From positions 1,674,001 through 1,738,000 of the forward strand of contig NZ_JAGINX010000001.1 in the NCBI RefSeq assembly GCF_017876395.1: a stretch of 64,000 bases of DNA, written 5' to 3'. The DNA comes from Nesterenkonia lacusekhoensis (GTDB lineage Bacteria; Actinomycetota; Actinomycetes; Actinomycetales; Micrococcaceae). Position 1 is the first letter of the stretch. Each line of letters begins with the position of its first letter. Both the position numbers and the translations under genes were made by a program. Of this stretch, positions 1 through 64,000 are shown one piece after another. Below the pieces are notes generated by a model. The model was given only the letters and a program-made list of their open reading frames with translations, was not told the origin of the DNA and did not search any database.

Positions 1-1354
1 CGCGGGAGGGCAGCACCGGCACGATCGCACGCTCTGCCAGAGCACCGTGGCCGATCTCGCGGCGCTTGGGCGAGCCCACGCGGCCGGTCTCACCCACGGA
101 GTAGGGCGGGAAGTTGTAGTTGTGCATGTACCGCTTGGTGGTCTCCGGCGACAGGCTGTCGATGGTCTGCTCCATCTTCAGCATGTTCAGCGTGGTGATG
201 CCCAGGATCTGGGTCTCGCCGCGCTCGAAGATCGCCGAGCCGTGCACGCGCGGGATGACCTCGACCTCAGCGGTCAGCTGGCGGATGTCCGCCAGGCCGC
301 GGCCGTCGATGCGAACCTGGTCGCGCAGGATGCGCTGGCGGATGACCTGCTTGGTCACCGATCCCAGAGCCTTGGAGATCTCGCCCTCGCGGCCCTCGAA
401 CTCCTTGCCCTCGCCGGCCAGCTGCTCGATGACCTCAGACTTGAGATCCTCATCGGCGTTCTGGCGCTCCTGCTTGTCAGCGATCTGGTAGATGCTGGAG
501 AGCTTCTCCTCAGCGGCAGCCTTCACGGCCTCGAAGACGTCGTCCTGGTAGTCCTCGAAGGTCGGAACCTCCACCGGCTCCTTGCCGGCGCGCTGGACCA
601 GATCGGCCTGAGCCTCGCACAGGACCTTGATGAACGGTTTGGCGGCCTCCAGGCCCTCCGCCACGATGTCCTCGGTGGGAGCGGTGCGGCCCTGAGTCTT
701 GATCAGGTTCCAGGAGTTGTCGGTGGCCTCTGCCTCGACCATCATGACGGCGATGTCATCGCCGACCACGCGGCCTGCCACGACCATGTTGAACACGGCC
801 TTCTGCAGCTCGGAGTGCTTGGGGAAGGCGACCCACTGGGCCTCGCCCTGACCGTCGTCGATCAGTGCCACACGCACACCGCCGATCGGGCCGGAGAACG
901 GCAGACCGGAGAGCTGGGTGGACAGGGAGGCGCCGTTGATGGCGACCACGTCGTAGAGGTCATCAGGGTTGATCGCCATGATGGTCTCGACGACCTGGAC
1001 CTCGTTGCGGATGCCCTTCTTGAAGGCAGGGCGCAGCGGACGGTCGATCAGACGAGCGGCCAGCGTGGCGTCGGTGGTGGGGCGGCCCTCACGGCGGAAG
1101 AAGCTGCCGGGGATGCGCCCTGCGGCGTACATACGCTCTTCGATGTCCACCGTCAGCGGGAAGAAGTCGAAGCCTTCGCGCGGGTGGCGGCCGACGGAGG
1201 TGGCCGAGAGCAGCGTGGTCTCCTCGTCCATGGTGACCACTGCGGAGCCGGCGGCCTGCTTGGCGAGGCGGCCGGTCTCAAAACGGATGGTGCGGGAGCC
1301 GAAACGACCGTTGTCGATCACGGCTTCTGCATAGTGAACCTCGGGACCCTGCAT
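1..1354 (-). CDS. pnp: Polyribonucleotide nucleotidyltransferase (PNPase), 5' part only
   Basis: Cytosolic phosphorolytic 3'-5' exoribonuclease of mRNA turnover. The first about 451 codons are present and the gene runs off the left edge, so the second RNase PH domain is cut and the KH and S1 domains lie outside. The protein opens [16 protein letters not shown] and carries the first-domain signature [11 protein letters not shown] followed by LIDRPLRP, then the all-helical linker and the start of the second domain ([14 protein letters not shown]). The ATG at 1354 is preceded by GAGGAG 9 nt upstream, which fixes the start. It follows rpsO in the same direction, the usual rpsO-pnp order, with a hairpin terminator between them. 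Confidence 0.96.
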
Positions 1355-1546
1355 GGCAGGTGTCTCCTCTCTGTTGATGAGTGTTGCTGTGCAGCACATG
1401 GCTGCAGACACCACAACTGAGAGGGAAATGTGTATGACGGCCTTCGATCGAAGCCCACGGGCGCGGGAACACTCACGCCTCCCGTAAGCCACTACCGAGG
1501 ACCGGGCATACAGTCTCTCAGCGGGTGCTGCCACTAGTCTCGCATA

Positions 1547-1580
1547 CAAAACGGGTGGCCCCTAAGCAGGAGCCACCCGT
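1547..1580 (-). terminator. Hairpin terminator between rpsO and pnp
   Basis: On the minus strand ACGGGTGGC pairs with GCCACCCGT around a 12-nt loop and is followed by TTTTGT. This is a weak to moderate intrinsic terminator or attenuator that would separate rpsO from pnp transcription, or leave an RNase-processed end. The rest of the 1355-1630 gap (pnp leader) shows no gene. Confidence 0.65.
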
Positions 1581-1630
1581 TTCATGTTCGCTTGGTGATC
1601 AGCGTTTGACGCTGAAGCTCTTCGCTGGGA

Positions 1631-1900
1631 TCAGCGGCGCAGACCCAGACGCTTGATCAGCGTACGGTAGCGCTCGATGTCCTTGCGCTCAAGGTAGTTG
1701 AGCAGACGACGACGGCGACCCACCAGCAGCATCAGACCACGACGGGTGTGGTGATCCTGCTTGTGCTCCTTCAGGTGCTCGGTGAGGTCGGAGATCCGAC
1801 GCGTCAGCACAGCAACCTGGACCTCGGGCGAACCGGTGTCGCCGTCCTTGGTTGCGTACTCCTTGATGATCTCCTGCTTGACAGCGGGATCCAAAGCCAT
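1631..1900 (-). CDS. rpsO: 30S ribosomal protein S15
   Basis: Primary 16S rRNA-binding protein of the small subunit platform. The 89-residue product has the standard S15 length and sequence, including [25 protein letters not shown]-type helices and the [17 protein letters not shown] core that contacts the three-way junction and h22. AAGGAG lies about 8 nt before the ATG at 1900. It is followed by pnp on the same strand. No oddity seen. Confidence 0.98.
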
Positions 1901-2002
1901 GGAAAAGCTCCTTATTCGTTGTGCCGCGACAAAGACCGAGCTTTGCCCTCAGCTGAGGGCCAGGGACCGGTGCCAGCCACCGCGGACTGCAGCATGGCGG
2001 AT

Positions 2003-2018
2003 GTTGTCACACGACAAC
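2003..2018. repeat. Short inverted repeat upstream of rpsO
   Basis: GTTGTC-ACAC-GACAAC, a perfect 6-bp inverted repeat with a 4-nt spacer in the 1901-2084 gap between the methyltransferase stop and rpsO. It lies about 100 nt upstream of the rpsO start and could be an operator or a small RNA hairpin. Nothing else recognisable is in the gap. Confidence 0.35.
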
Positions 2019-2084
2019 CCCACTACTGTACAGAGTTTCGCCCGGACACACCAGGCGCTCCCGGTGCCCAGGTGCCAGCGGGCC

Positions 2085-3056
2085 TCAGCTGGGCAGGGTG
2101 AAGCGAGCAGACGGGGTGGAACGAGCCGACGGGGTGGAACGGGCAGAATGCAGCACCGTGATCATCGGCAGCTCCACCTCGTCCTCCTCGGTCAGTCCTC
2201 GTTCGCGCATCAGGTAGTCCTCCAGGTTCCCCCGACGCCGCACTCGGTCCTTCTCCTCGGCCGAGAGCCAGGAGCTCAGCGTCGTGGCGTACCGGAAGAT
2301 CTCCGCCACACTCAGTCGGCGGCTCCACCGGTGTTCCGTGGTCTGCACAGGGCCGAACAACTGCCCATCCAGCACGGGCTTCCATCCCGGACGGTAGACG
2401 TCCCCGGCCCGCATGATGCGCGTCAGCCGGTGGACCGTCTCGTCGCTGGTGTCCAGATAGTTCCAGATCAGCCCCAGGTGCCCGCCTGGCACCAGCAGAC
2501 GCCGCACCTCCTGCTGGACGGCCTGGGCATCGAACCAGTGCCAGGCCTGGGCGGCGACGACGACGTCGGCACTCCCCCGCTCCAGCCCGGTCTCCTCCGC
2601 CGGAGCGCGGGTGATGCGCAGCCTGCTCTGCAGCGCTGTGTCTTCCTGCTGGTCCTGATGCTGCACCGACTGCGCCAGCACTTCGGTCATCGCCTGACTG
2701 GGCTCCACCGCATGGACCTGCGCCCCGCGAGCCACCAGCTGTCGGCTCAGGATGCCGGTGCCGGCACCGAGGTCCACGATCCGCGGCGCGGAAGACTGCG
2801 CCGCTGTGCTCCCCTGCTCAACACAACCCCGCGCAGCGCCCTCCCCCAGCGCGAGGATCTGCTGGACAGCAGCCTCGGGGTAGCGGGGGCGCAGCGCATC
2901 GTATTCCCAGGCCTCCTCCACCGACTGCTGGTCCGCGAAGGAGCTGCCGAGCTGCCGGCGTCGGGACTCACTGGTGATCAGCGGATCAGCATCACTGCGC
3001 CGCTTGGGACGGTTGCGGGCTTCGCCGCCGCTGCGCGGACTGTGGGACTCAGTCAC
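2085..3056 (-). CDS. Class I SAM-dependent methyltransferase
   Basis: Putative methyltransferase of 323 residues, substrate unknown. The SAM-binding glycine motif is seen as IVDLGAGTGILSRQL with HAVEPSQAM after beta-2, then DVVVAAQAWHWFDA, typical of Methyltransf_11 proteins. The N-terminal 35 residues are polar and probably disordered. The C-terminus ends in near-exact repeats of STPSAR, encoded by an 18-bp duplication at about 2104-2147, which looks like a recent slippage product. The GTG start at 3056 has GAGGGG upstream and lies 11 nt after the ribF stop, so co-transcription with ribF is likely. Confidence 0.85.
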   Translation of the reverse strand: MTESHSPRSGGEARNRPKRRSDADPLITSESRRRQLGSSFADQQSVEEAWEYDALRPRYPEAAVQQILALGEGAARGCVEQGSTAAQSSAPRIVDLGAGTGILSRQLVARGAQVHAVEPSQAMTEVLAQSVQHQDQQEDTALQSRLRITRAPAEETGLERGSADVVVAAQAWHWFDAQAVQQEVRRLLVPGGHLGLIWNYLDTSDETVHRLTRIMRAGDVYRPGWKPVLDGQLFGPVQTTEHRWSRRLSVAEIFRYATTLSSWLSAEEKDRVRRRGNLEDYLMRERGLTEEDEVELPMITVLHSARSTPSARSTPSARFTLPS

Positions 3057-3067
3057 CGCGGAACCCC

Positions 3068-4072
3068 TCAGGCGGCGGTGCTGTCCGAGGCCGCAGAGGG
3101 CTGGGACACGTATCCGGGGGCGGTCTGCGCCAGCACCTCGCGGGCATCGCAGACGTCCTGGGTCATCTGCTCCACCAGCTTCTCCACGCCCTCATAGGCG
3201 ACCATGCCACGCAGCCGCTGGACGAACTCCACGCGGACCACCTGGCTGTAGAGGTCGAAGTCCTCGATCTTCTCCTCCGGGCGGTCGATCACATGGGACT
3301 CCACCACACGCTCGATGCCGTCGAAGGTGGGGTTGGAGCCCACTGAGATCGCCGCGGGCCAATACTTGCCGGGCTCATCCACGAACCAGCCGGCGTAGAC
3401 CCCGTCGGCGGGGATCATACCCTCAGCATCGGAGCCGAGGTTGGCGGTGGGGAATCCGAGCTCGCGGCCGCGGGCGGCACCATGGACCACAGTGCCCAGC
3501 ACCGAATGGGGCCGGCCGAGCACCTCGCAGGCGCTGGTGACATCGCCCTCGCGCAGGGCCTCACGCACCCAGGTGGAGGAGCAGCGGCGGTCGGTGGAGG
3601 CTGAATAGTCCTCCACCCCCACCACAGAGAAGCCGTAGCGCTGGCCCAACTCCACCATGGTCTCGAAGGTTCCGGAGTTTCCCTGACCGAAGCGCACATC
3701 GTGACCGACCACCACCACAGCGGCGCGCAGGGCGTCCACCAGATAGGTCCTCACGAACTCCTCTGCGGTCAGCGCCGCCAGGTCCAGGGTGTAGTGGAGC
3801 ATGAGCAGCCCCTCGAGGCCGCTGGCCTGAAGCCGGCGCATCTTCTCCGTGACGCCGGTCAGCATCTCGGGACAGTCCTCCGGGCGGTGGACCTGCAGCG
3901 GATGCGGGTCGAAGGAGATCGCCACAGAGGCCGCGTCATGCTCGCAGGCGGCTGCGACCAGCTGGTTCAGAACATGCTGATGACCCAGGTGGACGCCGTC
4001 GAAGTTGCCGATGGTCACCGCCGTCGGACCGAGCGCGGCGGGGACCTCCTGCAGGCCATTCCAGATGTGCAC
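3068..4072 (-). CDS. ribF: Bifunctional riboflavin kinase/FAD synthetase
   Basis: Phosphorylates riboflavin to FMN and adenylylates FMN to FAD in the cytosol. The 334-residue protein has the N-terminal nucleotidyltransferase (IGNFDGVHLGH at about residues 21-31, later STWVREAL) and the C-terminal kinase (HGAARGRELGFPTANL with downstream PADGVYAGW). The start is the GTG at 4072; a TACAGT hexamer 6 nt upstream suggests a leaderless transcript in addition to operon read-through. It lies 4 nt after the membrane protein gene, within the truB-ribF-rpsO stretch conserved in actinobacteria. Confidence 0.96.
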   Translation of the reverse strand: MHIWNGLQEVPAALGPTAVTIGNFDGVHLGHQHVLNQLVAAACEHDAASVAISFDPHPLQVHRPEDCPEMLTGVTEKMRRLQASGLEGLLMLHYTLDLAALTAEEFVRTYLVDALRAAVVVVGHDVRFGQGNSGTFETMVELGQRYGFSVVGVEDYSASTDRRCSSTWVREALREGDVTSACEVLGRPHSVLGTVVHGAARGRELGFPTANLGSDAEGMIPADGVYAGWFVDEPGKYWPAAISVGSNPTFDGIERVVESHVIDRPEEKIEDFDLYSQVVRVEFVQRLRGMVAYEGVEKLVEQMTQDVCDAREVLAQTAPGYVSQPSAASDSTAA

Positions 4073-4084
4073 GGATCTACTGTA
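4073..4084 (-). promoter_or_regulatory. Candidate leaderless -10 element of ribF
   Basis: TACAGT on the minus strand (4079-4084), 6 nt before the ribF GTG. It overlaps the stop codon of the upstream membrane protein gene. No clear -35. Confidence 0.4.
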
Positions 4085-4514
4085 CAGTCCGGTGGCGCAG
4101 CAGCCAGAACAGTCCGACGAACGGCAGGATCAGCGGGATGTAGCCGTAGCCCTGACCGAAGTGGGACCACACGGTGGCCTCGTTGAACAGATCCGGATCC
4201 AGCACGGTCCAGAGCCCGACGCCGACCACTCCGGCCATCTCCACCAGCACAGCCACCAGGGCCACCAGCCAGGCGGTGTGCCCGCGGCGGGCCAGAGCCA
4301 CAGTGGCCAGGATGTAGACCGCGGCGGCGAAGGCGCTCAGCAGATACGCCACCGGGGCGTCTTCGAAGTGCACCAGGATCTGGTAGAGCGCCCGGGCGAA
4401 GGACGAGACGGCGAAGATGCCGTAGGCGGTGATGATCAGCATGCCGAGCCCGCGGTTGCGCGGGGTGGGGACGGCAGTCTCCTGCTCGGCGTCGGGCTGT
4501 ACGAACCTGCTCAT
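4077..4514 (-). CDS. Small integral membrane protein (4 TM)
   Basis: 145-residue protein starting MSRFVQPDAEQE; function not recognised. Four hydrophobic spans follow a short polar N-terminus (LGMLIITAYGIFAVSSF, VAYLLSAFAAAVYILATVAL, AWLVALVAVLVEMAGVVGV and YIPLILPFVGLFWLL). The ATG at 4514 overlaps the stop codon of the preceding gene as ATGA, so translation is probably coupled; a start 15 nt further upstream is possible. With its upstream neighbour it forms a pair of small four-span proteins sitting between truB and ribF, which suggests a heteromeric membrane unit, but this is inference. Confidence 0.8.
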   Translation of the reverse strand: MSRFVQPDAEQETAVPTPRNRGLGMLIITAYGIFAVSSFARALYQILVHFEDAPVAYLLSAFAAAVYILATVALARRGHTAWLVALVAVLVEMAGVVGVGLWTVLDPDLFNEATVWSHFGQGYGYIPLILPFVGLFWLLRHRTVQ

Positions 4515-4876
4515 AGGGCGCTCCCCCACCAGATCTCCTCCAACCGGTAGATCATCACGAAGACCACCAGTCCCACCAGGCTCATCACCAGGTTGGACCA
4601 GCGGGTCTTGTCCAGGACGGCCCAGATGAACACGCCGATCGGCAGGATCAGGGCGGTCAGCACATAGCCCCAGAACTCCCAGGCCTCGCCGGTGACCGAG
4701 GCCCCGCCGGACTGGCGGACGGCCGCGTAGCCGGCGTAGGCGAAGAGGAAGAGCTCGATGGCCGCCAGGCTGATGATCGAGGAATCAGCAGGGTGGCGGC
4801 GCAGGGCCGTCATGATCCAGCAGATGAGGGTGGAGGCCGCACAGACCACGGTTCCGATGATGAACATCGCCGTCAT
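4511..4876 (-). CDS. Small integral membrane protein (4 TM)
   Basis: 121-residue protein of unknown function with four predicted membrane spans: TAMFIIGTVVCAASTLICWI, SLAAIELFLFAYAGYAAV, WGYVLTALILPIGVFIWAVL and LVMSLVGLVVFVMIYRL. The last span is followed by a short acidic tail (EEIWWGSAL). It lies 51 nt downstream of truB and its stop overlaps the start of the next membrane protein gene (ATGA), so the two are probably made together. Confidence 0.8.
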   Translation of the reverse strand: MTAMFIIGTVVCAASTLICWIMTALRRHPADSSIISLAAIELFLFAYAGYAAVRQSGGASVTGEAWEFWGYVLTALILPIGVFIWAVLDKTRWSNLVMSLVGLVVFVMIYRLEEIWWGSAL

Positions 4877-4927
4877 GGGGACTCCTCTGCGGACAGACCG
4901 GCGGCACCGCGATCACGGTGCCTGCGT

Positions 4928-5938
4928 TCACTGGGCGGCGAACACCAGCTCCGGCTTCGCCTGGAACATCTTAGCCCCTGCCGCATCCGGCGAGGCCGAG
5001 GCACCCTCCTTGGCGGGGACGTCCGTGAGCAAGGCCACGAGGGCGCCGTCGGGACCGAAGGCCGCAGTCAGACCTTCACGCCGTCCCTTGGCATCGGCGA
5101 TCGGCTCCCTGCCGGGCAGGACCACCTCAGCATCGGCCGAGGCGGTGATCCGCCGACCATGCCCCAGGTTGAAGGCCTCTTGTTCGGTCAGCTTCCGGGC
5201 CGGGAACAGCTGAGCGGCAGCCTCAGCCAGGCCGATGTAGCCGAAGTCCTCCCCCAGCTGGTCCAGCGTCAGCGTCTGATCGATGCTGTAGGGCCCGACG
5301 GCGGTGCGCCTCAGCGCGGTCAGGTGCCCGCCGGTCTCCAGGATCTCGCCGAGATCCCGGGCCAGAGCGCGCACATAGGTGCCTGAGGAGACGCGGACCT
5401 CCACGTCGACGTCGACGGTCTTGCCCTCATCCAGACGCCGGATCTCCTGGACCTCGAACCGCTCCACCGTCACCGGGCGAGCCTCGAGGGCGACGTCTTC
5501 GCCGGCCCGTGCCCGGTCATAGGAGCGCCGGCCGTCGACCTTGATCGCAGAGACGGTGCTGGGCACCTGCATGATCTCTCCGGTCAGCCGGGCGACGGCC
5601 TCCTCCAGCCTCTCCGGAGTGACGGCATTGGCGAACCGGGTCTCCACGACCTCACCCTCGGCGTCGTCGGTGGTGGTGCTCTGACCCAGCCGCACGGTGG
5701 CGGTGTAGGTCTTATCCACCCCGACGATGTGGGTCAGCAGCCGGGTGGCCCGGTTGATGCCCACCACCAGCACACCGGTGGCCATCGGGTCCAGCGTGCC
5801 GGCGTGGCCGACCTTGCGGGTCCCGGCGAGCTTGCGGATCCTGCCGACGACGTCATGGGAGGTCCAGCCGGCAGGCTTGTCCACCAGGACAAGGCCTGAA
5901 CCGACCTCGATCTCCTCAGGCCTCTGCTTCTTGCCCAT
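4928..5938 (-). CDS. truB: tRNA pseudouridine(55) synthase
   Basis: Isomerises U55 in the T-loop of tRNAs. The 336-residue protein shows the TruB family core VDKPAGWTSHDVVGRIR and GHAGTLDPMATGVL, in which Asp50 is the catalytic aspartate. Downstream lie the Y76-equivalent region (DKTYTATVRLGQSTTTDD) and a C-terminal PUA-like extension with Gly-His-Gly-Arg-Arg. Its ATG is 5 nt after the rbfA stop, so the two are co-transcribed in the rimP-nusA-infB-rbfA-truB operon. Confidence 0.97.
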   Translation of the reverse strand: MGKKQRPEEIEVGSGLVLVDKPAGWTSHDVVGRIRKLAGTRKVGHAGTLDPMATGVLVVGINRATRLLTHIVGVDKTYTATVRLGQSTTTDDAEGEVVETRFANAVTPERLEEAVARLTGEIMQVPSTVSAIKVDGRRSYDRARAGEDVALEARPVTVERFEVQEIRRLDEGKTVDVDVEVRVSSGTYVRALARDLGEILETGGHLTALRRTAVGPYSIDQTLTLDQLGEDFGYIGLAEAAAQLFPARKLTEQEAFNLGHGRRITASADAEVVLPGREPIADAKGRREGLTAAFGPDGALVALLTDVPAKEGASASPDAAGAKMFQAKPELVFAAQ

Positions 5939-5943
5939 GGAGA

Positions 5944-6372
5944 CTACTGATCTCCCTGAGACCGGTAGGGGGAATCCTCAGCGACCGGCTCTGCGCCCTC
6001 GCGCAGCTTCCGGACCTTCTCATCCTGTTCGCGGGCCTTGCGGAGGATGTCCTCCAGCTGCTCGGCCTGCTCCGGGATCTCATCCGGGACGAACTCCAGG
6101 GTCGGGGTCAGCCGGATGTTCAGCTGGCGTCCCATCTCATAGCGCAGCGTGCCCTGGTTGGCGGTCAGGACCTCTTCGGCGCCGGCCTTGGCGTCCTCAT
6201 CGGAGGCCATGACCGTGTAGTAGACGGTGGCGTGCTGGAGGTCATTGGTGACGCGGGAATCGGTCACCGTGATGAGCTCAGCGCGCTCGTCCTTGACCCG
6301 GCTGCGCAGAGCCTCCGCGATGATCACCTTGATGCGCTGGGCAAGCCGTGCCGCGCGTGCTGGATCAGCCAT
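5944..6372 (-). CDS. rbfA: 30S ribosome-binding factor A
   Basis: Late-stage 30S maturation factor that binds near the 16S 5' helix. The 142-residue protein carries the KH-like fold sequence RIKVIIAEALRSRVKDER, VTDSRVTNDLQHATVYYTV and LRYEMGRQLNIRLTPTLEFVPDE. A charged C-terminal tail (EQDEKVRKLREGAEPV) is probably disordered. AAGGAG lies about 5-10 nt before the ATG at 6372. It is preceded by a hairpin after infB. Confidence 0.96.
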   Translation of the reverse strand: MADPARAARLAQRIKVIIAEALRSRVKDERAELITVTDSRVTNDLQHATVYYTVMASDEDAKAGAEEVLTANQGTLRYEMGRQLNIRLTPTLEFVPDEIPEQAEQLEDILRKAREQDEKVRKLREGAEPVAEDSPYRSQGDQ

Positions 6373-6418
6373 GATGCGCTCCTTCGTGTGTACGTACGGT
6401 GTCAGCCTAGAACACGAG

Positions 6419-6451
6419 CGCCGGACCCCGCTTCAGCAGCGGGGCCCGGCG
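6419..6451 (-). terminator. GC-rich hairpin between infB and rbfA
   Basis: CGCCGGGCCCCG and CGGGGTCCGGCG arms pair (minus-strand reading) around a 9-nt loop. No U-run follows, so it is more likely an attenuator, processing or mRNA-stability hairpin than a strong terminator inside the nusA operon. Confidence 0.45.
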
Positions 6452-6471
6452 TCGTGGAGGCAGTCATCTGG

Positions 6472-9372
6472 TCAGACGCGCGGAATCTCGCGCATCTCCC
6501 AGGTCTCGATGATGTCGCCCTCCTGGATGTCGTTGAAGGCACCCAGACCGATACCACACTCGAAGCCGTCGCGGACCTCGGTGGCGTCGTCCTTGTAGCG
6601 CTTCAGCGACTCGATGGCCAGCTTGTCGGAGACCACCTTGCCGTCGCGCACCAGGCGAGCCTTGGCGTTGCGGCGGATGATGCCCGAGCGGACGATCGAA
6701 CCGGCGATGTTGCCGAACTTGGAGGAGCGGAAGACCTCGCGGATCTCCGCCGAGCCCAGCTCGACCTCCTCGTACTCCGGCTTGAGCATGCCCTTCAGCG
6801 CTGCCTCGATGTCGTCGATGGCCGCGTAGATGACCGAGTAGAAGCGCATGTCCACGCCCTCGCGGTCAGCCAGCTCGGTGACGCGCTCGGCCGGGCGGAC
6901 GTTGAAGCCGACGATGACGGCGTCGTCCACAGTGGCCAGATTGACATCGTTCTGGGTGATGGCGCCCACGCCGCGGTGGATGACCCGCAGCTGGACCTCG
7001 TCGCCCACATCGATGCCCATGAGCGCATCCTCCAGGGCCTCCACAGCACCGGAGACGTCGCCCTTGATGATGAGGTTGAGGGTGTCGATCTTGCCCTCGG
7101 CCACCACCTGGTCGAAGTTCTCCAGGCTGACGCGCTTGCGGCGCTTGGCCAGCATCGCGTTGCGCTCGGCCGCCTCACGCTTCTCAGCGATCTGACGTGC
7201 GGTGCGGTCCTCCTCCGTGGAGAGGAAGGAGTCGCCGGCGCGCGGCACATTGGACAGACCCAGCACCTGGACCGGACGCGAGGGGCCGGCCTCCTCGACT
7301 GCCTCGCCGTTCTCGTCGAACATCGCGCGCACACGGCCGAAGGCAGTGCCGACCACCATGTTGTCGCCGACCTTCAGCGTTCCGGACTGCACCAGCACAG
7401 TGGCCACGGGACCGCGGCCCTTGTCCAGGTTGGCCTCGATGGCCACACCACGTGCTTCCTTGTCCGGGTTGGCCTGCAGCTCCAGAGCGGCGTCGGAGGT
7501 CAGCAGCACAGCCTCGAGCAGCTCGTCGATGTTGAGGTTCTGGCGTGCGGAAACGTCGACGAACATGACATCGCCGCCGTACTCCTCAGGCACCAGCTCG
7601 TACTCGGTGAGCTGACCGCGGATCTTGTCCGGGGAGGCCCCGTCCTTATCGATCTTGTTGACCGCGACGACCACCGGCACACCGGCGGCCTTGGCGTGGT
7701 TGAGCGCCTCCACCGTCTGGGGCATGACGCCGTCGTCGGCGGCGACCACCAGCACAGCGATGTCGGTGACCTTGGCACCACGGGCACGCATCGCGGTGAA
7801 CGCCTCGTGACCCGGGGTGTCGATGAAGGTCAGCTTGCGCTGCTCGCCCTCGTGGGGCACCTCCACCTGGTAGGCACCGATGTGCTGGGTGATGCCGCCG
7901 TGCTCGCCCTCGGTGACCTTGGAGGAGCGGATGGCATCCAGCAGACGGGTCTTACCGTGGTCGACGTGACCCATCACGGTCACCACCGGAGCGCGCGGGA
8001 CCCGGTCCTCATCGGACTCTGCGGCGGCCTCGTTCGCCAGGTTGATGTCGAAGGACTCGAGCAGCTCGCGGTCCTCGTCCTCCGGGGAGACGATCTGGAC
8101 GTTGTAGCCCAGCTCCTCGCCGAGCAGCTTGAAGGTCTCCTCGTCCAGGGACTGGTTGGCCGTGGCCATCTCGCCCAGCTTCATCAGCACGGTGACCAGC
8201 GCTGCCGGCTCCGCTCCGATCTTCTCGGCGAAGTCGGCCAGAGAGGAGCCGCGGCGCAGACGCAGAACGGTGCTGCCGTCGCCCTTGGGGACGCGGACGC
8301 CGCCGATCTCGCGGGTCTGACGCTGTTCCATCTCTGCGCGCTTGGCGCGCTTCGACTTACGGCTCTTGGAGCGGGACGGACCGCCGCGCCCGAAGGCACC
8401 TGCGGCACCGCCGCGGCCACGTCCGCCGCGACCGCGCGGAGGACCGCCGGCCGGTGCGCCGCCACCGGGTCCACGGCCGCCGCCGGGACCGCCGGGAGCC
8501 TGGCCGGGAACCATGGAGGGCTTAGGTGCCCCCCCGGGACGCGGGCCCGGCTTGGGACCGCCCTGGCCGCCGCCGCCTGCCGGACGCTGACCTGCCGGTG
8601 CGCCGGGACGGGGACCGCCCTGGCCACCCTGACCGCCGCGCGGACGCGGACCACCCTGGCCGCCGCGCTCGTTGCGCATGCCCTGCTGGGAGGCGAAGGG
8701 GTTGTTGCCCGGACGCGGACCGGGGCGAGGGCCTGGACGCGGAGCCGGACGCTCCGAGCCCATGCCCTGCGAGGAGGCGTACGGGTTGTTGCCCGGACGG
8801 GGGCCGCCAGGCTTGGGTGCCGACGACTTCTTCTCACCGGAACCGGACTGACCGGAGCCGGACTCGGCAGCCTTGGGCTTCTGGCCGGGCTTGGGTGCGG
8901 CGCCGTCGGACTTCTGCGCGTCCTCTGCCTTGGCGGAGGACTGACCGGTCCCAGAACCGGCGCCGGGCTTCGGCGCAGGCTTGGGGCCGGGCTTGACACC
9001 AGGCTTGGGCGCTGAGGAGGCCGGGGCCTCCTCCGACTTCTCAGCCGCAGGAGCCGGTGCAGGAGTCTGTGCCGCAGGCGCCTCCTGGGCCTCATCAGCT
9101 GCAGGAGCCTTCGCGGGCTCCTGTGCGGCGGGTGTAGCCTCAGCAGCCGGGGCCTCCTCCTTCTTCTGGGGAGCAGGCTTGGGTGCGGGCTTCTTGTCAC
9201 CGCCCTTCTTGGCGGCGTCGGGGTAGGCAGCGCGCAGCTTCTTGGCTACGGGCGGCTCCACCGTGGAGGACGGGGACTTGACGAACTCCCCCATGTCCTG
9301 AAGTTTTGCAAGTGCTTCTTTGGAAGTGATACCGAGCTCTTTGGCGAGCTCATGCACGCGGGCCTTGGCCAC
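6472..9372 (-). CDS. infB: Translation initiation factor IF-2
   Basis: GTPase that brings initiator fMet-tRNA to the 30S subunit and promotes subunit joining. 966 residues: an N-terminal IF2_N motif ([19 protein letters not shown]), a disordered Ala/Pro/Lys then Gly/Pro/Arg-rich linker to about residue 350 with repeated NPFASQQGM-like and RPGPRPG motifs, a second IF2_N-like segment, the G domain (GHVDHGKT at about 466-473, [12 protein letters not shown]), then domain II to the C-terminal fMet-tRNA domain. The long low-complexity N-terminus is usual in actinobacteria. It follows ylxR by about 200 nt. Confidence 0.97.
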
Positions 9373-9399
9373 TTTTCTCCTTGTCTGGCCCGCACGGTG

Positions 9400-9420
9400 C
9401 CCCGCCGATCATCAGCGGGG
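9400..9420. other. Small hairpin in the ylxR-infB gap
   Basis: CCCCGC and GCGGGG pair around 9 nt, followed by the palindrome CTGATATCAG (9421-9430). The gap 9373-9572 has no other recognisable feature. It may be part of the infB leader. Confidence 0.3.
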
Positions 9421-9572
9421 CTGATATCAGCGGTTCACCGGAGACGAGCCGTGTAACTGCTTCTGATCCGTGACGGAGATACACAGGTGTGTCATCACTG
9501 GGCACTCATCCGTCGATGCTCATCGGGTATCCATCTCTCTGATCCCGCTTTCATCTCGAACCGTTCGGCACG

Positions 9573-9845
9573 TCACTCCCCGACGGGAGATCCGTGTCCG
9601 CTGACAGTGCTGAGCTCCTCGAAGCTGAGGTGCCCGACGTCGACCTGACCCCGGAACGCCCGGTTGAAGGCCCTCTTGGAGATCGCCGCATCGAAGCAGC
9701 TGCGCCGCGGGTGGAGCCACGCGCCGCGTCCGGGCTTCCGGCGTGCGGCGTCGAGAACCACCTGCGACCCCTCCAGGGCCAGTCTCACGACATCCTCCTG
9801 CTCACAGCGACGACGGCAGCCGACGCATGTGCGCACAGGAACCAT
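9573..9845 (-). CDS. ylxR: YlxR family RNA-binding protein (DUF448)
   Basis: 90-residue nucleoid/RNA-binding protein of the nusA operon. It shows the family pattern PVRTCVGCRRR near the N-terminus and GRGAWLHPRRSCFDAAISKRAFNRAFR in the middle, the two basic patches of the YlxR fold. In other bacteria YlxR proteins bind RNA or modulate RNase P and transcription of metabolic genes. It lies 28 nt after nusA and before infB, the standard position. Confidence 0.93.
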   Translation of the reverse strand: MVPVRTCVGCRRRCEQEDVVRLALEGSQVVLDAARRKPGRGAWLHPRRSCFDAAISKRAFNRAFRGQVDVGHLSFEELSTVSGHGSPVGE

Positions 9846-9873
9846 GACAGTCTACTCCTTCTGACCGGGGCCG

Positions 9874-10866
9874 TCACTCCGAGACGACAGGCGCGCCGCC
9901 CGGGGCCGCATCGGAGAGGATGTCGATGCGCCAGCCGGTCAGCTTTGCGGCCAGACGGGCGTTCTGCCCCTCCTTACCGATCGCCAGGGAGAGCTGATAG
10001 TCCGGGACCACCACGCGCGCCGAGCGGGCGTTCTCGTCCAGGATCTCCACACTGGAGACCTTGGAGGGAGACAGCGCGTGGGCGATGAACTCGGCCGGAT
10101 CGTCGCTGTGATCGATGATGTCGATCTTCTCGTCGTTGAGCTCCGTCATGACCGCACGCACGCGCGAGCCCATCGACCCGATGCAGGCTCCCTTGGCGTT
10201 GATGCCGGCCTGGTGTGCCTTGACCGCGATCTTGGTGCGGTGCCCGGCCTCGCGGGCGATGGAGGTGATCTCCACCGTGCCGTCGGCGATCTCCGGGACC
10301 TCGTGCTCGAAGAGCTTCTTCACCAGACCCGGGTGGGAGCGGGACAGGGTGATGGAGGGGCCCTTCATGCCGCGGTGGACATCGACCACATAGGCACGCA
10401 GCCGGGAGCCGTGGGCGTACACCTCGCCCGGGACGTGCTCCTGCGGAGGCAGCACAGCCTCCACGGCGCCCAGATCCACCTGAACCATGTTCGGGTTGCG
10501 CCCCTGCTGGATCAGACCTGAGATCAGCTCGCCCTCACGGCCGCGGAACTCGCCGAGGACCTGATCGTCCTCGGCGTCGCGGATGCGCTGCATGATGACC
10601 TGGCGGGCCGTGGAGGCGGCGATGCGGCCGAAGTCCTTGGGGGTGTCGTCGAACTCGCCGAGGACTGTGCCGTCCTCGTCGAACTCCTTGGCCCAGATGG
10701 TGACGTGGCCGCTGGACTGATCGATCTCAGCGCGGGCGTGCTTCAGAGCCCCGGGCGACTTGTGATAGGCGAGGACGAGTGCCTGTTCGATGGCCGGCAT
10801 CAGCCTTTCGAGAGGAATGTCCCGTTCATTGACGAGCATTCGCAGGGCGCTCATATCGATATCCAC
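9874..10866 (-). CDS. nusA: Transcription termination/antitermination factor NusA
   Basis: RNA polymerase-bound elongation factor. The 330-residue protein has the N-terminal RNAP-binding domain ([18 protein letters not shown]), an S1 domain around residues 110-180, and two KH domains ([19 protein letters not shown] and [21 protein letters not shown], with GxxG loops). It lacks the C-terminal acidic repeats of enterobacterial NusA, as normal for actinobacteria. It is followed by ylxR and infB and preceded by rimP. Confidence 0.97.
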
Positions 10867-10920
10867 TTGTGCCTCCGGTTCATACAGCAGCGTTGCGCAC
10901 GATCAGCGAGCCGTCTGGGC

Positions 10921-11475
10921 TCAGTCGTCTTCCGTGTGAGAAAACTCTACCTGCACACGAGCCTCGGTGATGGCGGTCAGGTCCAGCTCCACCGGGTCCT
11001 TGTACTTGACCGGCATGCCCTTCTTCGGCGCAGGCTTCTGCTCAGAGACGGTGATGCTCTGCTCCGAGGCGCCCTCCAGACGGGCCACCATCTGGCGGCC
11101 GTCTGTGGTGGTGATCTCAAGGAGACGGCCCACATTGCGGCGGAAATGACGCGGGAGGCTCAGCGGACGGGTCGCCCCGGGGGTCGAGACCTCGAGGTCG
11201 TACTCGGGGACGTCCTTCAGCGTGGTCTCGGCCTCAGCATCGAGCAGCTCGGAGACCTCCTCGGAGAGCTCGGCCAGCGTGTCCAGGTCCACCTGCTCGG
11301 AGCCCTCCGCGTAGTCGACCACCACGCGCAGGGCGGTGCGGGATCCGGCGGGCTTGAGCTCCAGCTCCTCCAGGAAGAGTCCGCGGCGGGTCACCGTCGG
11401 TTCCACCAGCTCAGCCAGCTTCGCAGAACGGGCATCGGGGAAGCGGTCATCAGCGGGGCGGGGTGATGCAGACAT
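10921..11475 (-). CDS. rimP: Ribosome maturation factor RimP
   Basis: 30S biogenesis factor acting early in the 3' domain pathway. 184 residues from the ATG at 11475: N-terminal domain (LVEPTVTRRGLFLEELELKPAGSR) with DTLAELSEEVSELLD and YDLEVSTPGATRPL, then an SH3-like C-terminal domain ending in acidic residues (SHTEDD). A CACAAT hexamer lies 7 nt before the ATG, so a leaderless transcript is possible, though the match is weak. It heads the nusA operon and is divergent from proS with only 44 nt between them. Confidence 0.94.
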   Translation of the reverse strand: MSASPRPADDRFPDARSAKLAELVEPTVTRRGLFLEELELKPAGSRTALRVVVDYAEGSEQVDLDTLAELSEEVSELLDAEAETTLKDVPEYDLEVSTPGATRPLSLPRHFRRNVGRLLEITTTDGRQMVARLEGASEQSITVSEQKPAPKKGMPVKYKDPVELDLTAITEARVQVEFSHTEDD

Positions 11476-11519
11476 GACACCCATTGTGCCCCGTTAGACT
11501 GTGTGGGCAGTAATCATCC

Positions 11520-13376
11520 GTGATGGAAACGAGACTCACCGTGCCGATTCGCCTGTCCCAGCTCTTCCTGCGCACCCTGCGCGACAACCCCGCCGACGCC
11601 GAGGTCGCCAGCCACCAGCTGCTGGTCCGCGCCGGCTACATCCGCCGCTCAGCCCCAGGCATCTATTCCTGGCTGCCGCTTGGCCTGAAGGTCCTGGGCA
11701 AGGTGGAGCAGATCGTGCGCGAAGAGATGGCGGCCATCGGCGCCCAGGAGGTGCACTTCCCCGCCCTGCTGCCCAAGGAGCCCTATGAGGCCACCGGGCG
11801 CTGGGAGGACTACGGGGACAACATCTTCCGTGTGGCCGACCGCAAGGTCCCCAAGGATGAGGCCGGCAAGCCCGAGGAGTTCAACTACCTGCTGGCCCCC
11901 ACCCACGAGGAGGCCTTCACCCTGCTGGTCAAGGACCTCTACACCTCGTATAAGGACCTGCCGGTCAGCCTCTACCAGATCCAGACCAAGTACCGGGACG
12001 AGGCCCGTCCCCGTGCCGGGCTGCTGCGCGGCCGCGAGTTCATCATGAAGGACTCCTACTCCTTCTGCCTCTCCGAGGAGGACCAGCAGGCCACCTACGA
12101 CGCCCACCGGGCGGCCTATGTCCGCATCTTCGAACGCCTGGGCCTGCCGGTGGTCCCGGTCAACGCCGTCTCCGGAGCGATGGGCGGCTCCGCCTCCGAG
12201 GAGTTCCTCTTCCCCTGCGCCATCGGTGAGGACACCTTCGTCGAATCCGAGGGCGGCTACCGCGCCAACGTGGAGGCGGTGACCACCCCGGCGCCCGAGC
12301 CCATCGATCACAGCGGCCTGCCGGCGGCCGAAGTCCACCCCACTCCGGGCACCGACACCATCGAGACTCTGGTGCAGGCGGCCAACGAGAACCACCCGCG
12401 GCAGGACCGCCCGTGGACCGCGGCGGACACGCTGAAGAACGTGGTGGTCGCCGTCGTGATGCCCGACGGTGAGCGCCGTGTGGCCGTCATCGGCGTCCCC
12501 GGCGACCGCGACGTGGACCTCAAGCGGGTGGAGGCCTCCATCGGTGAGCACCTGGGTGCCGCCGGCGAGGTGGCCGTGGAGGCCGCCGTCGAGGCTGACC
12601 TGAAGAAGAACCCCGGCCTGGTGCGCGGCTACATCGGCCCCGGGCTGTCCCTGGACACGCCGGTGCTGGGTGAGGAGGGAACCACCGGGCTGACCTATCT
12701 GGTGGACCCGCGCGTGGTCTCCGGCAGCAGCTGGATCACCGGCGCCAACGAGCACGACAAGCACGTCTTCGGCTTGGTGGCCGGACGCGACTTCGGCTGG
12801 GACGGCGTGATCGAGGCTGTGGCCGTGCGCGACGGCGCCCCCTCCCCCGACGGCTCCGGACCGCTGCGTACCCGCCGCGGCATCGAGCTGGGACACATCT
12901 TCCACCTGGGCACCAAATACGCTGAGGCCCTGGGCCTGAAGGTCCTGGACGAGAACGGCAAGCTCAGCACCGTGACCATGGGCTCCTACGGCCTGGGCGT
13001 GACCCGTGTGCTGGCAGCCATCGCCGAGGACAACAACGACGAGCGCGGCCTGATCTGGCCCGGCGCCGTGGCCCCGGCCGATGTCCACCTGGTGGCCACC
13101 GGCAAGGGCGAGGAGATCTACGAGGCGGCCGAGAAGCTGGCCGCCGACCTGGAGGCCCAGGGCCTGACCGTGATCTACGACGACCGCCCGAAGGTCTCCC
13201 CCGGGGTGAAGTTCGGCGACGCCGAGCTGGTGGGCGTGCCGACCATCGTGGTGGTCGGACGCGGTCTCAAGGACGGCACCGTGGAGGTCAAGGACCGCCG
13301 CTCGGGCGAGGCCCAGGAGGTCGCCCTGGAGGCCGCCGTCTCCACTGTGGCGGAGCGTGCGGCGAACCTGAAGTGA
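11520..13376 (+). CDS. proS: Prolyl-tRNA synthetase
   Basis: Class II aminoacyl-tRNA synthetase of the bacterial type, 618 residues with the editing (INS) domain between motifs 2 and 3. Visible are [21 protein letters not shown], motif 2 ([23 protein letters not shown]), motif 3 ([20 protein letters not shown]) and a C-terminal anticodon-binding domain. The GTG at 11520 is annotated as start, but the GTG at 11541 (PIRLSQLF follows) is about equally possible; a TAGACT hexamer lies at 11495-11500. Transcribed away from rimP and coupled to the downstream permease. Confidence 0.96.
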
Positions 13377-14164
13377 TCGCCGGCGAGGAGATCACATGGG
13401 TGATCGTCCTGCTGCTGGTGCTCGCCGGCTTCGCCGCCGGATGGGTGGACGCCGTCGTCGGGGGCGGCGGGCTGCTGCAGCTGCCCGTGCTGCTGATGGT
13501 GCCCGGGATCAGTCCTGTCCAAGCGCTGGCCACCAATAAGCTCGGCAGCATCTTCGGCACCACCATCTCGGCGGTCACCTATGTCCGGCGGGTCAGACCT
13601 TCGATGGGCACCGCGCTCCCCATGGCCTTCGCCGCGCTCCTGGCCAGCTACGGCGGGGCGGTGGTCGCGGCCTCGCTGCCCGAGCAGGTGATTCTGCCGC
13701 TGATCCTGGCCGCGCTGCTCGGCGTCGGGATCTTCACCGCGCTCAAGCCCGACGTCGGGCAGCTGGAGAAGCTGCGGCATATGGGGCTCGGACATCTGGC
13801 CCGTGCGGTGGGGATCGGTGCGATCATCGGCTTCTACGACGGCGTGCTGGGGCCGGGGACCGGGACCTTCCTGATCATCGCTCTGGTGATGGTGCTGGGC
13901 TACAACTTCCTGAACTCCTCAGCCCAGGCGAAGGTGGTCAACATGGCCACCAATCTGGGTGCGCTGCTGTACTTCGCCCCGGCCGGTCACGTGATGGTGT
14001 GGCTGGGCCTGCTGCTGGGCGCGGCGAACATGGCCGGCGGATACGTGGGCGCCAGGATGGCGATCGCCAAGGGGTCCAAGTTCATCCGCGTGGTCTTCCT
14101 GGTGGTGGTCTTCGTGCTGATCCTCAAGCTGGGCTACGACGTGGCGACGGACCTCTTCGGCTGA
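13373..14164 (+). CDS. TauE/SafE family permease
   Basis: Integral membrane protein of 263 residues related to sulfite/sulfonate exporters and other anion permeases (DUF81). The family pattern is clear: [23 protein letters not shown], then [13 protein letters not shown], and in the second half [14 protein letters not shown] with [12 protein letters not shown], the usual internal duplication. Seven to eight spans are expected. The GTG start overlaps the proS stop as GTGA, indicating translational coupling. The substrate cannot be told from sequence. Confidence 0.88.
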
Positions 14165-14191
14165 TCGGCCTCCCCTCCTTCACCCTCGTTC

Positions 14192-14273
14192 ACCCTCGTT
14201 TTACCAAGGCATTTTCGGTTTACCCGCCCGTATACGTGAGGGTTATCTGAAAAGTGCTTGGTAAAACGAGGGT
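14192..14273. repeat. 82-bp palindromic element, copy 1
   Basis: Terminal 17-bp perfect inverted repeats (ACCCTCGTTTTACCAAG at 14192-14208 and its complement at 14257-14273), a largely self-complementary interior, and GTATAC exactly at the dyad centre (14230-14235). It begins 28 nt after the permease stop. Copy 2 at 15509-15590 has the same length and differs at about 7 positions. A partial duplicate of the left end (CACCCTCGTT) immediately precedes it at 14181-14190. It may be a terminator-like or mobile REP/MITE-like element. Confidence 0.85.
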
Positions 14274-14293
14274 CATGGAGCGGGCAGCGGAAG

Positions 14294-14302
14294 TTATCCA
14301 CA
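14294..14302 (+). promoter_or_regulatory. Single DnaA-box-like nonamer
   Basis: TTATCCACA, a perfect match to the classical DnaA box, between palindrome copy 1 and the AbiEi-like gene. It is a single box without an AT-rich region or neighbours, so it is not an origin and may be chance. Confidence 0.25.
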
Positions 14303-14353
14303 GGAGGATGCATTGCCTCAGCAGGATCCGCACAGATCAGCAAGGGTGGAGCT

Positions 14354-15481
14354 ATGCCTTCACCACGCCCGAAAGCCACGCTCCTGGTCGCGCGCCCCGA
14401 CGACGGCGGTTCGGCCAGTCCGTATGCGCTCAGCGCGCGCGTGGACGGCGGGGAGCTGCTGCGCATTCGCCCAGGGGTCTATCTGGAACCCCATGCCTGG
14501 ATTCGCTCACCTCCCTGGGAACGGCCGCTCATCGCTGCCGCCGCTCAGGCTCTGTCGCGACCGGAGACGATCTTCTGCCGGGAGACCGCGCTCAGTCTGC
14601 ACGGTGTGAGCCTGCTGCATCCGGAGGACTTCGTGCACATCAGAGTCTCTTCCAATGCCAGCACCGGACGCCGGGCACCACGGGCGATGACCGGCCGCGC
14701 CTCCGCACAGCGGCTGCAGCAGCAATGCCGCCTGCCCGACGGAACCACTCTCAACGCGCAACGCGCCCTGAGGAACGTCCCAACTCGCGCCTTTCAGTTT
14801 CCGCAGCGATATCGTGTCGCGCTGAAGAAGGGACTGGAGCCTTCTGCGTCGCGGGATTATCGGGCCGCGCTGGTCGACGTCGAGCTTCCCGAGCTGCAGG
14901 AGGTCAGCGTCCCTGGGCTGCGTCTGCGCACCGAACCTGTGGAGCTGGCTGCCATGGACACGGTGCACCGGCTCAACTTCCCCGCTGCGGTCAGTGTGCT
15001 GGACGGGCTGCGCGGGGGAAGGCACCGTGCGGGGACCGAGCTGGTCGAAGTCGGCCTGCTTGCCTGGGGCGAGACTCTTCCCTCGCGGCGGGCTCGGCTT
15101 CGCACCGAACGGGCCTGGGAGTTCTCCGACGGGCGATCGGCCAACCCGGGCGAGTCCTGGTCGCGCGTCCTCATTGATGATCTCGGCTTCGAACCTCCAG
15201 ACCTGCAGGTCAAGCTGATCACGCCCGATGGCGCACTGTACTCAGATTTCGGGTGGGAGACGCCCGGCGTCGTCGGGGAGTTCGACGGCAACCAGAAGTA
15301 CCTGCGGGCCGAGCAGTACGGGATGAGCCCACAGCAGACAGTGCTGAACGAGAAACGCCGGGAAGATGGCATCCGGCGGCTGGGCTACGACGTAGCCCGA
15401 TGGAATTGGCAGACGCTGCAGAATCCGCGGCAGCTGGAGGCGATTCTTCGGGAGAAGGGTGTGCCACGCCGCAGACTCTGA
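14354..15481 (+). CDS. AbiEi-like/DUF559-like protein, possible defence or toxin-antitoxin related
   Basis: 375-residue protein starting MPSPRPKATLLVARPDDGG; the ATG at 14354 has AAGGGTGGA about 3 nt upstream. The N-terminal 80 residues carry the pattern LLRIRPGVYLEPHAW, typical of AbiEi-like antitoxin N-terminal regions in actinobacteria, followed by TIFCRETALSLHGV. The C-terminal 100 residues resemble DUF559/Vsr-like PD-(D/E)xK folds: YSDFGWETPGVVGEFDG, Lys-Tyr, VLNEKRREDGIRRLGYDVARW. No partner toxin gene is adjacent. It is flanked on both sides by the 82-bp palindromes, suggesting a cassette. Nuclease function is inference; catalytic residues would need a structural comparison. Confidence 0.72.
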   Translation: MPSPRPKATLLVARPDDGGSASPYALSARVDGGELLRIRPGVYLEPHAWIRSPPWERPLIAAAAQALSRPETIFCRETALSLHGVSLLHPEDFVHIRVSSNASTGRRAPRAMTGRASAQRLQQQCRLPDGTTLNAQRALRNVPTRAFQFPQRYRVALKKGLEPSASRDYRAALVDVELPELQEVSVPGLRLRTEPVELAAMDTVHRLNFPAAVSVLDGLRGGRHRAGTELVEVGLLAWGETLPSRRARLRTERAWEFSDGRSANPGESWSRVLIDDLGFEPPDLQVKLITPDGALYSDFGWETPGVVGEFDGNQKYLRAEQYGMSPQQTVLNEKRREDGIRRLGYDVARWNWQTLQNPRQLEAILREKGVPRRRL

Positions 15482-15508
15482 CCGGCCTCGACGACTTGCC
15501 CGGGCCTC

Positions 15509-15590
15509 ACCCTCGTTTTACCAAGGCGTTTCCACTTTACCCACCCGTATACGTGGGGGTTATCCGAAAAGTGCTTGGTAAAACGAGGGT
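15509..15590. repeat. 82-bp palindromic element, copy 2
   Basis: Same 17-bp terminal inverted repeats as copy 1 (15509-15525 and 15574-15590), same length, GTATAC at the exact centre (15547-15552). It begins 28 nt after the AbiEi-like stop codon, the same distance as copy 1 has to the permease stop, and the two stops share the context CTGAYCGGCCTC. It lies between convergent genes and could act as a bidirectional terminator. Confidence 0.85.
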
Positions 15591-15613
15591 GCGCAGAGGG
15601 GCAAGCGAAGCGC

Positions 15614-16657
15614 TCAGAGGTCTTCGAGGACGGCGTGGGCCTCTCCCTCGAGCTGCTCAGCGGCGGCCTCAGACTCGTCCTCGTCCAGGTCTCCCCCGGT
15701 GGGCGCTGCCAGCAGGACCACCTGGGAGCCATGGCGCAGCAGGACTGCGACGCTCTGCTCCGTGGAACCGTCGGACTCCACCTCACGGTAGATGCCCAGG
15801 GCGTCCTCCGCCTCGGAGTCGACCTCCACGGCGTCCACTGAGGTGGAGCTCTCGGCGTCGGGCTCGTCGTCCTCACCGATACCCCCGCGCGTGACCGTAT
15901 AGGAGCCGCAGTTCTCCATCCCGGTCTGCTCACCGTCGAAGAAGGCATCCGAGGCACGCGAATCCTGGAAGGAGTAGACCGTGGCCTGACGACCCGACGG
16001 CAGGTCCACCTCCACCGGCTCGTCCTCTTCCTCGTCTCCGGACGCGTCATCTCCGTCTTCTGCGGAGCCGCCGTCGCCAGAGTCCTCGCCCCCGGAGCCG
16101 TCGTCGCCGGAGTCGCCGTCACCGCCCTCATTCTCCAACGGACGGGTCAGCGAGGTCACGCTGAAGCCGCCGGACGGGGCCGCAGCATCGCCGTCACCGG
16201 AGCCTTCGCCGGACCCGCCGCCGGGTGTCGCCGCGTCGCCCCCTCCACTCTCGTCCGAGCTCTCGCCTCCGCTGGTGTCAGCATGGACGATCAGCGCACC
16301 CTCAGGCACGGGCGAGGCCGACTGCACCACATACTGCTTGCAGTCGGCGGGATCCACGGCCAGCTTCTGCAGCTCAGTCTCGATGTCGCGCAGGTTGGGG
16401 TAATAGTCGTCGCTGTCGGTGAGATCTGCCCCCTCGAGGTGGTCCTCGAGGACTCCCCGGATGTCTTCGTGGGAGAGCTGGTTTCCGCTGGGATCCGGGG
16501 CGGAGAGCTCGTCGAAGCTCTCGGCGTCGTAGTCCCCGACGTCGCCGGGCCCCTGCTGATCAGGCACGTCAGCCTCGCAGGCGGTCAGGGCGAGCAGCCC
16601 GGTCAGCGCCAGGACAGACGCGGTGCGAGCACGGCGGGGAGAAGAGTTCTGCGGCAT
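15614..16657 (-). CDS. Predicted lipoprotein with acidic Gly/Ser/Asp-rich linker
   Basis: 347-residue exported lipoprotein of unknown function. The N-terminus has a basic region (SSPRRART), a hydrophobic stretch and the lipobox LTAC with Cys27. Residues about 125-215 are a low-complexity Asp/Glu/Gly/Ser linker, dividing an N-terminal part (YYPNLRDIETELQKLAVDPADC) from a C-terminal part that ends in SVAVLLRHGSQVVLLA. The domain plan resembles PknH-like sensor lipoproteins of actinobacteria, without a confident family. The ATG at 16657 has TACTGT 7 nt upstream and no Shine-Dalgarno, so a leaderless start is likely. It abuts the GNAT gene. Confidence 0.78.
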   Translation of the reverse strand: MPQNSSPRRARTASVLALTGLLALTACEADVPDQQGPGDVGDYDAESFDELSAPDPSGNQLSHEDIRGVLEDHLEGADLTDSDDYYPNLRDIETELQKLAVDPADCKQYVVQSASPVPEGALIVHADTSGGESSDESGGGDAATPGGGSGEGSGDGDAAAPSGGFSVTSLTRPLENEGGDGDSGDDGSGGEDSGDGGSAEDGDDASGDEEEDEPVEVDLPSGRQATVYSFQDSRASDAFFDGEQTGMENCGSYTVTRGGIGEDDEPDAESSTSVDAVEVDSEAEDALGIYREVESDGSTEQSVAVLLRHGSQVVLLAAPTGGDLDEDESEAAAEQLEGEAHAVLEDL

Positions 16658-16670
16658 CACTAGAACAGTA
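16658..16670 (-). promoter_or_regulatory. Candidate leaderless -10 element of the lipoprotein gene
   Basis: TACTGT (16665-16670, minus strand) 7 nt before the ATG at 16657; it lies inside the 3' end of the GNAT gene. Confidence 0.4.
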
Positions 16671-17517
16671 TGGTCGCGAAGGTGCCCTCACGCCGGAAGC
16701 CCACGCGCTGGTAGGTCCGAAGAGCGGCAGTGTTGTATCCGTTGACGTAGAGACTCACCACCGGCGCCAGCTTCAGCCCGTAGTCGACGACGGCGGACAT
16801 TCCCGACGCCGCCAGCCCACGTCCTCGGTGCTCAGGGTGGACCCACACCCCCTGGACCTGGACGACCTCGCGGGACACAGCACCGAACTCCGCTTTGAAG
16901 ATGATCTCTCCGTCCTGACCCACAGCGATCAGTGAGTAGCCCCCGGAGATGAGGCTGCGGACCCGCTGCTGGTACTCCGAGACGCCCTGGGTGTAGGGAG
17001 AGAAGCCCAACTCCTCGGTGAACATGGCGGCGCTGGCCTGTTCCACGGCGTCGAACTCCTCGAGCCGGGAGGGGCGGACCTCGGGCATGGGTTCGATCGC
17101 AGAGGGCACATCGATAGACAGCAGCGGCTGGTCAGCGCGGACCTCCCGCACGTTGACCCAGCCGGCGGCATCGTGGAGCTCGAGCACCGCCTCGGCGTCT
17201 CCGTAGACGGAGGAGACCCGACGGCGCAGGGCCCGCAGCGCGAGCCCGAAGAGCTCACCCTCAGCCGGGCCGGCATGGACCGGAGTGATATTGGACCCCA
17301 CCCAGCAGGCGGAGGCCAGCTCCCCCGGATGCTCAGGGTCGTCGATACCCAGCAGCATGGCTGCGATGCGGCCCCGACCCGGCGCGGCGGTTCCGCGGCT
17401 GCGCACTGAGGCCAGCACGGAGACATGGTGGGCAGGGTCACGCTCCAGCAGGCGCAGCAGCGCCGGGGTGTCGGTCGACTCGAGGACGCGCACCGCACCA
17501 GAGGTGGCGCGGTGCAC
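16660..17517 (-). CDS. GNAT family N-acetyltransferase (two-domain, Rv2867c-like)
   Basis: About 285 residues. An N-terminal DUF4081-like domain (ALLRLLERDPAHHVSVLASV) precedes a C-terminal GNAT domain with the acetyl-CoA loop VWVHPEHRGRGLAASGM and the last motif NGYNTAALRTYQRVGFRREG. In actinobacteria this protein is the neighbour downstream of ispG, as here (17 nt gap). The start is uncertain: the GTG at 17517 is the first after the ispG stop, with no clear ribosome binding site. Substrate unknown. Confidence 0.88.
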   Translation of the reverse strand: MHRATSGAVRVLESTDTPALLRLLERDPAHHVSVLASVRSRGTAAPGRGRIAAMLLGIDDPEHPGELASACWVGSNITPVHAGPAEGELFGLALRALRRRVSSVYGDAEAVLELHDAAGWVNVREVRADQPLLSIDVPSAIEPMPEVRPSRLEEFDAVEQASAAMFTEELGFSPYTQGVSEYQQRVRSLISGGYSLIAVGQDGEIIFKAEFGAVSREVVQVQGVWVHPEHRGRGLAASGMSAVVDYGLKLAPVVSLYVNGYNTAALRTYQRVGFRREGTFATILF

Positions 17518-17533
17518 GCGAGCGGCGACGGAG

Positions 17534-18703
17534 TCAGCTGACCGAGACCACAGGGGCACCCGCAGCCTGAGCCTCTCCCTCGTCGCCGGCGTCCATCTCA
17601 GCGGCGAGGCGGTTGGCCTCGTCGATGAGAGTCTCGACGATCTGGTCCTCGGGCACGGTCTTGATGACCTCGCCCTTGACGAAGATCTGGCCCTTGCCGT
17701 TGCCGGAGGCCACGCCGAGGTCGGCGTCGCGAGCCTCGCCAGGTCCGTTGACCACGCAGCCCATGACGGCCACGCGCAGCGGGACCTCCATGCCCTCCAG
17801 GCCAGCGGTGACCTCGTCGGCCAGAGTGTAGACGTCCACCTGGGCACGGCCGCAGGAGGGGCAGGAGACGATCTCGAGCTTGCGCGGGCGCAGGTTCAGG
17901 GACTCGAGGATCTGGTTGCCCACCTTGACCTCCTCAGCCGGCGGAGCCGAGAGGGAGACGCGGATGGTGTCTCCGATGCCCTGGGAGAGCAGTGCGCCGA
18001 AGGCCGTGGAGGACTTGATGGTGCCCTGGAAGGCAGGGCCGGCCTCCGTCACGCCGAGGTGCAGCGGCCAATCGCCGCGCTCGGCGAGCAGCTGGTAGGC
18101 CTGCGTCATGACCACCGGGTCAGAGTGCTTCACCGAGATCTTGAAGTCGTGGAAGTCGTGCTCCTCGAAGAGGCTGGCCTCCCACACTGCGGACTCCACC
18201 AGAGCCTCCGGAGTGGCTTTGCCGTGCTTGGCCAGCAGCCGCTTGTCCAGGGATCCGGCGTTGACGCCGATGCGCAGGGAGACCCCGGCATCCTTGGCGG
18301 CCCGGGAGATCTCGCCGACCTGGTCGTCGAACTGCCGGATGTTGCCGGGGTTCACCCGGACCGCACCGCAGCCGGCCTCGATAGCGGCGAAGACGTACTT
18401 CGGCTGGAAGTGGATATCAGCGATGACCGGGATCTGCGACTTCTTCGCGATGATCGGCAGCGCCTGCGCATCCTTGTCCGTGGGGCAGGCGACGCGGACG
18501 ATGTCACAGCCGGAGGCGGTGAGCTCCGCGATCTGTTGGAGGGTCGCGTTGATGTCATGAGTCTTGGTGGTGGTCATCGACTGGACAGAGATCGGATGAT
18601 CACTGCCCACTCCCACGTTGCCGACCTGGAAGTTGCGGGTCTTCCGACGCGGCGCGAGGACCGGCGGCGGAGGAGCAGGCATACCGAGATTGATCGCAGT
18701 CAT
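17534..18703 (-). CDS. ispG: (E)-4-hydroxy-3-methylbut-2-enyl-diphosphate synthase
   Basis: 4Fe-4S enzyme of the MEP isoprenoid pathway that converts methylerythritol cyclodiphosphate to HMBPP. About 389 residues with the TIM-barrel N-terminal part ([40 protein letters not shown]) and the C-terminal cluster ligands CPSC and [11 protein letters not shown]. The ATG at 18703 is preferred because TACGAT lies 7 nt upstream; the ATG at 18712 overlaps that hexamer. It is normally co-transcribed after dxr and rip1, but here a 6.6-kb module separates it from them, so its own promoter matters. Confidence 0.96.
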
Positions 18704-18716
18704 GGTCTCCATCGTA
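18704..18716 (-). promoter_or_regulatory. Candidate leaderless -10 element of ispG
   Basis: TACGAT on the minus strand (18711-18716), 7 nt before the ATG at 18703. No good -35 is seen. It would give ispG independent expression from the inserted module upstream. Confidence 0.4.
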
Positions 18717-18792
18717 CCCGGGTCCGGCCACCCGCAGTATTCGAGCAGCTGACCTCCGGCTCCGGAGCATGACGCAGCTCGCGGAACTCCGG

Positions 18793-19491
18793 TCAGTCAC
18801 CCGTCATCAGAGCGAAGCGCGTGGCGCGGGCGCTCCGCATATGAGCGATGGACAGCTTCTCCGCCTCGTCGACGTTGCCCTTGTCGATCGCTTCGATGAT
18901 CGCCTCGTGCTCCTCGAACCCGTCATGGGGCTGGCTCAGCTGAGATGCTGTGCGGCCGTGGAAACGCCGGATGACATTGTCCAGATGCTTTCCGAACCGT
19001 TCGATGTATTTGTTCCCGGTGTGAGCACGCAGCACGGCATGGAACCTCATATTGGCCGCATGCCATGCATCGGTGTCGCGGGTATCGATCGCAGCACGCA
19101 GCTGCTGGTTCACGGCACGCAGCTCGGCCACCAGCTGAGGCGATGTCCGGATGGTCGCCAACCGGGCGGCAAGACCTTCGACCTGTTGCCTCAAGGCGTA
19201 GGCAGCGATGAGGTCGTCCATGAGAAGGGGAGCGACTTGGGCTCCCCTGTTCGGCAGACGGACCACTAGATCCTCATCCACCAGGATGCTGATCGCATCG
19301 CGGATGGGCGTGCGGCTCACTCCGAGCAGCTTGGCGATGGCGTCCTCACGGATCCAGGCCCCCGGACCGAGCCGGGTCTCGACGATGCACTCCCTCAGGG
19401 CCGCTGTCACCCGTTTGGTGCTGCCCAGGTGTTTGGGCGCCTGGAGGAAAGCCTCCTTCAGGCCCGGAAACTCTTCCTGGTCCGCCGACAT
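18793..19491 (-). CDS. GntR family transcriptional regulator (FadR/FCD type)
   Basis: 232-residue DNA-binding regulator. The N-terminal winged helix reads [40 protein letters not shown], typical GntR; the C-terminal all-helical FCD domain ([54 protein letters not shown]) carries candidate metal/ligand histidines. The ATG at 19491 follows GGGAGGG closely. It is the last gene of the importer/hydrolase module and most likely senses the imported compound; a GntR-like inverted repeat lies in the module's leader at 25304-25324. Confidence 0.92.
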
Positions 19492-19522
19492 CAACCCTCC
19501 CTGGGATGCGCTGCTATGGGTA

Positions 19523-20413
19523 TTATGCCTGCTCGTTGAGATAGGCGGACAATCCAAGGGTGCCGAAGGCCGCCGAGACGTCCCGGGGAGAGCTGACTGA
19601 GGAGAGAGTTCTCCAAGCGGGATGGAACGCCGCGGCGCAGACCCATCCGGCAGTGCTCGAATGGGTGATCAACACCGATGCGCACCCTTGATCCTCCCCC
19701 TGAGACAGGCTCTCCCATCCAGAGACCGTCCAATGTGGCACCCGATGGGGACCGTGCCCGGGCAGTGCGCTGGCCAGACCTCCCGGTTCAAAGACCCCGC
19801 GCATCCACCTCAGGACGGAGCGGGAGGCCTCCGGAGCGATCATCACAGACCGCCTCTCCTCCCCTTCCATCGAGGCGCAGAGGTAGGCCAGCAGACGGAG
19901 GAGATCCTGAGGCGTCGTGGTCCCCAGGAACCCTTCTCCGGCCGAGCCCTGCGGCCCCTCCAGCCCTGTCACCTGTGTGCTTGTCAGCATCAGCCGCGTG
20001 AGCAGCTCCTGGGCAGCCTGCCGGAGGTCGACTCCCCGCCGGTCGAGGAACTCGAGTAGAGCGAGTGCAGCGGCCGCGTCCCCGGTGGAGAGCACGAGAT
20101 TCGCCGCATCGTCGACGCTGAGACTCATATCCCCGGAGAGCAGCCTGAGCGTTCCTGTACGCGCCTGTCCCCGGTGTTTGTCCAACAAAGATACGCCCGC
20201 GGCGAGAAGACTCGGATCCTCCACACTCAGTTCGGCGAGAACAGTGCCGAAGATGAGTTTTCCCGCACCCGAGAAGGGATGCACACGGTCCTCCCCCTGT
20301 GCTGCGCTGCCGCCGTGATGCGCTTCGACGCTGAAGGAGAGGCCGGGCAGCGCCCCAGAAAGCTCGATCACCGGCAGCACAGCGACCTGGGCGACATCGG
20401 TCTCACTGAACAT
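19523..20413 (-). CDS. Degenerate class A beta-lactamase-fold protein, paralogue of the upstream hydrolase
   Basis: 296 residues from the ATG at 20413 (GGAGGAG 8 nt upstream; overlaps the upstream gene by 11 nt). Local patterns align with its neighbour: FSGAGK (47-52) against FSTRK, and VLSTGDA (107-113) against VMSTSDN. Thus the nucleophile Ser-x-x-Lys spacing is broken or the Ser is replaced, and the SDN Ser and Asn are Gly and Ala; no Lys-Thr-Gly motif is evident. No signal peptide, so probably cytoplasmic. A non-catalytic partner or regulatory subunit of the active paralogue is the simplest reading, but it is inference. Confidence 0.75.
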   Translation of the reverse strand: MFSETDVAQVAVLPVIELSGALPGLSFSVEAHHGGSAAQGEDRVHPFSGAGKLIFGTVLAELSVEDPSLLAAGVSLLDKHRGQARTGTLRLLSGDMSLSVDDAANLVLSTGDAAAALALLEFLDRRGVDLRQAAQELLTRLMLTSTQVTGLEGPQGSAGEGFLGTTTPQDLLRLLAYLCASMEGEERRSVMIAPEASRSVLRWMRGVFEPGGLASALPGHGPHRVPHWTVSGWESLSQGEDQGCASVLITHSSTAGWVCAAAFHPAWRTLSSVSSPRDVSAAFGTLGLSAYLNEQA

Positions 20414-21281
20414 AGGACCACTCCTCCACGGCGATGCCCACACGGGCGAACAGGTCGAAGGCGGCCACCCGCCCGGGCACCCGATTCGGCAGGGTCGTGG
20501 GGATGGACTCCGCATAGATCGCAACGGCTGCCAGAGGTTCCCTGCCATCCCTCAGCGCCAGTCCGACCTGGGACAGGCCGCGGAGGCCACGGCCATTCTT
20601 CTCCGCGAACTGTATATCTCGGGTGGAGATGCCCAGAGCGGGGGTGAAGATCGTCGTCATGGCTCCAAGGGCGAACCGGCACTGCTCCGAGGAGAGACGT
20701 AGGACTTCCGCTCCTTCTTCGCTCCGGCATCCTCGTCCGAGCCTCTCCAGCAGGAGGCACTGATCTGCAGCGGTGGTCACCGTCACTGAATCCAAGGAAT
20801 GGCTCCATGTGAACTCCGCACTGCGGGGGAAGATCTCCCGGTGCATCGTGGAGTACAGACCCACCCAGGCACAGTAGTCGTTGACCCACTGCAGAGGATC
20901 AGATTCCACCGAGCCGATAGCCTCGAACACCAGTTGGGTGCAGATGTTGTCGCTGGTGCTCATGACTTGGATGAGAGAGTCGCGGAGAGTGAGCTCGATG
21001 CCGCTTGAAAGGTTGCGCATGATCCCCGCCTGGACACCTTCCTTCATCTCAGGCCGGATGGTGAGGGTCTGATCGAGCGAGAGTCTGCCCTCTTCCACCA
21101 GAGCCAGGCAGGCAAGCATCACACTGACCTTCCGGGTACTGAAAGACGCCACGGTCTGGTCTGCCTTGCGGCCGACGGCATCGTGGGTCCCGACCGGGCG
21201 GATCTGCCAATGCAGGTCGAAGGGATAGTGTTCGGCAAGCCCTTCGATGTGCCTGCCCAGGTCATCCAAACTCTTTCTCAC
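20403..21281 (-). CDS. Class A beta-lactamase-like serine hydrolase, cytoplasmic
   Basis: 292 residues. It keeps the serine-hydrolase motifs: Ser48-Thr-Arg-Lys51 (SxxK), Ser110-Asp-Asn112 (SDN) and Lys228-Asn-Gly230 (in place of Lys-Thr-Gly). The class A Glu166 motif is not visible, so classic beta-lactam hydrolysis is doubtful; an amidase, esterase or peptidase role is more likely. The N-terminus (MRKSLDDLGRHIEGLAEHYP) is no signal peptide. The GTG start at 21281 has GGAG and AAGG upstream. It sits directly after the importer genes, which suggests action on the imported substrate. Confidence 0.82.
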   Translation of the reverse strand: MRKSLDDLGRHIEGLAEHYPFDLHWQIRPVGTHDAVGRKADQTVASFSTRKVSVMLACLALVEEGRLSLDQTLTIRPEMKEGVQAGIMRNLSSGIELTLRDSLIQVMSTSDNICTQLVFEAIGSVESDPLQWVNDYCAWVGLYSTMHREIFPRSAEFTWSHSLDSVTVTTAADQCLLLERLGRGCRSEEGAEVLRLSSEQCRFALGAMTTIFTPALGISTRDIQFAEKNGRGLRGLSQVGLALRDGREPLAAVAIYAESIPTTLPNRVPGRVAAFDLFARVGIAVEEWSYVQ

Positions 21282-21314
21282 AACAGGTGCCTTCTCCGAT
21301 CAGACAGAGGCTGT

Positions 21315-21351
21315 GTGCCGGATGAGGAAGTGTATCTTCCTCATCCGGCAC
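21315..21351 (-). terminator. 16-bp perfect hairpin after the binding-protein gene
   Basis: Arms 21315-21330 and 21336-21351 are perfectly complementary (GTGCCGGATGAGGAAG and its complement) with a 5-nt loop. No U-run follows on the minus strand. Such hairpins after a binding-protein gene usually stabilise its mRNA and reduce expression of downstream genes, here the two hydrolase-like genes and the regulator. Confidence 0.65.
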
Positions 21352-21366
21352 ATGCCGAGGCGGGAA

Positions 21367-22431
21367 TCAGTTGAACAGGCCGTGCCAGAAGTCGGCGTCG
21401 TCCTGGTAGTGCTCGAGGTAATCGTCTTTGGAGATGGTCCAGACCCTCTCATCGTCGAGGGGCGGCAGTTCGGTGTCCCCCAATCCGGGCAGCCCAACCT
21501 CGGAGTTCACCGGGTAGTCACCGACCTCTGTGGCGAACGACTGCCCTTCCGTGGACAGCGTCCAGTTGATGAAGACCTCAGCGGCTGCGGAGTTCTCTGC
21601 CTGCTCCGTCAGACCGATGACCACCTGGTTGACGGGGAAGCCTTCGTCCGGGGCCACCATCGCGATGGGGGCACCCTCTTCCGCCGCGGAGAGCCCGACC
21701 GTGGAGGGGACCGGCCCTGAGACGATCTCTCCCCGGGCCATGGCGTCGGTCAGCGGAGACGCTGAATCGAACACCCGCACATCGGTGTCTGCCTGCTCCG
21801 TCAACCAATCATCGCCCATCACCTCCCGTTGGAATCGGACCAGCTCCTGCGAAGTGCCTGACGCAGTGATCTCCACGGCGCCGGAGGGCTCCAGCGTCAG
21901 CAGGTCATCCCAGCTGGTCGGGGGCTCACCTTCATGTTCCATCTCGTTGTATCCGATAAGGTAGGGCCGGTTGTACGAGGTGTAGTAGAGCCCCTCCTCA
22001 TGCACAGCCTCCTCGGGGAAGTCGAAGTCCTCGGGAAGATTAAGCTGCTCAAAGACCCCAGCTTCGGAGAGTTCGTCGATCATGTCCCACCCGGAGGTCC
22101 GGATGACGTCCGCGGCAAGCTGTCCGGACCCATGTTCGCTGAGCGCCCGTTCGTTCAAGCGGCTCGGAACGATCCGGATCACTTCTCCGGTGATCCCGGT
22201 GAGCTCCTCGAACTCATCGAGGAGGAACTGTTCCCCGGCTTCTCCCGAAGCCGTGTAGAAGGTGAAGGTCCCTTCTTCCCGGGCCTCCTCTAGGAGCTCG
22301 GCTGTGGCGATGGTCTGTCCGTCGATGACCAGGTCCTCCCCTTCCTCAGCAGTCCCCTCCGTTCCGCCTCCGCAGGCAGAAAGTGTCAGGGCTCCCAGAG
22401 TGAGCAGGGCGGCTTGAGATCGGATCTTCAT
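21367..22431 (-). CDS. ABC transporter substrate-binding lipoprotein (Fe3+/phosphonate-type cluster)
   Basis: 354-residue type 2 periplasmic-binding-protein fold anchored as a lipoprotein: lipobox LSAC with Cys20 followed by GGG. The mature part reads EEGTFTFYTASGEAGEQFLLDEFEELTG, NERALSEHGSGQLAADVI and YNRPYLIGYNEME, characteristic of the AfuA/FbpA/2-aminoethylphosphonate-binding group. The tyrosines that bind ferric iron in FbpA are not obvious, so the ligand is open. It lies 27 nt after the permease gene and is followed by a strong hairpin. Confidence 0.9.
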   Translation of the reverse strand: MKIRSQAALLTLGALTLSACGGGTEGTAEEGEDLVIDGQTIATAELLEEAREEGTFTFYTASGEAGEQFLLDEFEELTGITGEVIRIVPSRLNERALSEHGSGQLAADVIRTSGWDMIDELSEAGVFEQLNLPEDFDFPEEAVHEEGLYYTSYNRPYLIGYNEMEHEGEPPTSWDDLLTLEPSGAVEITASGTSQELVRFQREVMGDDWLTEQADTDVRVFDSASPLTDAMARGEIVSGPVPSTVGLSAAEEGAPIAMVAPDEGFPVNQVVIGLTEQAENSAAAEVFINWTLSTEGQSFATEVGDYPVNSEVGLPGLGDTELPPLDDERVWTISKDDYLEHYQDDADFWHGLFN

Positions 22432-22458
22432 TGTTCCTCTCCTTTTGCAGAGTGATTC

Positions 22459-24162
22459 TTATTTGCGGTCCAAGAGCTGGGAGACGACGGCGAGCGCGCC
22501 GATGATCAGCGTGTAGATGACTCCGATAGCGGCTGCCAGGGCGAACTGCCCGTTCTCGTACGCGTCGAAGATGACGATCGAGAGCAGCCGCGTGTCGGTG
22601 GTGTAGAGGAACAGCGGAACGGTCAGTTCGCGCATGCTGAGCATCAGCAACAGGACGAACGTCGCCAGTAGAGAAGTCCTCAGCAGAGGTGCGGTGATGG
22701 TCACCACCGCCTTGGTTCGGCCTGCTCCGTGCATGACCGCCGCATCCTCCAGGTCGGAGTTGAACTGCAGGATCGAGGCGCTGGATCCACGGAACCCTTG
22801 GGGCAGAAGGCTCGCGATGAAGGCGATGACCAGAAGAGCGATGGTGCCGTAGACGGGCAGAGGAAGGATCAACCACGTCCAGAGCAGACCCATACCCAGC
22901 ACGATCGCCGGGACCGCGAGCGGCGTCATCGCCAGATATTCGATCCACCTCCGCGCCGGAGCCTTGGTCCGATAGGTCAGGTACGAGCACAAGAAGCAGA
23001 ATGCCGTGCCGATGACCGCGACCAGCAGCGAGACAGTGATCGAGTTGCCGATGGCGCTCCTGATCTGGCGGTCTTCGAAGACGCCGGTGAAGCGATCCAT
23101 ACTGAAGCTTCCTGCCTCTGCCATACCGGAGATGGTCTGGATGTACGGTGAGGAATACGTGGCGATGACGATCAGGCTGAGCACGGGAAGCACGACGGAC
23201 ACCAGGAAGTAGAGCATCGCGGCGAGCAGCGCGGGAGTCCGCCACTTTCCAAGACTAACCAGTTTGGACTTGCTCCCCTTTCCGGAGACCGTTGCAAAGT
23301 CCTTCCTCGCCAAATACCAGCGCTGCAGCAGGACCACCAGCGCGACGGCCAGGACGAGGACGATCGCAATGGCGGCGGCATCGTTGCCCCGAGAGGGCGA
23401 CATGCTCATGTAGCGGTAGATCAGGGTCGGCAGCGTGTCAACGCCGCCGGGCCGGGCGATGAACTGCGCTACTGGGAAGTTCTCGATGGAGATCGTGAAC
23501 GCCAGGAGAGTGGAGCCCAGGATAGCGGGCGTCATCAATGAGAGCGTGACCTTGCGGATTGCGGTCTGGATAGGAGCGCCGTGGATAACAGCGGCATCTT
23601 CCAGGTCCGTGTTCATCAGCCGCAGGGCCGAATAGACCATCAGGAAGACATACGGAGAGTTGTAGACCCCCAGGATGAAGATGAAGCCCGGGAAGGAGTA
23701 GATGTTGACGAACGGCTCCGCTCCAAGATCTCTGAGCAGCGCATTAGCCAACCCGGTGGGCCCGGCTAGCACAGACCAGGCGAGGGCAGCGACGAAGGCG
23801 GGCATGAACATCGGAGCGAGTCCGGCGAGGAAGACGAACCGGCGGAAGCGGACATTCGTCCTGGCGGCCAGCAGCGCCAGTCCGACACCGAGGAACAGGG
23901 AGAGCAGCGCTGAGGTGGTGGCCGCGATGAAGGAGTTCGTCGCGGCCGACGCGGTGGCCGCAGAGAAGAGAGAGGACAGTGAGTCCGTGCTCAGATTCTC
24001 CAGGCTCAGGTTGCCCGGCCGTGGAAGGACGTCAGTGACAGCCGCAAAGATGACCAGCGCGATCGGAAAGCCGATTAGCACGATGAGCGCGGCGATCACA
24101 CCGAGGGACAACAGGTTCGAGGGAGTCAGGGACCGGCGTGTGGGATGTGGAGTCTGTACCAT
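22459..24162 (-). CDS. ABC transporter permease, two fused permease domains
   Basis: 567-residue membrane protein with two BPD_transp_1 domains in one chain, about 12 spans, the FbpB/ThiP-like arrangement. Each half has an EAA loop: DLEDAAVIHGAPIQTAIRKV (first half) and DLEDAAVMHGAGRTKAVVTI (second half). The two halves are clearly homologous. It lies 8 nt after the ATPase gene and 27 nt before the binding protein, so the three form one importer. Confidence 0.93.
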   Translation of the reverse strand: MVQTPHPTRRSLTPSNLLSLGVIAALIVLIGFPIALVIFAAVTDVLPRPGNLSLENLSTDSLSSLFSAATASAATNSFIAATTSALLSLFLGVGLALLAARTNVRFRRFVFLAGLAPMFMPAFVAALAWSVLAGPTGLANALLRDLGAEPFVNIYSFPGFIFILGVYNSPYVFLMVYSALRLMNTDLEDAAVIHGAPIQTAIRKVTLSLMTPAILGSTLLAFTISIENFPVAQFIARPGGVDTLPTLIYRYMSMSPSRGNDAAAIAIVLVLAVALVVLLQRWYLARKDFATVSGKGSKSKLVSLGKWRTPALLAAMLYFLVSVVLPVLSLIVIATYSSPYIQTISGMAEAGSFSMDRFTGVFEDRQIRSAIGNSITVSLLVAVIGTAFCFLCSYLTYRTKAPARRWIEYLAMTPLAVPAIVLGMGLLWTWLILPLPVYGTIALLVIAFIASLLPQGFRGSSASILQFNSDLEDAAVMHGAGRTKAVVTITAPLLRTSLLATFVLLLMLSMRELTVPLFLYTTDTRLLSIVIFDAYENGQFALAAAIGVIYTLIIGALAVVSQLLDRK

Positions 24163-24170
24163 CGGGCGGC

Positions 24171-25271
24171 CTACTTCGACTCTTCATCCATGGGAACGGT
24201 GATCGCTTCCTCCGCGGAGAGAACGACGTCGACCTTGTCACCGACGGATGCCTCGACCGACTCTCCCCCGTAGGGTGCACGTTTGACCACGGCCTGGATC
24301 GTCAGTCCTCCGCAGTCGACCTCATAAGAGATGTCGCTTCCCTGGAAGATCGAGACGGTGACCTCTCCTGTGAGTACTGCTCCCTGAGAGCTGTGGGCCT
24401 GACTCGGGGCCGCTAGACGCACCTGCTCAGGACGTATGCACAGCGCCCGCCCGTTCTCCCACGAGGTGGGGGCCGTCCCGGCGGTTACGGGGACGCCTCC
24501 CAGACCGAGGGTACCTTCTGTACCGCGGCTGATCTCCAAGACATTGCCCATACCCAGGAAACGCGCGATGTACGAGGTGGCCGGCTCGTCATAGATCTCC
24601 TGCGGCGTCCCCAGCTGAACGATGGTTCCACGCTTCATGATGGCGATCTTGTCTGCCAGCGCCATAGCCTCGCTCTGATCGTGGGTGACATAGACCGACG
24701 TCAGCCCGGCTTCCCGCTGGATACGGCGCAGCTCGTTCCTCAGGCGCACACGCAGCTGTGCATCCAGGTTGGAAAGCGGTTCGTCGAGGAGCAGCACAGC
24801 AGGCTCCATAGCGATGGAGCGTGCCAGTGCTACGCGCTGCATCTGGCCGCCGGAGAGGGCAGAGGCCCCGCGGTCTGCGAGGTGCTTCAGCCCGATCATG
24901 TCCAAGGCTTGGTCTGCCTTGCTCTGCACCTGCTCCTTGGAAGCCTTCTTCGCCTTCAGACCGAATGCCACATTGGCACGAACGGAACGGTCGGGCCAGA
25001 TTGCATACGACTGGAAGACCATTCCTACATTGCGGCGGTTGGGAGCTACGTTCTTGCGCCCCACTGAGTCGAAGACGACGTCATCCCCGATGCGCAGGTG
25101 CCCATCATAGGGGGTCTCCAGCCCGGCGATGCAGCGCATGGTACTGGTCTTGCCGCAGCCGGACTCACCCAGGAGCACCAGTGACTCTCCATCGGGCACG
25201 TCGAGAGAGATGTCGTCGACCGCCACGAAGTCGTCGTACTTGAGAGTCAGACCGCTGATCTCAATATCCAC
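24171..25271 (-). CDS. ABC transporter ATP-binding protein
   Basis: 366-residue nucleotide-binding subunit with a C-terminal TOBE domain. Walker A GESGCGKT, Q-loop VFQSYAIWPD, signature LSGGQMQRVALARS, Walker B VLLLDEPLSNLDA and the switch histidine in VTHDQSEAMALAD are all present. The C-terminal 120 residues (ALCIRPEQVRLA, GSDISYEVDCGGL) match the TOBE region of FbpC/PotA-like ATPases. The GTG at 25271 is chosen because GGAGGG lies 8 nt upstream. First gene of the six-gene module, with promoter and operator upstream. Confidence 0.93.
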   Translation of the reverse strand: MDIEISGLTLKYDDFVAVDDISLDVPDGESLVLLGESGCGKTSTMRCIAGLETPYDGHLRIGDDVVFDSVGRKNVAPNRRNVGMVFQSYAIWPDRSVRANVAFGLKAKKASKEQVQSKADQALDMIGLKHLADRGASALSGGQMQRVALARSIAMEPAVLLLDEPLSNLDAQLRVRLRNELRRIQREAGLTSVYVTHDQSEAMALADKIAIMKRGTIVQLGTPQEIYDEPATSYIARFLGMGNVLEISRGTEGTLGLGGVPVTAGTAPTSWENGRALCIRPEQVRLAAPSQAHSSQGAVLTGEVTVSIFQGSDISYEVDCGGLTIQAVVKRAPYGGESVEASVGDKVDVVLSAEEAITVPMDEESK

Positions 25272-25303
25272 AGAAAATACCCTCCGCGATGCGAGCTTAG
25301 ATT

Positions 25304-25324
25304 TTGTATGCGGTTCGCATTCAA
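25304..25324. promoter_or_regulatory. Candidate GntR operator in the module leader
   Basis: TTGTATGCG-GTT-CGCATTCAA, a 9-bp inverted repeat with one mismatch and a 3-bp centre, lying just downstream of the predicted transcription start and upstream of the ATPase start codon. The position fits repression, and the only regulator of the module is the GntR/FCD protein. Confidence 0.5.
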
Positions 25325-25338
25325 CCTGCACATAAAGA

Positions 25339-25368
25339 ACCGTAAGCTCGAATACAATGTGATGTCAA
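25339..25368 (-). promoter_or_regulatory. Promoter of the importer/hydrolase module
   Basis: On the minus strand a perfect TTGACA (25363-25368), 18-nt spacer, TACGGT (25339-25344). Transcription would begin near 25332, giving a leader of about 60 nt before the GTG at 25271 that contains the inverted repeat at 25304-25324. Confidence 0.55.
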
Positions 25369-25409
25369 CCACAGACCAGCTGTGGCGTGAAGGGTCCGGA
25401 GTCGTCAGC

Positions 25410-26900
25410 TCATTCGAACAGCCGTATCGGGTTGATGATGTCCGCCAATATCAGCAGCGCGCCCATCCCCAGCAGCAGCACGGCGACCAAGTAGGTCAGC
25501 GGCAGCAGCTTGGAGATGTCGAAGGGCCCCGGGTCCGGGCGGCCCAAGAGCTTGGCCAACCGCCGCCGCAGACCCTCGTAGAGGGCCCCGGCCACATGGC
25601 CGCCGTCCAACGGCAGCAGCGGGATCAGGTTGAAGACCATCAGTGCGATGTTCACTCCGGCCACCAGGGACATCAGCGTGGCGAACCGAGACTCCAGCGG
25701 GATCTGCTCCTGGGCGGAGAGCTCGCCGGCCATCCGCCCGACGCCGACCACTGACATGGGCCCCTCCGGGTCCCGCTCCGCAGAGGTGAAGGTGGATTCG
25801 GCGACGTCGTAGAGCCTCCAGGGCAGCTGGACCACCACTTCGCCCACGGCTTTGGTCTGCTCCCACACGATCGGGCCGGCCTCGGTCACCGGCTGGCGCT
25901 GCAGCTCGCTTCCAGCACCCATACCGATGAAGCCCACCGGCTCGGTGATCAGGTTTCCGTCGCCGTCGCGCTCAGCGCGGCCCAGACCATCTGTCACCGG
26001 CCGGTCCACCAGCAGCGGAGTCAGCGTGGTGGTGTGGCGTTCGCCGTCGCGGAGATACTCCAGCTGGGTGCTCTGATCCGCAGACTGCTGGATCAGGCCG
26101 GTCAGCTCCTCCCACTCCTGGACCTCCTGACCGCCGAAGGCCACGATCTCATCGCCGGGCCGCAGGCCGGCCTGGTAGGCGGGGCCGGCAGGATCGGACG
26201 CAGTGCACTCGTCCTGGCCGGCGTCGGAGTCCTCCGCGGAGACCACACATTCGAAGACCTCATTGACCTGGGTGGTCGGCTCCTCCGTCCCGTGCAGGCT
26301 GATGGTGCCGGCGGTGATCACCAGGGCGATCAGGCCGTTCATCAGCGGCCCGCCCAGCATGATGATGATCCGCTTCCAGATCGGCAGCCGATAGAACATC
26401 CGGTCCTCGTCACCGGGCTGCAGCTCCTCAGCAGCGACCTCACGGGCCTCGGCCGACATCTGCTGGAACAGTCCGGTGGCCTGCGAGCGCACCAGAGTGG
26501 TGTCGGTGGACTCGTCCCCAGCCCTGGGGGCACCGTCCTCGCCGGCAGACCCAGCCGCGGCCGCCGGCGGCTCGCCGTACTGGCTGTTGAGCTCGCGCAG
26601 GTAGGCGTCCTCCGGGCCGGCGTCGTCCTCGATGATCTCCGGGTTGTTCTTATCCTCATCCGGCGGCGGGTACATGCCGGTCATCGCCACATAGCCGCCC
26701 AGCGGAATGGCTTTGATCCCGTACTCGGTCTCGCCGCGTCGCCTGGACCAGATGGTCGACCCGAAGCCCACCATGTATTGGGTGACCCGCACCTTGAACA
26801 GCTTGGCGGGCAGCAGATGCCCCACCTCGTGCAGGGCGATGGAGAGCATGATCCCGATGACGACGATCAGGATGCCCACCGTCATGAGCAGAGCCGTCAT
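25410..26900 (-). CDS. rip1: M50 site-2 metalloprotease (RseP/Rip1 type)
   Basis: Intramembrane zinc protease, 496 residues, that would cleave anti-sigma factors or other membrane substrates. The first span holds the zinc motif His24-Glu-Val-Gly-His28, followed by MVGFGSTIWSRRRGETEYGIKAIPLGGYVAM, a central PDZ domain (AGLRPGDEIVAFGGQEVQEW) and the C-terminal LLPLDGGH motif with the third zinc ligand. An acidic, alanine-rich insertion lies between residues about 75 and 150. The ATG overlaps the dxr stop (ATGA). Order dxr-rip1 is conserved; ispG would normally follow. Confidence 0.94.
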   Translation of the reverse strand: MTALLMTVGILIVVIGIMLSIALHEVGHLLPAKLFKVRVTQYMVGFGSTIWSRRRGETEYGIKAIPLGGYVAMTGMYPPPDEDKNNPEIIEDDAGPEDAYLRELNSQYGEPPAAAAGSAGEDGAPRAGDESTDTTLVRSQATGLFQQMSAEAREVAAEELQPGDEDRMFYRLPIWKRIIIMLGGPLMNGLIALVITAGTISLHGTEEPTTQVNEVFECVVSAEDSDAGQDECTASDPAGPAYQAGLRPGDEIVAFGGQEVQEWEELTGLIQQSADQSTQLEYLRDGERHTTTLTPLLVDRPVTDGLGRAERDGDGNLITEPVGFIGMGAGSELQRQPVTEAGPIVWEQTKAVGEVVVQLPWRLYDVAESTFTSAERDPEGPMSVVGVGRMAGELSAQEQIPLESRFATLMSLVAGVNIALMVFNLIPLLPLDGGHVAGALYEGLRRRLAKLLGRPDPGPFDISKLLPLTYLVAVLLLGMGALLILADIINPIRLFE

Positions 26901-28228
26901 CGGCCCACCTCAGAAGCACTTCGTCCACGCGATGCCTCAACACCAGCACCAGCACCGTACACACCGGCACCGATCAGCTGGTCCGCCCGGCGGCGCGCCC
27001 AGATCTCCGCGCCGATGACATCCTCCAGAGACAGCTGCTCGGCCCGGTGGCCCTCATGGTCGGCCAGCACCTGCTCCACCGTCTCCACGATCTGGCCGAA
27101 GCCCAGCTTGCCCTCATGGAAGGCGTCCACTGCCTGCTCGTTGGCCGCGTTGTAGACCGACATATGCGTGGCCGATGCCGCGCAGGCCTGCTTGGCCAGC
27201 CGCACGGCCGGGAAGCGCTCGTGGTCCAGCGGCTCGAAGTCCCACTGCATGATCTGGGTCCAGTCGATGGGCTCGTCCACCTGCGCCAGCCGCTCCGGCC
27301 ATGAGAGCCCCAGGGCGATGGGCACCAGCATCCGCGGCGGGCCGGCCTGGGCCAGCGTGGAGCCGTCCTGGAACTCCACCAGGGAGTGGATGATCTGCTG
27401 CGGGTGGATGACCGTCTCGATGTCGTCCAGGGGGATGTCGAAGAGCAGGTGGGCCTCGATGACCTCCAGCGCCTTGTTGACCAGCGTGGCCGAATTGGTG
27501 GTGACCACTCGGCCCATGTCGAAGTTCGGGTGCTTCAGCGCCTCAGCCGGGGTGACCGCACTCAGCGATTCCACCGGCCAGTCCCGGAACGGCCCACCGG
27601 AAGCGGTGACGATCAGTCGGCGGACCTCGCTGTCCCCGCTGAGCGCACCGTCACGGCCGACGGCACACATCCCCTTCTCGTGGCGTCCCGAAGTCAGCGC
27701 TTGGGCCAGCGCCGAGTGCTCCGAGTCCACCGGCACGATCTGCCCTGGCCGGGTCTGGGCGGCCTGGACCAACGCTCCCCCGACCACCAGGGACTCCTTA
27801 TTGGCCAAGGCCAGCGTGGCACCGGTGCCCAGTGCGGCCAGCGTCGGGCGCAGACCGATGGACCCGGTCATGCCGTTGAGGACCACGCCGTCAGCGGCAG
27901 GTGCGGCAGCCCCGGGGGCCTCGGCTGCGATCTGCTCGGCCGCCGTCGGGCCGGTGAGGATCTCCACCTCATGGTGGACTCCGGCCTCGGCGAGTGCCTG
28001 CGCCAGGGGTGGCTGATCAGGGTTCTCGGCGGTTCCGCCGTCGGAGGCGATGCCTGCGATCCGGGCCCCGGTGGCGGCCACCTGTTGAGCCAGCAGTCGG
28101 GTGTTGGCGCCGGCGGCGAGGGCCACCACGTCGAAGCGCCCGGTGTTGCGGGAGATGACGTCCAGGGCCTGTGTGCCGATGGAGCCGGTGGAGCCCAGGA
28201 TGGCCACTTCTCGGGTGTCTTCAGGCAT
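26897..28228 (-). CDS. dxr: 1-deoxy-D-xylulose 5-phosphate reductoisomerase
   Basis: NADPH-dependent second step of the MEP isoprenoid pathway. 443 residues: N-terminal Rossmann motif AILGSTGSIGTQALDVI, NKESLVVGG, VDSEHSALAQAL, TASGGPFRDWP and the metal/substrate region HPNFDMG, then the C-terminal helical domain with AANEQAVDAF. The ATG at 28228 (MPEDTREVA) is preferred because GATAAT lies 7 nt upstream; an in-frame ATG at 28237 overlaps that hexamer. It is divergent from a GNAT gene. Confidence 0.95.
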   Translation of the reverse strand: MPEDTREVAILGSTGSIGTQALDVISRNTGRFDVVALAAGANTRLLAQQVAATGARIAGIASDGGTAENPDQPPLAQALAEAGVHHEVEILTGPTAAEQIAAEAPGAAAPAADGVVLNGMTGSIGLRPTLAALGTGATLALANKESLVVGGALVQAAQTRPGQIVPVDSEHSALAQALTSGRHEKGMCAVGRDGALSGDSEVRRLIVTASGGPFRDWPVESLSAVTPAEALKHPNFDMGRVVTTNSATLVNKALEVIEAHLLFDIPLDDIETVIHPQQIIHSLVEFQDGSTLAQAGPPRMLVPIALGLSWPERLAQVDEPIDWTQIMQWDFEPLDHERFPAVRLAKQACAASATHMSVYNAANEQAVDAFHEGKLGFGQIVETVEQVLADHEGHRAEQLSLEDVIGAEIWARRRADQLIGAGVYGAGAGVEASRGRSASEVGR

Positions 28229-28241
28229 GCGACCCATTATC
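28229..28241 (-). promoter_or_regulatory. Candidate leaderless -10 element of dxr
   Basis: GATAAT on the minus strand (28236-28241), 7 nt before the dxr ATG. Only 24 nt separate dxr from the divergent GNAT gene's start, so the two -10 elements are back to back. Confidence 0.45.
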
Positions 28242-28252
28242 CACCAAACGGG

Positions 28253-28265
28253 TACCCTGGTCCTC
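28253..28265 (+). promoter_or_regulatory. Candidate leaderless -10 element of the GNAT gene
   Basis: TACCCT (28253-28258) 7 nt before the ATG at 28266. Confidence 0.4.
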
Positions 28266-28742
28266 ATGACGATCACGCTCAGGGAAGTAGAGACCGCGGA
28301 TCTGGACCAGTTCTTCCGGTTCCAGCAGGACGCCGACGCCGCCCACATGGCTGGGTTCGCGCCGACCAACCCCAAGGACCGCAGCATCTTCGACCTCCAC
28401 TGGAGCGGACTGCTCAACAACGAGAAGTCCCTGGTGCGCACCATCGACGTCGACGGTGTCCCGGCCGGCTCGATCGCAGCCTTCCACGCCACTGACCAGG
28501 ACCCGGCTGAGATCATGTTCTGGACCGATAAGCACTTCTGGGGACAGGGCGTGACCACTCAGGCCTTCGACCAGTTCCTCCAGGAGTTCACCACCCGCCC
28601 GGTGCAGGCTCGTGTGGTGGAGGACAACCACGGGTCGCTGAAGATCCTGGAGTCCCGCGGCTTCGAGGAGGTCGGCGAGGAGTCGGTGTTCTCCAACGCT
28701 CGCGCCGCAGTGGTCAACGAGAAGATCCTGCAGCTGGGCTGA
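28266..28742 (+). CDS. GNAT family N-acetyltransferase (RimJ-like)
   Basis: 158-residue acetyltransferase. The opening ITLREVETADLDQFFRFQQDADAAHMAGF is typical of RimJ/Acetyltransf_3 proteins; the acetyl-CoA site is FWGQGVTTQAFDQFL (degenerate Q/RxxGxG/A), followed by ARVVEDNHGSLKILESRGF. Substrate unknown: small-molecule amine or protein N-terminus. It is transcribed divergently from dxr and is monocistronic, ending at a hairpin. Confidence 0.9.
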   Translation: MTITLREVETADLDQFFRFQQDADAAHMAGFAPTNPKDRSIFDLHWSGLLNNEKSLVRTIDVDGVPAGSIAAFHATDQDPAEIMFWTDKHFWGQGVTTQAFDQFLQEFTTRPVQARVVEDNHGSLKILESRGFEEVGEESVFSNARAAVVNEKILQLG

Positions 28743-28767
28743 CTCCTCAGCTCCGCACAGACACCGG

Positions 28768-28836
28768 ACGCCGAGAGCTTTCCGCACTGCCGCGAGATAT
28801 ATCCCGCGGCGGGGATGAGAGCTCTCGGCGTTCTTC
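28768..28836. terminator. Hairpin terminator between convergent genes
   Basis: ACGCCGAGAGC (28768-28778) pairs with GCTCTCGGCGT (28821-28831), with an inner CCGCG/CGCGG stem; TTCTTCTGT follows on the plus strand. It probably ends the GNAT transcript and may also act on the symporter operon. Confidence 0.6.
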
Positions 28837-28873
28837 TGTCATCGGAGAAATGTCATGAGGGAGCGCCCGTGCC

Positions 28874-30358
28874 CTAGGACCGCTCCGGCAGGTGCAGCCG
28901 GGCCAGCACCGCGGCGGTGTCGGCCGGCGGACGTCCTGAGCCGAAGCGGCTGACCAGCATCGCCGCGGCGAAGGCCAGGGGCACGCACCACAGGGCTGGG
29001 TAGAGCACGACGACGGCGCCCGCCGCCTCCTCCCCCACGCTCAGCCCCGCAGCCAGCGAACACAGCGAGGCCGCGGCTCCGGTGATCATGCCGGCGAACG
29101 CTCCCTGAGCGGTGATCCCGGACCACCAGATGCCCAACAGCAGCAGCGGTGCCATGGCCGAGGCGCTGAAGGTGAACACCATGGCCACCGCACCGGCCAG
29201 GGCCACATGGCTGGTCGCCGTGGCGATGGCCAGCGGCAGCGCCACGGCCAGCACCGCAGCGATCCGGAATCCGCGCACAGTCCCGCCGAAGAACTCCTGA
29301 GAGAGCACCCCGGAGACCGAGACCACCAGCCCGGAGGCCGTGGAGAGGAACGCCGCGAAGGCCCCTGCCGCCACCACAGCGGTCAGCAGGTCCCCGGCCG
29401 CTCCGTCGAAGAACTCCGCAGGAAGTCGCAGCACCGCAGTGTCCGGAGAGGTCGCAGCGTCCTGCTCGGTGAACACCGCCCGGGCGATCACCCCCAGGGA
29501 CACCGGCAGCACATAGAAGGCCGCCAGCAGGCCCAGCAGCAGGAATGTGGTGCGGCGGGCGGCGTCGCCGTCGGGGTTGGTGTAGAAGCGCACCAGGATG
29601 TGGGGCAGGCCGATGGTCCCCAGCATCAGGGCCAGGATCAGTGAGACGGTCCGGTAGAAGTCCTCCGAGCCCGGTGTGCTGTCGGCCCAGACCGCTGAGA
29701 AGTCCGGCACCGGACCTTCTGCCCCGCCGAGGACGCCCAGACGCAGCAGGATGAAGACCAGCGGGATCAGCAGCGCGCTGAGCTTGATCCAGTACTGGAC
29801 CGCTTGGGCGATGGTCACCGAGCGCATCCCGCCCGGCATGACCGTGGCCAGGACCACCAGGACCACCGCCGCGGGGCCGGCCCATTCGGGCAGCCCCGCC
29901 GTGGCGCTGAGCGCGAGGGAGGCACCGTGCAGCTGCGGGACGATGTAGAGCCAGCCGGTGAGCACCACCAGCATGACGGTGAGCATCCGCAGCCTGGGCG
30001 AGGCGAAGCGCAGCGTCACGAAGTCCGGCACTGTGTAGGCTCCCGAACGTCGCAGCGGCCCGGCGACGAACAGCAGCATGGTCAGGAACCCGGCCGTATA
30101 GCCCACCGGGAACCAGAGGCCGTAGGTGCCCTCGACCAGGATCAGCCCGGCCACACCGAGGAAGCTGGCTGCAGAGATGTACTCCCCCGCCACCGCGGAG
30201 GCGTTCATCCGCGGGGAGACCCTCCGGGAGGCCACATAGAAGTCCCCGGTGCTGCGCGAGAGCCGGACCCCGTAGGTGCTGACCAGCACGGTGACCGCGC
30301 TGACCAGGACCACGGCCGCGAGCACCGCCGTGGCGGAGAGTGTGCCGGTCTCAGTCAT
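28874..30358 (-). CDS. Sodium:solute symporter (acetate/monocarboxylate permease type)
   Basis: 494-residue SSS-family transporter starting MTETGTLSATAVLA. It carries the family core DFYVASRRVSPRMNASAVAGEYISAASFLGVAGL near the first spans, SVTIAQAVQYWIKL and a GLPHILVRFYTNPDG segment characteristic of ActP/MctC-like acetate or pyruvate permeases. About 13 spans. The ATG at 30358 (GAGG upstream) overlaps the small membrane protein gene by 8 nt. It sits in an operon behind a LytTR two-component system, like monocarboxylate carriers elsewhere. Solute is inference. Confidence 0.9.
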   Translation of the reverse strand: MTETGTLSATAVLAAVVLVSAVTVLVSTYGVRLSRSTGDFYVASRRVSPRMNASAVAGEYISAASFLGVAGLILVEGTYGLWFPVGYTAGFLTMLLFVAGPLRRSGAYTVPDFVTLRFASPRLRMLTVMLVVLTGWLYIVPQLHGASLALSATAGLPEWAGPAAVVLVVLATVMPGGMRSVTIAQAVQYWIKLSALLIPLVFILLRLGVLGGAEGPVPDFSAVWADSTPGSEDFYRTVSLILALMLGTIGLPHILVRFYTNPDGDAARRTTFLLLGLLAAFYVLPVSLGVIARAVFTEQDAATSPDTAVLRLPAEFFDGAAGDLLTAVVAAGAFAAFLSTASGLVVSVSGVLSQEFFGGTVRGFRIAAVLAVALPLAIATATSHVALAGAVAMVFTFSASAMAPLLLLGIWWSGITAQGAFAGMITGAAASLCSLAAGLSVGEEAAGAVVVLYPALWCVPLAFAAAMLVSRFGSGRPPADTAAVLARLHLPERS

Positions 30359-30710
30359 CCCGGGCCTCGCGGTAGGACTGGTCATAGGCCAGGATGCGCC
30401 GCAGGTAGAACCAACCGGCGCCGATGATCAGCGGATAGATCACCAGACCCGGCACCAGCCAGGCCAGCGGCCCGCCCTCGGTGCTCATCGCCAGTCCCAG
30501 ATAGACCAGCACCAGCAGGATGAAGATGCCGACGCCGATCCGAAGCGCCAGCCGCAGCTTCCGCGAGATCAGGTGCATCACCGCCGCCTCGCGGTCCTGC
30601 GCAGGGGCATGTCCGCCCCGACGCACATAGCCCTGACGGGGATCCAGCAGCGCCTCCTCAGCGGTGGGAGGGGTCCGGGGTCCACGGACCCGGACGCGTT
30701 CTGGGCTCAT
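30351..30710 (-). CDS. Small two-span membrane protein, symporter accessory subunit
   Basis: 119 residues. A polar N-terminal half (VRGPRTPPTAEEALLDPRQG) precedes two membrane spans, LRIGVGIFILLVLVYLGLAM and WLVPGLVIYPLIIGAGWFYL, and a short charged tail (RRILAYDQSYREARDD). This layout resembles the DUF485-like small subunits that accompany acetate-type SSS symporters. Start ATG at 30710. It is 13 nt downstream of the response-regulator gene and overlaps the symporter, so the three are one transcript. Confidence 0.8.
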   Translation of the reverse strand: MSPERVRVRGPRTPPTAEEALLDPRQGYVRRGGHAPAQDREAAVMHLISRKLRLALRIGVGIFILLVLVYLGLAMSTEGGPLAWLVPGLVIYPLIIGAGWFYLRRILAYDQSYREARDD

Positions 30711-30723
30711 CAGGCGGGCCTGC

Positions 30724-31572
30724 TCACTTCGCGGCCCGGCCGGCGCGGACCCGATGGGCGTCCAGGCGTTCACGCACATGTGGCATCAGCCGCCGGCTGA
30801 CCGGCAGCTCGGTCTCCGGCAGCTGGATGGTCATGCGGCCCTGCCGGTTCACGATCCGGCGCACATGGTGGAGGTTGACCACGTGGGAGCGGTGGACCCG
30901 GACGAAGCCTTGAGCCTCCCACTGCTCCTCCAGCTCGGCCAGCGGGATGCGCAGCAGATAGGAGCTCTCGGCCGTGTACAGCCGCGCGTAGTCACCCTGG
31001 GCCTGGACCCAGCGGATGGAGGCGATCTCCACCAGCACAGTGGTGTCTCCCTGCAGCACCGAGACTCGCTGCGCGCCCTCCGGCTGCTCGGGCTCCGCTG
31101 CGCTGAGGCTCTGTCCTGCCCGGCGCAGCGCCTCAGAGAGACGGCTCTGGCGCACCGGCTTGAGCAGATAGTCCCGAGCCTGCAGCTCGAAGGCGTCCAC
31201 CGCCGGTGCGGCGTCGGCGGTGATGAAGATGATCTGCGGGTCTGGGGCCTGCGGCCCCTGCGTCTGCGGGACCTGCGTCTGCGGGCCCTGCTTCTGCGGG
31301 CCGGGTTCCCCCTCCGGCCGCTCAGTCGCGGCCCCCTCACCCGCTCTGGCCTGCAGCTGCCGGGCCAGGTCCATGCCGCTCTGACCGGGCATATGGATGT
31401 CCAGCAGGATCACGTCGATAGGCTCAGTCTCCAGCACATGCTTGGCCTGGGCGGCGTTGCCGGCGGTGTGGACGCGGCCGACCTGAGAGTCGCCGCTGAG
31501 CAGCCATTGTATCTGGGCGACCGCGGGCGGCTCGTCATCGACCACCAGCACCTCCATCGGGCGGTTCTGCAC
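30724..31572 (-). CDS. LytTR family response regulator with repeat insertion in the receiver
   Basis: 282 residues: receiver domain (VLVVDDEPP, phosphoacceptor Asp58 in VILLDIHMPG, Lys in LLKPVRQ) and C-terminal LytTR DNA-binding domain (WVQAQGDYARLYT, VRVHRSHVVNLHHVRRI). Between residues about 77 and 112, in the loop before beta-4 (IIFITAD), lies a Pro/Gln-rich insertion with GPQKQ, GPQTQ, VPQTQ, GPQAP, which ordinary receivers lack. The GTG at 31572 has GAGGAG 8 nt upstream. It follows the sensor kinase by 4 nt and precedes the symporter genes, its likely targets. Confidence 0.92.
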   Translation of the reverse strand: MQNRPMEVLVVDDEPPAVAQIQWLLSGDSQVGRVHTAGNAAQAKHVLETEPIDVILLDIHMPGQSGMDLARQLQARAGEGAATERPEGEPGPQKQGPQTQVPQTQGPQAPDPQIIFITADAAPAVDAFELQARDYLLKPVRQSRLSEALRRAGQSLSAAEPEQPEGAQRVSVLQGDTTVLVEIASIRWVQAQGDYARLYTAESSYLLRIPLAELEEQWEAQGFVRVHRSHVVNLHHVRRIVNRQGRMTIQLPETELPVSRRLMPHVRERLDAHRVRAGRAAK

Positions 31573-31576
31573 GCGT

Positions 31577-32386
31577 TCAGCTCCTCTCCTGCTGGAATTT
31601 CGGCACCCGCATGGACACTCTCATACCGGCCCCGGGGGCTGTGTCGATGCGCAGCCCGTTGTCTCCGCCGTAGGCCTGACGCAGGCGCAGGTCCACGTTG
31701 CGCAGCCCGATATGGGAACTGCCCTCCGCACCGGCCAACACGCGTTCCAGATGGCCGGGCTCAGCACCGGGGCCCTCGTCCTCCACACTGATCACCGCAT
31801 GGGTGCCCGCCTCCTGGGCGATCAGTCGAACCCGGGCCTGGCCCGATGCCGAATCGGCTCCGTGACGCAAGGCGTTCTCCACCAGCGGCTGGATGGAGAG
31901 GAACGGGATGCGCAGGCTCAGCACCTCGGGGGCGATCTCCAGGTTCACCTGCACCCGGTCCTCGAACCGAGCCTTCTCCAGGAGCACATAGCGCTCGACG
32001 GCGCTCAGCTCCTCCTCCAGGGTGGAGAAGTCGCCTTCGGCCCGGAGGCTGTAACGGGTGAAGTCGGCGAAGTCGATGACCAGCTCCCGGGCACGGACCG
32101 GATCGGCGGGGATGGTGGCGGCGATGGCGTTGAGGCTGTTGTAGATGAAATGTGGCGAGATCTGGGCTCGCAGAGTCCTCAGTTCGGCCTCCACCAGCTG
32201 CTGACGGGTGAGCTCGGCCAGCTCGCGGTAGTCGACGTCGTCGTCGGGGCTCTGCCGCTCCGTGGGGGCTGGGACCGGAGCCTCGGCGGAGCTGCCGCGG
32301 CCCCGGGCGGCCACGCGCAGGACCAGCGCCGTCAGCACAGCGACGATCGCCACCAAGATCACCGTCGTCGCGCTCACCTGTTCCAC
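31577..32386 (-). CDS. LytS-like sensor histidine kinase with a single N-terminal span
   Basis: 269 residues: one membrane span (TTVILVAIVAVLTALVLRVA), a short linker, a His_kinase domain (QISPHFIYNSLNAIAATI with the phosphoacceptor His) and a HATPase_c domain (IQPLVENALRHGAD, SVEDEGPGAEPGH, HIGLRNVDLRLRQAYG). The 5TM-LYT or GAF sensor region of BtsS/LytS proteins is absent, so the signal may come from the symporter. The GTG at 32386 is chosen because TACACT lies 7 nt upstream and no Shine-Dalgarno is present. Divergent from the OFA carrier gene. Confidence 0.9.
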   Translation of the reverse strand: MEQVSATTVILVAIVAVLTALVLRVAARGRGSSAEAPVPAPTERQSPDDDVDYRELAELTRQQLVEAELRTLRAQISPHFIYNSLNAIAATIPADPVRARELVIDFADFTRYSLRAEGDFSTLEEELSAVERYVLLEKARFEDRVQVNLEIAPEVLSLRIPFLSIQPLVENALRHGADSASGQARVRLIAQEAGTHAVISVEDEGPGAEPGHLERVLAGAEGSSHIGLRNVDLRLRQAYGGDNGLRIDTAPGAGMRVSMRVPKFQQERS

Positions 32387-32399
32387 CAGACCAAGTGTA
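32387..32399 (-). promoter_or_regulatory. Candidate leaderless -10 element of the sensor kinase gene
   Basis: TACACT on the minus strand (32394-32399), exactly 7 nt before the GTG at 32386. Confidence 0.45.
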
Positions 32400-32524
32400 G
32401 GGACTCTGCGCAGGGACGCGTGCTCAGCCGCCCCGACGGCCGGCTCACCGCAGAGCCCCGCCGCTGGGCGCACCGACTCTGCCGCTCGTCGTATGTGCGG
32501 GGCGAGAAGCACAGAACCCGTGCG

Positions 32525-32544
32525 ATTGTGGTGCGAGTCACAAT
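32525..32544. promoter_or_regulatory. CRP/GlxR-like palindrome upstream of the OFA carrier
   Basis: The core 32527-32542 reads TGTGG-TGCGAG-TCACA, one mismatch from TGTGA-N6-TCACA, extended to ATTGTG-N8-CACAAT. It lies about 50 nt before the carrier's ATG in the 207-nt divergent gap. Actinobacterial CRP (GlxR-type) proteins bind such sites and commonly control organic-acid uptake. Confidence 0.5.
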
Positions 32545-32560
32545 GACGTGGCGTCACGTC
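32545..32560. repeat. Inverted repeat adjoining the CRP-like site
   Basis: GACGTG-GCGT-CACGTC, a perfect 6-bp inverted repeat directly abutting the CRP-like box and 34 nt before the ATG. Possible second operator or RNA hairpin in the leader. Confidence 0.35.
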
Positions 32561-32593
32561 CTGCACCCACGACACCACGAAGAGAGGCAGCTG

Positions 32594-34276
32594 ATGACTG
32601 GTTCGACAACCACTCCAGCGGTCGAGAACCGGCGGCCGAAAGCCCCGGCGACGGCTGCTGAGACGCGCGCCCCCTCCTACCACCAGATCACCGCGCGCCC
32701 CGGATTCAACCGCTGGCTGATCCCGCCGGCGGCGCTGGCCCTGCACATGTGCATCGGCCAGGTCTACGGGACCTCCGTCTATCAGTCCCGGCTGGCCACC
32801 CACTTCGCCGATGACCCGCTGGTGGGGATCTTCGGCCAGGTCCTCGGACCGATCTTCGGCGGTGACCACCCGGCACAGACCGCAGTGGCCTTCTTCGCCT
32901 TCTCCCTGTCCATCGTGCTGATGGGCCTCTCCGCCGCGATGTTCGGCAAATGGGTGGACTTCCGCGGTCCCCGGATGGCCATGCTGGCCTCCACCACGTG
33001 CTGGGTGACCGGCTTCCTGGTGGGCTCGATGGGCATCTTCACCCAACAGCTCTGGCTGGTGGGCCTGGGCTACGGCGTCCTCGGCGGCATCGGCCTGGGC
33101 ATCGGATACATCGCCCCGGTCTCCACGCTGATGAAGTGGTTCCCGGACCGCCCGGGCCTGGGCACCGGCATGGCCATCATGGGCTTCGGTGTGGGCGCCA
33201 TGATCGCAGCCCCCTTCTCCACCATGATGCTGGGAGTCTTCGAGCGGATGGGCGCCGGCCAGGGCACCTCCGTGGGCTATCTGTTCCTGACTCTGGCCGT
33301 GATCTACGCGCCGATGATGCTCTTCGCCGCATGGATCATCCGTGTGCCTGCCGAAGACTGGCAGCCCGAGGGCTACGACCCTTCGAAGAAGAAGACGGCC
33401 AAGATGGTCTCTGCCGGCAACGTCACCGCCAACAATGCACTGCGGACCCCGCAGTTCTGGCTGCTGTGGGTGGTGCTGTTCGTCAACGTGACTGCTGCGG
33501 TGGGCCTGCTGCCCCAGGCGGCGAACTTCGTCCAGGACTTCTTCCGCGACGGCAGCGGCGAGACCTTCGCCAGCCCGGAGATCGCTGCAGTGGCCGCCGC
33601 CGGGTTCGTGGGCTACCTGTCGCTGACCAACACGCTGGGCCGCTTCGTCTGGGCCTCCACCTCGGACAAGATCGGACGCAAACCGATCTACATGATGTAC
33701 CTGGGACTCGGCGCAGCGCTGTACCTGTCGCTGGCGCTCTTCGGCGACACCAACATGGCGGCGTTCATCGTCCTGGCCGGCATCATTCTGTCCTTCTACG
33801 GAGGCGGCTTCGCCACCATCCCGGCCTACCTCCGGGATCTCTTCGGCACGCTGCAGGTTGGCGCCATCCACGGCCGCCTGCTGACCGCGTGGTCCGCCGC
33901 CGGCATCGCCGGCCCTGCCATCGTGAACATCACCCTGGACTCCGCCGAGGGCTCCCCCGGTGTGGACCTCACCGCAGCGGACTACCGGCCGGCCCTGTTC
34001 ATCATGAGCGTGCTGCTGCTCCTGGGCTTCCTCACCAACCTGCTGGTGCGCCCGGTGGATCCCAAGTGGCATGAGGAGTCCAAGGACTCGGCAGAGCTCC
34101 TCGACCACGACGCCGGAGCCGAGGCCCTCGAGCAGTCCGCCTCCTACGCGGTGGAACCGGCCCGCAACCCCACGGTGCCGATCCCAGCGGCCTGGACGAT
34201 CGTGGCCCTGCCGATGCTCTTCGGCCTGATCTACACCTTCAGCAACGCCGTGCAGCTGTTCGCTCCATCGAGCTGA
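32594..34276 (+). CDS. MFS transporter, OFA (oxalate/formate antiporter-like) family
   Basis: 560-residue major-facilitator protein. After a polar N-terminus come paired spans with the OFA pattern WLIPPAALALHMCIGQVYGTSVY, GKWVDFRGPRMAM, GYGVLGGIGLGIGYIAPVSTLMKWFPDRPGLGTGMAIMGFG and, in the second half, NTLGRFVWASTSDKIGRKP. A hydrophilic stretch of about 60 residues precedes the last span. Its ATG at 32594 has AGAGAGG about 6 nt upstream. Divergent from the LytTR system; together with the SSS symporter this suggests a carboxylate-uptake locus. Solute unknown. Confidence 0.9.
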   Translation: MTGSTTTPAVENRRPKAPATAAETRAPSYHQITARPGFNRWLIPPAALALHMCIGQVYGTSVYQSRLATHFADDPLVGIFGQVLGPIFGGDHPAQTAVAFFAFSLSIVLMGLSAAMFGKWVDFRGPRMAMLASTTCWVTGFLVGSMGIFTQQLWLVGLGYGVLGGIGLGIGYIAPVSTLMKWFPDRPGLGTGMAIMGFGVGAMIAAPFSTMMLGVFERMGAGQGTSVGYLFLTLAVIYAPMMLFAAWIIRVPAEDWQPEGYDPSKKKTAKMVSAGNVTANNALRTPQFWLLWVVLFVNVTAAVGLLPQAANFVQDFFRDGSGETFASPEIAAVAAAGFVGYLSLTNTLGRFVWASTSDKIGRKPIYMMYLGLGAALYLSLALFGDTNMAAFIVLAGIILSFYGGGFATIPAYLRDLFGTLQVGAIHGRLLTAWSAAGIAGPAIVNITLDSAEGSPGVDLTAADYRPALFIMSVLLLLGFLTNLLVRPVDPKWHEESKDSAELLDHDAGAEALEQSASYAVEPARNPTVPIPAAWTIVALPMLFGLIYTFSNAVQLFAPSS

Positions 34277-34324
34277 TCCCGCGCAGATGAACTCAGCTCG
34301 GCCGAGCACGGCACGCGGCTGAGC

Positions 34325-34373
34325 ACGACGAAGGGCCCGCCCCTCCATCAGGAGAGGCGGGCCCTTTCGTCGT
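34325..34373. terminator. Strong bidirectional hairpin terminator
   Basis: Long stem with arms ACGACGAAAGGGCCCGCC-like on both sides (34325-34341 and 34356-34373), loop of about 14 nt, CCCTTTCGTCGT at the end. It lies between the convergent MFS and DivIVA-like genes. Confidence 0.75.
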
Positions 34374-34381
34374 GAGGTCTC

Positions 34382-34939
34382 TCAGCCGACCGAGGCCATG
34401 ATCTCGGTCATCTTGTCCAGGAACGCATCCACCTGGGCCTCGTCGTAGCCGCTGGAGCCGTGGGCCCCGGAGAAGGTGATGGTGCGGATCTCGTCCACGC
34501 TCATCGGGTTCTCCCCGTCCAAGTACTGCTCCAGCTGCCTGCACAGCTCGTCGACCTGCTCCTTGCGGTAACCCAGTGCGGAGGAGTGGGCGGGCTCGCG
34601 GAACCGTTTGCCGTCCGCACGCTCCAGGCGCCCGCGCAGAGGTTCTGCCCGCTCAGCCAGCAGCTCGTACCAGGCGTCCTCGCCGTGCTGTTCGATGTAG
34701 CGATCGCGCTCGGCGCCGGCGAAGGCGTCTTCGAGCCGGTCCAAGGCTGCGTCCACCTCTGCGGGATCGTAGCCGCCGGAGCTCATGGAGAAGCTCGCAT
34801 CACGGATCTCGGCCAGGGCCATACCGTCGCCGGAGTCGTAGGCCGCGCGGGCGCGACCCATGAACTCGTCGACTTCGTCCCGGTGGTAACCCTGCTCCTG
34901 AGCGGGGAGCAGCGAGAACAGTGCGGTGTCGTTAGCCAT
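34382..34939 (-). CDS. DivIVA-domain protein with an internal duplication
   Basis: 185 residues. Four DivIVA-type motifs (GYHRDEVDEFM, GYDPAEVDAAL, GYRKEQVDELC, GYDEAQVDAFL) are arranged as two homologous modules, residues 17-73 and about 123-182, each with the second motif after an EIR-x-x-x-F-S segment. The modules are joined by a charged helix-rich linker. Full-length DivIVA/Wag31 coiled coil is absent, so it is not the polar growth scaffold itself; a role at the cell pole or in binding similar motifs is inference. TAGGGT lies 7 nt before the ATG. It follows cdsA by 2 nt. Confidence 0.82.
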   Translation of the reverse strand: MANDTALFSLLPAQEQGYHRDEVDEFMGRARAAYDSGDGMALAEIRDASFSMSSGGYDPAEVDAALDRLEDAFAGAERDRYIEQHGEDAWYELLAERAEPLRGRLERADGKRFREPAHSSALGYRKEQVDELCRQLEQYLDGENPMSVDEIRTITFSGAHGSSGYDEAQVDAFLDKMTEIMASVG

Positions 34940-34952
34940 ATCTACAACCCTA
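34940..34952 (-). promoter_or_regulatory. Candidate leaderless -10 element of the DivIVA-domain gene
   Basis: TAGGGT on the minus strand (34947-34952), 7 nt before the ATG; it overlaps the end of cdsA, so this would be an internal promoter. Confidence 0.35.
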
Positions 34953-35895
34953 AAGGAACTCCCCCGGATTCTGGGGTCAACGCCACGATGACAAAATAGG
35001 CCGCCGGCATCGCGAAGACCAGGGAGTCCAGACGGTCCATCGCCCCACCATGTCCGGGCAGCACGTGGGACATGTCCTTCAGCCCCAGCTCGCGCTTGAC
35101 CATCGACTCGGAGAAGTCACCGGCGGTCGCGGCGATCACCACGGCCACACCGAGGGCCGCCCCGATGATCAGCGACTCCTCGAAGATGAGCCAGGAGGCC
35201 AGCATCCCGACGCCGACCGCTCCGGCCATGGACCCGGCGAAGCCCTCCCAGGACTTCTTCGGACTGACTGTGGGCGCCATCGGGTGCTTGCCGAAGAGCA
35301 CGCCGGCGATGTAGCCGAAGGTGTCGTTGGAGACCACCAGCAGCACCACGACCACCAGACGCCAGTTGCCCTCTGCGATGCCGAAGAGGCCCGCCTCCGG
35401 GCCGGCCTCCAGCAGCAGCACCGCGAAGGAGATCAGGAAGGGCACCCAGCAGGCCACGAAGATCGAGGCCATGATGGAGGGCCCCGGGTCGGAGACCCGG
35501 TAGACCGCGGCGAAGACCACGATGGCCACGCAGGTGACCATCAGGGCCAGAGTCAGCGACTCCACTCCCCCGAAGTAGGCGGCGAGAGGCATAGCCGCGG
35601 CGCCGAGGAACAGCGGAACCTTGGGCAGCCGCAGCCGCCGCTCCCCCGGGCGCCTGGTCCGGGCGGCCTCGTGGCTCTCCAGCGCACGGGCCACCTCCCA
35701 GACCCCCATGCCCAGCAGCACGATGGCCACCAGGATCAGCAGCAGATCGAAGAAGATCAGTCCGACCACGGCCGGCACCAGCAGAGCCAGTCCGGTCAGG
35801 ATCGCTGCGGGGAGGTCACGGCCGGCTTTGGGAGTGCGCACCTTCTTCTCAGCACTGGGCTGAGTATGCTCCGTCTGGGAGCCGCTCTCTGCCAC
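34942..35895 (-). CDS. cdsA: Phosphatidate cytidylyltransferase
   Basis: Makes CDP-diacylglycerol from phosphatidic acid and CTP for phospholipid synthesis. 317 residues with about eight spans after a polar N-terminus. The CdsA signature is in the C-terminal part: NDTFGYIAGVLFGKHPMAPTVSPKKSWEGFAGS, then GDFSESMVKRELGLKDMSHVLPGHGGAMDRLDSL. The ATG at 35895 is 3 nt after the frr stop, the conserved pyrH-frr-cdsA order. Confidence 0.96.
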   Translation of the reverse strand: MAESGSQTEHTQPSAEKKVRTPKAGRDLPAAILTGLALLVPAVVGLIFFDLLLILVAIVLLGMGVWEVARALESHEAARTRRPGERRLRLPKVPLFLGAAAMPLAAYFGGVESLTLALMVTCVAIVVFAAVYRVSDPGPSIMASIFVACWVPFLISFAVLLLEAGPEAGLFGIAEGNWRLVVVVLLVVSNDTFGYIAGVLFGKHPMAPTVSPKKSWEGFAGSMAGAVGVGMLASWLIFEESLIIGAALGVAVVIAATAGDFSESMVKRELGLKDMSHVLPGHGGAMDRLDSLVFAMPAAYFVIVALTPESGGVPLGL

Positions 35896-35898
35896 GGA

Positions 35899-36456
35899 TC
35901 AGACCTCGAGGAGCTCGGCTTCCTTGCGCTTGGTCATCTCGTCGATCGTCTCGACGTAGGTCTTGGTCATCTGCTCGAGCTCATCGGTGCCGCGTTTGCC
36001 CTCGTCCTCACCGACCTCGCCGTCCTTGACGGCCTTCTCGATGGTCTCCTTAGCCTTGCGGCGGATGTTGCGGATGGAGACCTTGTGGTCCTCACCCTTG
36101 CTCTTGACCAGCTTCACGTACTCCTTGCGGCGCTCCTCGGTCAGGTCCGGCATGGTGATGCGGATCTGCTTGCCGTCGTTGGAGGGGTTGGCGCCGATCT
36201 CGGAGTCGGAGAGGGCCTTCTCGATCTCCCGCATGGCCGAGACGTCGTAGGGGGTGATCAGGATGGTCCGAGCGTCCGGGGTGTTGAAGGAGGCCAGCTG
36301 CTGCAGCGGGGTCGCGGAACCGTAGTAGTCCACCAGAACCTTGGAGTACAGGGAGGGGTTCGCACGGCCGGTGCGCACCGTTCCGAAGTCTTCGGAGGTG
36401 GCCTCGACGGCACGCTCCATCAGGTCTTTTGCCTCGGACAGGGTCTCGTCAATCAC
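35899..36456 (-). CDS. frr: Ribosome recycling factor
   Basis: Releases post-termination ribosomes together with EF-G. 185 residues, standard length, with the helical domain ends DLMERAVEATSEDFGTVRTGRANPSL and VRITMPDLTEERRKEYVKL-like middle, and the C-terminal LEQMTKTYVETIDEMTKRKEAELLEV. GTG start at 36456 with AAGGAG 8 nt upstream. The usual short pyrH-frr gap is here expanded to 408 bp by a tandem repeat array. Confidence 0.97.
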   Translation of the reverse strand: MIDETLSEAKDLMERAVEATSEDFGTVRTGRANPSLYSKVLVDYYGSATPLQQLASFNTPDARTILITPYDVSAMREIEKALSDSEIGANPSNDGKQIRITMPDLTEERRKEYVKLVKSKGEDHKVSIRNIRRKAKETIEKAVKDGEVGEDEGKRGTDELEQMTKTYVETIDEMTKRKEAELLEV

Positions 36457-36543
36457 GTGGATCTCCTTGGGAGCTTCGAAATGTCAGAACACAGTCTACT
36501 GGCCGCACGCCAGTCCGTACTTCAGGTGCGCCCGGGGTGGTCC

Positions 36544-36868
36544 GGCCATCTCAGCAGAGCCTGTGCGGGCCACCTCAGCAGGGCCCCTGAGGTCAGGGAC
36601 CCGTGCAGGCGCCTGCGCCTGTGCGGGCCACCTCAGCAGGGCCCCTGAGGTCAGGGACCCGTGCAGGCGCCTGCGCCTGTGCGGGCCACCTCAGCAGGGC
36701 CCCTGAGGTCAGGGACCCGTGCAGGCGCCTGCGCCTGTGCGGGCCACCTCAGCAGGGCCCCTGAGGTCAGGGACCCGTGCAGGCGCCTGCGCCTGTGCGG
36801 GCCACCTCAGCAGGGCCCCTGAGGTCAGGGACCCGTGCAGGCGCCTGCGCCTGTGCGGGCCACCTCAG
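36544..36868. repeat. 58-bp tandem repeat array between pyrH and frr
   Basis: Five identical 58-bp units start at 36567, 36625, 36683, 36741 and 36799, followed by a 12-bp partial unit (36857-36868) that contains the pyrH stop codon. A degenerate copy missing most of its interior precedes them (36544-36566). Each unit carries the 12-bp palindrome GCAGGCGCCTGC and an imperfect hairpin CCCTGA-CC-TCAGGG. The period is not a multiple of three and both strands lack a conserved frame across units, so it is non-coding. Perfect identity implies recent expansion. Confidence 0.95.
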
Positions 36869-37587
36869 GGAGTGACCAGGGTGCCGATCTCCTCGCCGAG
36901 CAGGGCGCGGGTGATGTTTCCATCTCCCTCCATGCCGAAGACCCGCATGGAGAGGCTGTTGTCGTTGCACATGGTCATGGCGGTCTGGTCCATCACGCGG
37001 ATGTCCTTGCGTAGCGCCTCGGTGTAGGTGAGGTGGTCCAGCTTCTCCGCCGTCGGGTCCGTCTTGGGATCTGCGGTGTAGACGCCGTCGACTCCGGACT
37101 TGGCCATCAGGACCATGTCAGCACCGGTCTCGAGGGCGCGCTGGGCGCAGACGGTGTCGGTGGAGAAGTAGGGCATGCCTGCCCCGGCGCCGAAGATGAC
37201 CACCCGGTCCTTCTCCATGTGGCGCACTGCGCGCAGCGGGATGTAGGACTCGGAGACCTGCCCCATGGTGATCGCGCTCTGCACGCGGGTGGGCTGGCCG
37301 GACTGTTCGAGGAAGTCCTGTAGAGCCAGCGCGTTCATCACTGTGCCGAGCATGCCGATGTAGTCGGCGCGCGCCCGGTCCATGCCCGCGCGGGACAGTT
37401 CGGCGCCGCGGAAGAAGTTTCCTCCGCCGACGACGACGCTGACCTCGACCTCTCCACGGACCGCGGCGATCTGTTCAGCGATTCCACGCACAGTGGCAGG
37501 ATCGACGCCGACGTGACCGCCTCCGAAGACCTCTCCGGAGAGCTTCAGCAGGACTCGACGGCGACGGGGGGCAGGTTCGACAGACAT
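36865..37587 (-). CDS. pyrH: UMP kinase
   Basis: Phosphorylates UMP to UDP. 240 residues from the ATG at 37587, where GAGGAG lies 8 nt upstream. Family motifs: [12 protein letters not shown] (P-loop-like), [36 protein letters not shown], and the C-terminal [25 protein letters not shown]. Its stop codon lies inside the first bases of the 58-bp repeat array. It follows tsf after a strong terminator. Confidence 0.97.
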
Positions 37588-37623
37588 GGGCGGAACTCCT
37601 CGAGACATCAGTGGTGGCATACG

Positions 37624-37659
37624 AAAAGGGGGTGACCACTTCGTAAAGTGGCCACCCCC
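37624..37659 (-). terminator. Strong intrinsic terminator after tsf
   Basis: GGGGGTGGCCACTT-type stem (arms within 37628-37640 and 37647-37659, one mismatch) followed on the minus strand by TTTTCG. It separates rpsB-tsf from pyrH-frr. Confidence 0.85.
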
Positions 37660-37721
37660 TCTGTCGTCGTTCAGGCGTCGGGACTCAGTCTAACGTCCCT
37701 CGGCCGCAGGTGGTCCCTGGA

Positions 37722-38564
37722 TCAGGAACCGACGCGGAAGCGTGCGAAGGCCTGGGCGGAGACGCCGGCAGCCTCGAGCACCTGCGCCACGGACTGCTTG
37801 GGGTCCTTGGCGAAGGGCTGGTCGACCAGCACGTGCTCCTTGAAGTACGCGTTGGTGCGACCTTCGACGATCTTGGAGATCGCCTGCTCCGGCTTGTTCT
37901 CTGCGCGGGCGGTCTCCTCGGCGATGCGGCGCTCGTTGGCCACAGTCTCCTCGGGGACCTCGTCGCGGGAGAGGAAGGACGGAGCGATCGCGGCAGCGTG
38001 GACTGCGACGTCGTGCGCTGCGGTCTTCGCCTCCTCGGAGTCACCGTCGACGGCGAACAGGACGCCGACCTGAGCCGGCAGATCCTTGGAGGTCTTGTGC
38101 AGGTAGGCATCCACGAAGGCGCCCTCGACCTTGGCCAGGCGGCGCACGACGATCTTCTCGCCGAGCACAGCACCGCCCTCCTCCGTCACGTAGTCGCTGA
38201 CCGTCTTGCCCTCGATGTCTGCCTCGAGCAGAGCCTCGACGGAGTCGAGGTCGTTGGAGACAGCCACTTCGAGGACCTTCTCCGCCAGGCCGACGAACTT
38301 GTCGGACTTGGCGACGAAGTCGGTCTCTGCGTTGACCTCGAGCAGGTAGCCCTTGGTGCCGTCGACGACCTTGGCGAGCACGAGGCCCTCAGCGGCCGAA
38401 CGGCCCTCACGCTTCGCAGCGCCCTTGAGGCCCTTGATGCGGATGGCCTCGATGGCCTTCTCGAAATCGCCGTCGGCCTCGTCCAGAGCCTTCTTGACGT
38501 CCATCATGCCGGCGCCGGTGCGCTCGCGCAGGGCCTTGATGTCAGCGGCGGTGTAGTTCGCCAT
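37722..38564 (-). CDS. tsf: Elongation factor Ts
   Basis: Nucleotide exchange factor for EF-Tu. 280 residues: N-terminal UBA-like domain (ADIKALRERTGAGMMDVKKAL), the EF-Tu-contacting segment NAETDFVAKSDKF, two core subdomains and the dimerisation/coiled-coil part, ending VAQVLEAAGVSAQAFARFRVGS. AAGGAAG upstream of the ATG at 38564. It follows rpsB by 33 nt. Confidence 0.98.
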   Translation of the reverse strand: MANYTAADIKALRERTGAGMMDVKKALDEADGDFEKAIEAIRIKGLKGAAKREGRSAAEGLVLAKVVDGTKGYLLEVNAETDFVAKSDKFVGLAEKVLEVAVSNDLDSVEALLEADIEGKTVSDYVTEEGGAVLGEKIVVRRLAKVEGAFVDAYLHKTSKDLPAQVGVLFAVDGDSEEAKTAAHDVAVHAAAIAPSFLSRDEVPEETVANERRIAEETARAENKPEQAISKIVEGRTNAYFKEHVLVDQPFAKDPKQSVAQVLEAAGVSAQAFARFRVGS

Positions 38565-38597
38565 AGAAACGAGCTTCCTTTCCTGGGATTGAGTCGC

Positions 38598-39446
38598 TTA
38601 CTTGGCTTCTTCAGCCGGAGCGTCGGTGGACTCTGCGGAGGCCTCAGCGGGCTCCTCAGTGGCGGTGGCCTGCTCGGTGGCGTGCTGCTCGAGCAGCTCG
38701 CGCTCCCACTCGGCCATGGGCTCAGCAGCCTGACCGGAACCGCCGCCGCGCTTCTCCTCGCGAGCGATGAGCCCGTCGGCCACAGCGTCGGCGACCACGC
38801 GGGTCAGCAGGTCGACGGAGCGGATGGCGTCGTCGTTGCCCGGGATCGGGTAGGCGACCTCGTCCGGGTCGCAGTTGGTGTCGAGGATGGCGATGACCGG
38901 GATGCCCAGCTTCTTGGCCTCGTCGACTGCCAGGTGCTCCTTCTTGGTGTCGACGACCCAGATCGCCGAAGGAGTCTTGGTCAGGTTCCGGATGCCGCCC
39001 AGGTTGGCCTGCAGCTTGTCCAGCTCGCGGCGGAGCAGCAGCAGCTCCTTCTTGGTGTGGCCGGAGCCTGCGACGTCGTCGAAGTCGATCTCCTCGAGCT
39101 CCTTCATGCGCTGGACGCGCTTGGAGACCGTGGCGAAGTTGGTCAGCATGCCGCCGAGCCAACGGTGGTTGACGTAGGGCTGACCGACGCGGGTGGCCTG
39201 CTCAGCGATGGCCTCCTGCGCCTGCTTCTTGGTGCCGACGAACAGGATGGAGCCACCGTGGGCAACAGTCTGCTTGACGAAGTCGTAGGCGCGGTCGATG
39301 TAGGACAGCGACTGCTGAAGGTCGATGATGTAGATGCCGTTGCGCTCGGTGAAGATGTAGCGCTTCATCTTCGGGTTCCAGCGACGGGTCTGGTGACCGA
39401 AGTGCACACCGCTGTCGAGCAGCTGGCGCATAGTGACGACTGGCAT
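38598..39446 (-). CDS. rpsB: 30S ribosomal protein S2
   Basis: 282 residues from the ATG at 39446 (AAGGAAAG upstream). S2 core is clear: [54 protein letters not shown], and [22 protein letters not shown]-type C-terminal motif. An Ala/Glu-rich acidic tail of about 30 residues ([23 protein letters not shown]) follows the domain, as in other actinobacteria. Heads the rpsB-tsf operon. Confidence 0.98.
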
Positions 39447-39928
39447 TGTCTTTCCTTTCGGTGCCGAGCTTCGAACACAGGTGATCAGCCCATGCAGCGT
39501 CGGCGTCATGTATCGGTTGTTCATCAATGGCCCGGATCTCCCGGACTCCTGGCAGAGGAGGGATCTCCTCCCGGTCCCGCCGCACAGCTCCGCCCACGTG
39601 GAAGGTGGATGGTGGGAGTGCGGACCGATGGGACCGGCCTTCAGCGTCCTGCGACGCCTCGAGCAGCCTCTGCGCGTAGTCAGTCGAACACCTCGGCCCC
39701 GCGAACTGGATCCCAACAGATTCCTTGGTGGAGTCTCTCGGGCAGGACGAACGAGCGTCAGCTTCAACTGCTGGATTCAGTGTACCCGAAGATGGGTCAT
39801 CTCGCGGCTTCGTCGGAGGGCTCCTCCGTGCTCACGGCACCTGAAGATTCCTCCACAGAATAGGGCACCAGCGACGCCGACGCGCGCGGCCCTCCACAGA
39901 ACGTGAGGCACTTCTCAATCCTGCCTCT
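39447..39928. other. Intergenic region rpsB / M23 peptidase, no gene recognised
   Basis: A 482-bp divergent gap that must hold the rpsB promoter and leader and the peptidase promoter. I see no convincing ORF on either strand, no clear riboswitch and no long repeat. Two direct copies of CCTCCACAGAA (about 39850 and 39893) lie close to the peptidase side. A TACACT hexamer lies at 39779-39784 (minus strand) without a good -35. Confidence 0.5.
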
Positions 39929-40537
39929 GTGCGCACTGAGACTGGACCCATGGGACCTGAGACTGAAGATCTGCGACCACCGCTCTGCCTGCCGAGCCCA
40001 CGCCGCGCCACCCTGCTGGTGGGCCTGCTCTGCACCCTCTTCGCGCTCACCGGCTCCGCCGCCTCCTGGGCCTCGCCGCCGCCGTCGAGCCCGACCACCG
40101 ATGGGGACTGGGAGCTGCCGACGCAGACCGGCACCCCTGAGGTGCTGCGCCCCTTCTCCGCTCCCCCGGCACCGTGGGCGGCCGGCCACCGCGGAGTCGA
40201 CCTGGGCGCTGGGTCCGCAGGCGCTTCGATCCGGGCGCCGGCGAGCGGGACGGTGAGCTTCACCGGCACCGTGGTGGACCGCGAGGTGCTCTCCATCGAT
40301 CACGGAGCCGGCTACGTCAGCTCCTTCGAACCGATCGCCTCAGAGCTGGAGGACGGAGAGGCGGTCAGCGCCGGTGAGGTGATCGCTGAGCTGGACAGCT
40401 ATGAGGAGGGCAGCTCCCACTGCGAAGAGCCCTGCGTGCACTGGGGCGTGAGGCACCACGGCGAGTACATCAATCCGCTGCTGCTCCTCGGGGATCTGGA
40501 GCCCTCGATCCTGCTGCCGCTGAACGAGGGCCGGTGA
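39929..40537 (+). CDS. M23 family metallopeptidase (LytM-like), secreted
   Basis: 202-residue exported peptidoglycan-related protein. An N-terminal signal peptide/anchor (ATLLVGLLCTLFALTGSAASWA) precedes a short Pro/Ser/Thr linker and an M23 domain: WAAGHRGVDLGAGS (first zinc His and Asp), SIDHGAGYVSSFEPI and CVHWGVR (HxG motif). The key His/Asp/His ligands appear present, so an active endopeptidase is possible. The GTG at 39929 or the ATG at 39950 may be the start. Such a gene next to rpsB is common in actinobacteria. Confidence 0.9.
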   Translation: MRTETGPMGPETEDLRPPLCLPSPRRATLLVGLLCTLFALTGSAASWASPPPSSPTTDGDWELPTQTGTPEVLRPFSAPPAPWAAGHRGVDLGAGSAGASIRAPASGTVSFTGTVVDREVLSIDHGAGYVSSFEPIASELEDGEAVSAGEVIAELDSYEEGSSHCEEPCVHWGVRHHGEYINPLLLLGDLEPSILLPLNEGR

Positions 40538-40585
40538 CCTGGGGATCAATCGGCCCTGCACTCAGGCTGGTCCCCGTCATGACTG

Positions 40586-40597
40586 TAGGCTCCACCC
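40586..40597 (+). promoter_or_regulatory. Candidate leaderless -10 element of the DinB-type gene
   Basis: TAGGCT (40586-40591) 6 nt before the ATG at 40598. Confidence 0.35.
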
Positions 40598-41074
40598 ATG
40601 GAGCAGATGGACCACCTGTCCGCGCTGGCTTCGCTCCAGAGTCGCTTCACCACCGAGCTTGCGGATGCCGACCCTTCCGCTCCCGTCCCCTCATGCGGGT
40701 CGTGGACCGTCGCTGAGCTGGCCGACCATCTGGGCAGCGTCCACATCTGGGCAGCCAGCACATGCACCGACCAACTCCCCGAGTCCGACGAGGCTGGACT
40801 CACCACCATGGCCGAGCGCTACGCCGCCCGAGCGGACCTGCTGCTCAGCACCCTGCGCGAGGTCTCCCCGCATCAGGAATGCACCACGCGGATCGGCAGA
40901 GGCCCCGCCAGATTCTGGCACCGACGTCAGGCCCACGAGACACTGATCCACCTGTGGGATCTGCATACCGCCCTGGCCCTGATGCTCTGGGGCCGTGCCG
41001 ATCAGGATTCAGTCACCGTCACCGGCGAAGCTTCGGTCGTGGAGACATTCCTGACCGAGGCGCTGACCCCGTGA
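40598..41074 (+). CDS. Maleylpyruvate isomerase N-terminal (DinB-fold) protein, short
   Basis: 158 residues with the mycothiol-dependent/DinB-like pattern VPSCGSWTVAELADHLGSVHIW (metal His in DHLG), ARFWHRRQAHETLIHLWDLHTA (second and third His). The usual actinobacterial proteins continue for another 50-100 residues; this one stops soon after, so it may be a short variant or truncated by a late frameshift. Function in the family includes thiol transfer using mycothiol; the substrate is unknown here. Confidence 0.75.
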   Translation: MEQMDHLSALASLQSRFTTELADADPSAPVPSCGSWTVAELADHLGSVHIWAASTCTDQLPESDEAGLTTMAERYAARADLLLSTLREVSPHQECTTRIGRGPARFWHRRQAHETLIHLWDLHTALALMLWGRADQDSVTVTGEASVVETFLTEALTP

Positions 41075-41120
41075 CGCCGAGAGCCCAGTCAGCCGTGAGG
41101 CGCTTCCGCAACCGCATTGC

Positions 41121-41181
41121 GTGGGCACTGCGACGCGTCATCCGCGGCGTCAGAGCGCCCAGAACACCGCGAAGTGCCCAC
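41121..41181. terminator. Nested hairpin between convergent genes
   Basis: GTGGGCACT (41121-41129) pairs with AGTGCCCAC (41173-41181), with an inner GACGC/GCGTC stem. There is no U-run on either side. Likely a bidirectional, Rho-assisted terminator between the DinB-type gene and the phosphodiesterase gene. Confidence 0.45.
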
Positions 41182-41210
41182 ACAACGTATGTGATCCGGT
41201 GGGGCCCCGA

Positions 41211-42113
41211 TCAGCCCTGCGGGTGCGGCGGGCGGATCTGGTTGGCGTTCCACCAGATGAGGTCGTCGGGGTAGTCGGTGATGATCGCCTCCACCCCACT
41301 CTCAGTCAGAGCTTCCCACTCCTCCTCGTCATTGACCGTCCAGGCGAAGGCGGCCAGACCAGCATCATTGGCTTCCTCGACCCACTCGGGGTTCTCCAAC
41401 ACATCGGCCGCCGCCGGGTTGTAGCCGATGGCCCCGAGCGCATGCGCGGTCTGGATGGCATCCGGGGTGATGTTGCCCAGCACCATGCGCGGAACCTCAG
41501 GCATCTGGTGCTGCAGGTTCTCCACTGTGCTCAGATCGAAGCTCTGGACGATGATCTGATCCTCCACCCCGTACTCCTCGATCAGCTCAGCACTGGCAGC
41601 GACCTGCTCCGACCCCCAGTCATCCTTGTACTCGAGCAGCATCTGAGCCCCGCTGTGGGAGACATAGTCCAGGACATCCCGGAAGTGCGGGACCTGAGTG
41701 CCCGCATAGGAGGGGTGGAACCAGGAGCCGGCGTCGAGTCCGCTGACATAGTCGTAGTCGAGGTCACGGAGGGCGCCGGTGCCGTCCGTGGTCCGGTCCA
41801 CCGTCTCATCATGGAGGGCGACGATCTCGCCGTCGGCGGTGTAGTTGATGTCGATCTCGAAGTAGTCGGCCCCGCTGGCCACTGAGGAGACGATGGCAGG
41901 CATCGTGTTCTCCGGAGCGATCCCGGAGTTGCCCCGGTGCCCCACCACTGCGGCAGCCTCGCCGGGCTCATTGAACTCGTAGGAGGCAGTCCCTGCAGAC
42001 GGTGTCATATCCGCCTGGGAGGCAGCCTGTGCCGGCTGAGACAGTGCGGCGATGAACGCCGCTCCCGCCACTGTTGCGTACCCATGCTTCCTGAATCGGC
42101 GGATGATGCTCAT
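41211..42113 (-). CDS. Secreted glycerophosphodiester phosphodiesterase
   Basis: 300-residue exported enzyme hydrolysing glycerophosphodiesters to glycerol-3-phosphate and an alcohol. Signal peptide (GYATVAGAAFIAALSQPAQAASQA) then the GDPD TIM barrel: VVGHRGNSGIAPENT (catalytic His and Glu), FEIDINYTADGEIVALHDETVDRTTDG (metal ligands Glu, Asp and second catalytic His) and MLLEYKDD (third Glu). Length is complete. AAAGGGG precedes the ATG. It may scavenge lipid or teichoic-acid breakdown products outside the cell. Confidence 0.94.
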   Translation of the reverse strand: MSIIRRFRKHGYATVAGAAFIAALSQPAQAASQADMTPSAGTASYEFNEPGEAAAVVGHRGNSGIAPENTMPAIVSSVASGADYFEIDINYTADGEIVALHDETVDRTTDGTGALRDLDYDYVSGLDAGSWFHPSYAGTQVPHFRDVLDYVSHSGAQMLLEYKDDWGSEQVAASAELIEEYGVEDQIIVQSFDLSTVENLQHQMPEVPRMVLGNITPDAIQTAHALGAIGYNPAAADVLENPEWVEEANDAGLAAFAWTVNDEEEWEALTESGVEAIITDYPDDLIWWNANQIRPPHPQG

Positions 42114-42272
42114 GCGGCCCCTTTCGGAACGTCGTGTGCAGCTGATGGCGATGTGCTCGCCACCCGCTACTCCACCGAGCGCAGTTCAACCCTCAAGAAC
42201 CTCTTCATGACCACCAGACGACGATGCCGTGTCCACTGGACAAACTCAGGGTCTACTTCCCTTCATGAGCTG

Positions 42273-43403
42273 TCACCGACGTCCTGCCGCCAGCCTCCGA
42301 CTCAGGTCCAGCAGCCGCTGGGCCGAGTCTTGCCAACTGAAGTCCAATGCTCGAGTGCGCGCCGCCTGGGAGGACACGTCGAAGACCTGGCGATCCTCCA
42401 GCGAGCGCACCGCCCGCGCGAAGGCTTCAGGGTCATCGGCCCCCACCAGCTGCGCAGCGCGCCCCGCAGAGGTTCCCGGACGAGCCGCCGCGAAACCTGC
42501 GATCTCGCCGAAGATCGGCAGATCGCTGAGCACCACAGGAGTCCCGTAGGACATCGCCTCCACCACCGGCAGCCCGAAGCCTTCCGCCCGTGAGAGCGTC
42601 ACCAGGGCCGCGGCTCGGCGCAGCAGGCGCCGGTAGTCCTCCTCGGCGATGCCGTCGTGGAAGACCAGCTGGGCCGGCCGGTGGGCCAGCGCACTCAGCT
42701 CAGCCCGGCGCCCGGGCGTGATGGGGCTGCACAGATGAAGCGTGTATCCGGGCAGCTCATTGACCCCACGGATCAGCCCTTCGACGTTCTTGTACTCCAT
42801 GAACGAGCCCATATAGACCAGTTCTCGGTCCGGCGCGTCGGCGGGATCCCTGGGCTGCTCCACCGGCTGAGCCGCGTTGGAGATGATCTCCACCGGCCTG
42901 CGGGTCAGCCGGTGCTGGGCCATCAGGTCTCGGGTGGTCCCGGAGACGGTGGCCACCGCGTCGGCCTGGTTGAGCACCAGCCGCTGCGGCAGATAGCTGA
43001 AGTGGTAGAGCCGCCACCCCGCCCGCACCGGGGCCGGAAGATTCCGTGGCGGAGTCCGGTGCTGGTAATAGATCAGGTCATGCAGCGTCAGCACCAGGCG
43101 GTAGCGCCGCCCCAGGCTTCCCATCGTCTGCATGGGCGAGAACACGACGTCGGGCCGATGCGGGTTGATCTGCCGGGCCACCAGCGGCTCTCGGGCCGAG
43201 GTGGGCGAGCTGATCCGCAGATGAGGAAGCTCCGGCAGCAGGTTCAGCTGCTCGGGATCGCTGATGAGCATGGTCACCTCGACGCCGTCCTGCTCCCCGG
43301 CCGCGGCCACCGCCTCCACCAGACTGGCCGTATAGCGAGAGATACCGTCATGGACACGGGTCCGGGTGTACCTGCAGTCGAAGAAGAGTCGCACAGCTCT
43401 CAT
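42273..43403 (-). CDS. Glycosyltransferase family 4 (GT-B)
   Basis: About 376 residues, retaining GT-B type. N-terminal part LFFDCRYTRTRVHDGISRYTASL is typical of mannosyltransferases acting on acceptors; HDLIYYQHRTPPRNLP, ATVSGTTRDLMAQHR, and the C-terminal donor site SRAEGFGLPVVEAMSYGTPVVLSDLPIFGE (E-x7-E motif) are clear. The start is the ATG at 43403 or 43418; the latter would overlap the divergent reductase gene. Together with the next three genes it forms a pterin/sugar-like cluster. Donor and acceptor unknown. Confidence 0.9.
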   Translation of the reverse strand: MRAVRLFFDCRYTRTRVHDGISRYTASLVEAVAAAGEQDGVEVTMLISDPEQLNLLPELPHLRISSPTSAREPLVARQINPHRPDVVFSPMQTMGSLGRRYRLVLTLHDLIYYQHRTPPRNLPAPVRAGWRLYHFSYLPQRLVLNQADAVATVSGTTRDLMAQHRLTRRPVEIISNAAQPVEQPRDPADAPDRELVYMGSFMEYKNVEGLIRGVNELPGYTLHLCSPITPGRRAELSALAHRPAQLVFHDGIAEEDYRRLLRRAAALVTLSRAEGFGLPVVEAMSYGTPVVLSDLPIFGEIAGFAAARPGTSAGRAAQLVGADDPEAFARAVRSLEDRQVFDVSSQAARTRALDFSWQDSAQRLLDLSRRLAAGRR

Positions 43404-43416
43404 TCTTTCAGGCACC

Positions 43417-44415
43417 ATGAGCCCTATGGGTTCAGCACGTGACGGATGGTCGAGACAGTATTGGACCGAGGCCCCCGGCCAGGGTGCACTGCGGGAGGCC
43501 CCGCGCCCTGCTCCCGGCCCCGGCGAGGTCCTGGTGGAGACCATGGTCTCCGGGATCTCCCGAGGCACCGAGACGCTGGTCCACCGCGGTCAGGTCCCGC
43601 CGAGCATCGCCCATCTGATGACTGCCCCGCTGCAGCTGGGCGAGCTGCCCTTCCCCGTCTCCCACGGCTACCTCAACGTCGGCACTGTGCTGGAGGGCCC
43701 CGAGGAGCTGCGTGGCCGCCAGGTCTTCACCCTGGGCGGCCACCGCGAGCACATCATCGCACCGGCTGAGGACTGCCACCCGCTCCCCGAAGGGTGCCCT
43801 CCCGAACGCGCCCTGCTGGCCGGCGCCGCCGAAGTCGGGCTCAACGGTCTCTGGGAGGGGCCGGTGACCGTCGGTGACCGCGTGGCCGTCGTCGGGGCCG
43901 GAATGATCGGGCTGAGCACTGCTCTGCTGGCCGATCGGGTGCCGCTGCAGCGCCTCCAGCTGGTCGAGATCTGCCCGCAGCGCCGCGCCGCGGCCACCGC
44001 GCTCGGGCTCCACGCCGTCTCCCCCGAAGACGCTCTGGCGGATAACGATGTGGTCCTGCACAGCTCCGCGAGCGCCGCCGGCCTGGCCACCGCACTGAGC
44101 CTCACCGGTGACGACGGCGCTGTGGTGGAGCAGTCCTGGTACGGCACCTCCGAGCAGCACATCCCGCTGGGCGCCGACTTCCACGCCCGCCGGCTGCGGA
44201 TCCTCTCCACCCAGGTGGGCGAGGTCCCCCTGCTGCGCAGGCACCGCCGCAGCCGCCGCGACCGGCTGCGCACCGCCCTGGAGATGCTGGACTCGCGCTT
44301 CGACGCTCTGATCACCGGGCGCTCCCCGCTGGAGGACCTGCCACACCTCATGGACGACCTGGCCGGCGGCGGAGACCGGACCCGCCAGACCATCTGCCAC
44401 GTGATCGAGCACTGA
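43417..44415 (+). CDS. Zinc-independent MDR dehydrogenase/reductase (BchC-like pattern)
   Basis: 332 residues of the medium-chain dehydrogenase/reductase superfamily. The N-terminal GroES-like part reads EVLVETMVSGISRGTETLVHRGQVP, a pattern shared with BchC-like enzymes; the Cys and GHE zinc ligands of alcohol dehydrogenases are not present (SHGYLNVGTV instead). The Rossmann motif GDRVAVVGAGMIGLSTALLA is intact. It precedes the PTPS-like gene by 37 nt, so a reductase acting on a pterin or sugar intermediate is the natural guess. ATG at 43426 is an alternative start. Confidence 0.82.
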   Translation: MSPMGSARDGWSRQYWTEAPGQGALREAPRPAPGPGEVLVETMVSGISRGTETLVHRGQVPPSIAHLMTAPLQLGELPFPVSHGYLNVGTVLEGPEELRGRQVFTLGGHREHIIAPAEDCHPLPEGCPPERALLAGAAEVGLNGLWEGPVTVGDRVAVVGAGMIGLSTALLADRVPLQRLQLVEICPQRRAAATALGLHAVSPEDALADNDVVLHSSASAAGLATALSLTGDDGAVVEQSWYGTSEQHIPLGADFHARRLRILSTQVGEVPLLRRHRRSRRDRLRTALEMLDSRFDALITGRSPLEDLPHLMDDLAGGGDRTRQTICHVIEH

Positions 44416-44452
44416 CCCCCAACACCACCCACCATCTGCTGAAAGGCATCCC

Positions 44453-44848
44453 GTGAGCACACACATCTTGCGCCTGACCGTGGACGACCACATCATGATC
44501 GCGCACAGCCTCCAGAGCCCGTTCTTCGGCCCTGCCCAGGGCCTGCACGGGGCCACGCTGAGCATCCACGCGACCTTCGAACGGGTCGGCCTGGACGACC
44601 ACGGCGTGGTCCTGGACATCGGCAGGGCCACCGGTCTGCTCGATGAGACGCTGACGCCCCTGCGCTACGCCAACCTGGACGAGCGCCCCGAGTTCGAGGG
44701 AACCTTCAGCACCACCGAGACGATCGTCGAACACATCGCCGAGTCCCTGGCCGCCCGACTTCCCGAGGGCCACGGGCTCCGTGCCGTAGAGGTCGAGGCC
44801 GAGGAGCACCCCCGCGCCCGCGCCGGTGTCCGCGTGGAGCTGGTGTGA
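44453..44848 (+). CDS. PTPS/QueD-fold protein with altered active site
   Basis: 131 residues related to 6-pyruvoyl-tetrahydropterin and 6-carboxytetrahydropterin synthases. His18 (IAHSLQ) and His32 (LHGA) match two zinc ligands, but the third (HGH) is Ala34, the catalytic Cys four residues before His32 is Ala28, and the Asp-His pair of the LDHxxLN motif reads LRYANLD. The late STTETIVEHIAESL helix is preserved. So the fold is kept while canonical chemistry looks unlikely: a different reaction, or a ligand-binding role. GTG start; its last codon overlaps the next gene (GTGA). Confidence 0.78.
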   Translation: MSTHILRLTVDDHIMIAHSLQSPFFGPAQGLHGATLSIHATFERVGLDDHGVVLDIGRATGLLDETLTPLRYANLDERPEFEGTFSTTETIVEHIAESLAARLPEGHGLRAVEVEAEEHPRARAGVRVELV

Positions 44849-45972
44849 CCACGCTGCTGTGGGTGGAGCCCGATCTGGGCACCGTCAGCGGCGGCCTGCG
44901 CTACAACGAGCAGCTGCGCAGCGCACTGGGGGCCTCCAGTGTGCAGAATCCTGTGCTCCGCCTGCCCGGTGATTGGACCGCCCCGCTGGCGGCCGACGGC
45001 CCGGCGCTGGCCGCGCAGGTCACCGCCGCTGCAGCAGGGCACGACGCCGACGCTGTGGTCATCGACGGACTGATCGGCTCGGCCTGCCCCGAACTGTTCA
45101 CCTCCGCTGCGGCGGGAGACAGCGTCCCCTCACCGGCGCGCGTCCTTCTGGTCCATCTCTCAGCCGCCGTGGCCCGCGAGCTGCCCACCGGAGGGACCTC
45201 GCCGACCGGCGCGGTTCCGGAGATCCTGCGCCGCGAGCGCCTGGCCGTCGAGGCGGCCGATCACGTGATGACGGTGAGCCGCTGGTCAGCTGATCAGCTG
45301 CGGCGCCTCTATGGGCGCGAAGACATCACCGTCGCCCAGCCGGGCACCGCTGCTGCAGCGCCGGCCCAGCCGGCCGCACCACCTGAGCAGCCTGAGTACG
45401 CTGAGCGCGCTGACCCACGGTCCCTGCCGGCTGAGCCGAACACGGTGCCGCAGCTGGCCTGCGTCTCGGCCTTCCTCCCGGTGAAGAACCACTCCCTGCT
45501 GGCCCCGGCCCTGGAACCGCTGCTGGATATGCCCTGGCAGCTGACCCTGGCCGGACCGCACAGCGGCAGCGCGTACGGGCAGGAGGTGATCCACCAGCTG
45601 CAGCACCGCCTCCCCGGACGGGTGCGCACTCTGGGCGTCCTCAGCCCGGCAGAGGTGGAGCAGCTCTGGCGAGAGACCGACCTGGTGCTGCTGCCCTCTG
45701 CGGCAGAGACCTACGGGATGGTGGTGGCCGAGGCCTGTGCGGCGGGTGTCCCCTCCTTCATCCCGGCCGGGACCGGAGCAGGCGAGGCTGCCGGAGAGGC
45801 CGGCGTCGCGCTGGATCCGCAGCGGCCGCAGGACTGGACCGCAGCGCTGCGCGACTGGCTGAGCAGTCCGCAGAGACGCGCCGAGCTGCGGGCGCGCGCC
45901 GGCCGGCGTCGTGAGCACCTGCCCACCTGGGAACAGGCCGCACAGACGTTGCGGTCGCTGCTGGCACAGTGA
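44845..45972 (+). CDS. Glycosyltransferase family 4 (GT-B)
   Basis: 375 residues. VSRWSADQLRRLYGREDITVAQPGTAAA marks the interdomain region and LLPSAAETYGMVVAEACAAGVPSFIPAGTGAGE is the donor-site E-x7-E motif. Residues about 185-205 are an Ala/Pro/Glu-rich linker. The N-terminal half starts TTLLWVEPDLGTVSGGLRYNEQL. GTG start overlapping the PTPS-like stop as GTGA, so the two are translationally coupled. Donor and acceptor are unknown; position suggests glycosylation of the cluster's product. Confidence 0.88.
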   Translation: MTTLLWVEPDLGTVSGGLRYNEQLRSALGASSVQNPVLRLPGDWTAPLAADGPALAAQVTAAAAGHDADAVVIDGLIGSACPELFTSAAAGDSVPSPARVLLVHLSAAVARELPTGGTSPTGAVPEILRRERLAVEAADHVMTVSRWSADQLRRLYGREDITVAQPGTAAAAPAQPAAPPEQPEYAERADPRSLPAEPNTVPQLACVSAFLPVKNHSLLAPALEPLLDMPWQLTLAGPHSGSAYGQEVIHQLQHRLPGRVRTLGVLSPAEVEQLWRETDLVLLPSAAETYGMVVAEACAAGVPSFIPAGTGAGEAAGEAGVALDPQRPQDWTAALRDWLSSPQRRAELRARAGRRREHLPTWEQAAQTLRSLLAQ

Positions 45973-45981
45973 GCCCGGCGA

Positions 45982-46058
45982 TGGTCGGGGGTGCGGGACT
46001 TGAACCCGCGACCCAAGGATTATGAGTCCTCTGCTCTAACCGACTGAGCTAACCCCCG
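45982..46058 (-). tRNA. tRNA with CAT anticodon (elongator Met, or Ile2 if lysidine-modified)
   Basis: Complete cloverleaf on the minus strand: acceptor CGGGGGT/ACCCCCG, D-arm GCTC...GAGC, anticodon loop CTCATAA, T-arm GCGGG-TTCAAGT-CCCGC, discriminator A and an encoded CCA (45982-45984). It resembles both metT and ileX sequences; the C1-G72 pair is not decisive. It lies 9 nt after the convergent glycosyltransferase gene. Confidence 0.95.
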
Positions 46059-46142
46059 TGGACCGATCCCCGCCGCCGCAGCGGCAGCGTTCAGCGTCGT
46101 CCATCCTATCCGAGCCTGAGCGCCCGGACGGTCAGCGGCGAC

Positions 46143-47357
46143 TCAGTCCTCGGAGGACTCCTGATCATACTGCTTGGTGTCCACCCACTCGGCCCCTCGG
46201 TAGAGGTCTTCGAAGGCACTCATCGTCTGCAGGATGCTATGCCGGGTGGCCTTCTTCAGACTGTGCAGGCCCATCGCCTCCCGGCGCTGGGGGCTCTGGG
46301 TGACCACCTGAGTGAGCTTCTCGGCCAGATCCGCGGCATCCCCCGGAGCGAACAGAAAGCCGTTGCGGCCCGGATCCACCAGATGCGGCAGGGCCAAGGC
46401 ATCGGCCAGCACCACCGGGGTCCCGGCCGACATGGCCTCCAGGGAGACCAACGACTGCAGCTCGGCAGTGCCCGGCTGGCAGAAGACATCGGCGCGCATA
46501 TAGGCCCGACGCAGCTCGTCCTCGCCCACGTAGCCGCGCAGATGGACCCTCTCCTCCAGCCCCAGGTCCTGGACCTGCTGGCTCAGCCGGTCACGCTGTT
46601 CGCCGTCGCCGAGGATCTCCAGGCCGATGTCCAGGGCCGGATCGGTCTGGGCGATCGCGTCGATGAGCAGGTCCACGTGCTTCTCCACAGCCAGTCGGCC
46701 GACGAACAGCACGGTGGGGCGCTGATGCTTCTCGATCTGCTCGCCGGGACGCGGCTGGTAGTGCTCCACGTCGATCCCGTTGGAGAGCGGCAGCACGTGC
46801 TCGAAGCCGGCCTTCTCCTCCATCGTCCGCGCAGCCAGCGGAGTGGGCGTGGTGACCACGGCGGCCTTGCCCATCAGCCGGGACATGTCCCGCCAGGAGT
46901 TCCGGTGGACGATGTTCCTGAACCACTGCGGGAACGGCAGGAACGGATCCAGGTTCTCCGGCATGAAATGGTTGGTCGCCACAGTGCGGATCCGCCGCTC
47001 CTCCGCCGCGAGGATGGCCGCCTTGCCGATCATGTAGTGGCACTGGACATGGACCACATCCGGCTGGATCCCCTCCACCAGTCGAGACATCGCAGGGTTC
47101 ACCAGCCACGGCAGACACAGCCGGTAGTACTCATGGGTGGGGGCCTTGAAGGAGCGGAACCGATGAACGGTGGCCTCTTCGGTGTGCTGAACAGTGTCCG
47201 GACCGGACTCGTTGCGCGCCGCCGCCACGTGGACCTCATGGCCTCGGGCTGTCATGTGCTGGGCGAGCCGCTGGCAGAAGACGGCCGCTCCGTTGACGTC
47301 AGGCGGGTAGGTGTCAGCGGCGATGAGGATGCGCAGCTTCTGCTGGGAAGTCACCAT
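46143..47357 (-). CDS. Glycosyltransferase family 4, PimB/mannosyltransferase-like
   Basis: 404 residues. GT-B glycosyltransferase with the N-terminal acceptor motif RILIAADTYPPDVNGAAVFCQRLAQHM, HVQCHYMIGKAA, NHFMPENLDPF and a donor site TVLFVGRLAVEKHVDLLIDAI plus ELQSLVSLEAMSAGTPVVLADALALPHLV. These patterns match lipid-linked mannosyl- and glucosyltransferases of actinobacteria (PimB', DgdA-like). The ATG at 47357 overlaps the CDP-alcohol phosphatidyltransferase stop by 7 nt, linking it to membrane glycolipid synthesis. Acidic C-terminus. Confidence 0.9.
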   Translation of the reverse strand: MVTSQQKLRILIAADTYPPDVNGAAVFCQRLAQHMTARGHEVHVAAARNESGPDTVQHTEEATVHRFRSFKAPTHEYYRLCLPWLVNPAMSRLVEGIQPDVVHVQCHYMIGKAAILAAEERRIRTVATNHFMPENLDPFLPFPQWFRNIVHRNSWRDMSRLMGKAAVVTTPTPLAARTMEEKAGFEHVLPLSNGIDVEHYQPRPGEQIEKHQRPTVLFVGRLAVEKHVDLLIDAIAQTDPALDIGLEILGDGEQRDRLSQQVQDLGLEERVHLRGYVGEDELRRAYMRADVFCQPGTAELQSLVSLEAMSAGTPVVLADALALPHLVDPGRNGFLFAPGDAADLAEKLTQVVTQSPQRREAMGLHSLKKATRHSILQTMSAFEDLYRGAEWVDTKQYDQESSED

Positions 47358-48049
47358 GTACGCCTGTCGTCCTCCATCTGGATCTGATCTCGAGGTGGGG
47401 GTTCGTCCTTCTGCGACCACTGGTTCCGGCTGCGCGGAGCGATGCCCGCACGGCGGAACCGGCGGGCCTTGGCATGGGCCTGGACCAGGTAGTCCGCTGA
47501 GGCCACGATGTGCATCAGACAGCCGGCCGCCAGGATCGCCTCTGCGATATGGACAAGAATGGTACCGCTCAGTCCGGGGATCTGCGCCAGCAGGATCAGC
47601 GGCGCGCCCACCAGCAGCCCTGCCGTGCGGAACTTCCCGAGCAGCGAGACCGGCAGCTCCGGGGATCCGCGGAAGAGCAGAACAGCGTTGAGGAACAGGA
47701 CGACGTCCGGGATGACCACTGCCAGCACGACCCACGTCGGTGCGATGCCGAAGACCACCAGGGTCAGGGTGACGATGGTCAGCGAGAGCCGGTCGGTCAG
47801 CGGGTCCAGCCACGTGCCCACGGTGCTCATCTGGTCGAAGCGGCGGGCGATGAAGCCATCCACCCAGTCGGTGGATCCCAGTACGGCCAACACCCAGAAG
47901 GCCGTCAGGTAGCTGCCCTGGGCCACCAGCACGACGAAGACGGGTACCAGCAGGAACCGGCAGACGGTCACCACATTGGGCACCGTCCAGAACGTGGCGC
48001 GCACAGTGTACTCGAAGCCCTCGCGGGCTCCGGCACCGATGATCTTCAC
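47351..48049 (-). CDS. CDP-alcohol phosphatidyltransferase family protein
   Basis: 232 residues with about six spans. The family signature is exact: DGFIARRFDQMSTVGTWLDPLTD, i.e. DG-x2-AR-x8-G-x3-D-x3-D with four catalytic/metal aspartates. The enzyme joins a CDP-diacylglycerol (or CDP-alcohol) to an alcohol such as glycerol-3-phosphate or inositol phosphate; which is not decidable. A basic, polar C-terminal tail of about 30 residues is present. GTG start at 48049. Co-directional with the glycosyltransferase. Confidence 0.93.
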   Translation of the reverse strand: MKIIGAGAREGFEYTVRATFWTVPNVVTVCRFLLVPVFVVLVAQGSYLTAFWVLAVLGSTDWVDGFIARRFDQMSTVGTWLDPLTDRLSLTIVTLTLVVFGIAPTWVVLAVVIPDVVLFLNAVLLFRGSPELPVSLLGKFRTAGLLVGAPLILLAQIPGLSGTILVHIAEAILAAGCLMHIVASADYLVQAHAKARRFRRAGIAPRSRNQWSQKDEPPPRDQIQMEDDRRTW

Positions 48050-48059
48050 GCGGGAGAGT

Positions 48060-48962
48060 CTATTTCTTGGTGAGTTCGCGCAGGAACACAGCGCCTGCTG
48101 CGGTGGAGGCGCCCAGCACGGCCAGGGGCTTCCATCGGGCGGAGACGAACTCGCCCACCTGAGAATCATCGGCCGTCGGCGCGGCAGAGCCAGTCGGGGC
48201 GGCAACGCTCGACGCCGCCCCGGGAGCGGGCTTCGCCGCAGGCTGAGCGGGCGCGCCGTCCTTCGAAGCCGAACGCACCTTGCCGGTGACTCCGGAGACG
48301 GCGTCGCGCATCTCCTGCTTCAGCGACTCCTTGTTGCTGCGGGCACGGACCTGGTCCTGCAGAGAACCGATGTGGTCGCGGCGCAGAGCAGTGCGGCGCA
48401 GCAGCTCGCGGTAAGTGGGCGCAGTGGGCTCTCCCCCGCCGGGCTGCTTCTTCTCCTCGGCCTTGGCGCGCTTGGCCTCTTCCTTCTGGCGGCGCTTCTC
48501 CGCGTCCTGGCGGTCGAGCTCCTTGGGGTCGAAGCCGCTGCCCTGCTTGGCCACGCCCAGGTCCAGCCGCAGGCCGCGCAGGGCGTCCTCCGGGATGAAC
48601 GGCATGGCCTTCTTCAGCCGCAGATAACCCACCAGCGCGAAGACCAGCGCGATGACCAGGAAGATCCCGGCCACGATCAGCGCGGCGGCCCAGAGCTCGA
48701 AGATCAGGGCGAAGGCTGCGACGGCGGCGATGATCAGAGCCACCACGAGGAACGTGACGAACACCAGCCCGACGACCATCAGGGCCGCGGCGATTCCGGC
48801 CGCGATGCCTTTGGTCTTCATCTGGCCGATGGCCAGCTGGATCTCGTCATTGATCTGCTTGGGGCCGAGCCTCAGGAGAACCTTGAGGACGTCGAACAAC
48901 GAAGTCTTCGGAGTGTTGTCCTTGCTCGGCGCGGCATGCTGGGCCACAGGTCGTGCCTCCAT
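48060..48962 (-). CDS. Holin-X/phage holin superfamily III-like membrane protein
   Basis: 300 residues. A short N-terminal region is followed by two adjacent spans (AAGIAAALMVVGLVFVTFLVVAL and FELWAAALIVAGIFLVIALVFALVGYL) and a long basic, helical tail with Lys/Glu/Ala-rich EKRRQKEEAKRAKAEEKKQP, Ala/Pro linker and a final hydrophobic segment. This layout is that of Actinobacterial Holin-X proteins, which are cellular, not phage, proteins of unknown function. ATG at 48962; start uncertain. Ends 11 nt before the phosphatidyltransferase start. Confidence 0.8.
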   Translation of the reverse strand: MEARPVAQHAAPSKDNTPKTSLFDVLKVLLRLGPKQINDEIQLAIGQMKTKGIAAGIAAALMVVGLVFVTFLVVALIIAAVAAFALIFELWAAALIVAGIFLVIALVFALVGYLRLKKAMPFIPEDALRGLRLDLGVAKQGSGFDPKELDRQDAEKRRQKEEAKRAKAEEKKQPGGGEPTAPTYRELLRRTALRRDHIGSLQDQVRARSNKESLKQEMRDAVSGVTGKVRSASKDGAPAQPAAKPAPGAASSVAAPTGSAAPTADDSQVGEFVSARWKPLAVLGASTAAGAVFLRELTKK

Positions 48963-49053
48963 CGTGACGGGAGCTGCTGGTATGGGTGCTTCCAAACTAC
49001 CACCACCGGCCTCTGAGGGAAGGCATGGGCGCATCCTTCTTCGAGGTCAGCCC

Positions 49054-50445
49054 TCAGCAGACCGAATCGGTGGGCTTGGGATTGACCATCCCCAGCCAGG
49101 TCCTGAGCCTCAGCCCGGCCCACGTGCCCACCAGCGCGGCCACGGCCCACAGCCAGCCCGAGACCGATCCGGAGGAGATCCCGCCCAGGTAGGCGCCGAT
49201 GTTGCAGCCCTCGGCCAGCCGCGCGCCGATGCCCATCAGGACGCCGCCGCAGAACGCGATGCCGGCGTTCCTCCAGTCGATCTTCCGTGAGAAGGCCCAG
49301 GCGCCGCCGGCGGCCGCGGCGATGGCGGCACCGACCATGATGCCGATGTTGGTCAGCGAGTTCTTGTGGGACAGGACCGAGCCCTCGAGCATCTCGGCCC
49401 AATTGTCCTGCTGCCAGAACTCCCAGCTCTCCGGCTGCAGGCCCACGAGCTGCGGGATCTTCGCGCCCCACACGGCGAAGGCGTTCGTCACGCCCCAGAT
49501 GCCGCCTGAGGCCCACATGACGGCGCCGCCGAGCACGGCCAGCACCAGGGCGCCGACCCACATGGGCCAGGAGCCGCGGATGGCCCGTAGCCAGCCGGAT
49601 GCGCTCGGCGGAGCACCGGTCGGCGGCGGGTTGCGGCGGGCCTGGACCGCCCGGGAGACGGCCACGATGACCAGCAGCGCCAGGATGGTGATGCCCCAGC
49701 CGCCCACGTGGCCGACATGGTCTGAGAGCAGCACCGGCTCCAGGCCCGGAAGGTCGGAGACCAGCGGGAAGAACAGCCGAGAGGTGTAGATGACCGACCC
49801 TGCGACAAAGCCGACGAGCGTGGGCATCACAGTGGAGTTGCCCGACCCCACCGCGAAGAGCGTGCCGGAGGCGCAGCCGCCGCCCAGATGCATGCCCACG
49901 GCGAAGATGAAGGCCCCGACGAAGAGGCCGACGCCGATGGTCCCGGCCGACGGCGTGGCCTCGTTGCCGAATCCTCCCCGGCCGGTGGTGAAGAGCAGCA
50001 TGAAGATCGTGGCGGTGGTGCCCAGCAGCAGCGCGTGGTTGCGCAGCCCGTGGCCGTTGCCCACAGCCATCAGCTGACGCCAGGCGGAGGTGAATCCGAA
50101 CCGCGATTGGAACAGCGCCACCCCCAAGCCCAGGCCGAGGACGAAGAGCACCCCGAAGTAGAGGCCCTGGTTCGCATCGGCCTGCGCCGTGTTGGAGAAG
50201 AAGATCCAGGTCAGCAGCCCGGCTGCGAGCAGCAGGAAGATGCCGATCCTGCCGCGCTGTGGCGGGGCGGCAGGATCCGGCGTCGGGGGCACCACGCAGG
50301 TGGGTGCAGGCGTGAAGATCGACGGATCGATCGTGGAGGGGTTGGTCGCCGTATCAGGTTCAGCTCCTCGTGGCGGGGATCCGCGGAGAAAATGCGGCCC
50401 AAGAATCGTAGAGGACTGCGGCGACGGCCGGCAGGCGTGCGTCAT
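49054..50445 (-). CDS. YeeE/YedE family transporter (sulfur compound type)
   Basis: 463-residue polytopic protein related to thiosulfate/sulfur-compound transporters. Conserved cysteine motifs are present: HLGGGCASGTLFAVGSG in the first half and ARLAEGCNIGAYLGG in the second, with about nine to ten spans. The N-terminal 60 residues before the first span are Pro/Thr-rich and suspicious: a TACGAT hexamer and GAGGAG lie inside this stretch but no in-frame ATG/GTG follows them closely, so the true start (or a sequence error) is open. Confidence 0.86.
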   Translation of the reverse strand: MTHACRPSPQSSTILGPHFLRGSPPRGAEPDTATNPSTIDPSIFTPAPTCVVPPTPDPAAPPQRGRIGIFLLLAAGLLTWIFFSNTAQADANQGLYFGVLFVLGLGLGVALFQSRFGFTSAWRQLMAVGNGHGLRNHALLLGTTATIFMLLFTTGRGGFGNEATPSAGTIGVGLFVGAFIFAVGMHLGGGCASGTLFAVGSGNSTVMPTLVGFVAGSVIYTSRLFFPLVSDLPGLEPVLLSDHVGHVGGWGITILALLVIVAVSRAVQARRNPPPTGAPPSASGWLRAIRGSWPMWVGALVLAVLGGAVMWASGGIWGVTNAFAVWGAKIPQLVGLQPESWEFWQQDNWAEMLEGSVLSHKNSLTNIGIMVGAAIAAAAGGAWAFSRKIDWRNAGIAFCGGVLMGIGARLAEGCNIGAYLGGISSGSVSGWLWAVAALVGTWAGLRLRTWLGMVNPKPTDSVC

Positions 50446-50523
50446 ACGACGTCACACAGTCCCGCTGAGCAGTGCCGCCGATGGCGCCGGAACTGAGACT
50501 GGGACGCCTTCAGGATCCAGACG

Positions 50524-50536
50524 TAGCATGGAAGAT
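50524..50536 (+). promoter_or_regulatory. Candidate leaderless -10 element of the TM2 gene
   Basis: TAGCAT (50524-50529) 7 nt before the GTG at 50537; it overlaps the alternative ATG at 50528. Confidence 0.35.
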
Positions 50537-50989
50537 GTGACCGCCAGCTTTGACCTCGACGACGACTTCTACGCCAACACCTTCACCGAGGAGGACCAGG
50601 CCGCCTTCGAGGCTGAGCCGGAGTCCCCGCGGAAGTTCCTCATCGCCTGGGCGGCGGCGCTCGTGCTGGGGCCCCTCGGGACGCACCGCTACTATCTCGG
50701 CCTGATCCCGACCGCGGTGACCAAGTCGCTGCTCTTCGGCTGCGCCGCTGTGTGCGTGGCTCTCGGCTACGTCAACGCCTCGCTGGTGTTCATGGGGGTG
50801 GTCACCGCCTGGACCATCGTGGACCTGTTCCTGCTGCTCTCGGGCACGATGCGGGACCGGCAGGAGCAGCGGCTGACCGGCTTCCGGCGGTACGCCGGAC
50901 CCTGTGCCGCGATCACCGTGATGGTCCTGGTGGGCTTCCTGATCACCGCCCTGGTGGTGGGCACCAGCTCCGGAGTCACCGGAGGCTGA
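50537..50989 (+). CDS. TM2-domain membrane protein
   Basis: 150 residues (153 if the ATG at 50528 is used). An acidic N-terminus precedes a TM2 domain: LIAWAAALVLGPLGTHRYYLGLIPTAVTKSLLF with the Gly-x-x-Gly-x-His-Arg-x-Tyr-Leu-Gly core. Two further hydrophobic spans follow (VFMGVVTAWTIVDLFLLL, ITVMVLVGFLITALVVG). TM2 proteins are widespread with no assigned biochemical role. It is divergent from the YeeE gene and stands alone. Confidence 0.82.
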   Translation: MTASFDLDDDFYANTFTEEDQAAFEAEPESPRKFLIAWAAALVLGPLGTHRYYLGLIPTAVTKSLLFGCAAVCVALGYVNASLVFMGVVTAWTIVDLFLLLSGTMRDRQEQRLTGFRRYAGPCAAITVMVLVGFLITALVVGTSSGVTGG

Positions 50990-51033
50990 ACCAGCGCTCT
51001 GGGGCGATCTGGCTCAGGCCGGGTCGGTCTGAC

Positions 51034-51900
51034 TCAGGCTGGGTCGATCTGGCCGACAGGTGTCTTCTTCTCGGCCTGGAACTCGTCCTCTGCCCGGCCG
51101 TAGGCCCAGTAGGCCGAGAGGGACATCCCCTTGCGCGGCAGACCCCGCTCCTCCACCAGGGCGCGACGGATCAGTTTCATCTGTTCGCGCTCACCGTGGA
51201 TGAAGACCTGGATGTCGTTCTCCTCGGCGTCGGGGAGCTCGGCAGTGCGCAGGTAGTCGGCCAGCTGTGTGGCCTCAGGGGTGAAGTCTCCCCCGCGATG
51301 GAGCCAGACCACCTCGACGCCGGCCGGAGGGTTCAGCGGAAGCTCCTCGGCGGCGTCGTGGACCTCGAGCACGGCGAGTCCGCGCGCCTGCGGCTCCATG
51401 TTCTCCAGGGCCGCGGCGATGGCCGGCAGCGCGGCCTCGTCGCCGGCGAGGAGGTGGAAGTCGGCGTCGCTGCGCGGGGTGTACCCGGCGCCGGGGCCGA
51501 AGAAGCTGATCGTGTCCCCGGGCTGGGCGTTCTCTGCCCAGGGCCCGGCCAAGCCCTGATCTCCATGGGTGACGAAGTCCACCCAGATCTGCCGCAGCTG
51601 CCGGTCCACGTGACGGATAGTGTAGGTGCGGGTGACCGGCATCTGCTCCACCGGCAGCTCCTCGCGCAGAGCCTCCATGTCATAGGGCCGCTGCAAGCCC
51701 AGCGCGGGGTCGGCGAAGAGCAGCTTGATGTACTGATCAGTGCACGGCGTACGCTCCCCTGAGCTCTCTGCCTGGTGGTCGCGGAACTCGATGCCCTCGA
51801 AGCCGTCTCCCCCGAGGATCAGGCGCACCATGTGGGGTCTGATCTGCTCGCGGCGGATCACAGTGAGCAGATGCTGGGTACGTGGTCTGCGCTGAGTCAT
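51034..51900 (-). CDS. Siderophore-interacting protein (FAD-dependent ferric reductase type)
   Basis: 288 residues, two-domain SIP family: FAD-binding beta-barrel (PVTRTYTIRHVDRQLRQIWVDFVTHGDQGLAGPWAENAQPGD, with RxYTxR flavin motif) and the NAD(P)-like C-terminal domain ending in the family WAYGRAE motif. It would release iron from imported siderophores in the cytosol. ATG at 51900 is chosen because TACCGT lies 7 nt upstream; a possible IdeR/DtxR-like core (TTAGTCTAA) overlaps the -35 region, fitting iron control. No transporter is adjacent. Confidence 0.92.
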   Translation of the reverse strand: MTQRRPRTQHLLTVIRREQIRPHMVRLILGGDGFEGIEFRDHQAESSGERTPCTDQYIKLLFADPALGLQRPYDMEALREELPVEQMPVTRTYTIRHVDRQLRQIWVDFVTHGDQGLAGPWAENAQPGDTISFFGPGAGYTPRSDADFHLLAGDEAALPAIAAALENMEPQARGLAVLEVHDAAEELPLNPPAGVEVVWLHRGGDFTPEATQLADYLRTAELPDAEENDIQVFIHGEREQMKLIRRALVEERGLPRKGMSLSAYWAYGRAEDEFQAEKKTPVGQIDPA

Positions 51901-51913
51901 CCCCACTACGGTA
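51901..51913 (-). promoter_or_regulatory. Candidate leaderless -10 element of the siderophore-interacting protein gene
   Basis: TACCGT on the minus strand (51908-51913) 7 nt before the ATG at 51900. Confidence 0.4.
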
Positions 51914-51927
51914 CAGGAAGGGGAACC

Positions 51928-51936
51928 TTAGTCTAA
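51928..51936. promoter_or_regulatory. Partial IdeR/DtxR-like core
   Basis: TTAGTCTAA differs at one base from the central TTAGGCTAA of the actinobacterial iron-box consensus, but the outer arms (GAACC and AAGAC) match poorly. It overlaps the -35 region of the siderophore-interacting protein gene and the purU stop codon. Confidence 0.3.
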
Positions 51937-52808
51937 AAGACGATCGTTGTGTTTCCGTTCCTCAGAACACGGTCCTCGCAGTGCCATTTCACCGCGCGGG
52001 AGAGCACCGAACGTTCGACATCGGCCCCGTAGCGGGTCAGCTGCGCGACGTCGTCGGCATGGGAGACGCGGATGACGTCCTGCTCGATGATCGGGCCCTC
52101 GTCCAAGTCCTTGGTGACGTAGTGAGCCGTGGCACCGATGAGCTTCACTCCGCGGTCCTTGGCCTTCTGATACGGGCCTGCGCCGATGAAGGCAGGCAGG
52201 AAGCTGTGGTGGATGTTGATGATCGGCACACCCACCTTCTCCAGGAAGTCCTCGGAGATGATCTGCATGTACCGGGCCAGGACCACGAAGTCCACGTTGC
52301 CCCGCAGAAGCTCCAGGTGCTGGGCCTCGGCGGCGGCCTTGTCGCCGTCGACCACAGGGACGTGGACGAACGGGATGCCGAAGGTGCGCACGTCCTCCGC
52401 CAGGTCAGGGTGGTTGGAGACCACCATGGCGATCTCCATGGGAAGCTCCCCGCGGCGGTGGCGCCACAGCAGGTCCAGCAGGCAGTGATCGGTCTTGGAG
52501 GCGAAGATCGCCACCCGCTTGGGCTTATCGGCCTCGGTCAGCGACCAGTCCATGTCGAAGCGCTGAGCCAGCTTCTCCTCGATGACAGCCTCGACCTGCG
52601 GCTTGGCCGCCACGAGGCTGGGCAGATGGAAGACGGTGCGCTGGAAGAAGCGGCCGCCTTCGACGCCGGTGGAGTACTGGTCGAGGCTGATGATGTTGCC
52701 GCCCAACTCCGAGATCAGGTCGGTGACGGCGGCGACGATCCCTGGCTGATCCGGGCAGCTGATGATCAGCCGCGCGATGTCCTGAGCCTGTGTGGTGGAT
52801 GAACTCAT
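51933..52808 (-). CDS. purU: Formyltetrahydrofolate deformylase
   Basis: Hydrolyses 10-formyl-THF to THF and formate, balancing one-carbon pools. 291 residues: N-terminal ACT domain (RLIISCPDQPGIVAAVTDLISELGGNII) and a C-terminal formyl-transferase fold with VLARYMQIISEDFLEK and the NIHHSFLPAFIGAGPYQKA active-site segment. Asp in the late GPIIEQDVIRVSHAD is conserved. Start ATG at 52808; an upstream start is less likely. It lies just after the tRNA-Asn terminator. Confidence 0.95.
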   Translation of the reverse strand: MSSSTTQAQDIARLIISCPDQPGIVAAVTDLISELGGNIISLDQYSTGVEGGRFFQRTVFHLPSLVAAKPQVEAVIEEKLAQRFDMDWSLTEADKPKRVAIFASKTDHCLLDLLWRHRRGELPMEIAMVVSNHPDLAEDVRTFGIPFVHVPVVDGDKAAAEAQHLELLRGNVDFVVLARYMQIISEDFLEKVGVPIINIHHSFLPAFIGAGPYQKAKDRGVKLIGATAHYVTKDLDEGPIIEQDVIRVSHADDVAQLTRYGADVERSVLSRAVKWHCEDRVLRNGNTTIVF

Positions 52809-52840
52809 AGGAACGCCTCTCTCTGTCCGCTGTGCCATAG

Positions 52841-52872
52841 AAAAGACCCCCACCCCCGAAGGGGTGAGGGTC
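52841..52872 (-). terminator. Intrinsic terminator after tRNA-Asn
   Basis: GACCCTCACCCC-TTC-GGGGGTGGGGGTC-type stem on the minus strand followed by TTTT. Classic Rho-independent terminator shielding purU from the tRNA transcript. Confidence 0.85.
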
Positions 52873-52881
52873 TCAGCTCTG

Positions 52882-52953
52882 CTCCCCCAGCTGGATTCGA
52901 ACCAGCAACCCCTCGATTAACAGTCGAGTGCTCTGCCGTTGAGCTATGGAGGA
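52882..52953 (-). tRNA. tRNA-Asn (GTT)
   Basis: Minus-strand cloverleaf: acceptor TCCTCCA/TGGGGGA with one G-T pair, D-arm GCTC...GAGC, anticodon loop CTGTTAA with anticodon GTT, T-arm GCTGG-TTCGAAT-CCAGC. Discriminator G at 52882; no encoded CCA, unlike the CAT tRNA at 45982. An intrinsic terminator follows. Confidence 0.97.
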
Positions 52954-53050
52954 TTGCGACCAGAAAAGTTTATCAGGAGAACTCTCACAGGCAAAAATCC
53001 TGCCGCCTCCCCTGCCGTTTCCCGTTCTGGGGCGCACCAAGTCTGCCAGA

Positions 53051-53108
53051 TGTGTTGAATTCCTGGAAATCCGTCTCTGAGGAGCGCAGTTCCCGGGAAT
53101 TCGACACA
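53051..53108. repeat. Imperfect 16-bp inverted repeat upstream of tRNA-Asn
   Basis: TGTGTTGAATTCCTGG (53051-53066) pairs 14 of 16 with 53093-53108, loop 26 nt. It lies between the SDR stop and the tRNA-Asn gene. It may be the terminator of dapE-SDR or a remnant of an insertion next to a tRNA. The rest of 52954-53138 shows no gene. Confidence 0.5.
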
Positions 53109-53138
53109 CCCGGCGTCAGCCCCACCTGCCGCTGACCA

Positions 53139-53846
53139 TCAGCCGTTGACCGGGCGGATCGACAGCTCCTCGACCATGGAGGCCTCGGGCATGTCCACTG
53201 CCGTGCGCACAGTAGCGGCCACCGACTCCGGGGCGATGTAGCGGGCGCCGTCGTAGTCGGTGTTGCCCTTCGACTCCTGCAGGGCCACCTGCATATCGGT
53301 GTCCACACGGCCCGGGTGGATGCTGGTGACCCGGACGGTGCCTCTCTCCTCAGCCCGCAGGGCATCGGTGAAGGCCCGCAGCGCAAACTTAGATCCGGAG
53401 TAGAGAGCCCCTCCGGCAGCGGAGTGATAGCCGGAGCCGGAGTTGATGGCCACGACCTGCCCGCGGGCGGCCCGCAGGGCCGGCAGGGTCAGTCGAGTCA
53501 GCTCAGCCACGGCGAAGACGTTGAGCTCGAACATCGTCCGCCATTCGGCCAGCGGCGCCTCCGCCACCGGACGCATCCAGGCCAGACCGGCCGAATGCAC
53601 CACCACATCCAGCTGTTCGACGCCGGCCTGCCCCCAGGCCGCTGCCAGCGCCTCGGCGTCGGCAAGATCGGCGAGGAACGGCTGCGCGGTGCCGCCGGCG
53701 GCCTGGATCTCCGCGATGACCGCATCCACGCGGTCGGCGTCGGTGCCCCCGATCAGCAGGTGATGGTCTCGGGCCAGGTCCAGGGCCACTGCGCGGCCGA
53801 TGCCGCGGGAGCCTCCGGTGACCAGTGCTGTCTTCGTTGTGATCAT
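53139..53846 (-). CDS. SDR family oxidoreductase
   Basis: 235-residue short-chain dehydrogenase/reductase. NAD(P) motif TALVTGGSRGIGRAVALDLA, catalytic Ser (INSGSGYHSAAGG), Tyr-x-x-x-Lys (ALYSGSKFAL) and FADLADAEAL-type Asp after beta-4 are present. Asp at the end of beta-2 (GGTDADRV) makes NADPH less certain. Its ATG overlaps the dapE stop (ATGA), so it is co-translated with dapE; the substrate is unknown and the link to lysine synthesis may be only transcriptional. Confidence 0.92.
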   Translation of the reverse strand: MITTKTALVTGGSRGIGRAVALDLARDHHLLIGGTDADRVDAVIAEIQAAGGTAQPFLADLADAEALAAAWGQAGVEQLDVVVHSAGLAWMRPVAEAPLAEWRTMFELNVFAVAELTRLTLPALRAARGQVVAINSGSGYHSAAGGALYSGSKFALRAFTDALRAEERGTVRVTSIHPGRVDTDMQVALQESKGNTDYDGARYIAPESVAATVRTAVDMPEASMVEELSIRPVNG

Positions 53847-54991
53847 GGGCCCACCCTAACCAGCCACCGGTGCAGCGCGATGTAGCAGTCACGGATCTGC
53901 CCGGCAGAGACGTGCTCGTCATCGGTGTGGGCCAGCAGAGGGCTGCCGGCGGAGAAGTTCACCGCGGGCACCCCCAGCGCGGAGAACCGGGCCACATCGG
54001 TCCAGCCGTACTTCGGCATGGGGTCTCCGCCGACGGCGCGCAGGAAGTCCTGGGCGGCCGGATGATCCAGCCCCGGGCGGGCCCCCGGTGAGGAGTCGGT
54101 GATCTCGGTCTGCTCGTCACTCACGCCCGCACTGCGGAGCACCTCGCGGACATGTTCGTGGGCCTGCTCCTCGGTCTTGTCCGGGGCGAAGCGGTAGTTG
54201 ATCTCCAGCACGCACTCATCCGGAATGACGTTGCCGGCGATCCCACCGGTGATGGATACGGCGTTGAGCCCCTCGCGGTAGGCCAGCCCGTCCACATCCA
54301 CCGTCTGGGGTTCGTAGGCCTCCAAGGCGGCGAGGACCGAGGCGGCCCGGTGGATGGCGTTCTGCCCCATCCAGGCCCGGCCCGAATGCGCGGCGACGCC
54401 GGGGATGGTCACCCGGAGGCGGCAGGTGCCGTTGCAGCCGCCCTCCACCAGGCCGTCGGTGGGCTCCAGCAGGACCGCGAAATCAGCTTCCAGCAGCTCG
54501 GGAGAAGTGCGCACCACCCGACCCAGCCCAGATTTGGAGGCCTCGACCTCCTCGTGGTCATAGAAGACCCAGGTGACATCCCGCTCCAGCCTCTGCCCGG
54601 CGCTGACGGCCTGGGCGAGGTCGGCGGCCAGCTTCAGCTGAAGAGCGACTCCTGCCTTCATGTCCACCGCGCCGCGCCCGTAGAGGAAGTCCTCACCGTC
54701 GTGGACCTCCCACGTAGGCGGGACCGTGCCGCGGGAGCCTTCGGCACTGGGCAACGGGACGGTGTCCAGGTGACCGGCCAGCACGACTCGCTGGTCGGCG
54801 CCGGTCTCGGTGCGGGCGATGACCGCATCGCCGTCACGGTGGATGGTCAGGGGGCCGAGGGCACCCAGGGCGTGCTCAACGGCGTCGGCCAGTACAGCCT
54901 CCTCGCCGGAGACGGAATAGCAGGCGATCAGCTGCTCGGTCAGCAGCGCGGGATCGCCGGCCAGGTCAAGCTGGGGAGCATCAGGTGACAT
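53843..54991 (-). CDS. dapE: Succinyl-diaminopimelate desuccinylase
   Basis: M20 zinc peptidase-like amidase of the succinylase branch of lysine/meso-DAP synthesis. 382 residues: VLAGHLDTVPLP (first metal His/Asp), LYGRGAVDMKAGVA (bridging Asp), FYDHEEVEASKSG (general-base Glu pair), and EPTDGLVEGGCNGTCRLRVTIPGVAAHSGRAWMGQNAIH (dimerisation domain His). Complete. TAGGCT lies 6 nt before the ATG. Divergent from dapD by 52 nt, so both succinylase-branch genes share one short promoter region. Confidence 0.95.
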   Translation of the reverse strand: MSPDAPQLDLAGDPALLTEQLIACYSVSGEEAVLADAVEHALGALGPLTIHRDGDAVIARTETGADQRVVLAGHLDTVPLPSAEGSRGTVPPTWEVHDGEDFLYGRGAVDMKAGVALQLKLAADLAQAVSAGQRLERDVTWVFYDHEEVEASKSGLGRVVRTSPELLEADFAVLLEPTDGLVEGGCNGTCRLRVTIPGVAAHSGRAWMGQNAIHRAASVLAALEAYEPQTVDVDGLAYREGLNAVSITGGIAGNVIPDECVLEINYRFAPDKTEEQAHEHVREVLRSAGVSDEQTEITDSSPGARPGLDHPAAQDFLRAVGGDPMPKYGWTDVARFSALGVPAVNFSAGSPLLAHTDDEHVSAGQIRDCYIALHRWLVRVGP

Positions 54992-55003
54992 GGCCCCAGC
55001 CTA
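54992..55003 (-). promoter_or_regulatory. Candidate leaderless -10 element of dapE
   Basis: TAGGCT on the minus strand (54998-55003) 6 nt before the ATG at 54991. Confidence 0.4.
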
Positions 55004-55030
55004 ACCGGCACGAGGCGAGGTCAGGCCTTA

Positions 55031-55043
55031 TAGGATGGGACCT
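55031..55043 (+). promoter_or_regulatory. Candidate leaderless -10 element of dapD
   Basis: TAGGAT (55031-55036) 7 nt before the ATG at 55044; with the dapE element it forms a very compact back-to-back promoter pair. Confidence 0.45.
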
Positions 55044-56003
55044 ATGAGCACTGAGAACGCATCCCGGATCGCCTCCGGCCACGGACTTGCCACTGTCACC
55101 GCTGATGGAACCGTTCTGGACACCTGGTTCCCAGCCCCCGCGCTCACCCCGCTGAGTGCGAACATCGGCGAGGACATCCTGGCCGACCTCGAAGCCGCCA
55201 CCGGCGAGGACGCCGACCGCGGTGTGAGCACCAAGGTGGTCTCCGTGGAGGCGAACCTGGATGAGGAGGCCGCCAGCACCGAGGACGTGTGGCTGCGCCT
55301 CCACCTGCTCTCCCACCGCCTGGTCCAGCCCCGGACCATCAACCTCGACGGCATCTTCGGCCACCTGACCAACGTGGTGTGGACCAACTTCGGCCCCTGC
55401 GCCGTGGAGAACTTCGAGACCACGCGCCTGAAGCTGCGCAGCCGCGGCCATGTCACGGTCTACAGCATCGATAAGTTCCCGCGCCTGGTCGACTACGTGA
55501 CCCCGAAGGGCGTGCGCATCGGCGACGCCGACCGCGTCCGCCTGGGCGCCCACCTCGCCGAAGGCACCACGGTCATGCACGAAGGCTTCGTGAACTTCAA
55601 CGCCGGGACTCTGGGCACCTCCATGGTGGAGGGCCGCATCTCGGCCGGTGTGGTCGTCGGCGACGGCACCGACGTCGGCGGCGGGGCCTCCATCATGGGC
55701 ACCCTCTCCGGCGGCGGCAAGGAGAAGATCACCCTGGGCGAGCGGGTCCTGCTGGGCGCCAACGCCGGTGTGGGCATCTCGCTGGGCGATGACTGCCTGG
55801 TGGAGGCCGGCCTCTACGTCACCGCGGGCACCAAGGTCTCTGTGCTCGACGACGACCGCACCGTCACCGCCGTGGTCAAGGCCTCCCAGCTCTCCGGGGT
55901 TCCGGAGCTGCTGTTCGTGCGCGACTCCACCACCGGTGCTGTCCTGGCCAAGCCCCGCAAGGGTCAGAAGGTGGAGCTCAACGAAGCTCTGCATAAGAAC
56001 TGA
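55044..56003 (+). CDS. dapD: Tetrahydrodipicolinate N-succinyltransferase
   Basis: Succinyl-CoA-dependent step of lysine/DAP synthesis, actinobacterial class. 319 residues: N-terminal alpha/beta domain, then a left-handed beta-helix of hexapeptide repeats ([68 protein letters not shown]) and the conserved [19 protein letters not shown] segment. ATG at 55044 preferred over 55035 because the latter overlaps the -10 element. Divergent from dapE. Confidence 0.96.
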
Positions 56004-56014
56004 CCCACCCGTCC

Positions 56015-57013
56015 ATGGCAGCCCGCAGAGACGACCGCCGCGTGGTGGTGACCCGCGAGACGGCCCGGCGCAGGCGACGGCGTCGGGCCCTCGTGGCCCT
56101 CGGCGTCGGCGCCGCAGTCGTGGCCGGGACAGGCTACGGGGCCTGGCGCTTCATCGATGAGAACGAGTACCTCCTGGAGGAAGGATGCTCGGTCTCACTG
56201 GGCGGGGACACCTTCACCCTGACTCCGGAGCAGACCCGCACAGCCGCTGACCTCAGCGCCGCCGCCGCGGACCGCGGCCTGGATCCGGAGGCTGCGGTGG
56301 ACGCCGTGGCGATCTCCCTCCAGGAGAGTGATCTGACCGCCCGCGACCTCCCCGCCGAGGACCAGGCCGCAGCCGACGAGTCCACAGAAGCCTCAGCTGA
56401 GCAGGACGAGCCGGCCGATCCGGCACCCGAGTATTTCGCCCGCAGCGGCCCCCAGTGGAGCTCCGACGGAGCGAGCCACGGAGCTCCCACCACGGCCGAG
56501 GACTTCTTCTCCGCCCTGGAGGAGACCGAGGGGTGGAGCCCGGAGCTGGATCTGGAGGAGTCCGCCGAGGTGCTGGACCGCCCGCATAACGCCAGCTTCT
56601 ACCCACAGCACGAGGACCTGGCCCGCGCCTTCACCACGCCGCTGACCGGCCAGCAGCCGATGGACCTGAGCTGTGAGCTCGCTCAGCGCGATGTTCCCGA
56701 CGCCGACCCGCAGGGCTACGCCGAGGCGCTCATCTCCAGCTTCCCCACCCTGCTCGAGGAACAGGCCGTGGAGGTGGCCGAGGACGGCGTCGTGATCACT
56801 GTCCCGGACCGTGATGCTGCCGAGGAAGGGCAGAGTCAGCAGGATCTGGACTGGCTGTTCGCCCACTGGTCGCTGGCGATGGCCCGCGACTACGGCCTCC
56901 AGAACATCGATGTCGGCGCCCACACGTGGGACCGTGACGCCGCCGCCTGGCAGCAGGGCTCCACCGCCGAGGACGGCACTGTCCGCCTGGGCTTCGACCG
57001 CGACGAGGACTGA
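56015..57013 (+). CDS. Conserved membrane-anchored protein of unknown function
   Basis: 332 residues. A basic N-terminus (RETARRRRRRR) and one span (ALVALGVGAAVVAGTGYGAW) anchor an acidic extracytoplasmic domain starting LLEEGCSVSLGGDTFTLTPEQTRTAADLSAAAADRGLDPEAAVDAVAISLQES; the later part includes YFARSGPQWSSDGAS and NASFYPQHEDLARAFTTPLTGQQPMDLSCELA. The pairing of a Cys near the span and another in DLSCEL suggests a disulfide. Similar proteins occur in actinobacteria next to dapD but no activity is known to me. Eleven nt after dapD, ends at a strong terminator. Confidence 0.78.
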   Translation: MAARRDDRRVVVTRETARRRRRRRALVALGVGAAVVAGTGYGAWRFIDENEYLLEEGCSVSLGGDTFTLTPEQTRTAADLSAAAADRGLDPEAAVDAVAISLQESDLTARDLPAEDQAAADESTEASAEQDEPADPAPEYFARSGPQWSSDGASHGAPTTAEDFFSALEETEGWSPELDLEESAEVLDRPHNASFYPQHEDLARAFTTPLTGQQPMDLSCELAQRDVPDADPQGYAEALISSFPTLLEEQAVEVAEDGVVITVPDRDAAEEGQSQQDLDWLFAHWSLAMARDYGLQNIDVGAHTWDRDAAAWQQGSTAEDGTVRLGFDRDED

Positions 57014-57059
57014 GGTCCCGACGCCGAGCCCTTCCCCCATGAACAACGCCCCGACACAC

Positions 57060-57102
57060 AGAAGGGCCCGCCCCGCTCACGACGAGCGGGGCGGGCCCTT
57101 CT
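57060..57102. terminator. Strong bidirectional hairpin terminator
   Basis: 19-bp perfect stem (57060-57078 with 57084-57102, AGAAGGGCCCGCCCCGCTC on the left) with a 5-nt loop, between the convergent membrane-anchored protein gene and gltA. Confidence 0.85.
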
Positions 57103-57150
57103 GCATCTGCCGCGGCCTACAAAGACGCCGAGGCGGAGATCAGTGAGAGA

Positions 57151-58431
57151 TCACGCCGGGTAGTCGCGCTGGCCCTCGCCGATGTAGATCTGGCGCGGGC
57201 GGCCGATCTTGGTGGCAGGGTCGTTGACCATCTCGCGCCACTGGGCGATCCAGCCGGGCAGACGGCCCAGGGCGAAGAGCGGGGTGAACATCTTCTCCGG
57301 GAAGCCCATGGCCTTGTAGATCAGGCCGGTGTAGAAGTCGACGTTCGGGTAGAGCTTGCGCTCGATGAAGTAGTCGTCCTCCAGAGCCTTCTGCTCCAGG
57401 CGCTGCGCGATCTCGAAGAGCTCGTCGTTGCCGCCCAGCTTGGTCAGCAGCTTATCGGCCAGGCCCTTCACCACACGCGCACGCGGATCATAGTTCTTGT
57501 AGACCCGGTGGCCGAAGCCCATCAGGCGCACGCCCTCCTCCTTGTTCTTGACCTTCTCCATGAAGGCCTCAGGAGTGACGTCGCCGCCCTGGATCTGGCG
57601 CAGCATCTTCAGCACGGCCTCGTTGGCACCACCGTGTGCGGGGCCGTAGAGCGCGTTGATGCCTGCGGAGATCGAAGCGAACATGTTCGCCTGGGAGGAG
57701 CCCACCAGGCGCACGGTGGAGGTGGAGCAGTTCTGCTCGTGATCGGCATGCAGGATCAGCAGCACGTCGAGCGCGCGGGCGACCTCCGGATCGATCTCGT
57801 ACTGCTCGGCGGGCACGCCGAAGCAGCCGCGCAGGAAGTTCTCCGTGATGGAGAGGTTGTTGTCCGGGTAGAGCATCGGCTGGCCCACGGACTTCTTGTA
57901 GGCGTAGGCAGCGATGGTCGGAACCTTGGCCAGCAGACGGTAGGTGGAGCGCTCGACCTGCTCGGCGTCGAAGGGATCCAGCGAGTCCGGGTAGTAGGTG
58001 GACAGCGCGGAGACCGCCGAAGAGAGCACCGGCATCGGGTGGGCGTCACGGGGGAAGCCGGAGAAGAAGTCCTTCAGCTCCTCGTGCAGCAAGGTGTGCC
58101 GGCGGGTGACGCTGTCGAAGTCGGCCAGCTGCTCCGCAGTGGGCAGGTCTCCGTGGATCAGCAGGTAGGAGACCTCCAGGAAGGTGGAGTTCTCCGCGAG
58201 CTGCTCGATCGGGTAGCCGCGGTAGCGCAGGATGCCCTCGTCACCGTCGATGTAGGTGATCGCGGACTTGGCGTTGGCGGTGTTCATGAACCCGGGGTCG
58301 TAGGTGACGGCACCGGTGGTCTTCAGCAGTGGTCCGATGGCGAGACCGTCGTTGCCTTCGACGGCATTCTCCACGGGGAGATCAAGATCGTGGTCCTGAT
58401 AGTGCAGCTTCGCTGCTGTCTGCTCAGTCAT
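57151..58431 (-). CDS. gltA: Citrate synthase
   Basis: First TCA-cycle step, acetyl-CoA plus oxaloacetate. 426 residues, type with an extended N-terminus. Conserved motifs: DGDEGILRYRGYPIEQLAENS, ILHADHEQNCSTSTVRLVGSSQANMFASISAGINALYGPAHGGANEAVLKML (catalytic His), GFGHRVYKNYDPRARVVK (second His) and NVDFYTGLIYKAMGFPEKMFTPLFALGRLPGW (Asp). ATG at 58431 with AAGGAG upstream. The 107-nt upstream gap holds direct CAGGTA repeats (CACAGGTAACAGGTAGG, minus strand) near a TAGGTT hexamer. Confidence 0.97.
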   Translation of the reverse strand: MTEQTAAKLHYQDHDLDLPVENAVEGNDGLAIGPLLKTTGAVTYDPGFMNTANAKSAITYIDGDEGILRYRGYPIEQLAENSTFLEVSYLLIHGDLPTAEQLADFDSVTRRHTLLHEELKDFFSGFPRDAHPMPVLSSAVSALSTYYPDSLDPFDAEQVERSTYRLLAKVPTIAAYAYKKSVGQPMLYPDNNLSITENFLRGCFGVPAEQYEIDPEVARALDVLLILHADHEQNCSTSTVRLVGSSQANMFASISAGINALYGPAHGGANEAVLKMLRQIQGGDVTPEAFMEKVKNKEEGVRLMGFGHRVYKNYDPRARVVKGLADKLLTKLGGNDELFEIAQRLEQKALEDDYFIERKLYPNVDFYTGLIYKAMGFPEKMFTPLFALGRLPGWIAQWREMVNDPATKIGRPRQIYIGEGQRDYPA

Positions 58432-58539
58432 GGGTCTCCTTATCAGACACACACAGATAGGGCTCGGGTGCGGGGCACTTTACTGAACAACCTACCTGTT
58501 ACCTGTGCCATAGTGCTACTTGCATTACACAGCGGCGAA

Positions 58540-59679
58540 TCAGCTGGTCAGGCGGCTGACAGCGGCCTCTATACGCTCGTCAGTGGCCGTCAGTGCGACC
58601 CTGATATAGCCGTTGCCGTGCTCGCCGTAGAAGACGCCCGGACCCACTACGATCCCTCGCTCAGCCATGCGGGACACCAAGCTCCAGGTGTCGGCCGCAG
58701 TGGCCGCTGAGGGGTCGGTCTGGGCATCTCGGCACCACAGGTAGAGACCGGCCACGGAGTGCTCGATCTCCAGACCTGCCGCCTTCAGCGCGGGCACGAG
58801 CCTCTGCCGACGAGCCCGGTAGAGCTCGCGCTGGGCATCCACGTGCTGCTCGTCGGTGAGCGCCACACGCAGCGCCTCCTGCACCGGCGCGGGCATGATC
58901 ATCCCGGCATGCTTGCGGGTGTTGACCAGTCCGGCGATCAGGTCGGGACAACCGGCGGCGAAGGCCGCGCGGTACCCGGCCAGGTTGGACTGTTTGGATG
59001 CGGAGTAGACCGCCAGCACTCCGCGGTGGTCCACAGCCCCGTGCTCATCTCCGCTGACCCGGGGATCCAACACGGAGGGGACGTCCTCGACGTCCCAGGG
59101 CAGTTCGGCGTAACACTCATCGGAGGCGACCACCGCACCGATGCGCCGGGCCAGCGCGACCACGTCACGCATCCACTCCGCGCTGTCCACCCGGCCGGTG
59201 GGGTTGCCCGGAGAGTTCAGCCAGATCAGCTTCACCCGGCGCAGCGTCTCCTCGTCCAGACTCAGCGGGTCCTCGACGGCCAGGTGATCAGCCCCGGCGA
59301 TCTGGGCGCCGATGTCATAGGTGGGGTAAGCGACCAGCGGACGCAGGACCAGGTCCCCCTTCCCCAGGCCGAGCAGCGTGGGCAGCCAGGCCACCAGCTC
59401 TTTGGACCCGACCGTGGGCAGCACGGCCTCCGGGTCCAGCCCCGGGACGCCGCGACGTCGGGCGAACCAGTCAGCCACGGCCTCACGCAGCTCAGGGCGG
59501 CCATGGGTGGTCGGATATCCGGGAGCGTCGGCGGCCGAGGCCAGGGCCTCCCGGATGACCTGCGGGGTCGGATCCACCGGAGTGCCGATGGAGAGGTTGA
59601 CCGCGCCGCCGTCGTGCTGTTCGGCCTGCTCCTTATACGGAGCCATGGCGTCCCAAGGGTAGTCAGGCAAGGTGAGCAC
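58540..59679 (-). CDS. dapC: Succinyldiaminopimelate transaminase
   Basis: PLP-dependent class I aminotransferase of the DAP pathway. 379 residues: VNLSIGTPVDPTPQVIREAL, GYPTTHGRPELREAVADWFARR, LIWLNSPGNPTGRVDSAEW, SDECYAELPWDVEDVPSVLDPRV and the PLP lysine in VYSASKQSNLAGYRAAF. The GTG start at 59679 lies 3 nt after fdxA, whose 3' end supplies a GGAG ribosome binding site. The fdxA-dapC pair is conserved in actinobacteria; dapE and dapD lie 4 kb away. Confidence 0.95.
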   Translation of the reverse strand: MLTLPDYPWDAMAPYKEQAEQHDGGAVNLSIGTPVDPTPQVIREALASAADAPGYPTTHGRPELREAVADWFARRRGVPGLDPEAVLPTVGSKELVAWLPTLLGLGKGDLVLRPLVAYPTYDIGAQIAGADHLAVEDPLSLDEETLRRVKLIWLNSPGNPTGRVDSAEWMRDVVALARRIGAVVASDECYAELPWDVEDVPSVLDPRVSGDEHGAVDHRGVLAVYSASKQSNLAGYRAAFAAGCPDLIAGLVNTRKHAGMIMPAPVQEALRVALTDEQHVDAQRELYRARRQRLVPALKAAGLEIEHSVAGLYLWCRDAQTDPSAATAADTWSLVSRMAERGIVVGPGVFYGEHGNGYIRVALTATDERIEAAVSRLTS

Positions 59680-59682
59680 CGC

Positions 59683-60003
59683 TCAGTGCTCCTGCGGCGG
59701 GAGTGCGGCGATGATCTCGTGGTCCTTCTCGATCATGCCCAGCTTGGCCGCGCCGCCGGGCGAGCCCACATCGTCGAAGAACTCGACATTGGCCCGGTAG
59801 TACTCGGACCACTCCTCCGGGACGTCGTCTTCGTAGTAGATGGCCTCCACCGGGCAGACCGGCTCGCAGGCGCCGCAGTCCACACATTCGTCCGGGTGGA
59901 TGTAGAGCGAACGTTCACCCTCGTAGATGCAGTCCACGGGGCACTCATCGATGCAGGCCTTATCCTTCAGGTCCACACAGGGCAGGGCGATGATGTAAGT
60001 CAT
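59683..60003 (-). CDS. fdxA: 7Fe ferredoxin (3Fe-4S/4Fe-4S)
   Basis: 106-residue electron carrier. Cluster ligands: Cys in LPCVDLKDKACIDECPVDC and DECVDCGACEPVCPVEAIYY, the FdxA pattern giving one 3Fe-4S and one 4Fe-4S cluster. The remaining acidic C-terminal half is the usual mycobacterial/actinobacterial extension. GAGGAG about 5 nt before the ATG at 60003. Electron partners (for example cytochromes P450) cannot be read from this window. Confidence 0.95.
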   Translation of the reverse strand: MTYIIALPCVDLKDKACIDECPVDCIYEGERSLYIHPDECVDCGACEPVCPVEAIYYEDDVPEEWSEYYRANVEFFDDVGSPGGAAKLGMIEKDHEIIAALPPQEH

Positions 60004-60045
60004 GGACTCCTCTATCTTTCGAGGGTTGGGGTGCTGCGGTCCAGT

Positions 60046-60510
60046 CTACCGAGGTTGCGCGCCCGGCTGCACCGCATGCGATGCGACGTCGCGCACGAGG
60101 ATCCACTTGATCAGGATCATCGCCAGCAGCGCGACGCCGGCGCTGCCCAGCCACCACAGCGCGGAGGCCAGGGTGGGCCCAGGCAGGGCGTCCATCGTCT
60201 CTGGGCTCATCGGCACCATCAGTTGGTCCGGACCCGGCCACATATAGGCCAAGGTGACCACGGTGAAGGTGGTGATCCCCATGACGGTGGATTCGGTCAG
60301 CGAGCCGGCCTGCAGCCCGATCCACAGCTGAGCCGCGAACGCGATCAGCAGCGCGAGCCCCGCTCCCCACAGGATCGGCGTGCCGTCTTCGACGGTGCCG
60401 ATCATGATGATGTTCCCGTGCAGGGCTGTGCCGAGGACCCCGAGGATGACTCCCACGGAGAACGCCACACCCATGAGCACCGGGCGGAAGCGGGGCTGCT
60501 GCTGGGACAT
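60046..60510 (-). CDS. Conserved four-span membrane protein
   Basis: 154 residues of unknown function. Four spans: VLMGVAFSVGVILGVLGTAL, ILWGAGLALLIAFAAQLWIG, TVMGITTFTVVTLAYMWPG and ALWWLGSAGVALLAMILIKWIL. Polar N-terminus QQQPRFRPV. Its ATG overlaps the last base of the typA stop, so the two are translated from one message; it precedes fdxA. No family assigned. Confidence 0.8.
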   Translation of the reverse strand: MSQQQPRFRPVLMGVAFSVGVILGVLGTALHGNIIMIGTVEDGTPILWGAGLALLIAFAAQLWIGLQAGSLTESTVMGITTFTVVTLAYMWPGPDQLMVPMSPETMDALPGPTLASALWWLGSAGVALLAMILIKWILVRDVASHAVQPGAQPR

Positions 60511-62459
60511 CAGGACTGAGCTGCGTTCTTCCTCTTACGGGCTTCCTTCATACGCTCCGAGGAGTCCAGGGTCACCTTACGGATCCGGATGCTCTCCGGG
60601 GTGACCTCCACGCACTCATCCTCGTTGGCGAACTCGAGCGACTCCTCGAGGGTCAGCCGGGTGGGCGGGGTCAGGCCCTCGAAGGAGTCGGCAGAGGCTG
60701 CACGCATATTGGTGAGCTTCTTCTCCTTGGTGATGTTGACCTCCATGTCCTCGTTGCGAGAGTTCTCGCCGACGACCATGCCCTCGTAGACCTCCTCCTG
60801 GGGGTCGACGAAGAAGGTCCCCTTGTCCTGGAGGTTCATCATCGCGAACGGGGTGGCGGTTCCGGCACGGTCGGAGACCAGCGAGCCGGAGCTGCGGTAT
60901 TCGATGTCGCCCTTCCACGGCTGGAAGCCGTCGGCGTAGCTGGAGGCGATGCCGGCGCCGCGGGTCTCGGTGAGGAACTTCGTCCGGAAGCCGATGAGGC
61001 CACGGGCGGGCACGGAGAACTCCATGCGGATCCAGCCGGAGCCGGTGTTGGACATGGTGTTCATCGTGCCCTTGCGGCCTGCCATGAGCTGGGTGATCGC
61101 GCCCATGTACTCGTCGGGCGCGTCGATGGTCATGGCCTCCATGGGCTCATGCAGAGTGCCGTCGATCTCCCGGGTGACGACCTGGGGCTTGCCCACGGTC
61201 AGCTCGAAGCCTTCGCGGCGCATCTGCTCGACCAGGATCGCCAGCGCGAGCTCACCGCGGCCTTGGACCTCCCACATGTCAGGACGCTCGGTGGGAAGCA
61301 CCTTGAGGGAGACGTTGCCGATGAGCTCCTGGTCCAGGCGGTCCTTGACCTGGCGCGCGGTGACCTTCGCGCCCTTGACCCGGCCGGCCAGCGGTGAGGT
61401 GTTGATGCCGATGGTCATCGAGATGGCGGGGTCATCGACCACGATGTTCGGCAGCGGCTTGGGGTTGTCCAGATCCGTGAGGGTCTCACCGATCATGATG
61501 TCGCTGATGCCGGCCACTGCGACGATCTCACCGGGCCCGGCGGACTCGGCGGGCACACGCTCCAGGCCCTTGGTGGCCAGCAGCTCGGTGATCTTGACCG
61601 TCTTGTGGGTGCCGTCCTTGCGGGCCCAGGCGACCTGCTGGTTCTTCTTCAGCGTGCCGTTGAAGATGCGCAGCAGCGCCAGACGGCCCAGGAAGGGTGA
61701 GGCGTCCAGGTTGGTCACGTGGGCCTGGAGGACCTCTTCGGCGTCGTAGGTCGGGGCCGGGACGTGCTTGAGGATGGTCTCGAAGAGCGGCTCCAGGTCC
61801 TCGTTCTCGGGCAGGCCGCCGTCGGCAGGCTGTTCGATGGAGGCGCGGCCGGCCTTGCCAGAGGCGTAGACCACCGGGACGTCCAGCACGGAGTCGAGGT
61901 CCAGCTCCGGGTTCTCCTCGGCCACATCGGAGGCCAGGCCCAGCAGCAGGTCCATCGTGTCGGAGACGACGCCGTCGATCCGTGCGTCAGGACGGTCGGT
62001 CTTGTTGACCACCAGGATCACCGGCAGGTTGGCGTTGAGCGCCTTGCGCAGCACGAAGCGTGTCTGCGGCAGCGGGCCCTCAGAGGCGTCGACCAGCAGC
62101 ACGACGCCGTCCACCATGGACAGGCCGCGCTCGACCTCACCGCCGAAGTCGGCGTGGCCGGGGGTGTCGATGACGTTGATCGTCACCTGGTCCTGACCGG
62201 CCTGCTCCTGAGCGTGAGGGCCGGAGTAGAACACCGTGGTGTTCTTGGCCAGGATGGTGATGCCCTTCTCCTTCTCCAGCTCGCCGGAGTCCATCACCCG
62301 CTCTTCGTTCTCCCCGTGGCCGCCGTAGGCCTTGGTCTGGGTGAGCATGGCATCGACAAGGGTGGTCTTGCCGTGGTCGACGTGGGCGACGATGGCGACA
62401 TTGCGCAGGTCCTGGCGCTCATCGGTGCCGGTCTGGGCCAGCGCAGCATCAGTGGTCAT
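60510..62459 (-). CDS. typA: Ribosome-associated GTPase TypA/BipA
   Basis: Translational GTPase affecting ribosome assembly and stress responses. 649 residues: G1 [16 protein letters not shown]2 [17 protein letters not shown]3 [18 protein letters not shown]4 NKTDRPDA; then domain II, an EF-G-like domain III/V pair ([54 protein letters not shown]) and the BipA-specific C-terminal domain ending in basic residues. ATG at 62459 with GGAAGG upstream. Confidence 0.97.
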
Positions 62460-62488
62460 AGAAGAAGAAGCCTTCCGAAGATAGAGGT

Positions 62489-62521
62489 GAGCGGGCGCCC
62501 CTATGACAGGGACACCCGCTC
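62489..62521 (-). terminator. Hairpin between the oligopeptide ABC gene and typA
   Basis: TGAGCGGG... arms (62489-62501 with 62509-62521, one mismatch) around an 8-nt loop, no U-run. It would help end the peptide ABC operon before typA. The remaining gap 62522-62741 has no recognised gene. Confidence 0.5.
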
Positions 62522-62741
62522 AAGTGTACTGCGGTTCTGCAAATGCCTCAGCCGGCGGCGCCTTGCCCACCGGTGCCGGCGTCGTGGCAGGCTGTGGCCC
62601 ACGGTGCCGAAGGCAAGAACTGGATCACCCTGGGCTCTTCCCGAGATATGGCGATTCAGGCCGATCTGCAGGCACAACTCGGGGCGATCCGAGAGAGCTT
62701 GAAAACCGTCGGCCGCACCCTATCGACGTCTGCCACGCCGC

Positions 62742-63773
62742 TCAGCCGGCGGCGACCTCCTCGTTGGTGTCGGCGTAGTGGCAGGCCGCCTGCTGGGAGA
62801 CCCCGGGGCGCTGGATCAGCTGGGGCTCCTCGACCTCGCAGAGCTCTGTGGCCTTCCAGCAGCGTGTGCGGAACCGACAGCCCGACGGCGGATCTGCCGG
62901 GTTGGGCGGATCGCCCTTCAGCACGATCTGCTCGCGCTGTCCGCGCAGCGTGGGGTCCGGCACCGGGACCGCCGAGAGCAGCGCCTGAGTGTAGGGGTGG
63001 GCGGGGCCGGAGTAGATCTCCTCCTCCCGGCCCAGCTCAGCCAGCTTGCCCAGATACATGACGCCCACTCGGTCCGAGATGTGGCGGACCACAGAGAGGT
63101 CGTGAGCGATGAAGATGTAGCTGAGCCCGAACTTCTTCTGCAGGTCGTCCAACAGGTTCATCACCTGGGCCTGCACGGAGACATCCAAGGCCGAGACCGG
63201 CTCATCACAGATGATGACATCCGGGTTCAGCGCCAGCCCGCGGGCGATTCCGATGCGCTGACGCTGACCGCCGGAGAACTGGTGGGGATAACGGTTGATG
63301 TGCTCCGGATTCAGCCCCACGACCTCCAGCAGCTCCCTGACTCTGGCGCGGATCCCCTGGGCCGGCTTGGCGTCCGGGTGCAGCTTGAAGGGCTCGGCGA
63401 CGATGTCGCCCACGGACATACGAGGGTTCAGCGAAGTGTAGGGGTCCTGGAAGATGATCTGGATCTTCCGACGCAGCCGCCGCAGCTCCTCGCCGCGGAC
63501 CGAGAGGAAGTCCTGGCCGCGGAACTTCACCGAACCGGCGTCGGGCTCCTCCAAGCGCATCAGCAGCTTGGCCAGCGTCGACTTCCCGCAGCCGGACTCG
63601 CCCACGATACCCAAGGTCTCTCCCCTGCGCAGCTGGAAACTCACACCGTCCACAGCCTTCACCGCGCCGGTCTGGCGCTGGAAGACCACTCCCTGGCTGA
63701 TCGGGAAGTGCTTGACGAGGTCCTCGACCTCCAGCACTGTCTCTGCGTCCTCAAAGGGATCACGTGGACTCAT
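62742..63773 (-). CDS. Oligopeptide/dipeptide ABC transporter ATP-binding protein (DppF/OppF type)
   Basis: 343 residues. N-terminal [31 protein letters not shown], Walker [11 protein letters not shown]-loop [14 protein letters not shown], signature [14 protein letters not shown], Walker [19 protein letters not shown], switch His in [11 protein letters not shown], and the C-terminal oligo_HPY region with [18 protein letters not shown] cysteines. The N-terminal insert ([10 protein letters not shown]) is typical of OppF. Its ATG overlaps the preceding ATPase gene by 14 nt, so both ATPases of one peptide importer are co-translated. Confidence 0.95.
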
Positions 63774-64000
63774 TCTGGGCCTCCTCGCTCATGGCATGGA
63801 TCTTCTCCGCATAGTGGCAGGCGGAGCGGTGCCCGGGGGCGATCTCGCGCAGTTCGGGTCGCTCCTCGCGGCACCGGTCCGTGGCGAATTCGCAGCGCGG
63901 GCTGAAGGGGCATCCCGGAGGCAGCTCCGTCAGGGACGGCGGCAGGCCTGGGATGGCCCGGAGCTTGCCTCCCTCGGCATCGATACGCGGGATCGAGTCC
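63760..64000 (-). CDS. Oligopeptide/dipeptide ABC transporter ATPase (DppD/OppD type), C-terminal fragment
   Basis: Only the last about 80 codons are inside the window; the rest lies beyond the right edge. The fragment includes the oligo_HPY C-terminal motif: [31 protein letters not shown] followed by [17 protein letters not shown]. It overlaps the start of the next ATPase gene. Confidence 0.88.

Follow-up and report, generated by a model that had tools for sequence, protein, structure and literature searches.

The window analysed here is a 64,000-nt stretch of the Nesterenkonia lacusekhoensis genome (G000:C1:1674001-1738000 in our genome set), in which genes for an ATPase, a permease, a binding protein, BL1, BL2 and a GntR/FCD regulator follow one another in that order on the minus strand; gaps of 8, 27 and 85 nt separate the genes down to BL1, which overlaps BL2 by 11 nt, and the regulator gene starts 31 nt after BL2. 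The features of the locus are as follows:

24171..25331, minus strand: ABC importer ATPase (PF00005, PF08402); best NCBIfam match PhnT2, 331 bits against a cut-off of 458
22459..24162, minus strand: double-domain permease of the ABC importer (PF00528 twice); best NCBIfam match PhnU2, 149 bits against 593
21367..22431, minus strand: lipoprotein-like binding protein of the ABC importer (PF13343); best NCBIfam match PhnS, 32 bits against 395
21314..21352, minus strand: perfect 17-bp stem-loop without a U tract, between the binding-protein gene and BL1
20403..21281, minus strand: BL1, proposed catalytic subunit; class A beta-lactamase-fold serine hydrolase of 292 aa without a leader, GTG start
20403..20413, minus strand: BL1/BL2 overlap of 11 nt; BL2 start codon at the same place in all six Nesterenkonia relatives read
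19523..20413, minus strand: BL2, proposed pseudoenzyme subunit of 296 aa, ATG start; fold as BL1, nucleophile replaced by Gly, SDN lost
18793..19491 (start 19491), minus strand: GntR/FCD-type regulator behind BL2 (PF00392, PF07729)

The coordinates, strand and 11-nt overlap given for the pair in the first-pass annotation (BL1 20403-21281 and BL2 19523-20413, both on the minus strand) proved correct. BL1 matched PF13354 (Beta-lactamase2) with an E-value of 9.1e-26 and 91 bits against a Pfam cut-off of 22, and BL2 matched the same family with 3.8e-7 and 30.1 bits (cut-off 22). Structure prediction of each protein, suggested at the first pass as a check, led in both cases to class A beta-lactamases: the AlphaFold model of BL1 (pTM 0.80, pLDDT 77; mean pLDDT of the other four models 49-67) had as its top Foldseek match the PBP-A structure 2j8y (E 6.7e-12), and that of BL2 (pTM 0.79, pLDDT 73; other four models 63-67) had 4ewf (E 4.1e-11). 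Both are models of single subunits, each built from an eight-row alignment, with clearly weaker second-best models. Since the Pfam cut-offs are passed, the models match class A structures and all 31 genomes carrying the pair show the same pattern, the beta-lactamase fold of both proteins goes beyond chance.

As the first reading had it, BL1 presents Ser48-Thr-Arg-Lys51, Ser110-Asp111-Asn112 and Lys228-Asn229-Gly230, and the corresponding Ser-x-x-Lys, Ser-Asp-Asn and Lys-Asn-Gly motifs are kept by BL1 in 31/31 genomes. The last of these departs throughout (31/31) from the Lys-Thr/Ser-Gly motif of class A. The Thr/Ser of KTG/KSG is usual in PBPs and beta-lactamases, and Asn at this place argues against the usual contact with the carboxylate of a beta-lactam or of D-Ala. 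Glu149, within HRExFPR, is likewise kept in all 31 genomes, and the stretch 147-166 has a pLDDT under 50 in the model. The NCBIfam bla_class_A score of BL1 reached 35.5 bits, below the cut-off of 200, and its closest relatives among named organisms belong to Nesterenkonia and Garicola.

BL2 had been described as having lost the spacing around the nucleophile and turned SDN into GDA. The nucleophile is indeed lost and SDN reads Gly111-Asp112-Ala113, but the spacing is intact: the protein reads Ser48-Gly49-Ala50-Gly51-Lys52, and because Gly49 aligns with the nucleophile and the lysine is kept, the serine is replaced rather than mis-spaced. Gly occupies this position in BL2 of 31/31 genomes; SDN occurs in 0/31, its third place never being Asn. 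What BL2 retains is the Lys beside the lost nucleophile (29/31), the Asp of SDN (31/31) and the Glu of a TG-x-E motif (30/31), which aligns weakly (E 0.69) with the omega-loop region of 6pq8. Altogether, 96 columns of BL1 versus 41 of BL2 are conserved in at least 29 of the 31 genomes.

Among 149 genomes of the family, strong BL1 matches and BL2 matches fell in the same 18, and four further genomes had BL1 matches only at E 2e-4 to 2e-5. Searches by genus found BL1 in 17 of 30 genomes of the window's own genus, in 8 of 9 of the genus g21 and in 6 of 8 of the genus g4, 31 in total, the ninth g21 genome, without a match, being 71% complete. A BL2-profile search of 395 family genomes returned 31, identical to those with BL1, and among the matches listed, with no more than 6 candidates scored per genome, the only non-BL2 places at E 1e-8 were the BL1 genes of G000 and G518. 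In every one of the 31 genomes BL2 comes after BL1, on the same strand and with an open frame, and an order-level sample beyond the family returned 1/396 genomes, namely the window genome itself. The BL1-BL2 pair looks obligate, the live protein being accompanied in 31/31 genomes by a dead one that shares its fold, as in prozyme-like pairs.

In 15 of the 31 genomes (8/8 of g21 and 7/17 of the own genus, Garicola koreensis, L062 and the same region as L079, being one of the seven) BL1 and BL2 form a single fused frame, and two PF13354 stretches were scored in a fused relative. The remaining 16 are split, 10 in the own genus and 6 in g4. The BL2 match starts 8 or 11 nt ahead of the end of BL1 in the ten own-genus split pairs; of the six in g4, three permit a 4-nt overlap from the first possible starts and three have the genes 0.6-1.1 kb apart. 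A branch of the BL1 gene tree (93/97, not starred) divides the split BL1 of g4 and the own genus from the fused BL1 of g21 and the own genus, and a single change would suffice to explain this distribution of split and fused forms. This grouping across genera (tree of L063-L092) may reflect a transfer from one genus to another, or a genus made up of more than one lineage. BL2 may be a recent duplicate of BL1: outside BL2 itself, its profile picked up the BL1 genes of G000 and G518, but the family tree sets the two proteins apart, with long branches for BL2 that were flagged by the program as possibly false.

We further compared substitution rates, with the overlapping codons dropped, in four groups with 36/36, 15/15, 2/28 and 7/21 usable pairs, for which the median dN/dS of BL1/BL2 was 0.14/0.26, 0.40/0.51, 0.07/0.08 and 0.34/0.49, respectively. 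The first group comprises nine close split Nesterenkonia genomes, where BL2 reached at most 0.35, and the second is g4. A wider set of 262 pairs (medians 0.46 and 0.52) was set aside for its mixed lineages and near-saturated dS. BL2 is under purifying selection, looser than that on BL1.

With regard to location in the cell, we used a custom scan of N-terminal hydropathy (the highest 15-residue mean), which is not a signal-peptide program. By this measure 26 of the 31 BL1 N-termini lie below about 1.1, and those of L071, L073, L074, L076 and L084 reach 1.05-1.55; the BL1 starts of L071, L073, L074 and L076 are unsure because of long open frames upstream. Two exported-type paralogues in the window genome gave 2.05 and 1.85, with lipobox-like motifs. 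The first-pass view that both proteins lack signal peptides holds for BL1, which has only 6 open codons ahead of its start and gives no sign in the scan of the signal-peptide export of class A enzymes; for BL2 it needs qualifying, the N-terminus in the window being mildly hydrophobic (1.63), with no basic residues ahead of the hydrophobic stretch, and BL2 lying internally, not N-terminally, in the 15 fusions. A location in the cytoplasm is the likeliest reading.

It had also been supposed that the pair processes a compound brought in by the adjoining ABC importer and sensed by the GntR protein. As a rule this is not supported, the window binding protein and permease being unmatched near the pair in 30 relatives and a hairpin standing between importer and pair; for the strain of the window, with its GntR start 31 nt behind BL2, the link may still apply. 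The search covered 37 loci in these relatives, including 7 second copies, and some of the 37 are short (6.5-20.9 kb); the ATPase found only 26-31% matches of a general ABC kind, and the GntR protein found a 33% match about 8 kb off in two loci. The binding protein and GntR are specific to this locus among those examined. Of the neighbourhood made up of pair and importer, proposed at the first pass as a search unit, the pair is kept (31/31) and the importer binding protein and permease are not near it in 30 relatives. An uptake operon as the defining unit was rejected as a rule, the window binding protein and permease being unmatched in the 37 relative loci.

The hairpin region (21285-21366) folds with a dG of -44.6 kcal/mol (z -6.87; 0/200 shuffles as good), and the stem-loop at 21314-21352 was absent among the terminator-like sites called. 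It may lower read-through from the importer into the pair; an attenuator, a processing site or a repeat element are its alternatives. The best NCBIfam matches of the importer and of the GntR protein (phnR_burk) are all of the 2-aminoethylphosphonate type and far below cut-off, the importer passing none of the PhnS, PhnU2 and PhnT2 thresholds, which hints at a related but different substrate.

Unrelated transporters adjoin the pair in some relatives. In a Pfam check of 40 proteins in all, covering part of the neighbours, an NMT1-type binding protein was found directly upstream of the pair in L066 (same cluster in L065, L068 and L069), and TctCBA near it in L071 (same cluster in L073). L072 has a divergent periplasmic binding protein near the pair and an ammonium transporter downstream; LysR occurs in L059 (same cluster in L060) and MFS in L063 (same cluster in L059 and L060); urocanase, amidohydrolase and arginase-family genes lie near the pair in L076; and other neighbours include MarR (L067), cupin (L077), universal stress protein (L083) and glutamate synthase with NUDIX (L062). 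In our reading the pair forms an independent unit whose surroundings change and are sometimes catabolic. The cupin gene L077:8086-8484 and the beginning of the fused BL1-BL2 gene share 4 nt, and in a g4 genome a divergent PF00144 (class C-type) beta-lactamase-family gene, L075:11032-12438, lies beside BL1.

Beyond the family, distant kin of BL1 occur as single genes. A BL1-profile search of a class sample found 4/394 genomes including our own, with G659 at E 4e-40 and two at about 1e-11, and a sample of the family of G659 gave distant kin in 3/200 genomes. Their identity to BL1 is 32-34%, the tree unites them with BL1 (100/98), and their motif is KSG. BL2 was not found beside them in three genomes (L125, L129, L130); because these do without it, the partner is not required for BL1-type chemistry in all lineages. 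In 3/3 large actinobacterial genomes the distant kin stand directly before a Dpp-type binding-protein gene (L129 by Pfam check, L125 and L130 by likeness); L125 has a LacI gene on the other side, and the L129 operon also holds the gene of a PF03417 (AAT) protein. The Dpp-type and PF03417 context is a lead that points, for the family at large, to chemistry on amides or peptides among compounds taken up by the cell.

Several known systems resemble the pair in part. PBP-A of Thermosynechococcus elongatus (2j7v, 2j8y, 2j9o), the best fold match of BL1, has a class A-like fold without the catalytic omega-loop Glu of beta-lactamases and acts as a DD-peptidase on muropeptides; no dead partner is mentioned for it in the part of the source available, and BL1 differs in its KNG motif (PMC11189452). 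LRA-5 from a soil metagenome (8eo5, 8eo6), also among the best fold matches, has a class A fold without Glu166 and is a single protein, for which the abstract names no partner, whereas BL1 is paired with BL2 (PMC12777564). Cpe/ORF12 of Streptomyces clavuligerus matches BL1 in sequence (E 6e-6), but its second domain is isomerase/cyclase-like and N-terminal, not a dead beta-lactamase-fold domain, and BL1, with a PF13354 match from residue 27 and 6 open codons upstream, has no such N-terminal domain. Fusions of class C and class D of the LRA-13 type, like fused BL1-BL2, hold two beta-lactamase domains per protein, but these are of two different classes and both are described as functional (PMC5967600). 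In how they work, the trypanosome pairs AdoMetDC/prozyme (PMC5201418) and deoxyhypusine synthase (PMC3663545) offer a comparison only, a dead paralogue being the required activator of the live enzyme; they are eukaryotic, of unrelated folds, and their activation was shown by experiment, whereas for BL1/BL2 it is proposed by analogy. Cytoplasmic class A-fold proteins as such have been described before (PMC6478378). In the open-licence literature, among the matches listed, we found no dead class A-fold partner or conserved live/dead pair and nothing relevant on Nesterenkonia.

The class A beta-lactamases, a model family for enzyme evolution, are studied as domains that each function alone, and we know of no case of a catalytic and a pseudoenzyme subunit within this fold. 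Taken together, we propose, with a probability of about 0.62, that a single obligate enzyme, probably located in the cytoplasm, has BL1 and BL2 as its subunits, with BL2 a pseudoenzyme needed by BL1. Because relatives with one have the other and about half have them fused, the dead copy is very probably a working part of the live enzyme. The earlier idea of a class A-fold hydrolase, probably in the cytoplasm and accompanied by a dead partner, is supported by co-occurrence in 31/31, 15 fusions, catalytic residues lost in 31/31 and purifying selection. Arguments against the two-subunit reading are the 0.6-1.1 kb between the genes in three g4 genomes, the distant kin that lack BL2, and the greater variability of BL2. 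In the proposed mechanism, Ser48 of BL1, activated by Lys51, would form an acyl-enzyme by attacking an amide or ester, in a pocket lined by Ser110-Asp-Asn112 and Lys228-Asn-Gly230; BL2 would pair with BL1, which would require it in order to be stable, to be activated or to choose its substrate. We infer the physical complex and this supporting role. More speculatively, the Asn in KNG and the lack of export would suggest that the substrate is a small amide or ester other than a beta-lactam, and, again more speculatively, in the window strain it might enter through the adjoining importer. The fuller proposal, in which the dead domain is required, activates or gates the live one in the cytoplasm, and the substrate is neither beta-lactam nor muropeptide, is offered tentatively, at somewhat less than even odds.

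Alternatively, BL2 might be a ligand sensor whose nucleophile-free pocket, by binding substrate or product, turns BL1 or the regulator on or off. The Lys, Asp and TG-x-E Glu it keeps, and the weak alignment of that Glu with the omega-loop region of 6pq8, speak for such a pocket, but its remaining motifs are lost or variable and the kept residues may serve folding, and we regard a sensor as rather unlikely. It is less probable still, at something like one chance in eight, that the pair hydrolyses imported muropeptides or other peptides as a cytoplasmic counterpart of the DD-peptidase PBP-A; PBP-A is the closest fold to BL1 and the distant kin precede Dpp-type genes in 3/3 cases, against which stand the Asn of BL1 in place of the Thr/Ser of PBPs and beta-lactamases, while the distant kin have KSG, and a window importer that differs in kind from Dpp.

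An ordinary resistance beta-lactamase with a spare copy would fit the PF13354 match and the weak match to bla_class_A, but 35.5 bits against 200, the missing leader, KNG and the lack of a clear Glu166 make this very improbable, and an exported beta-lactamase was rejected on the sub-threshold bla_class_A score and the missing leader. We give as little credit to BL2 as a decaying, functionless duplicate: its catalytic residues are gone and it changes faster than BL1, but its frame is open and its order kept in 31/31, it is fused in 15, and its dN/dS is at most 0.35 in the nine close genomes. A decaying pseudogene was accordingly rejected by conserved order, fusions and a dN/dS well below 1.

If the two-subunit reading is true, the BL1/BL2 lineage, with its split and fused forms, would make the passage from dead domain to needed subunit directly testable within this fold. 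It would also point to an uncharacterised cytoplasmic hydrolase, and as a caution, genes of this kind should not be named beta-lactamases or resistance genes. Elsewhere in the window, an intergenic palindromic repeat, about 83-113 nt long, occurs in two copies (14191-14273 and 15509-15591) that are 83% alike, also when inverted, and the open frames on both strands of these copies are probably spurious.
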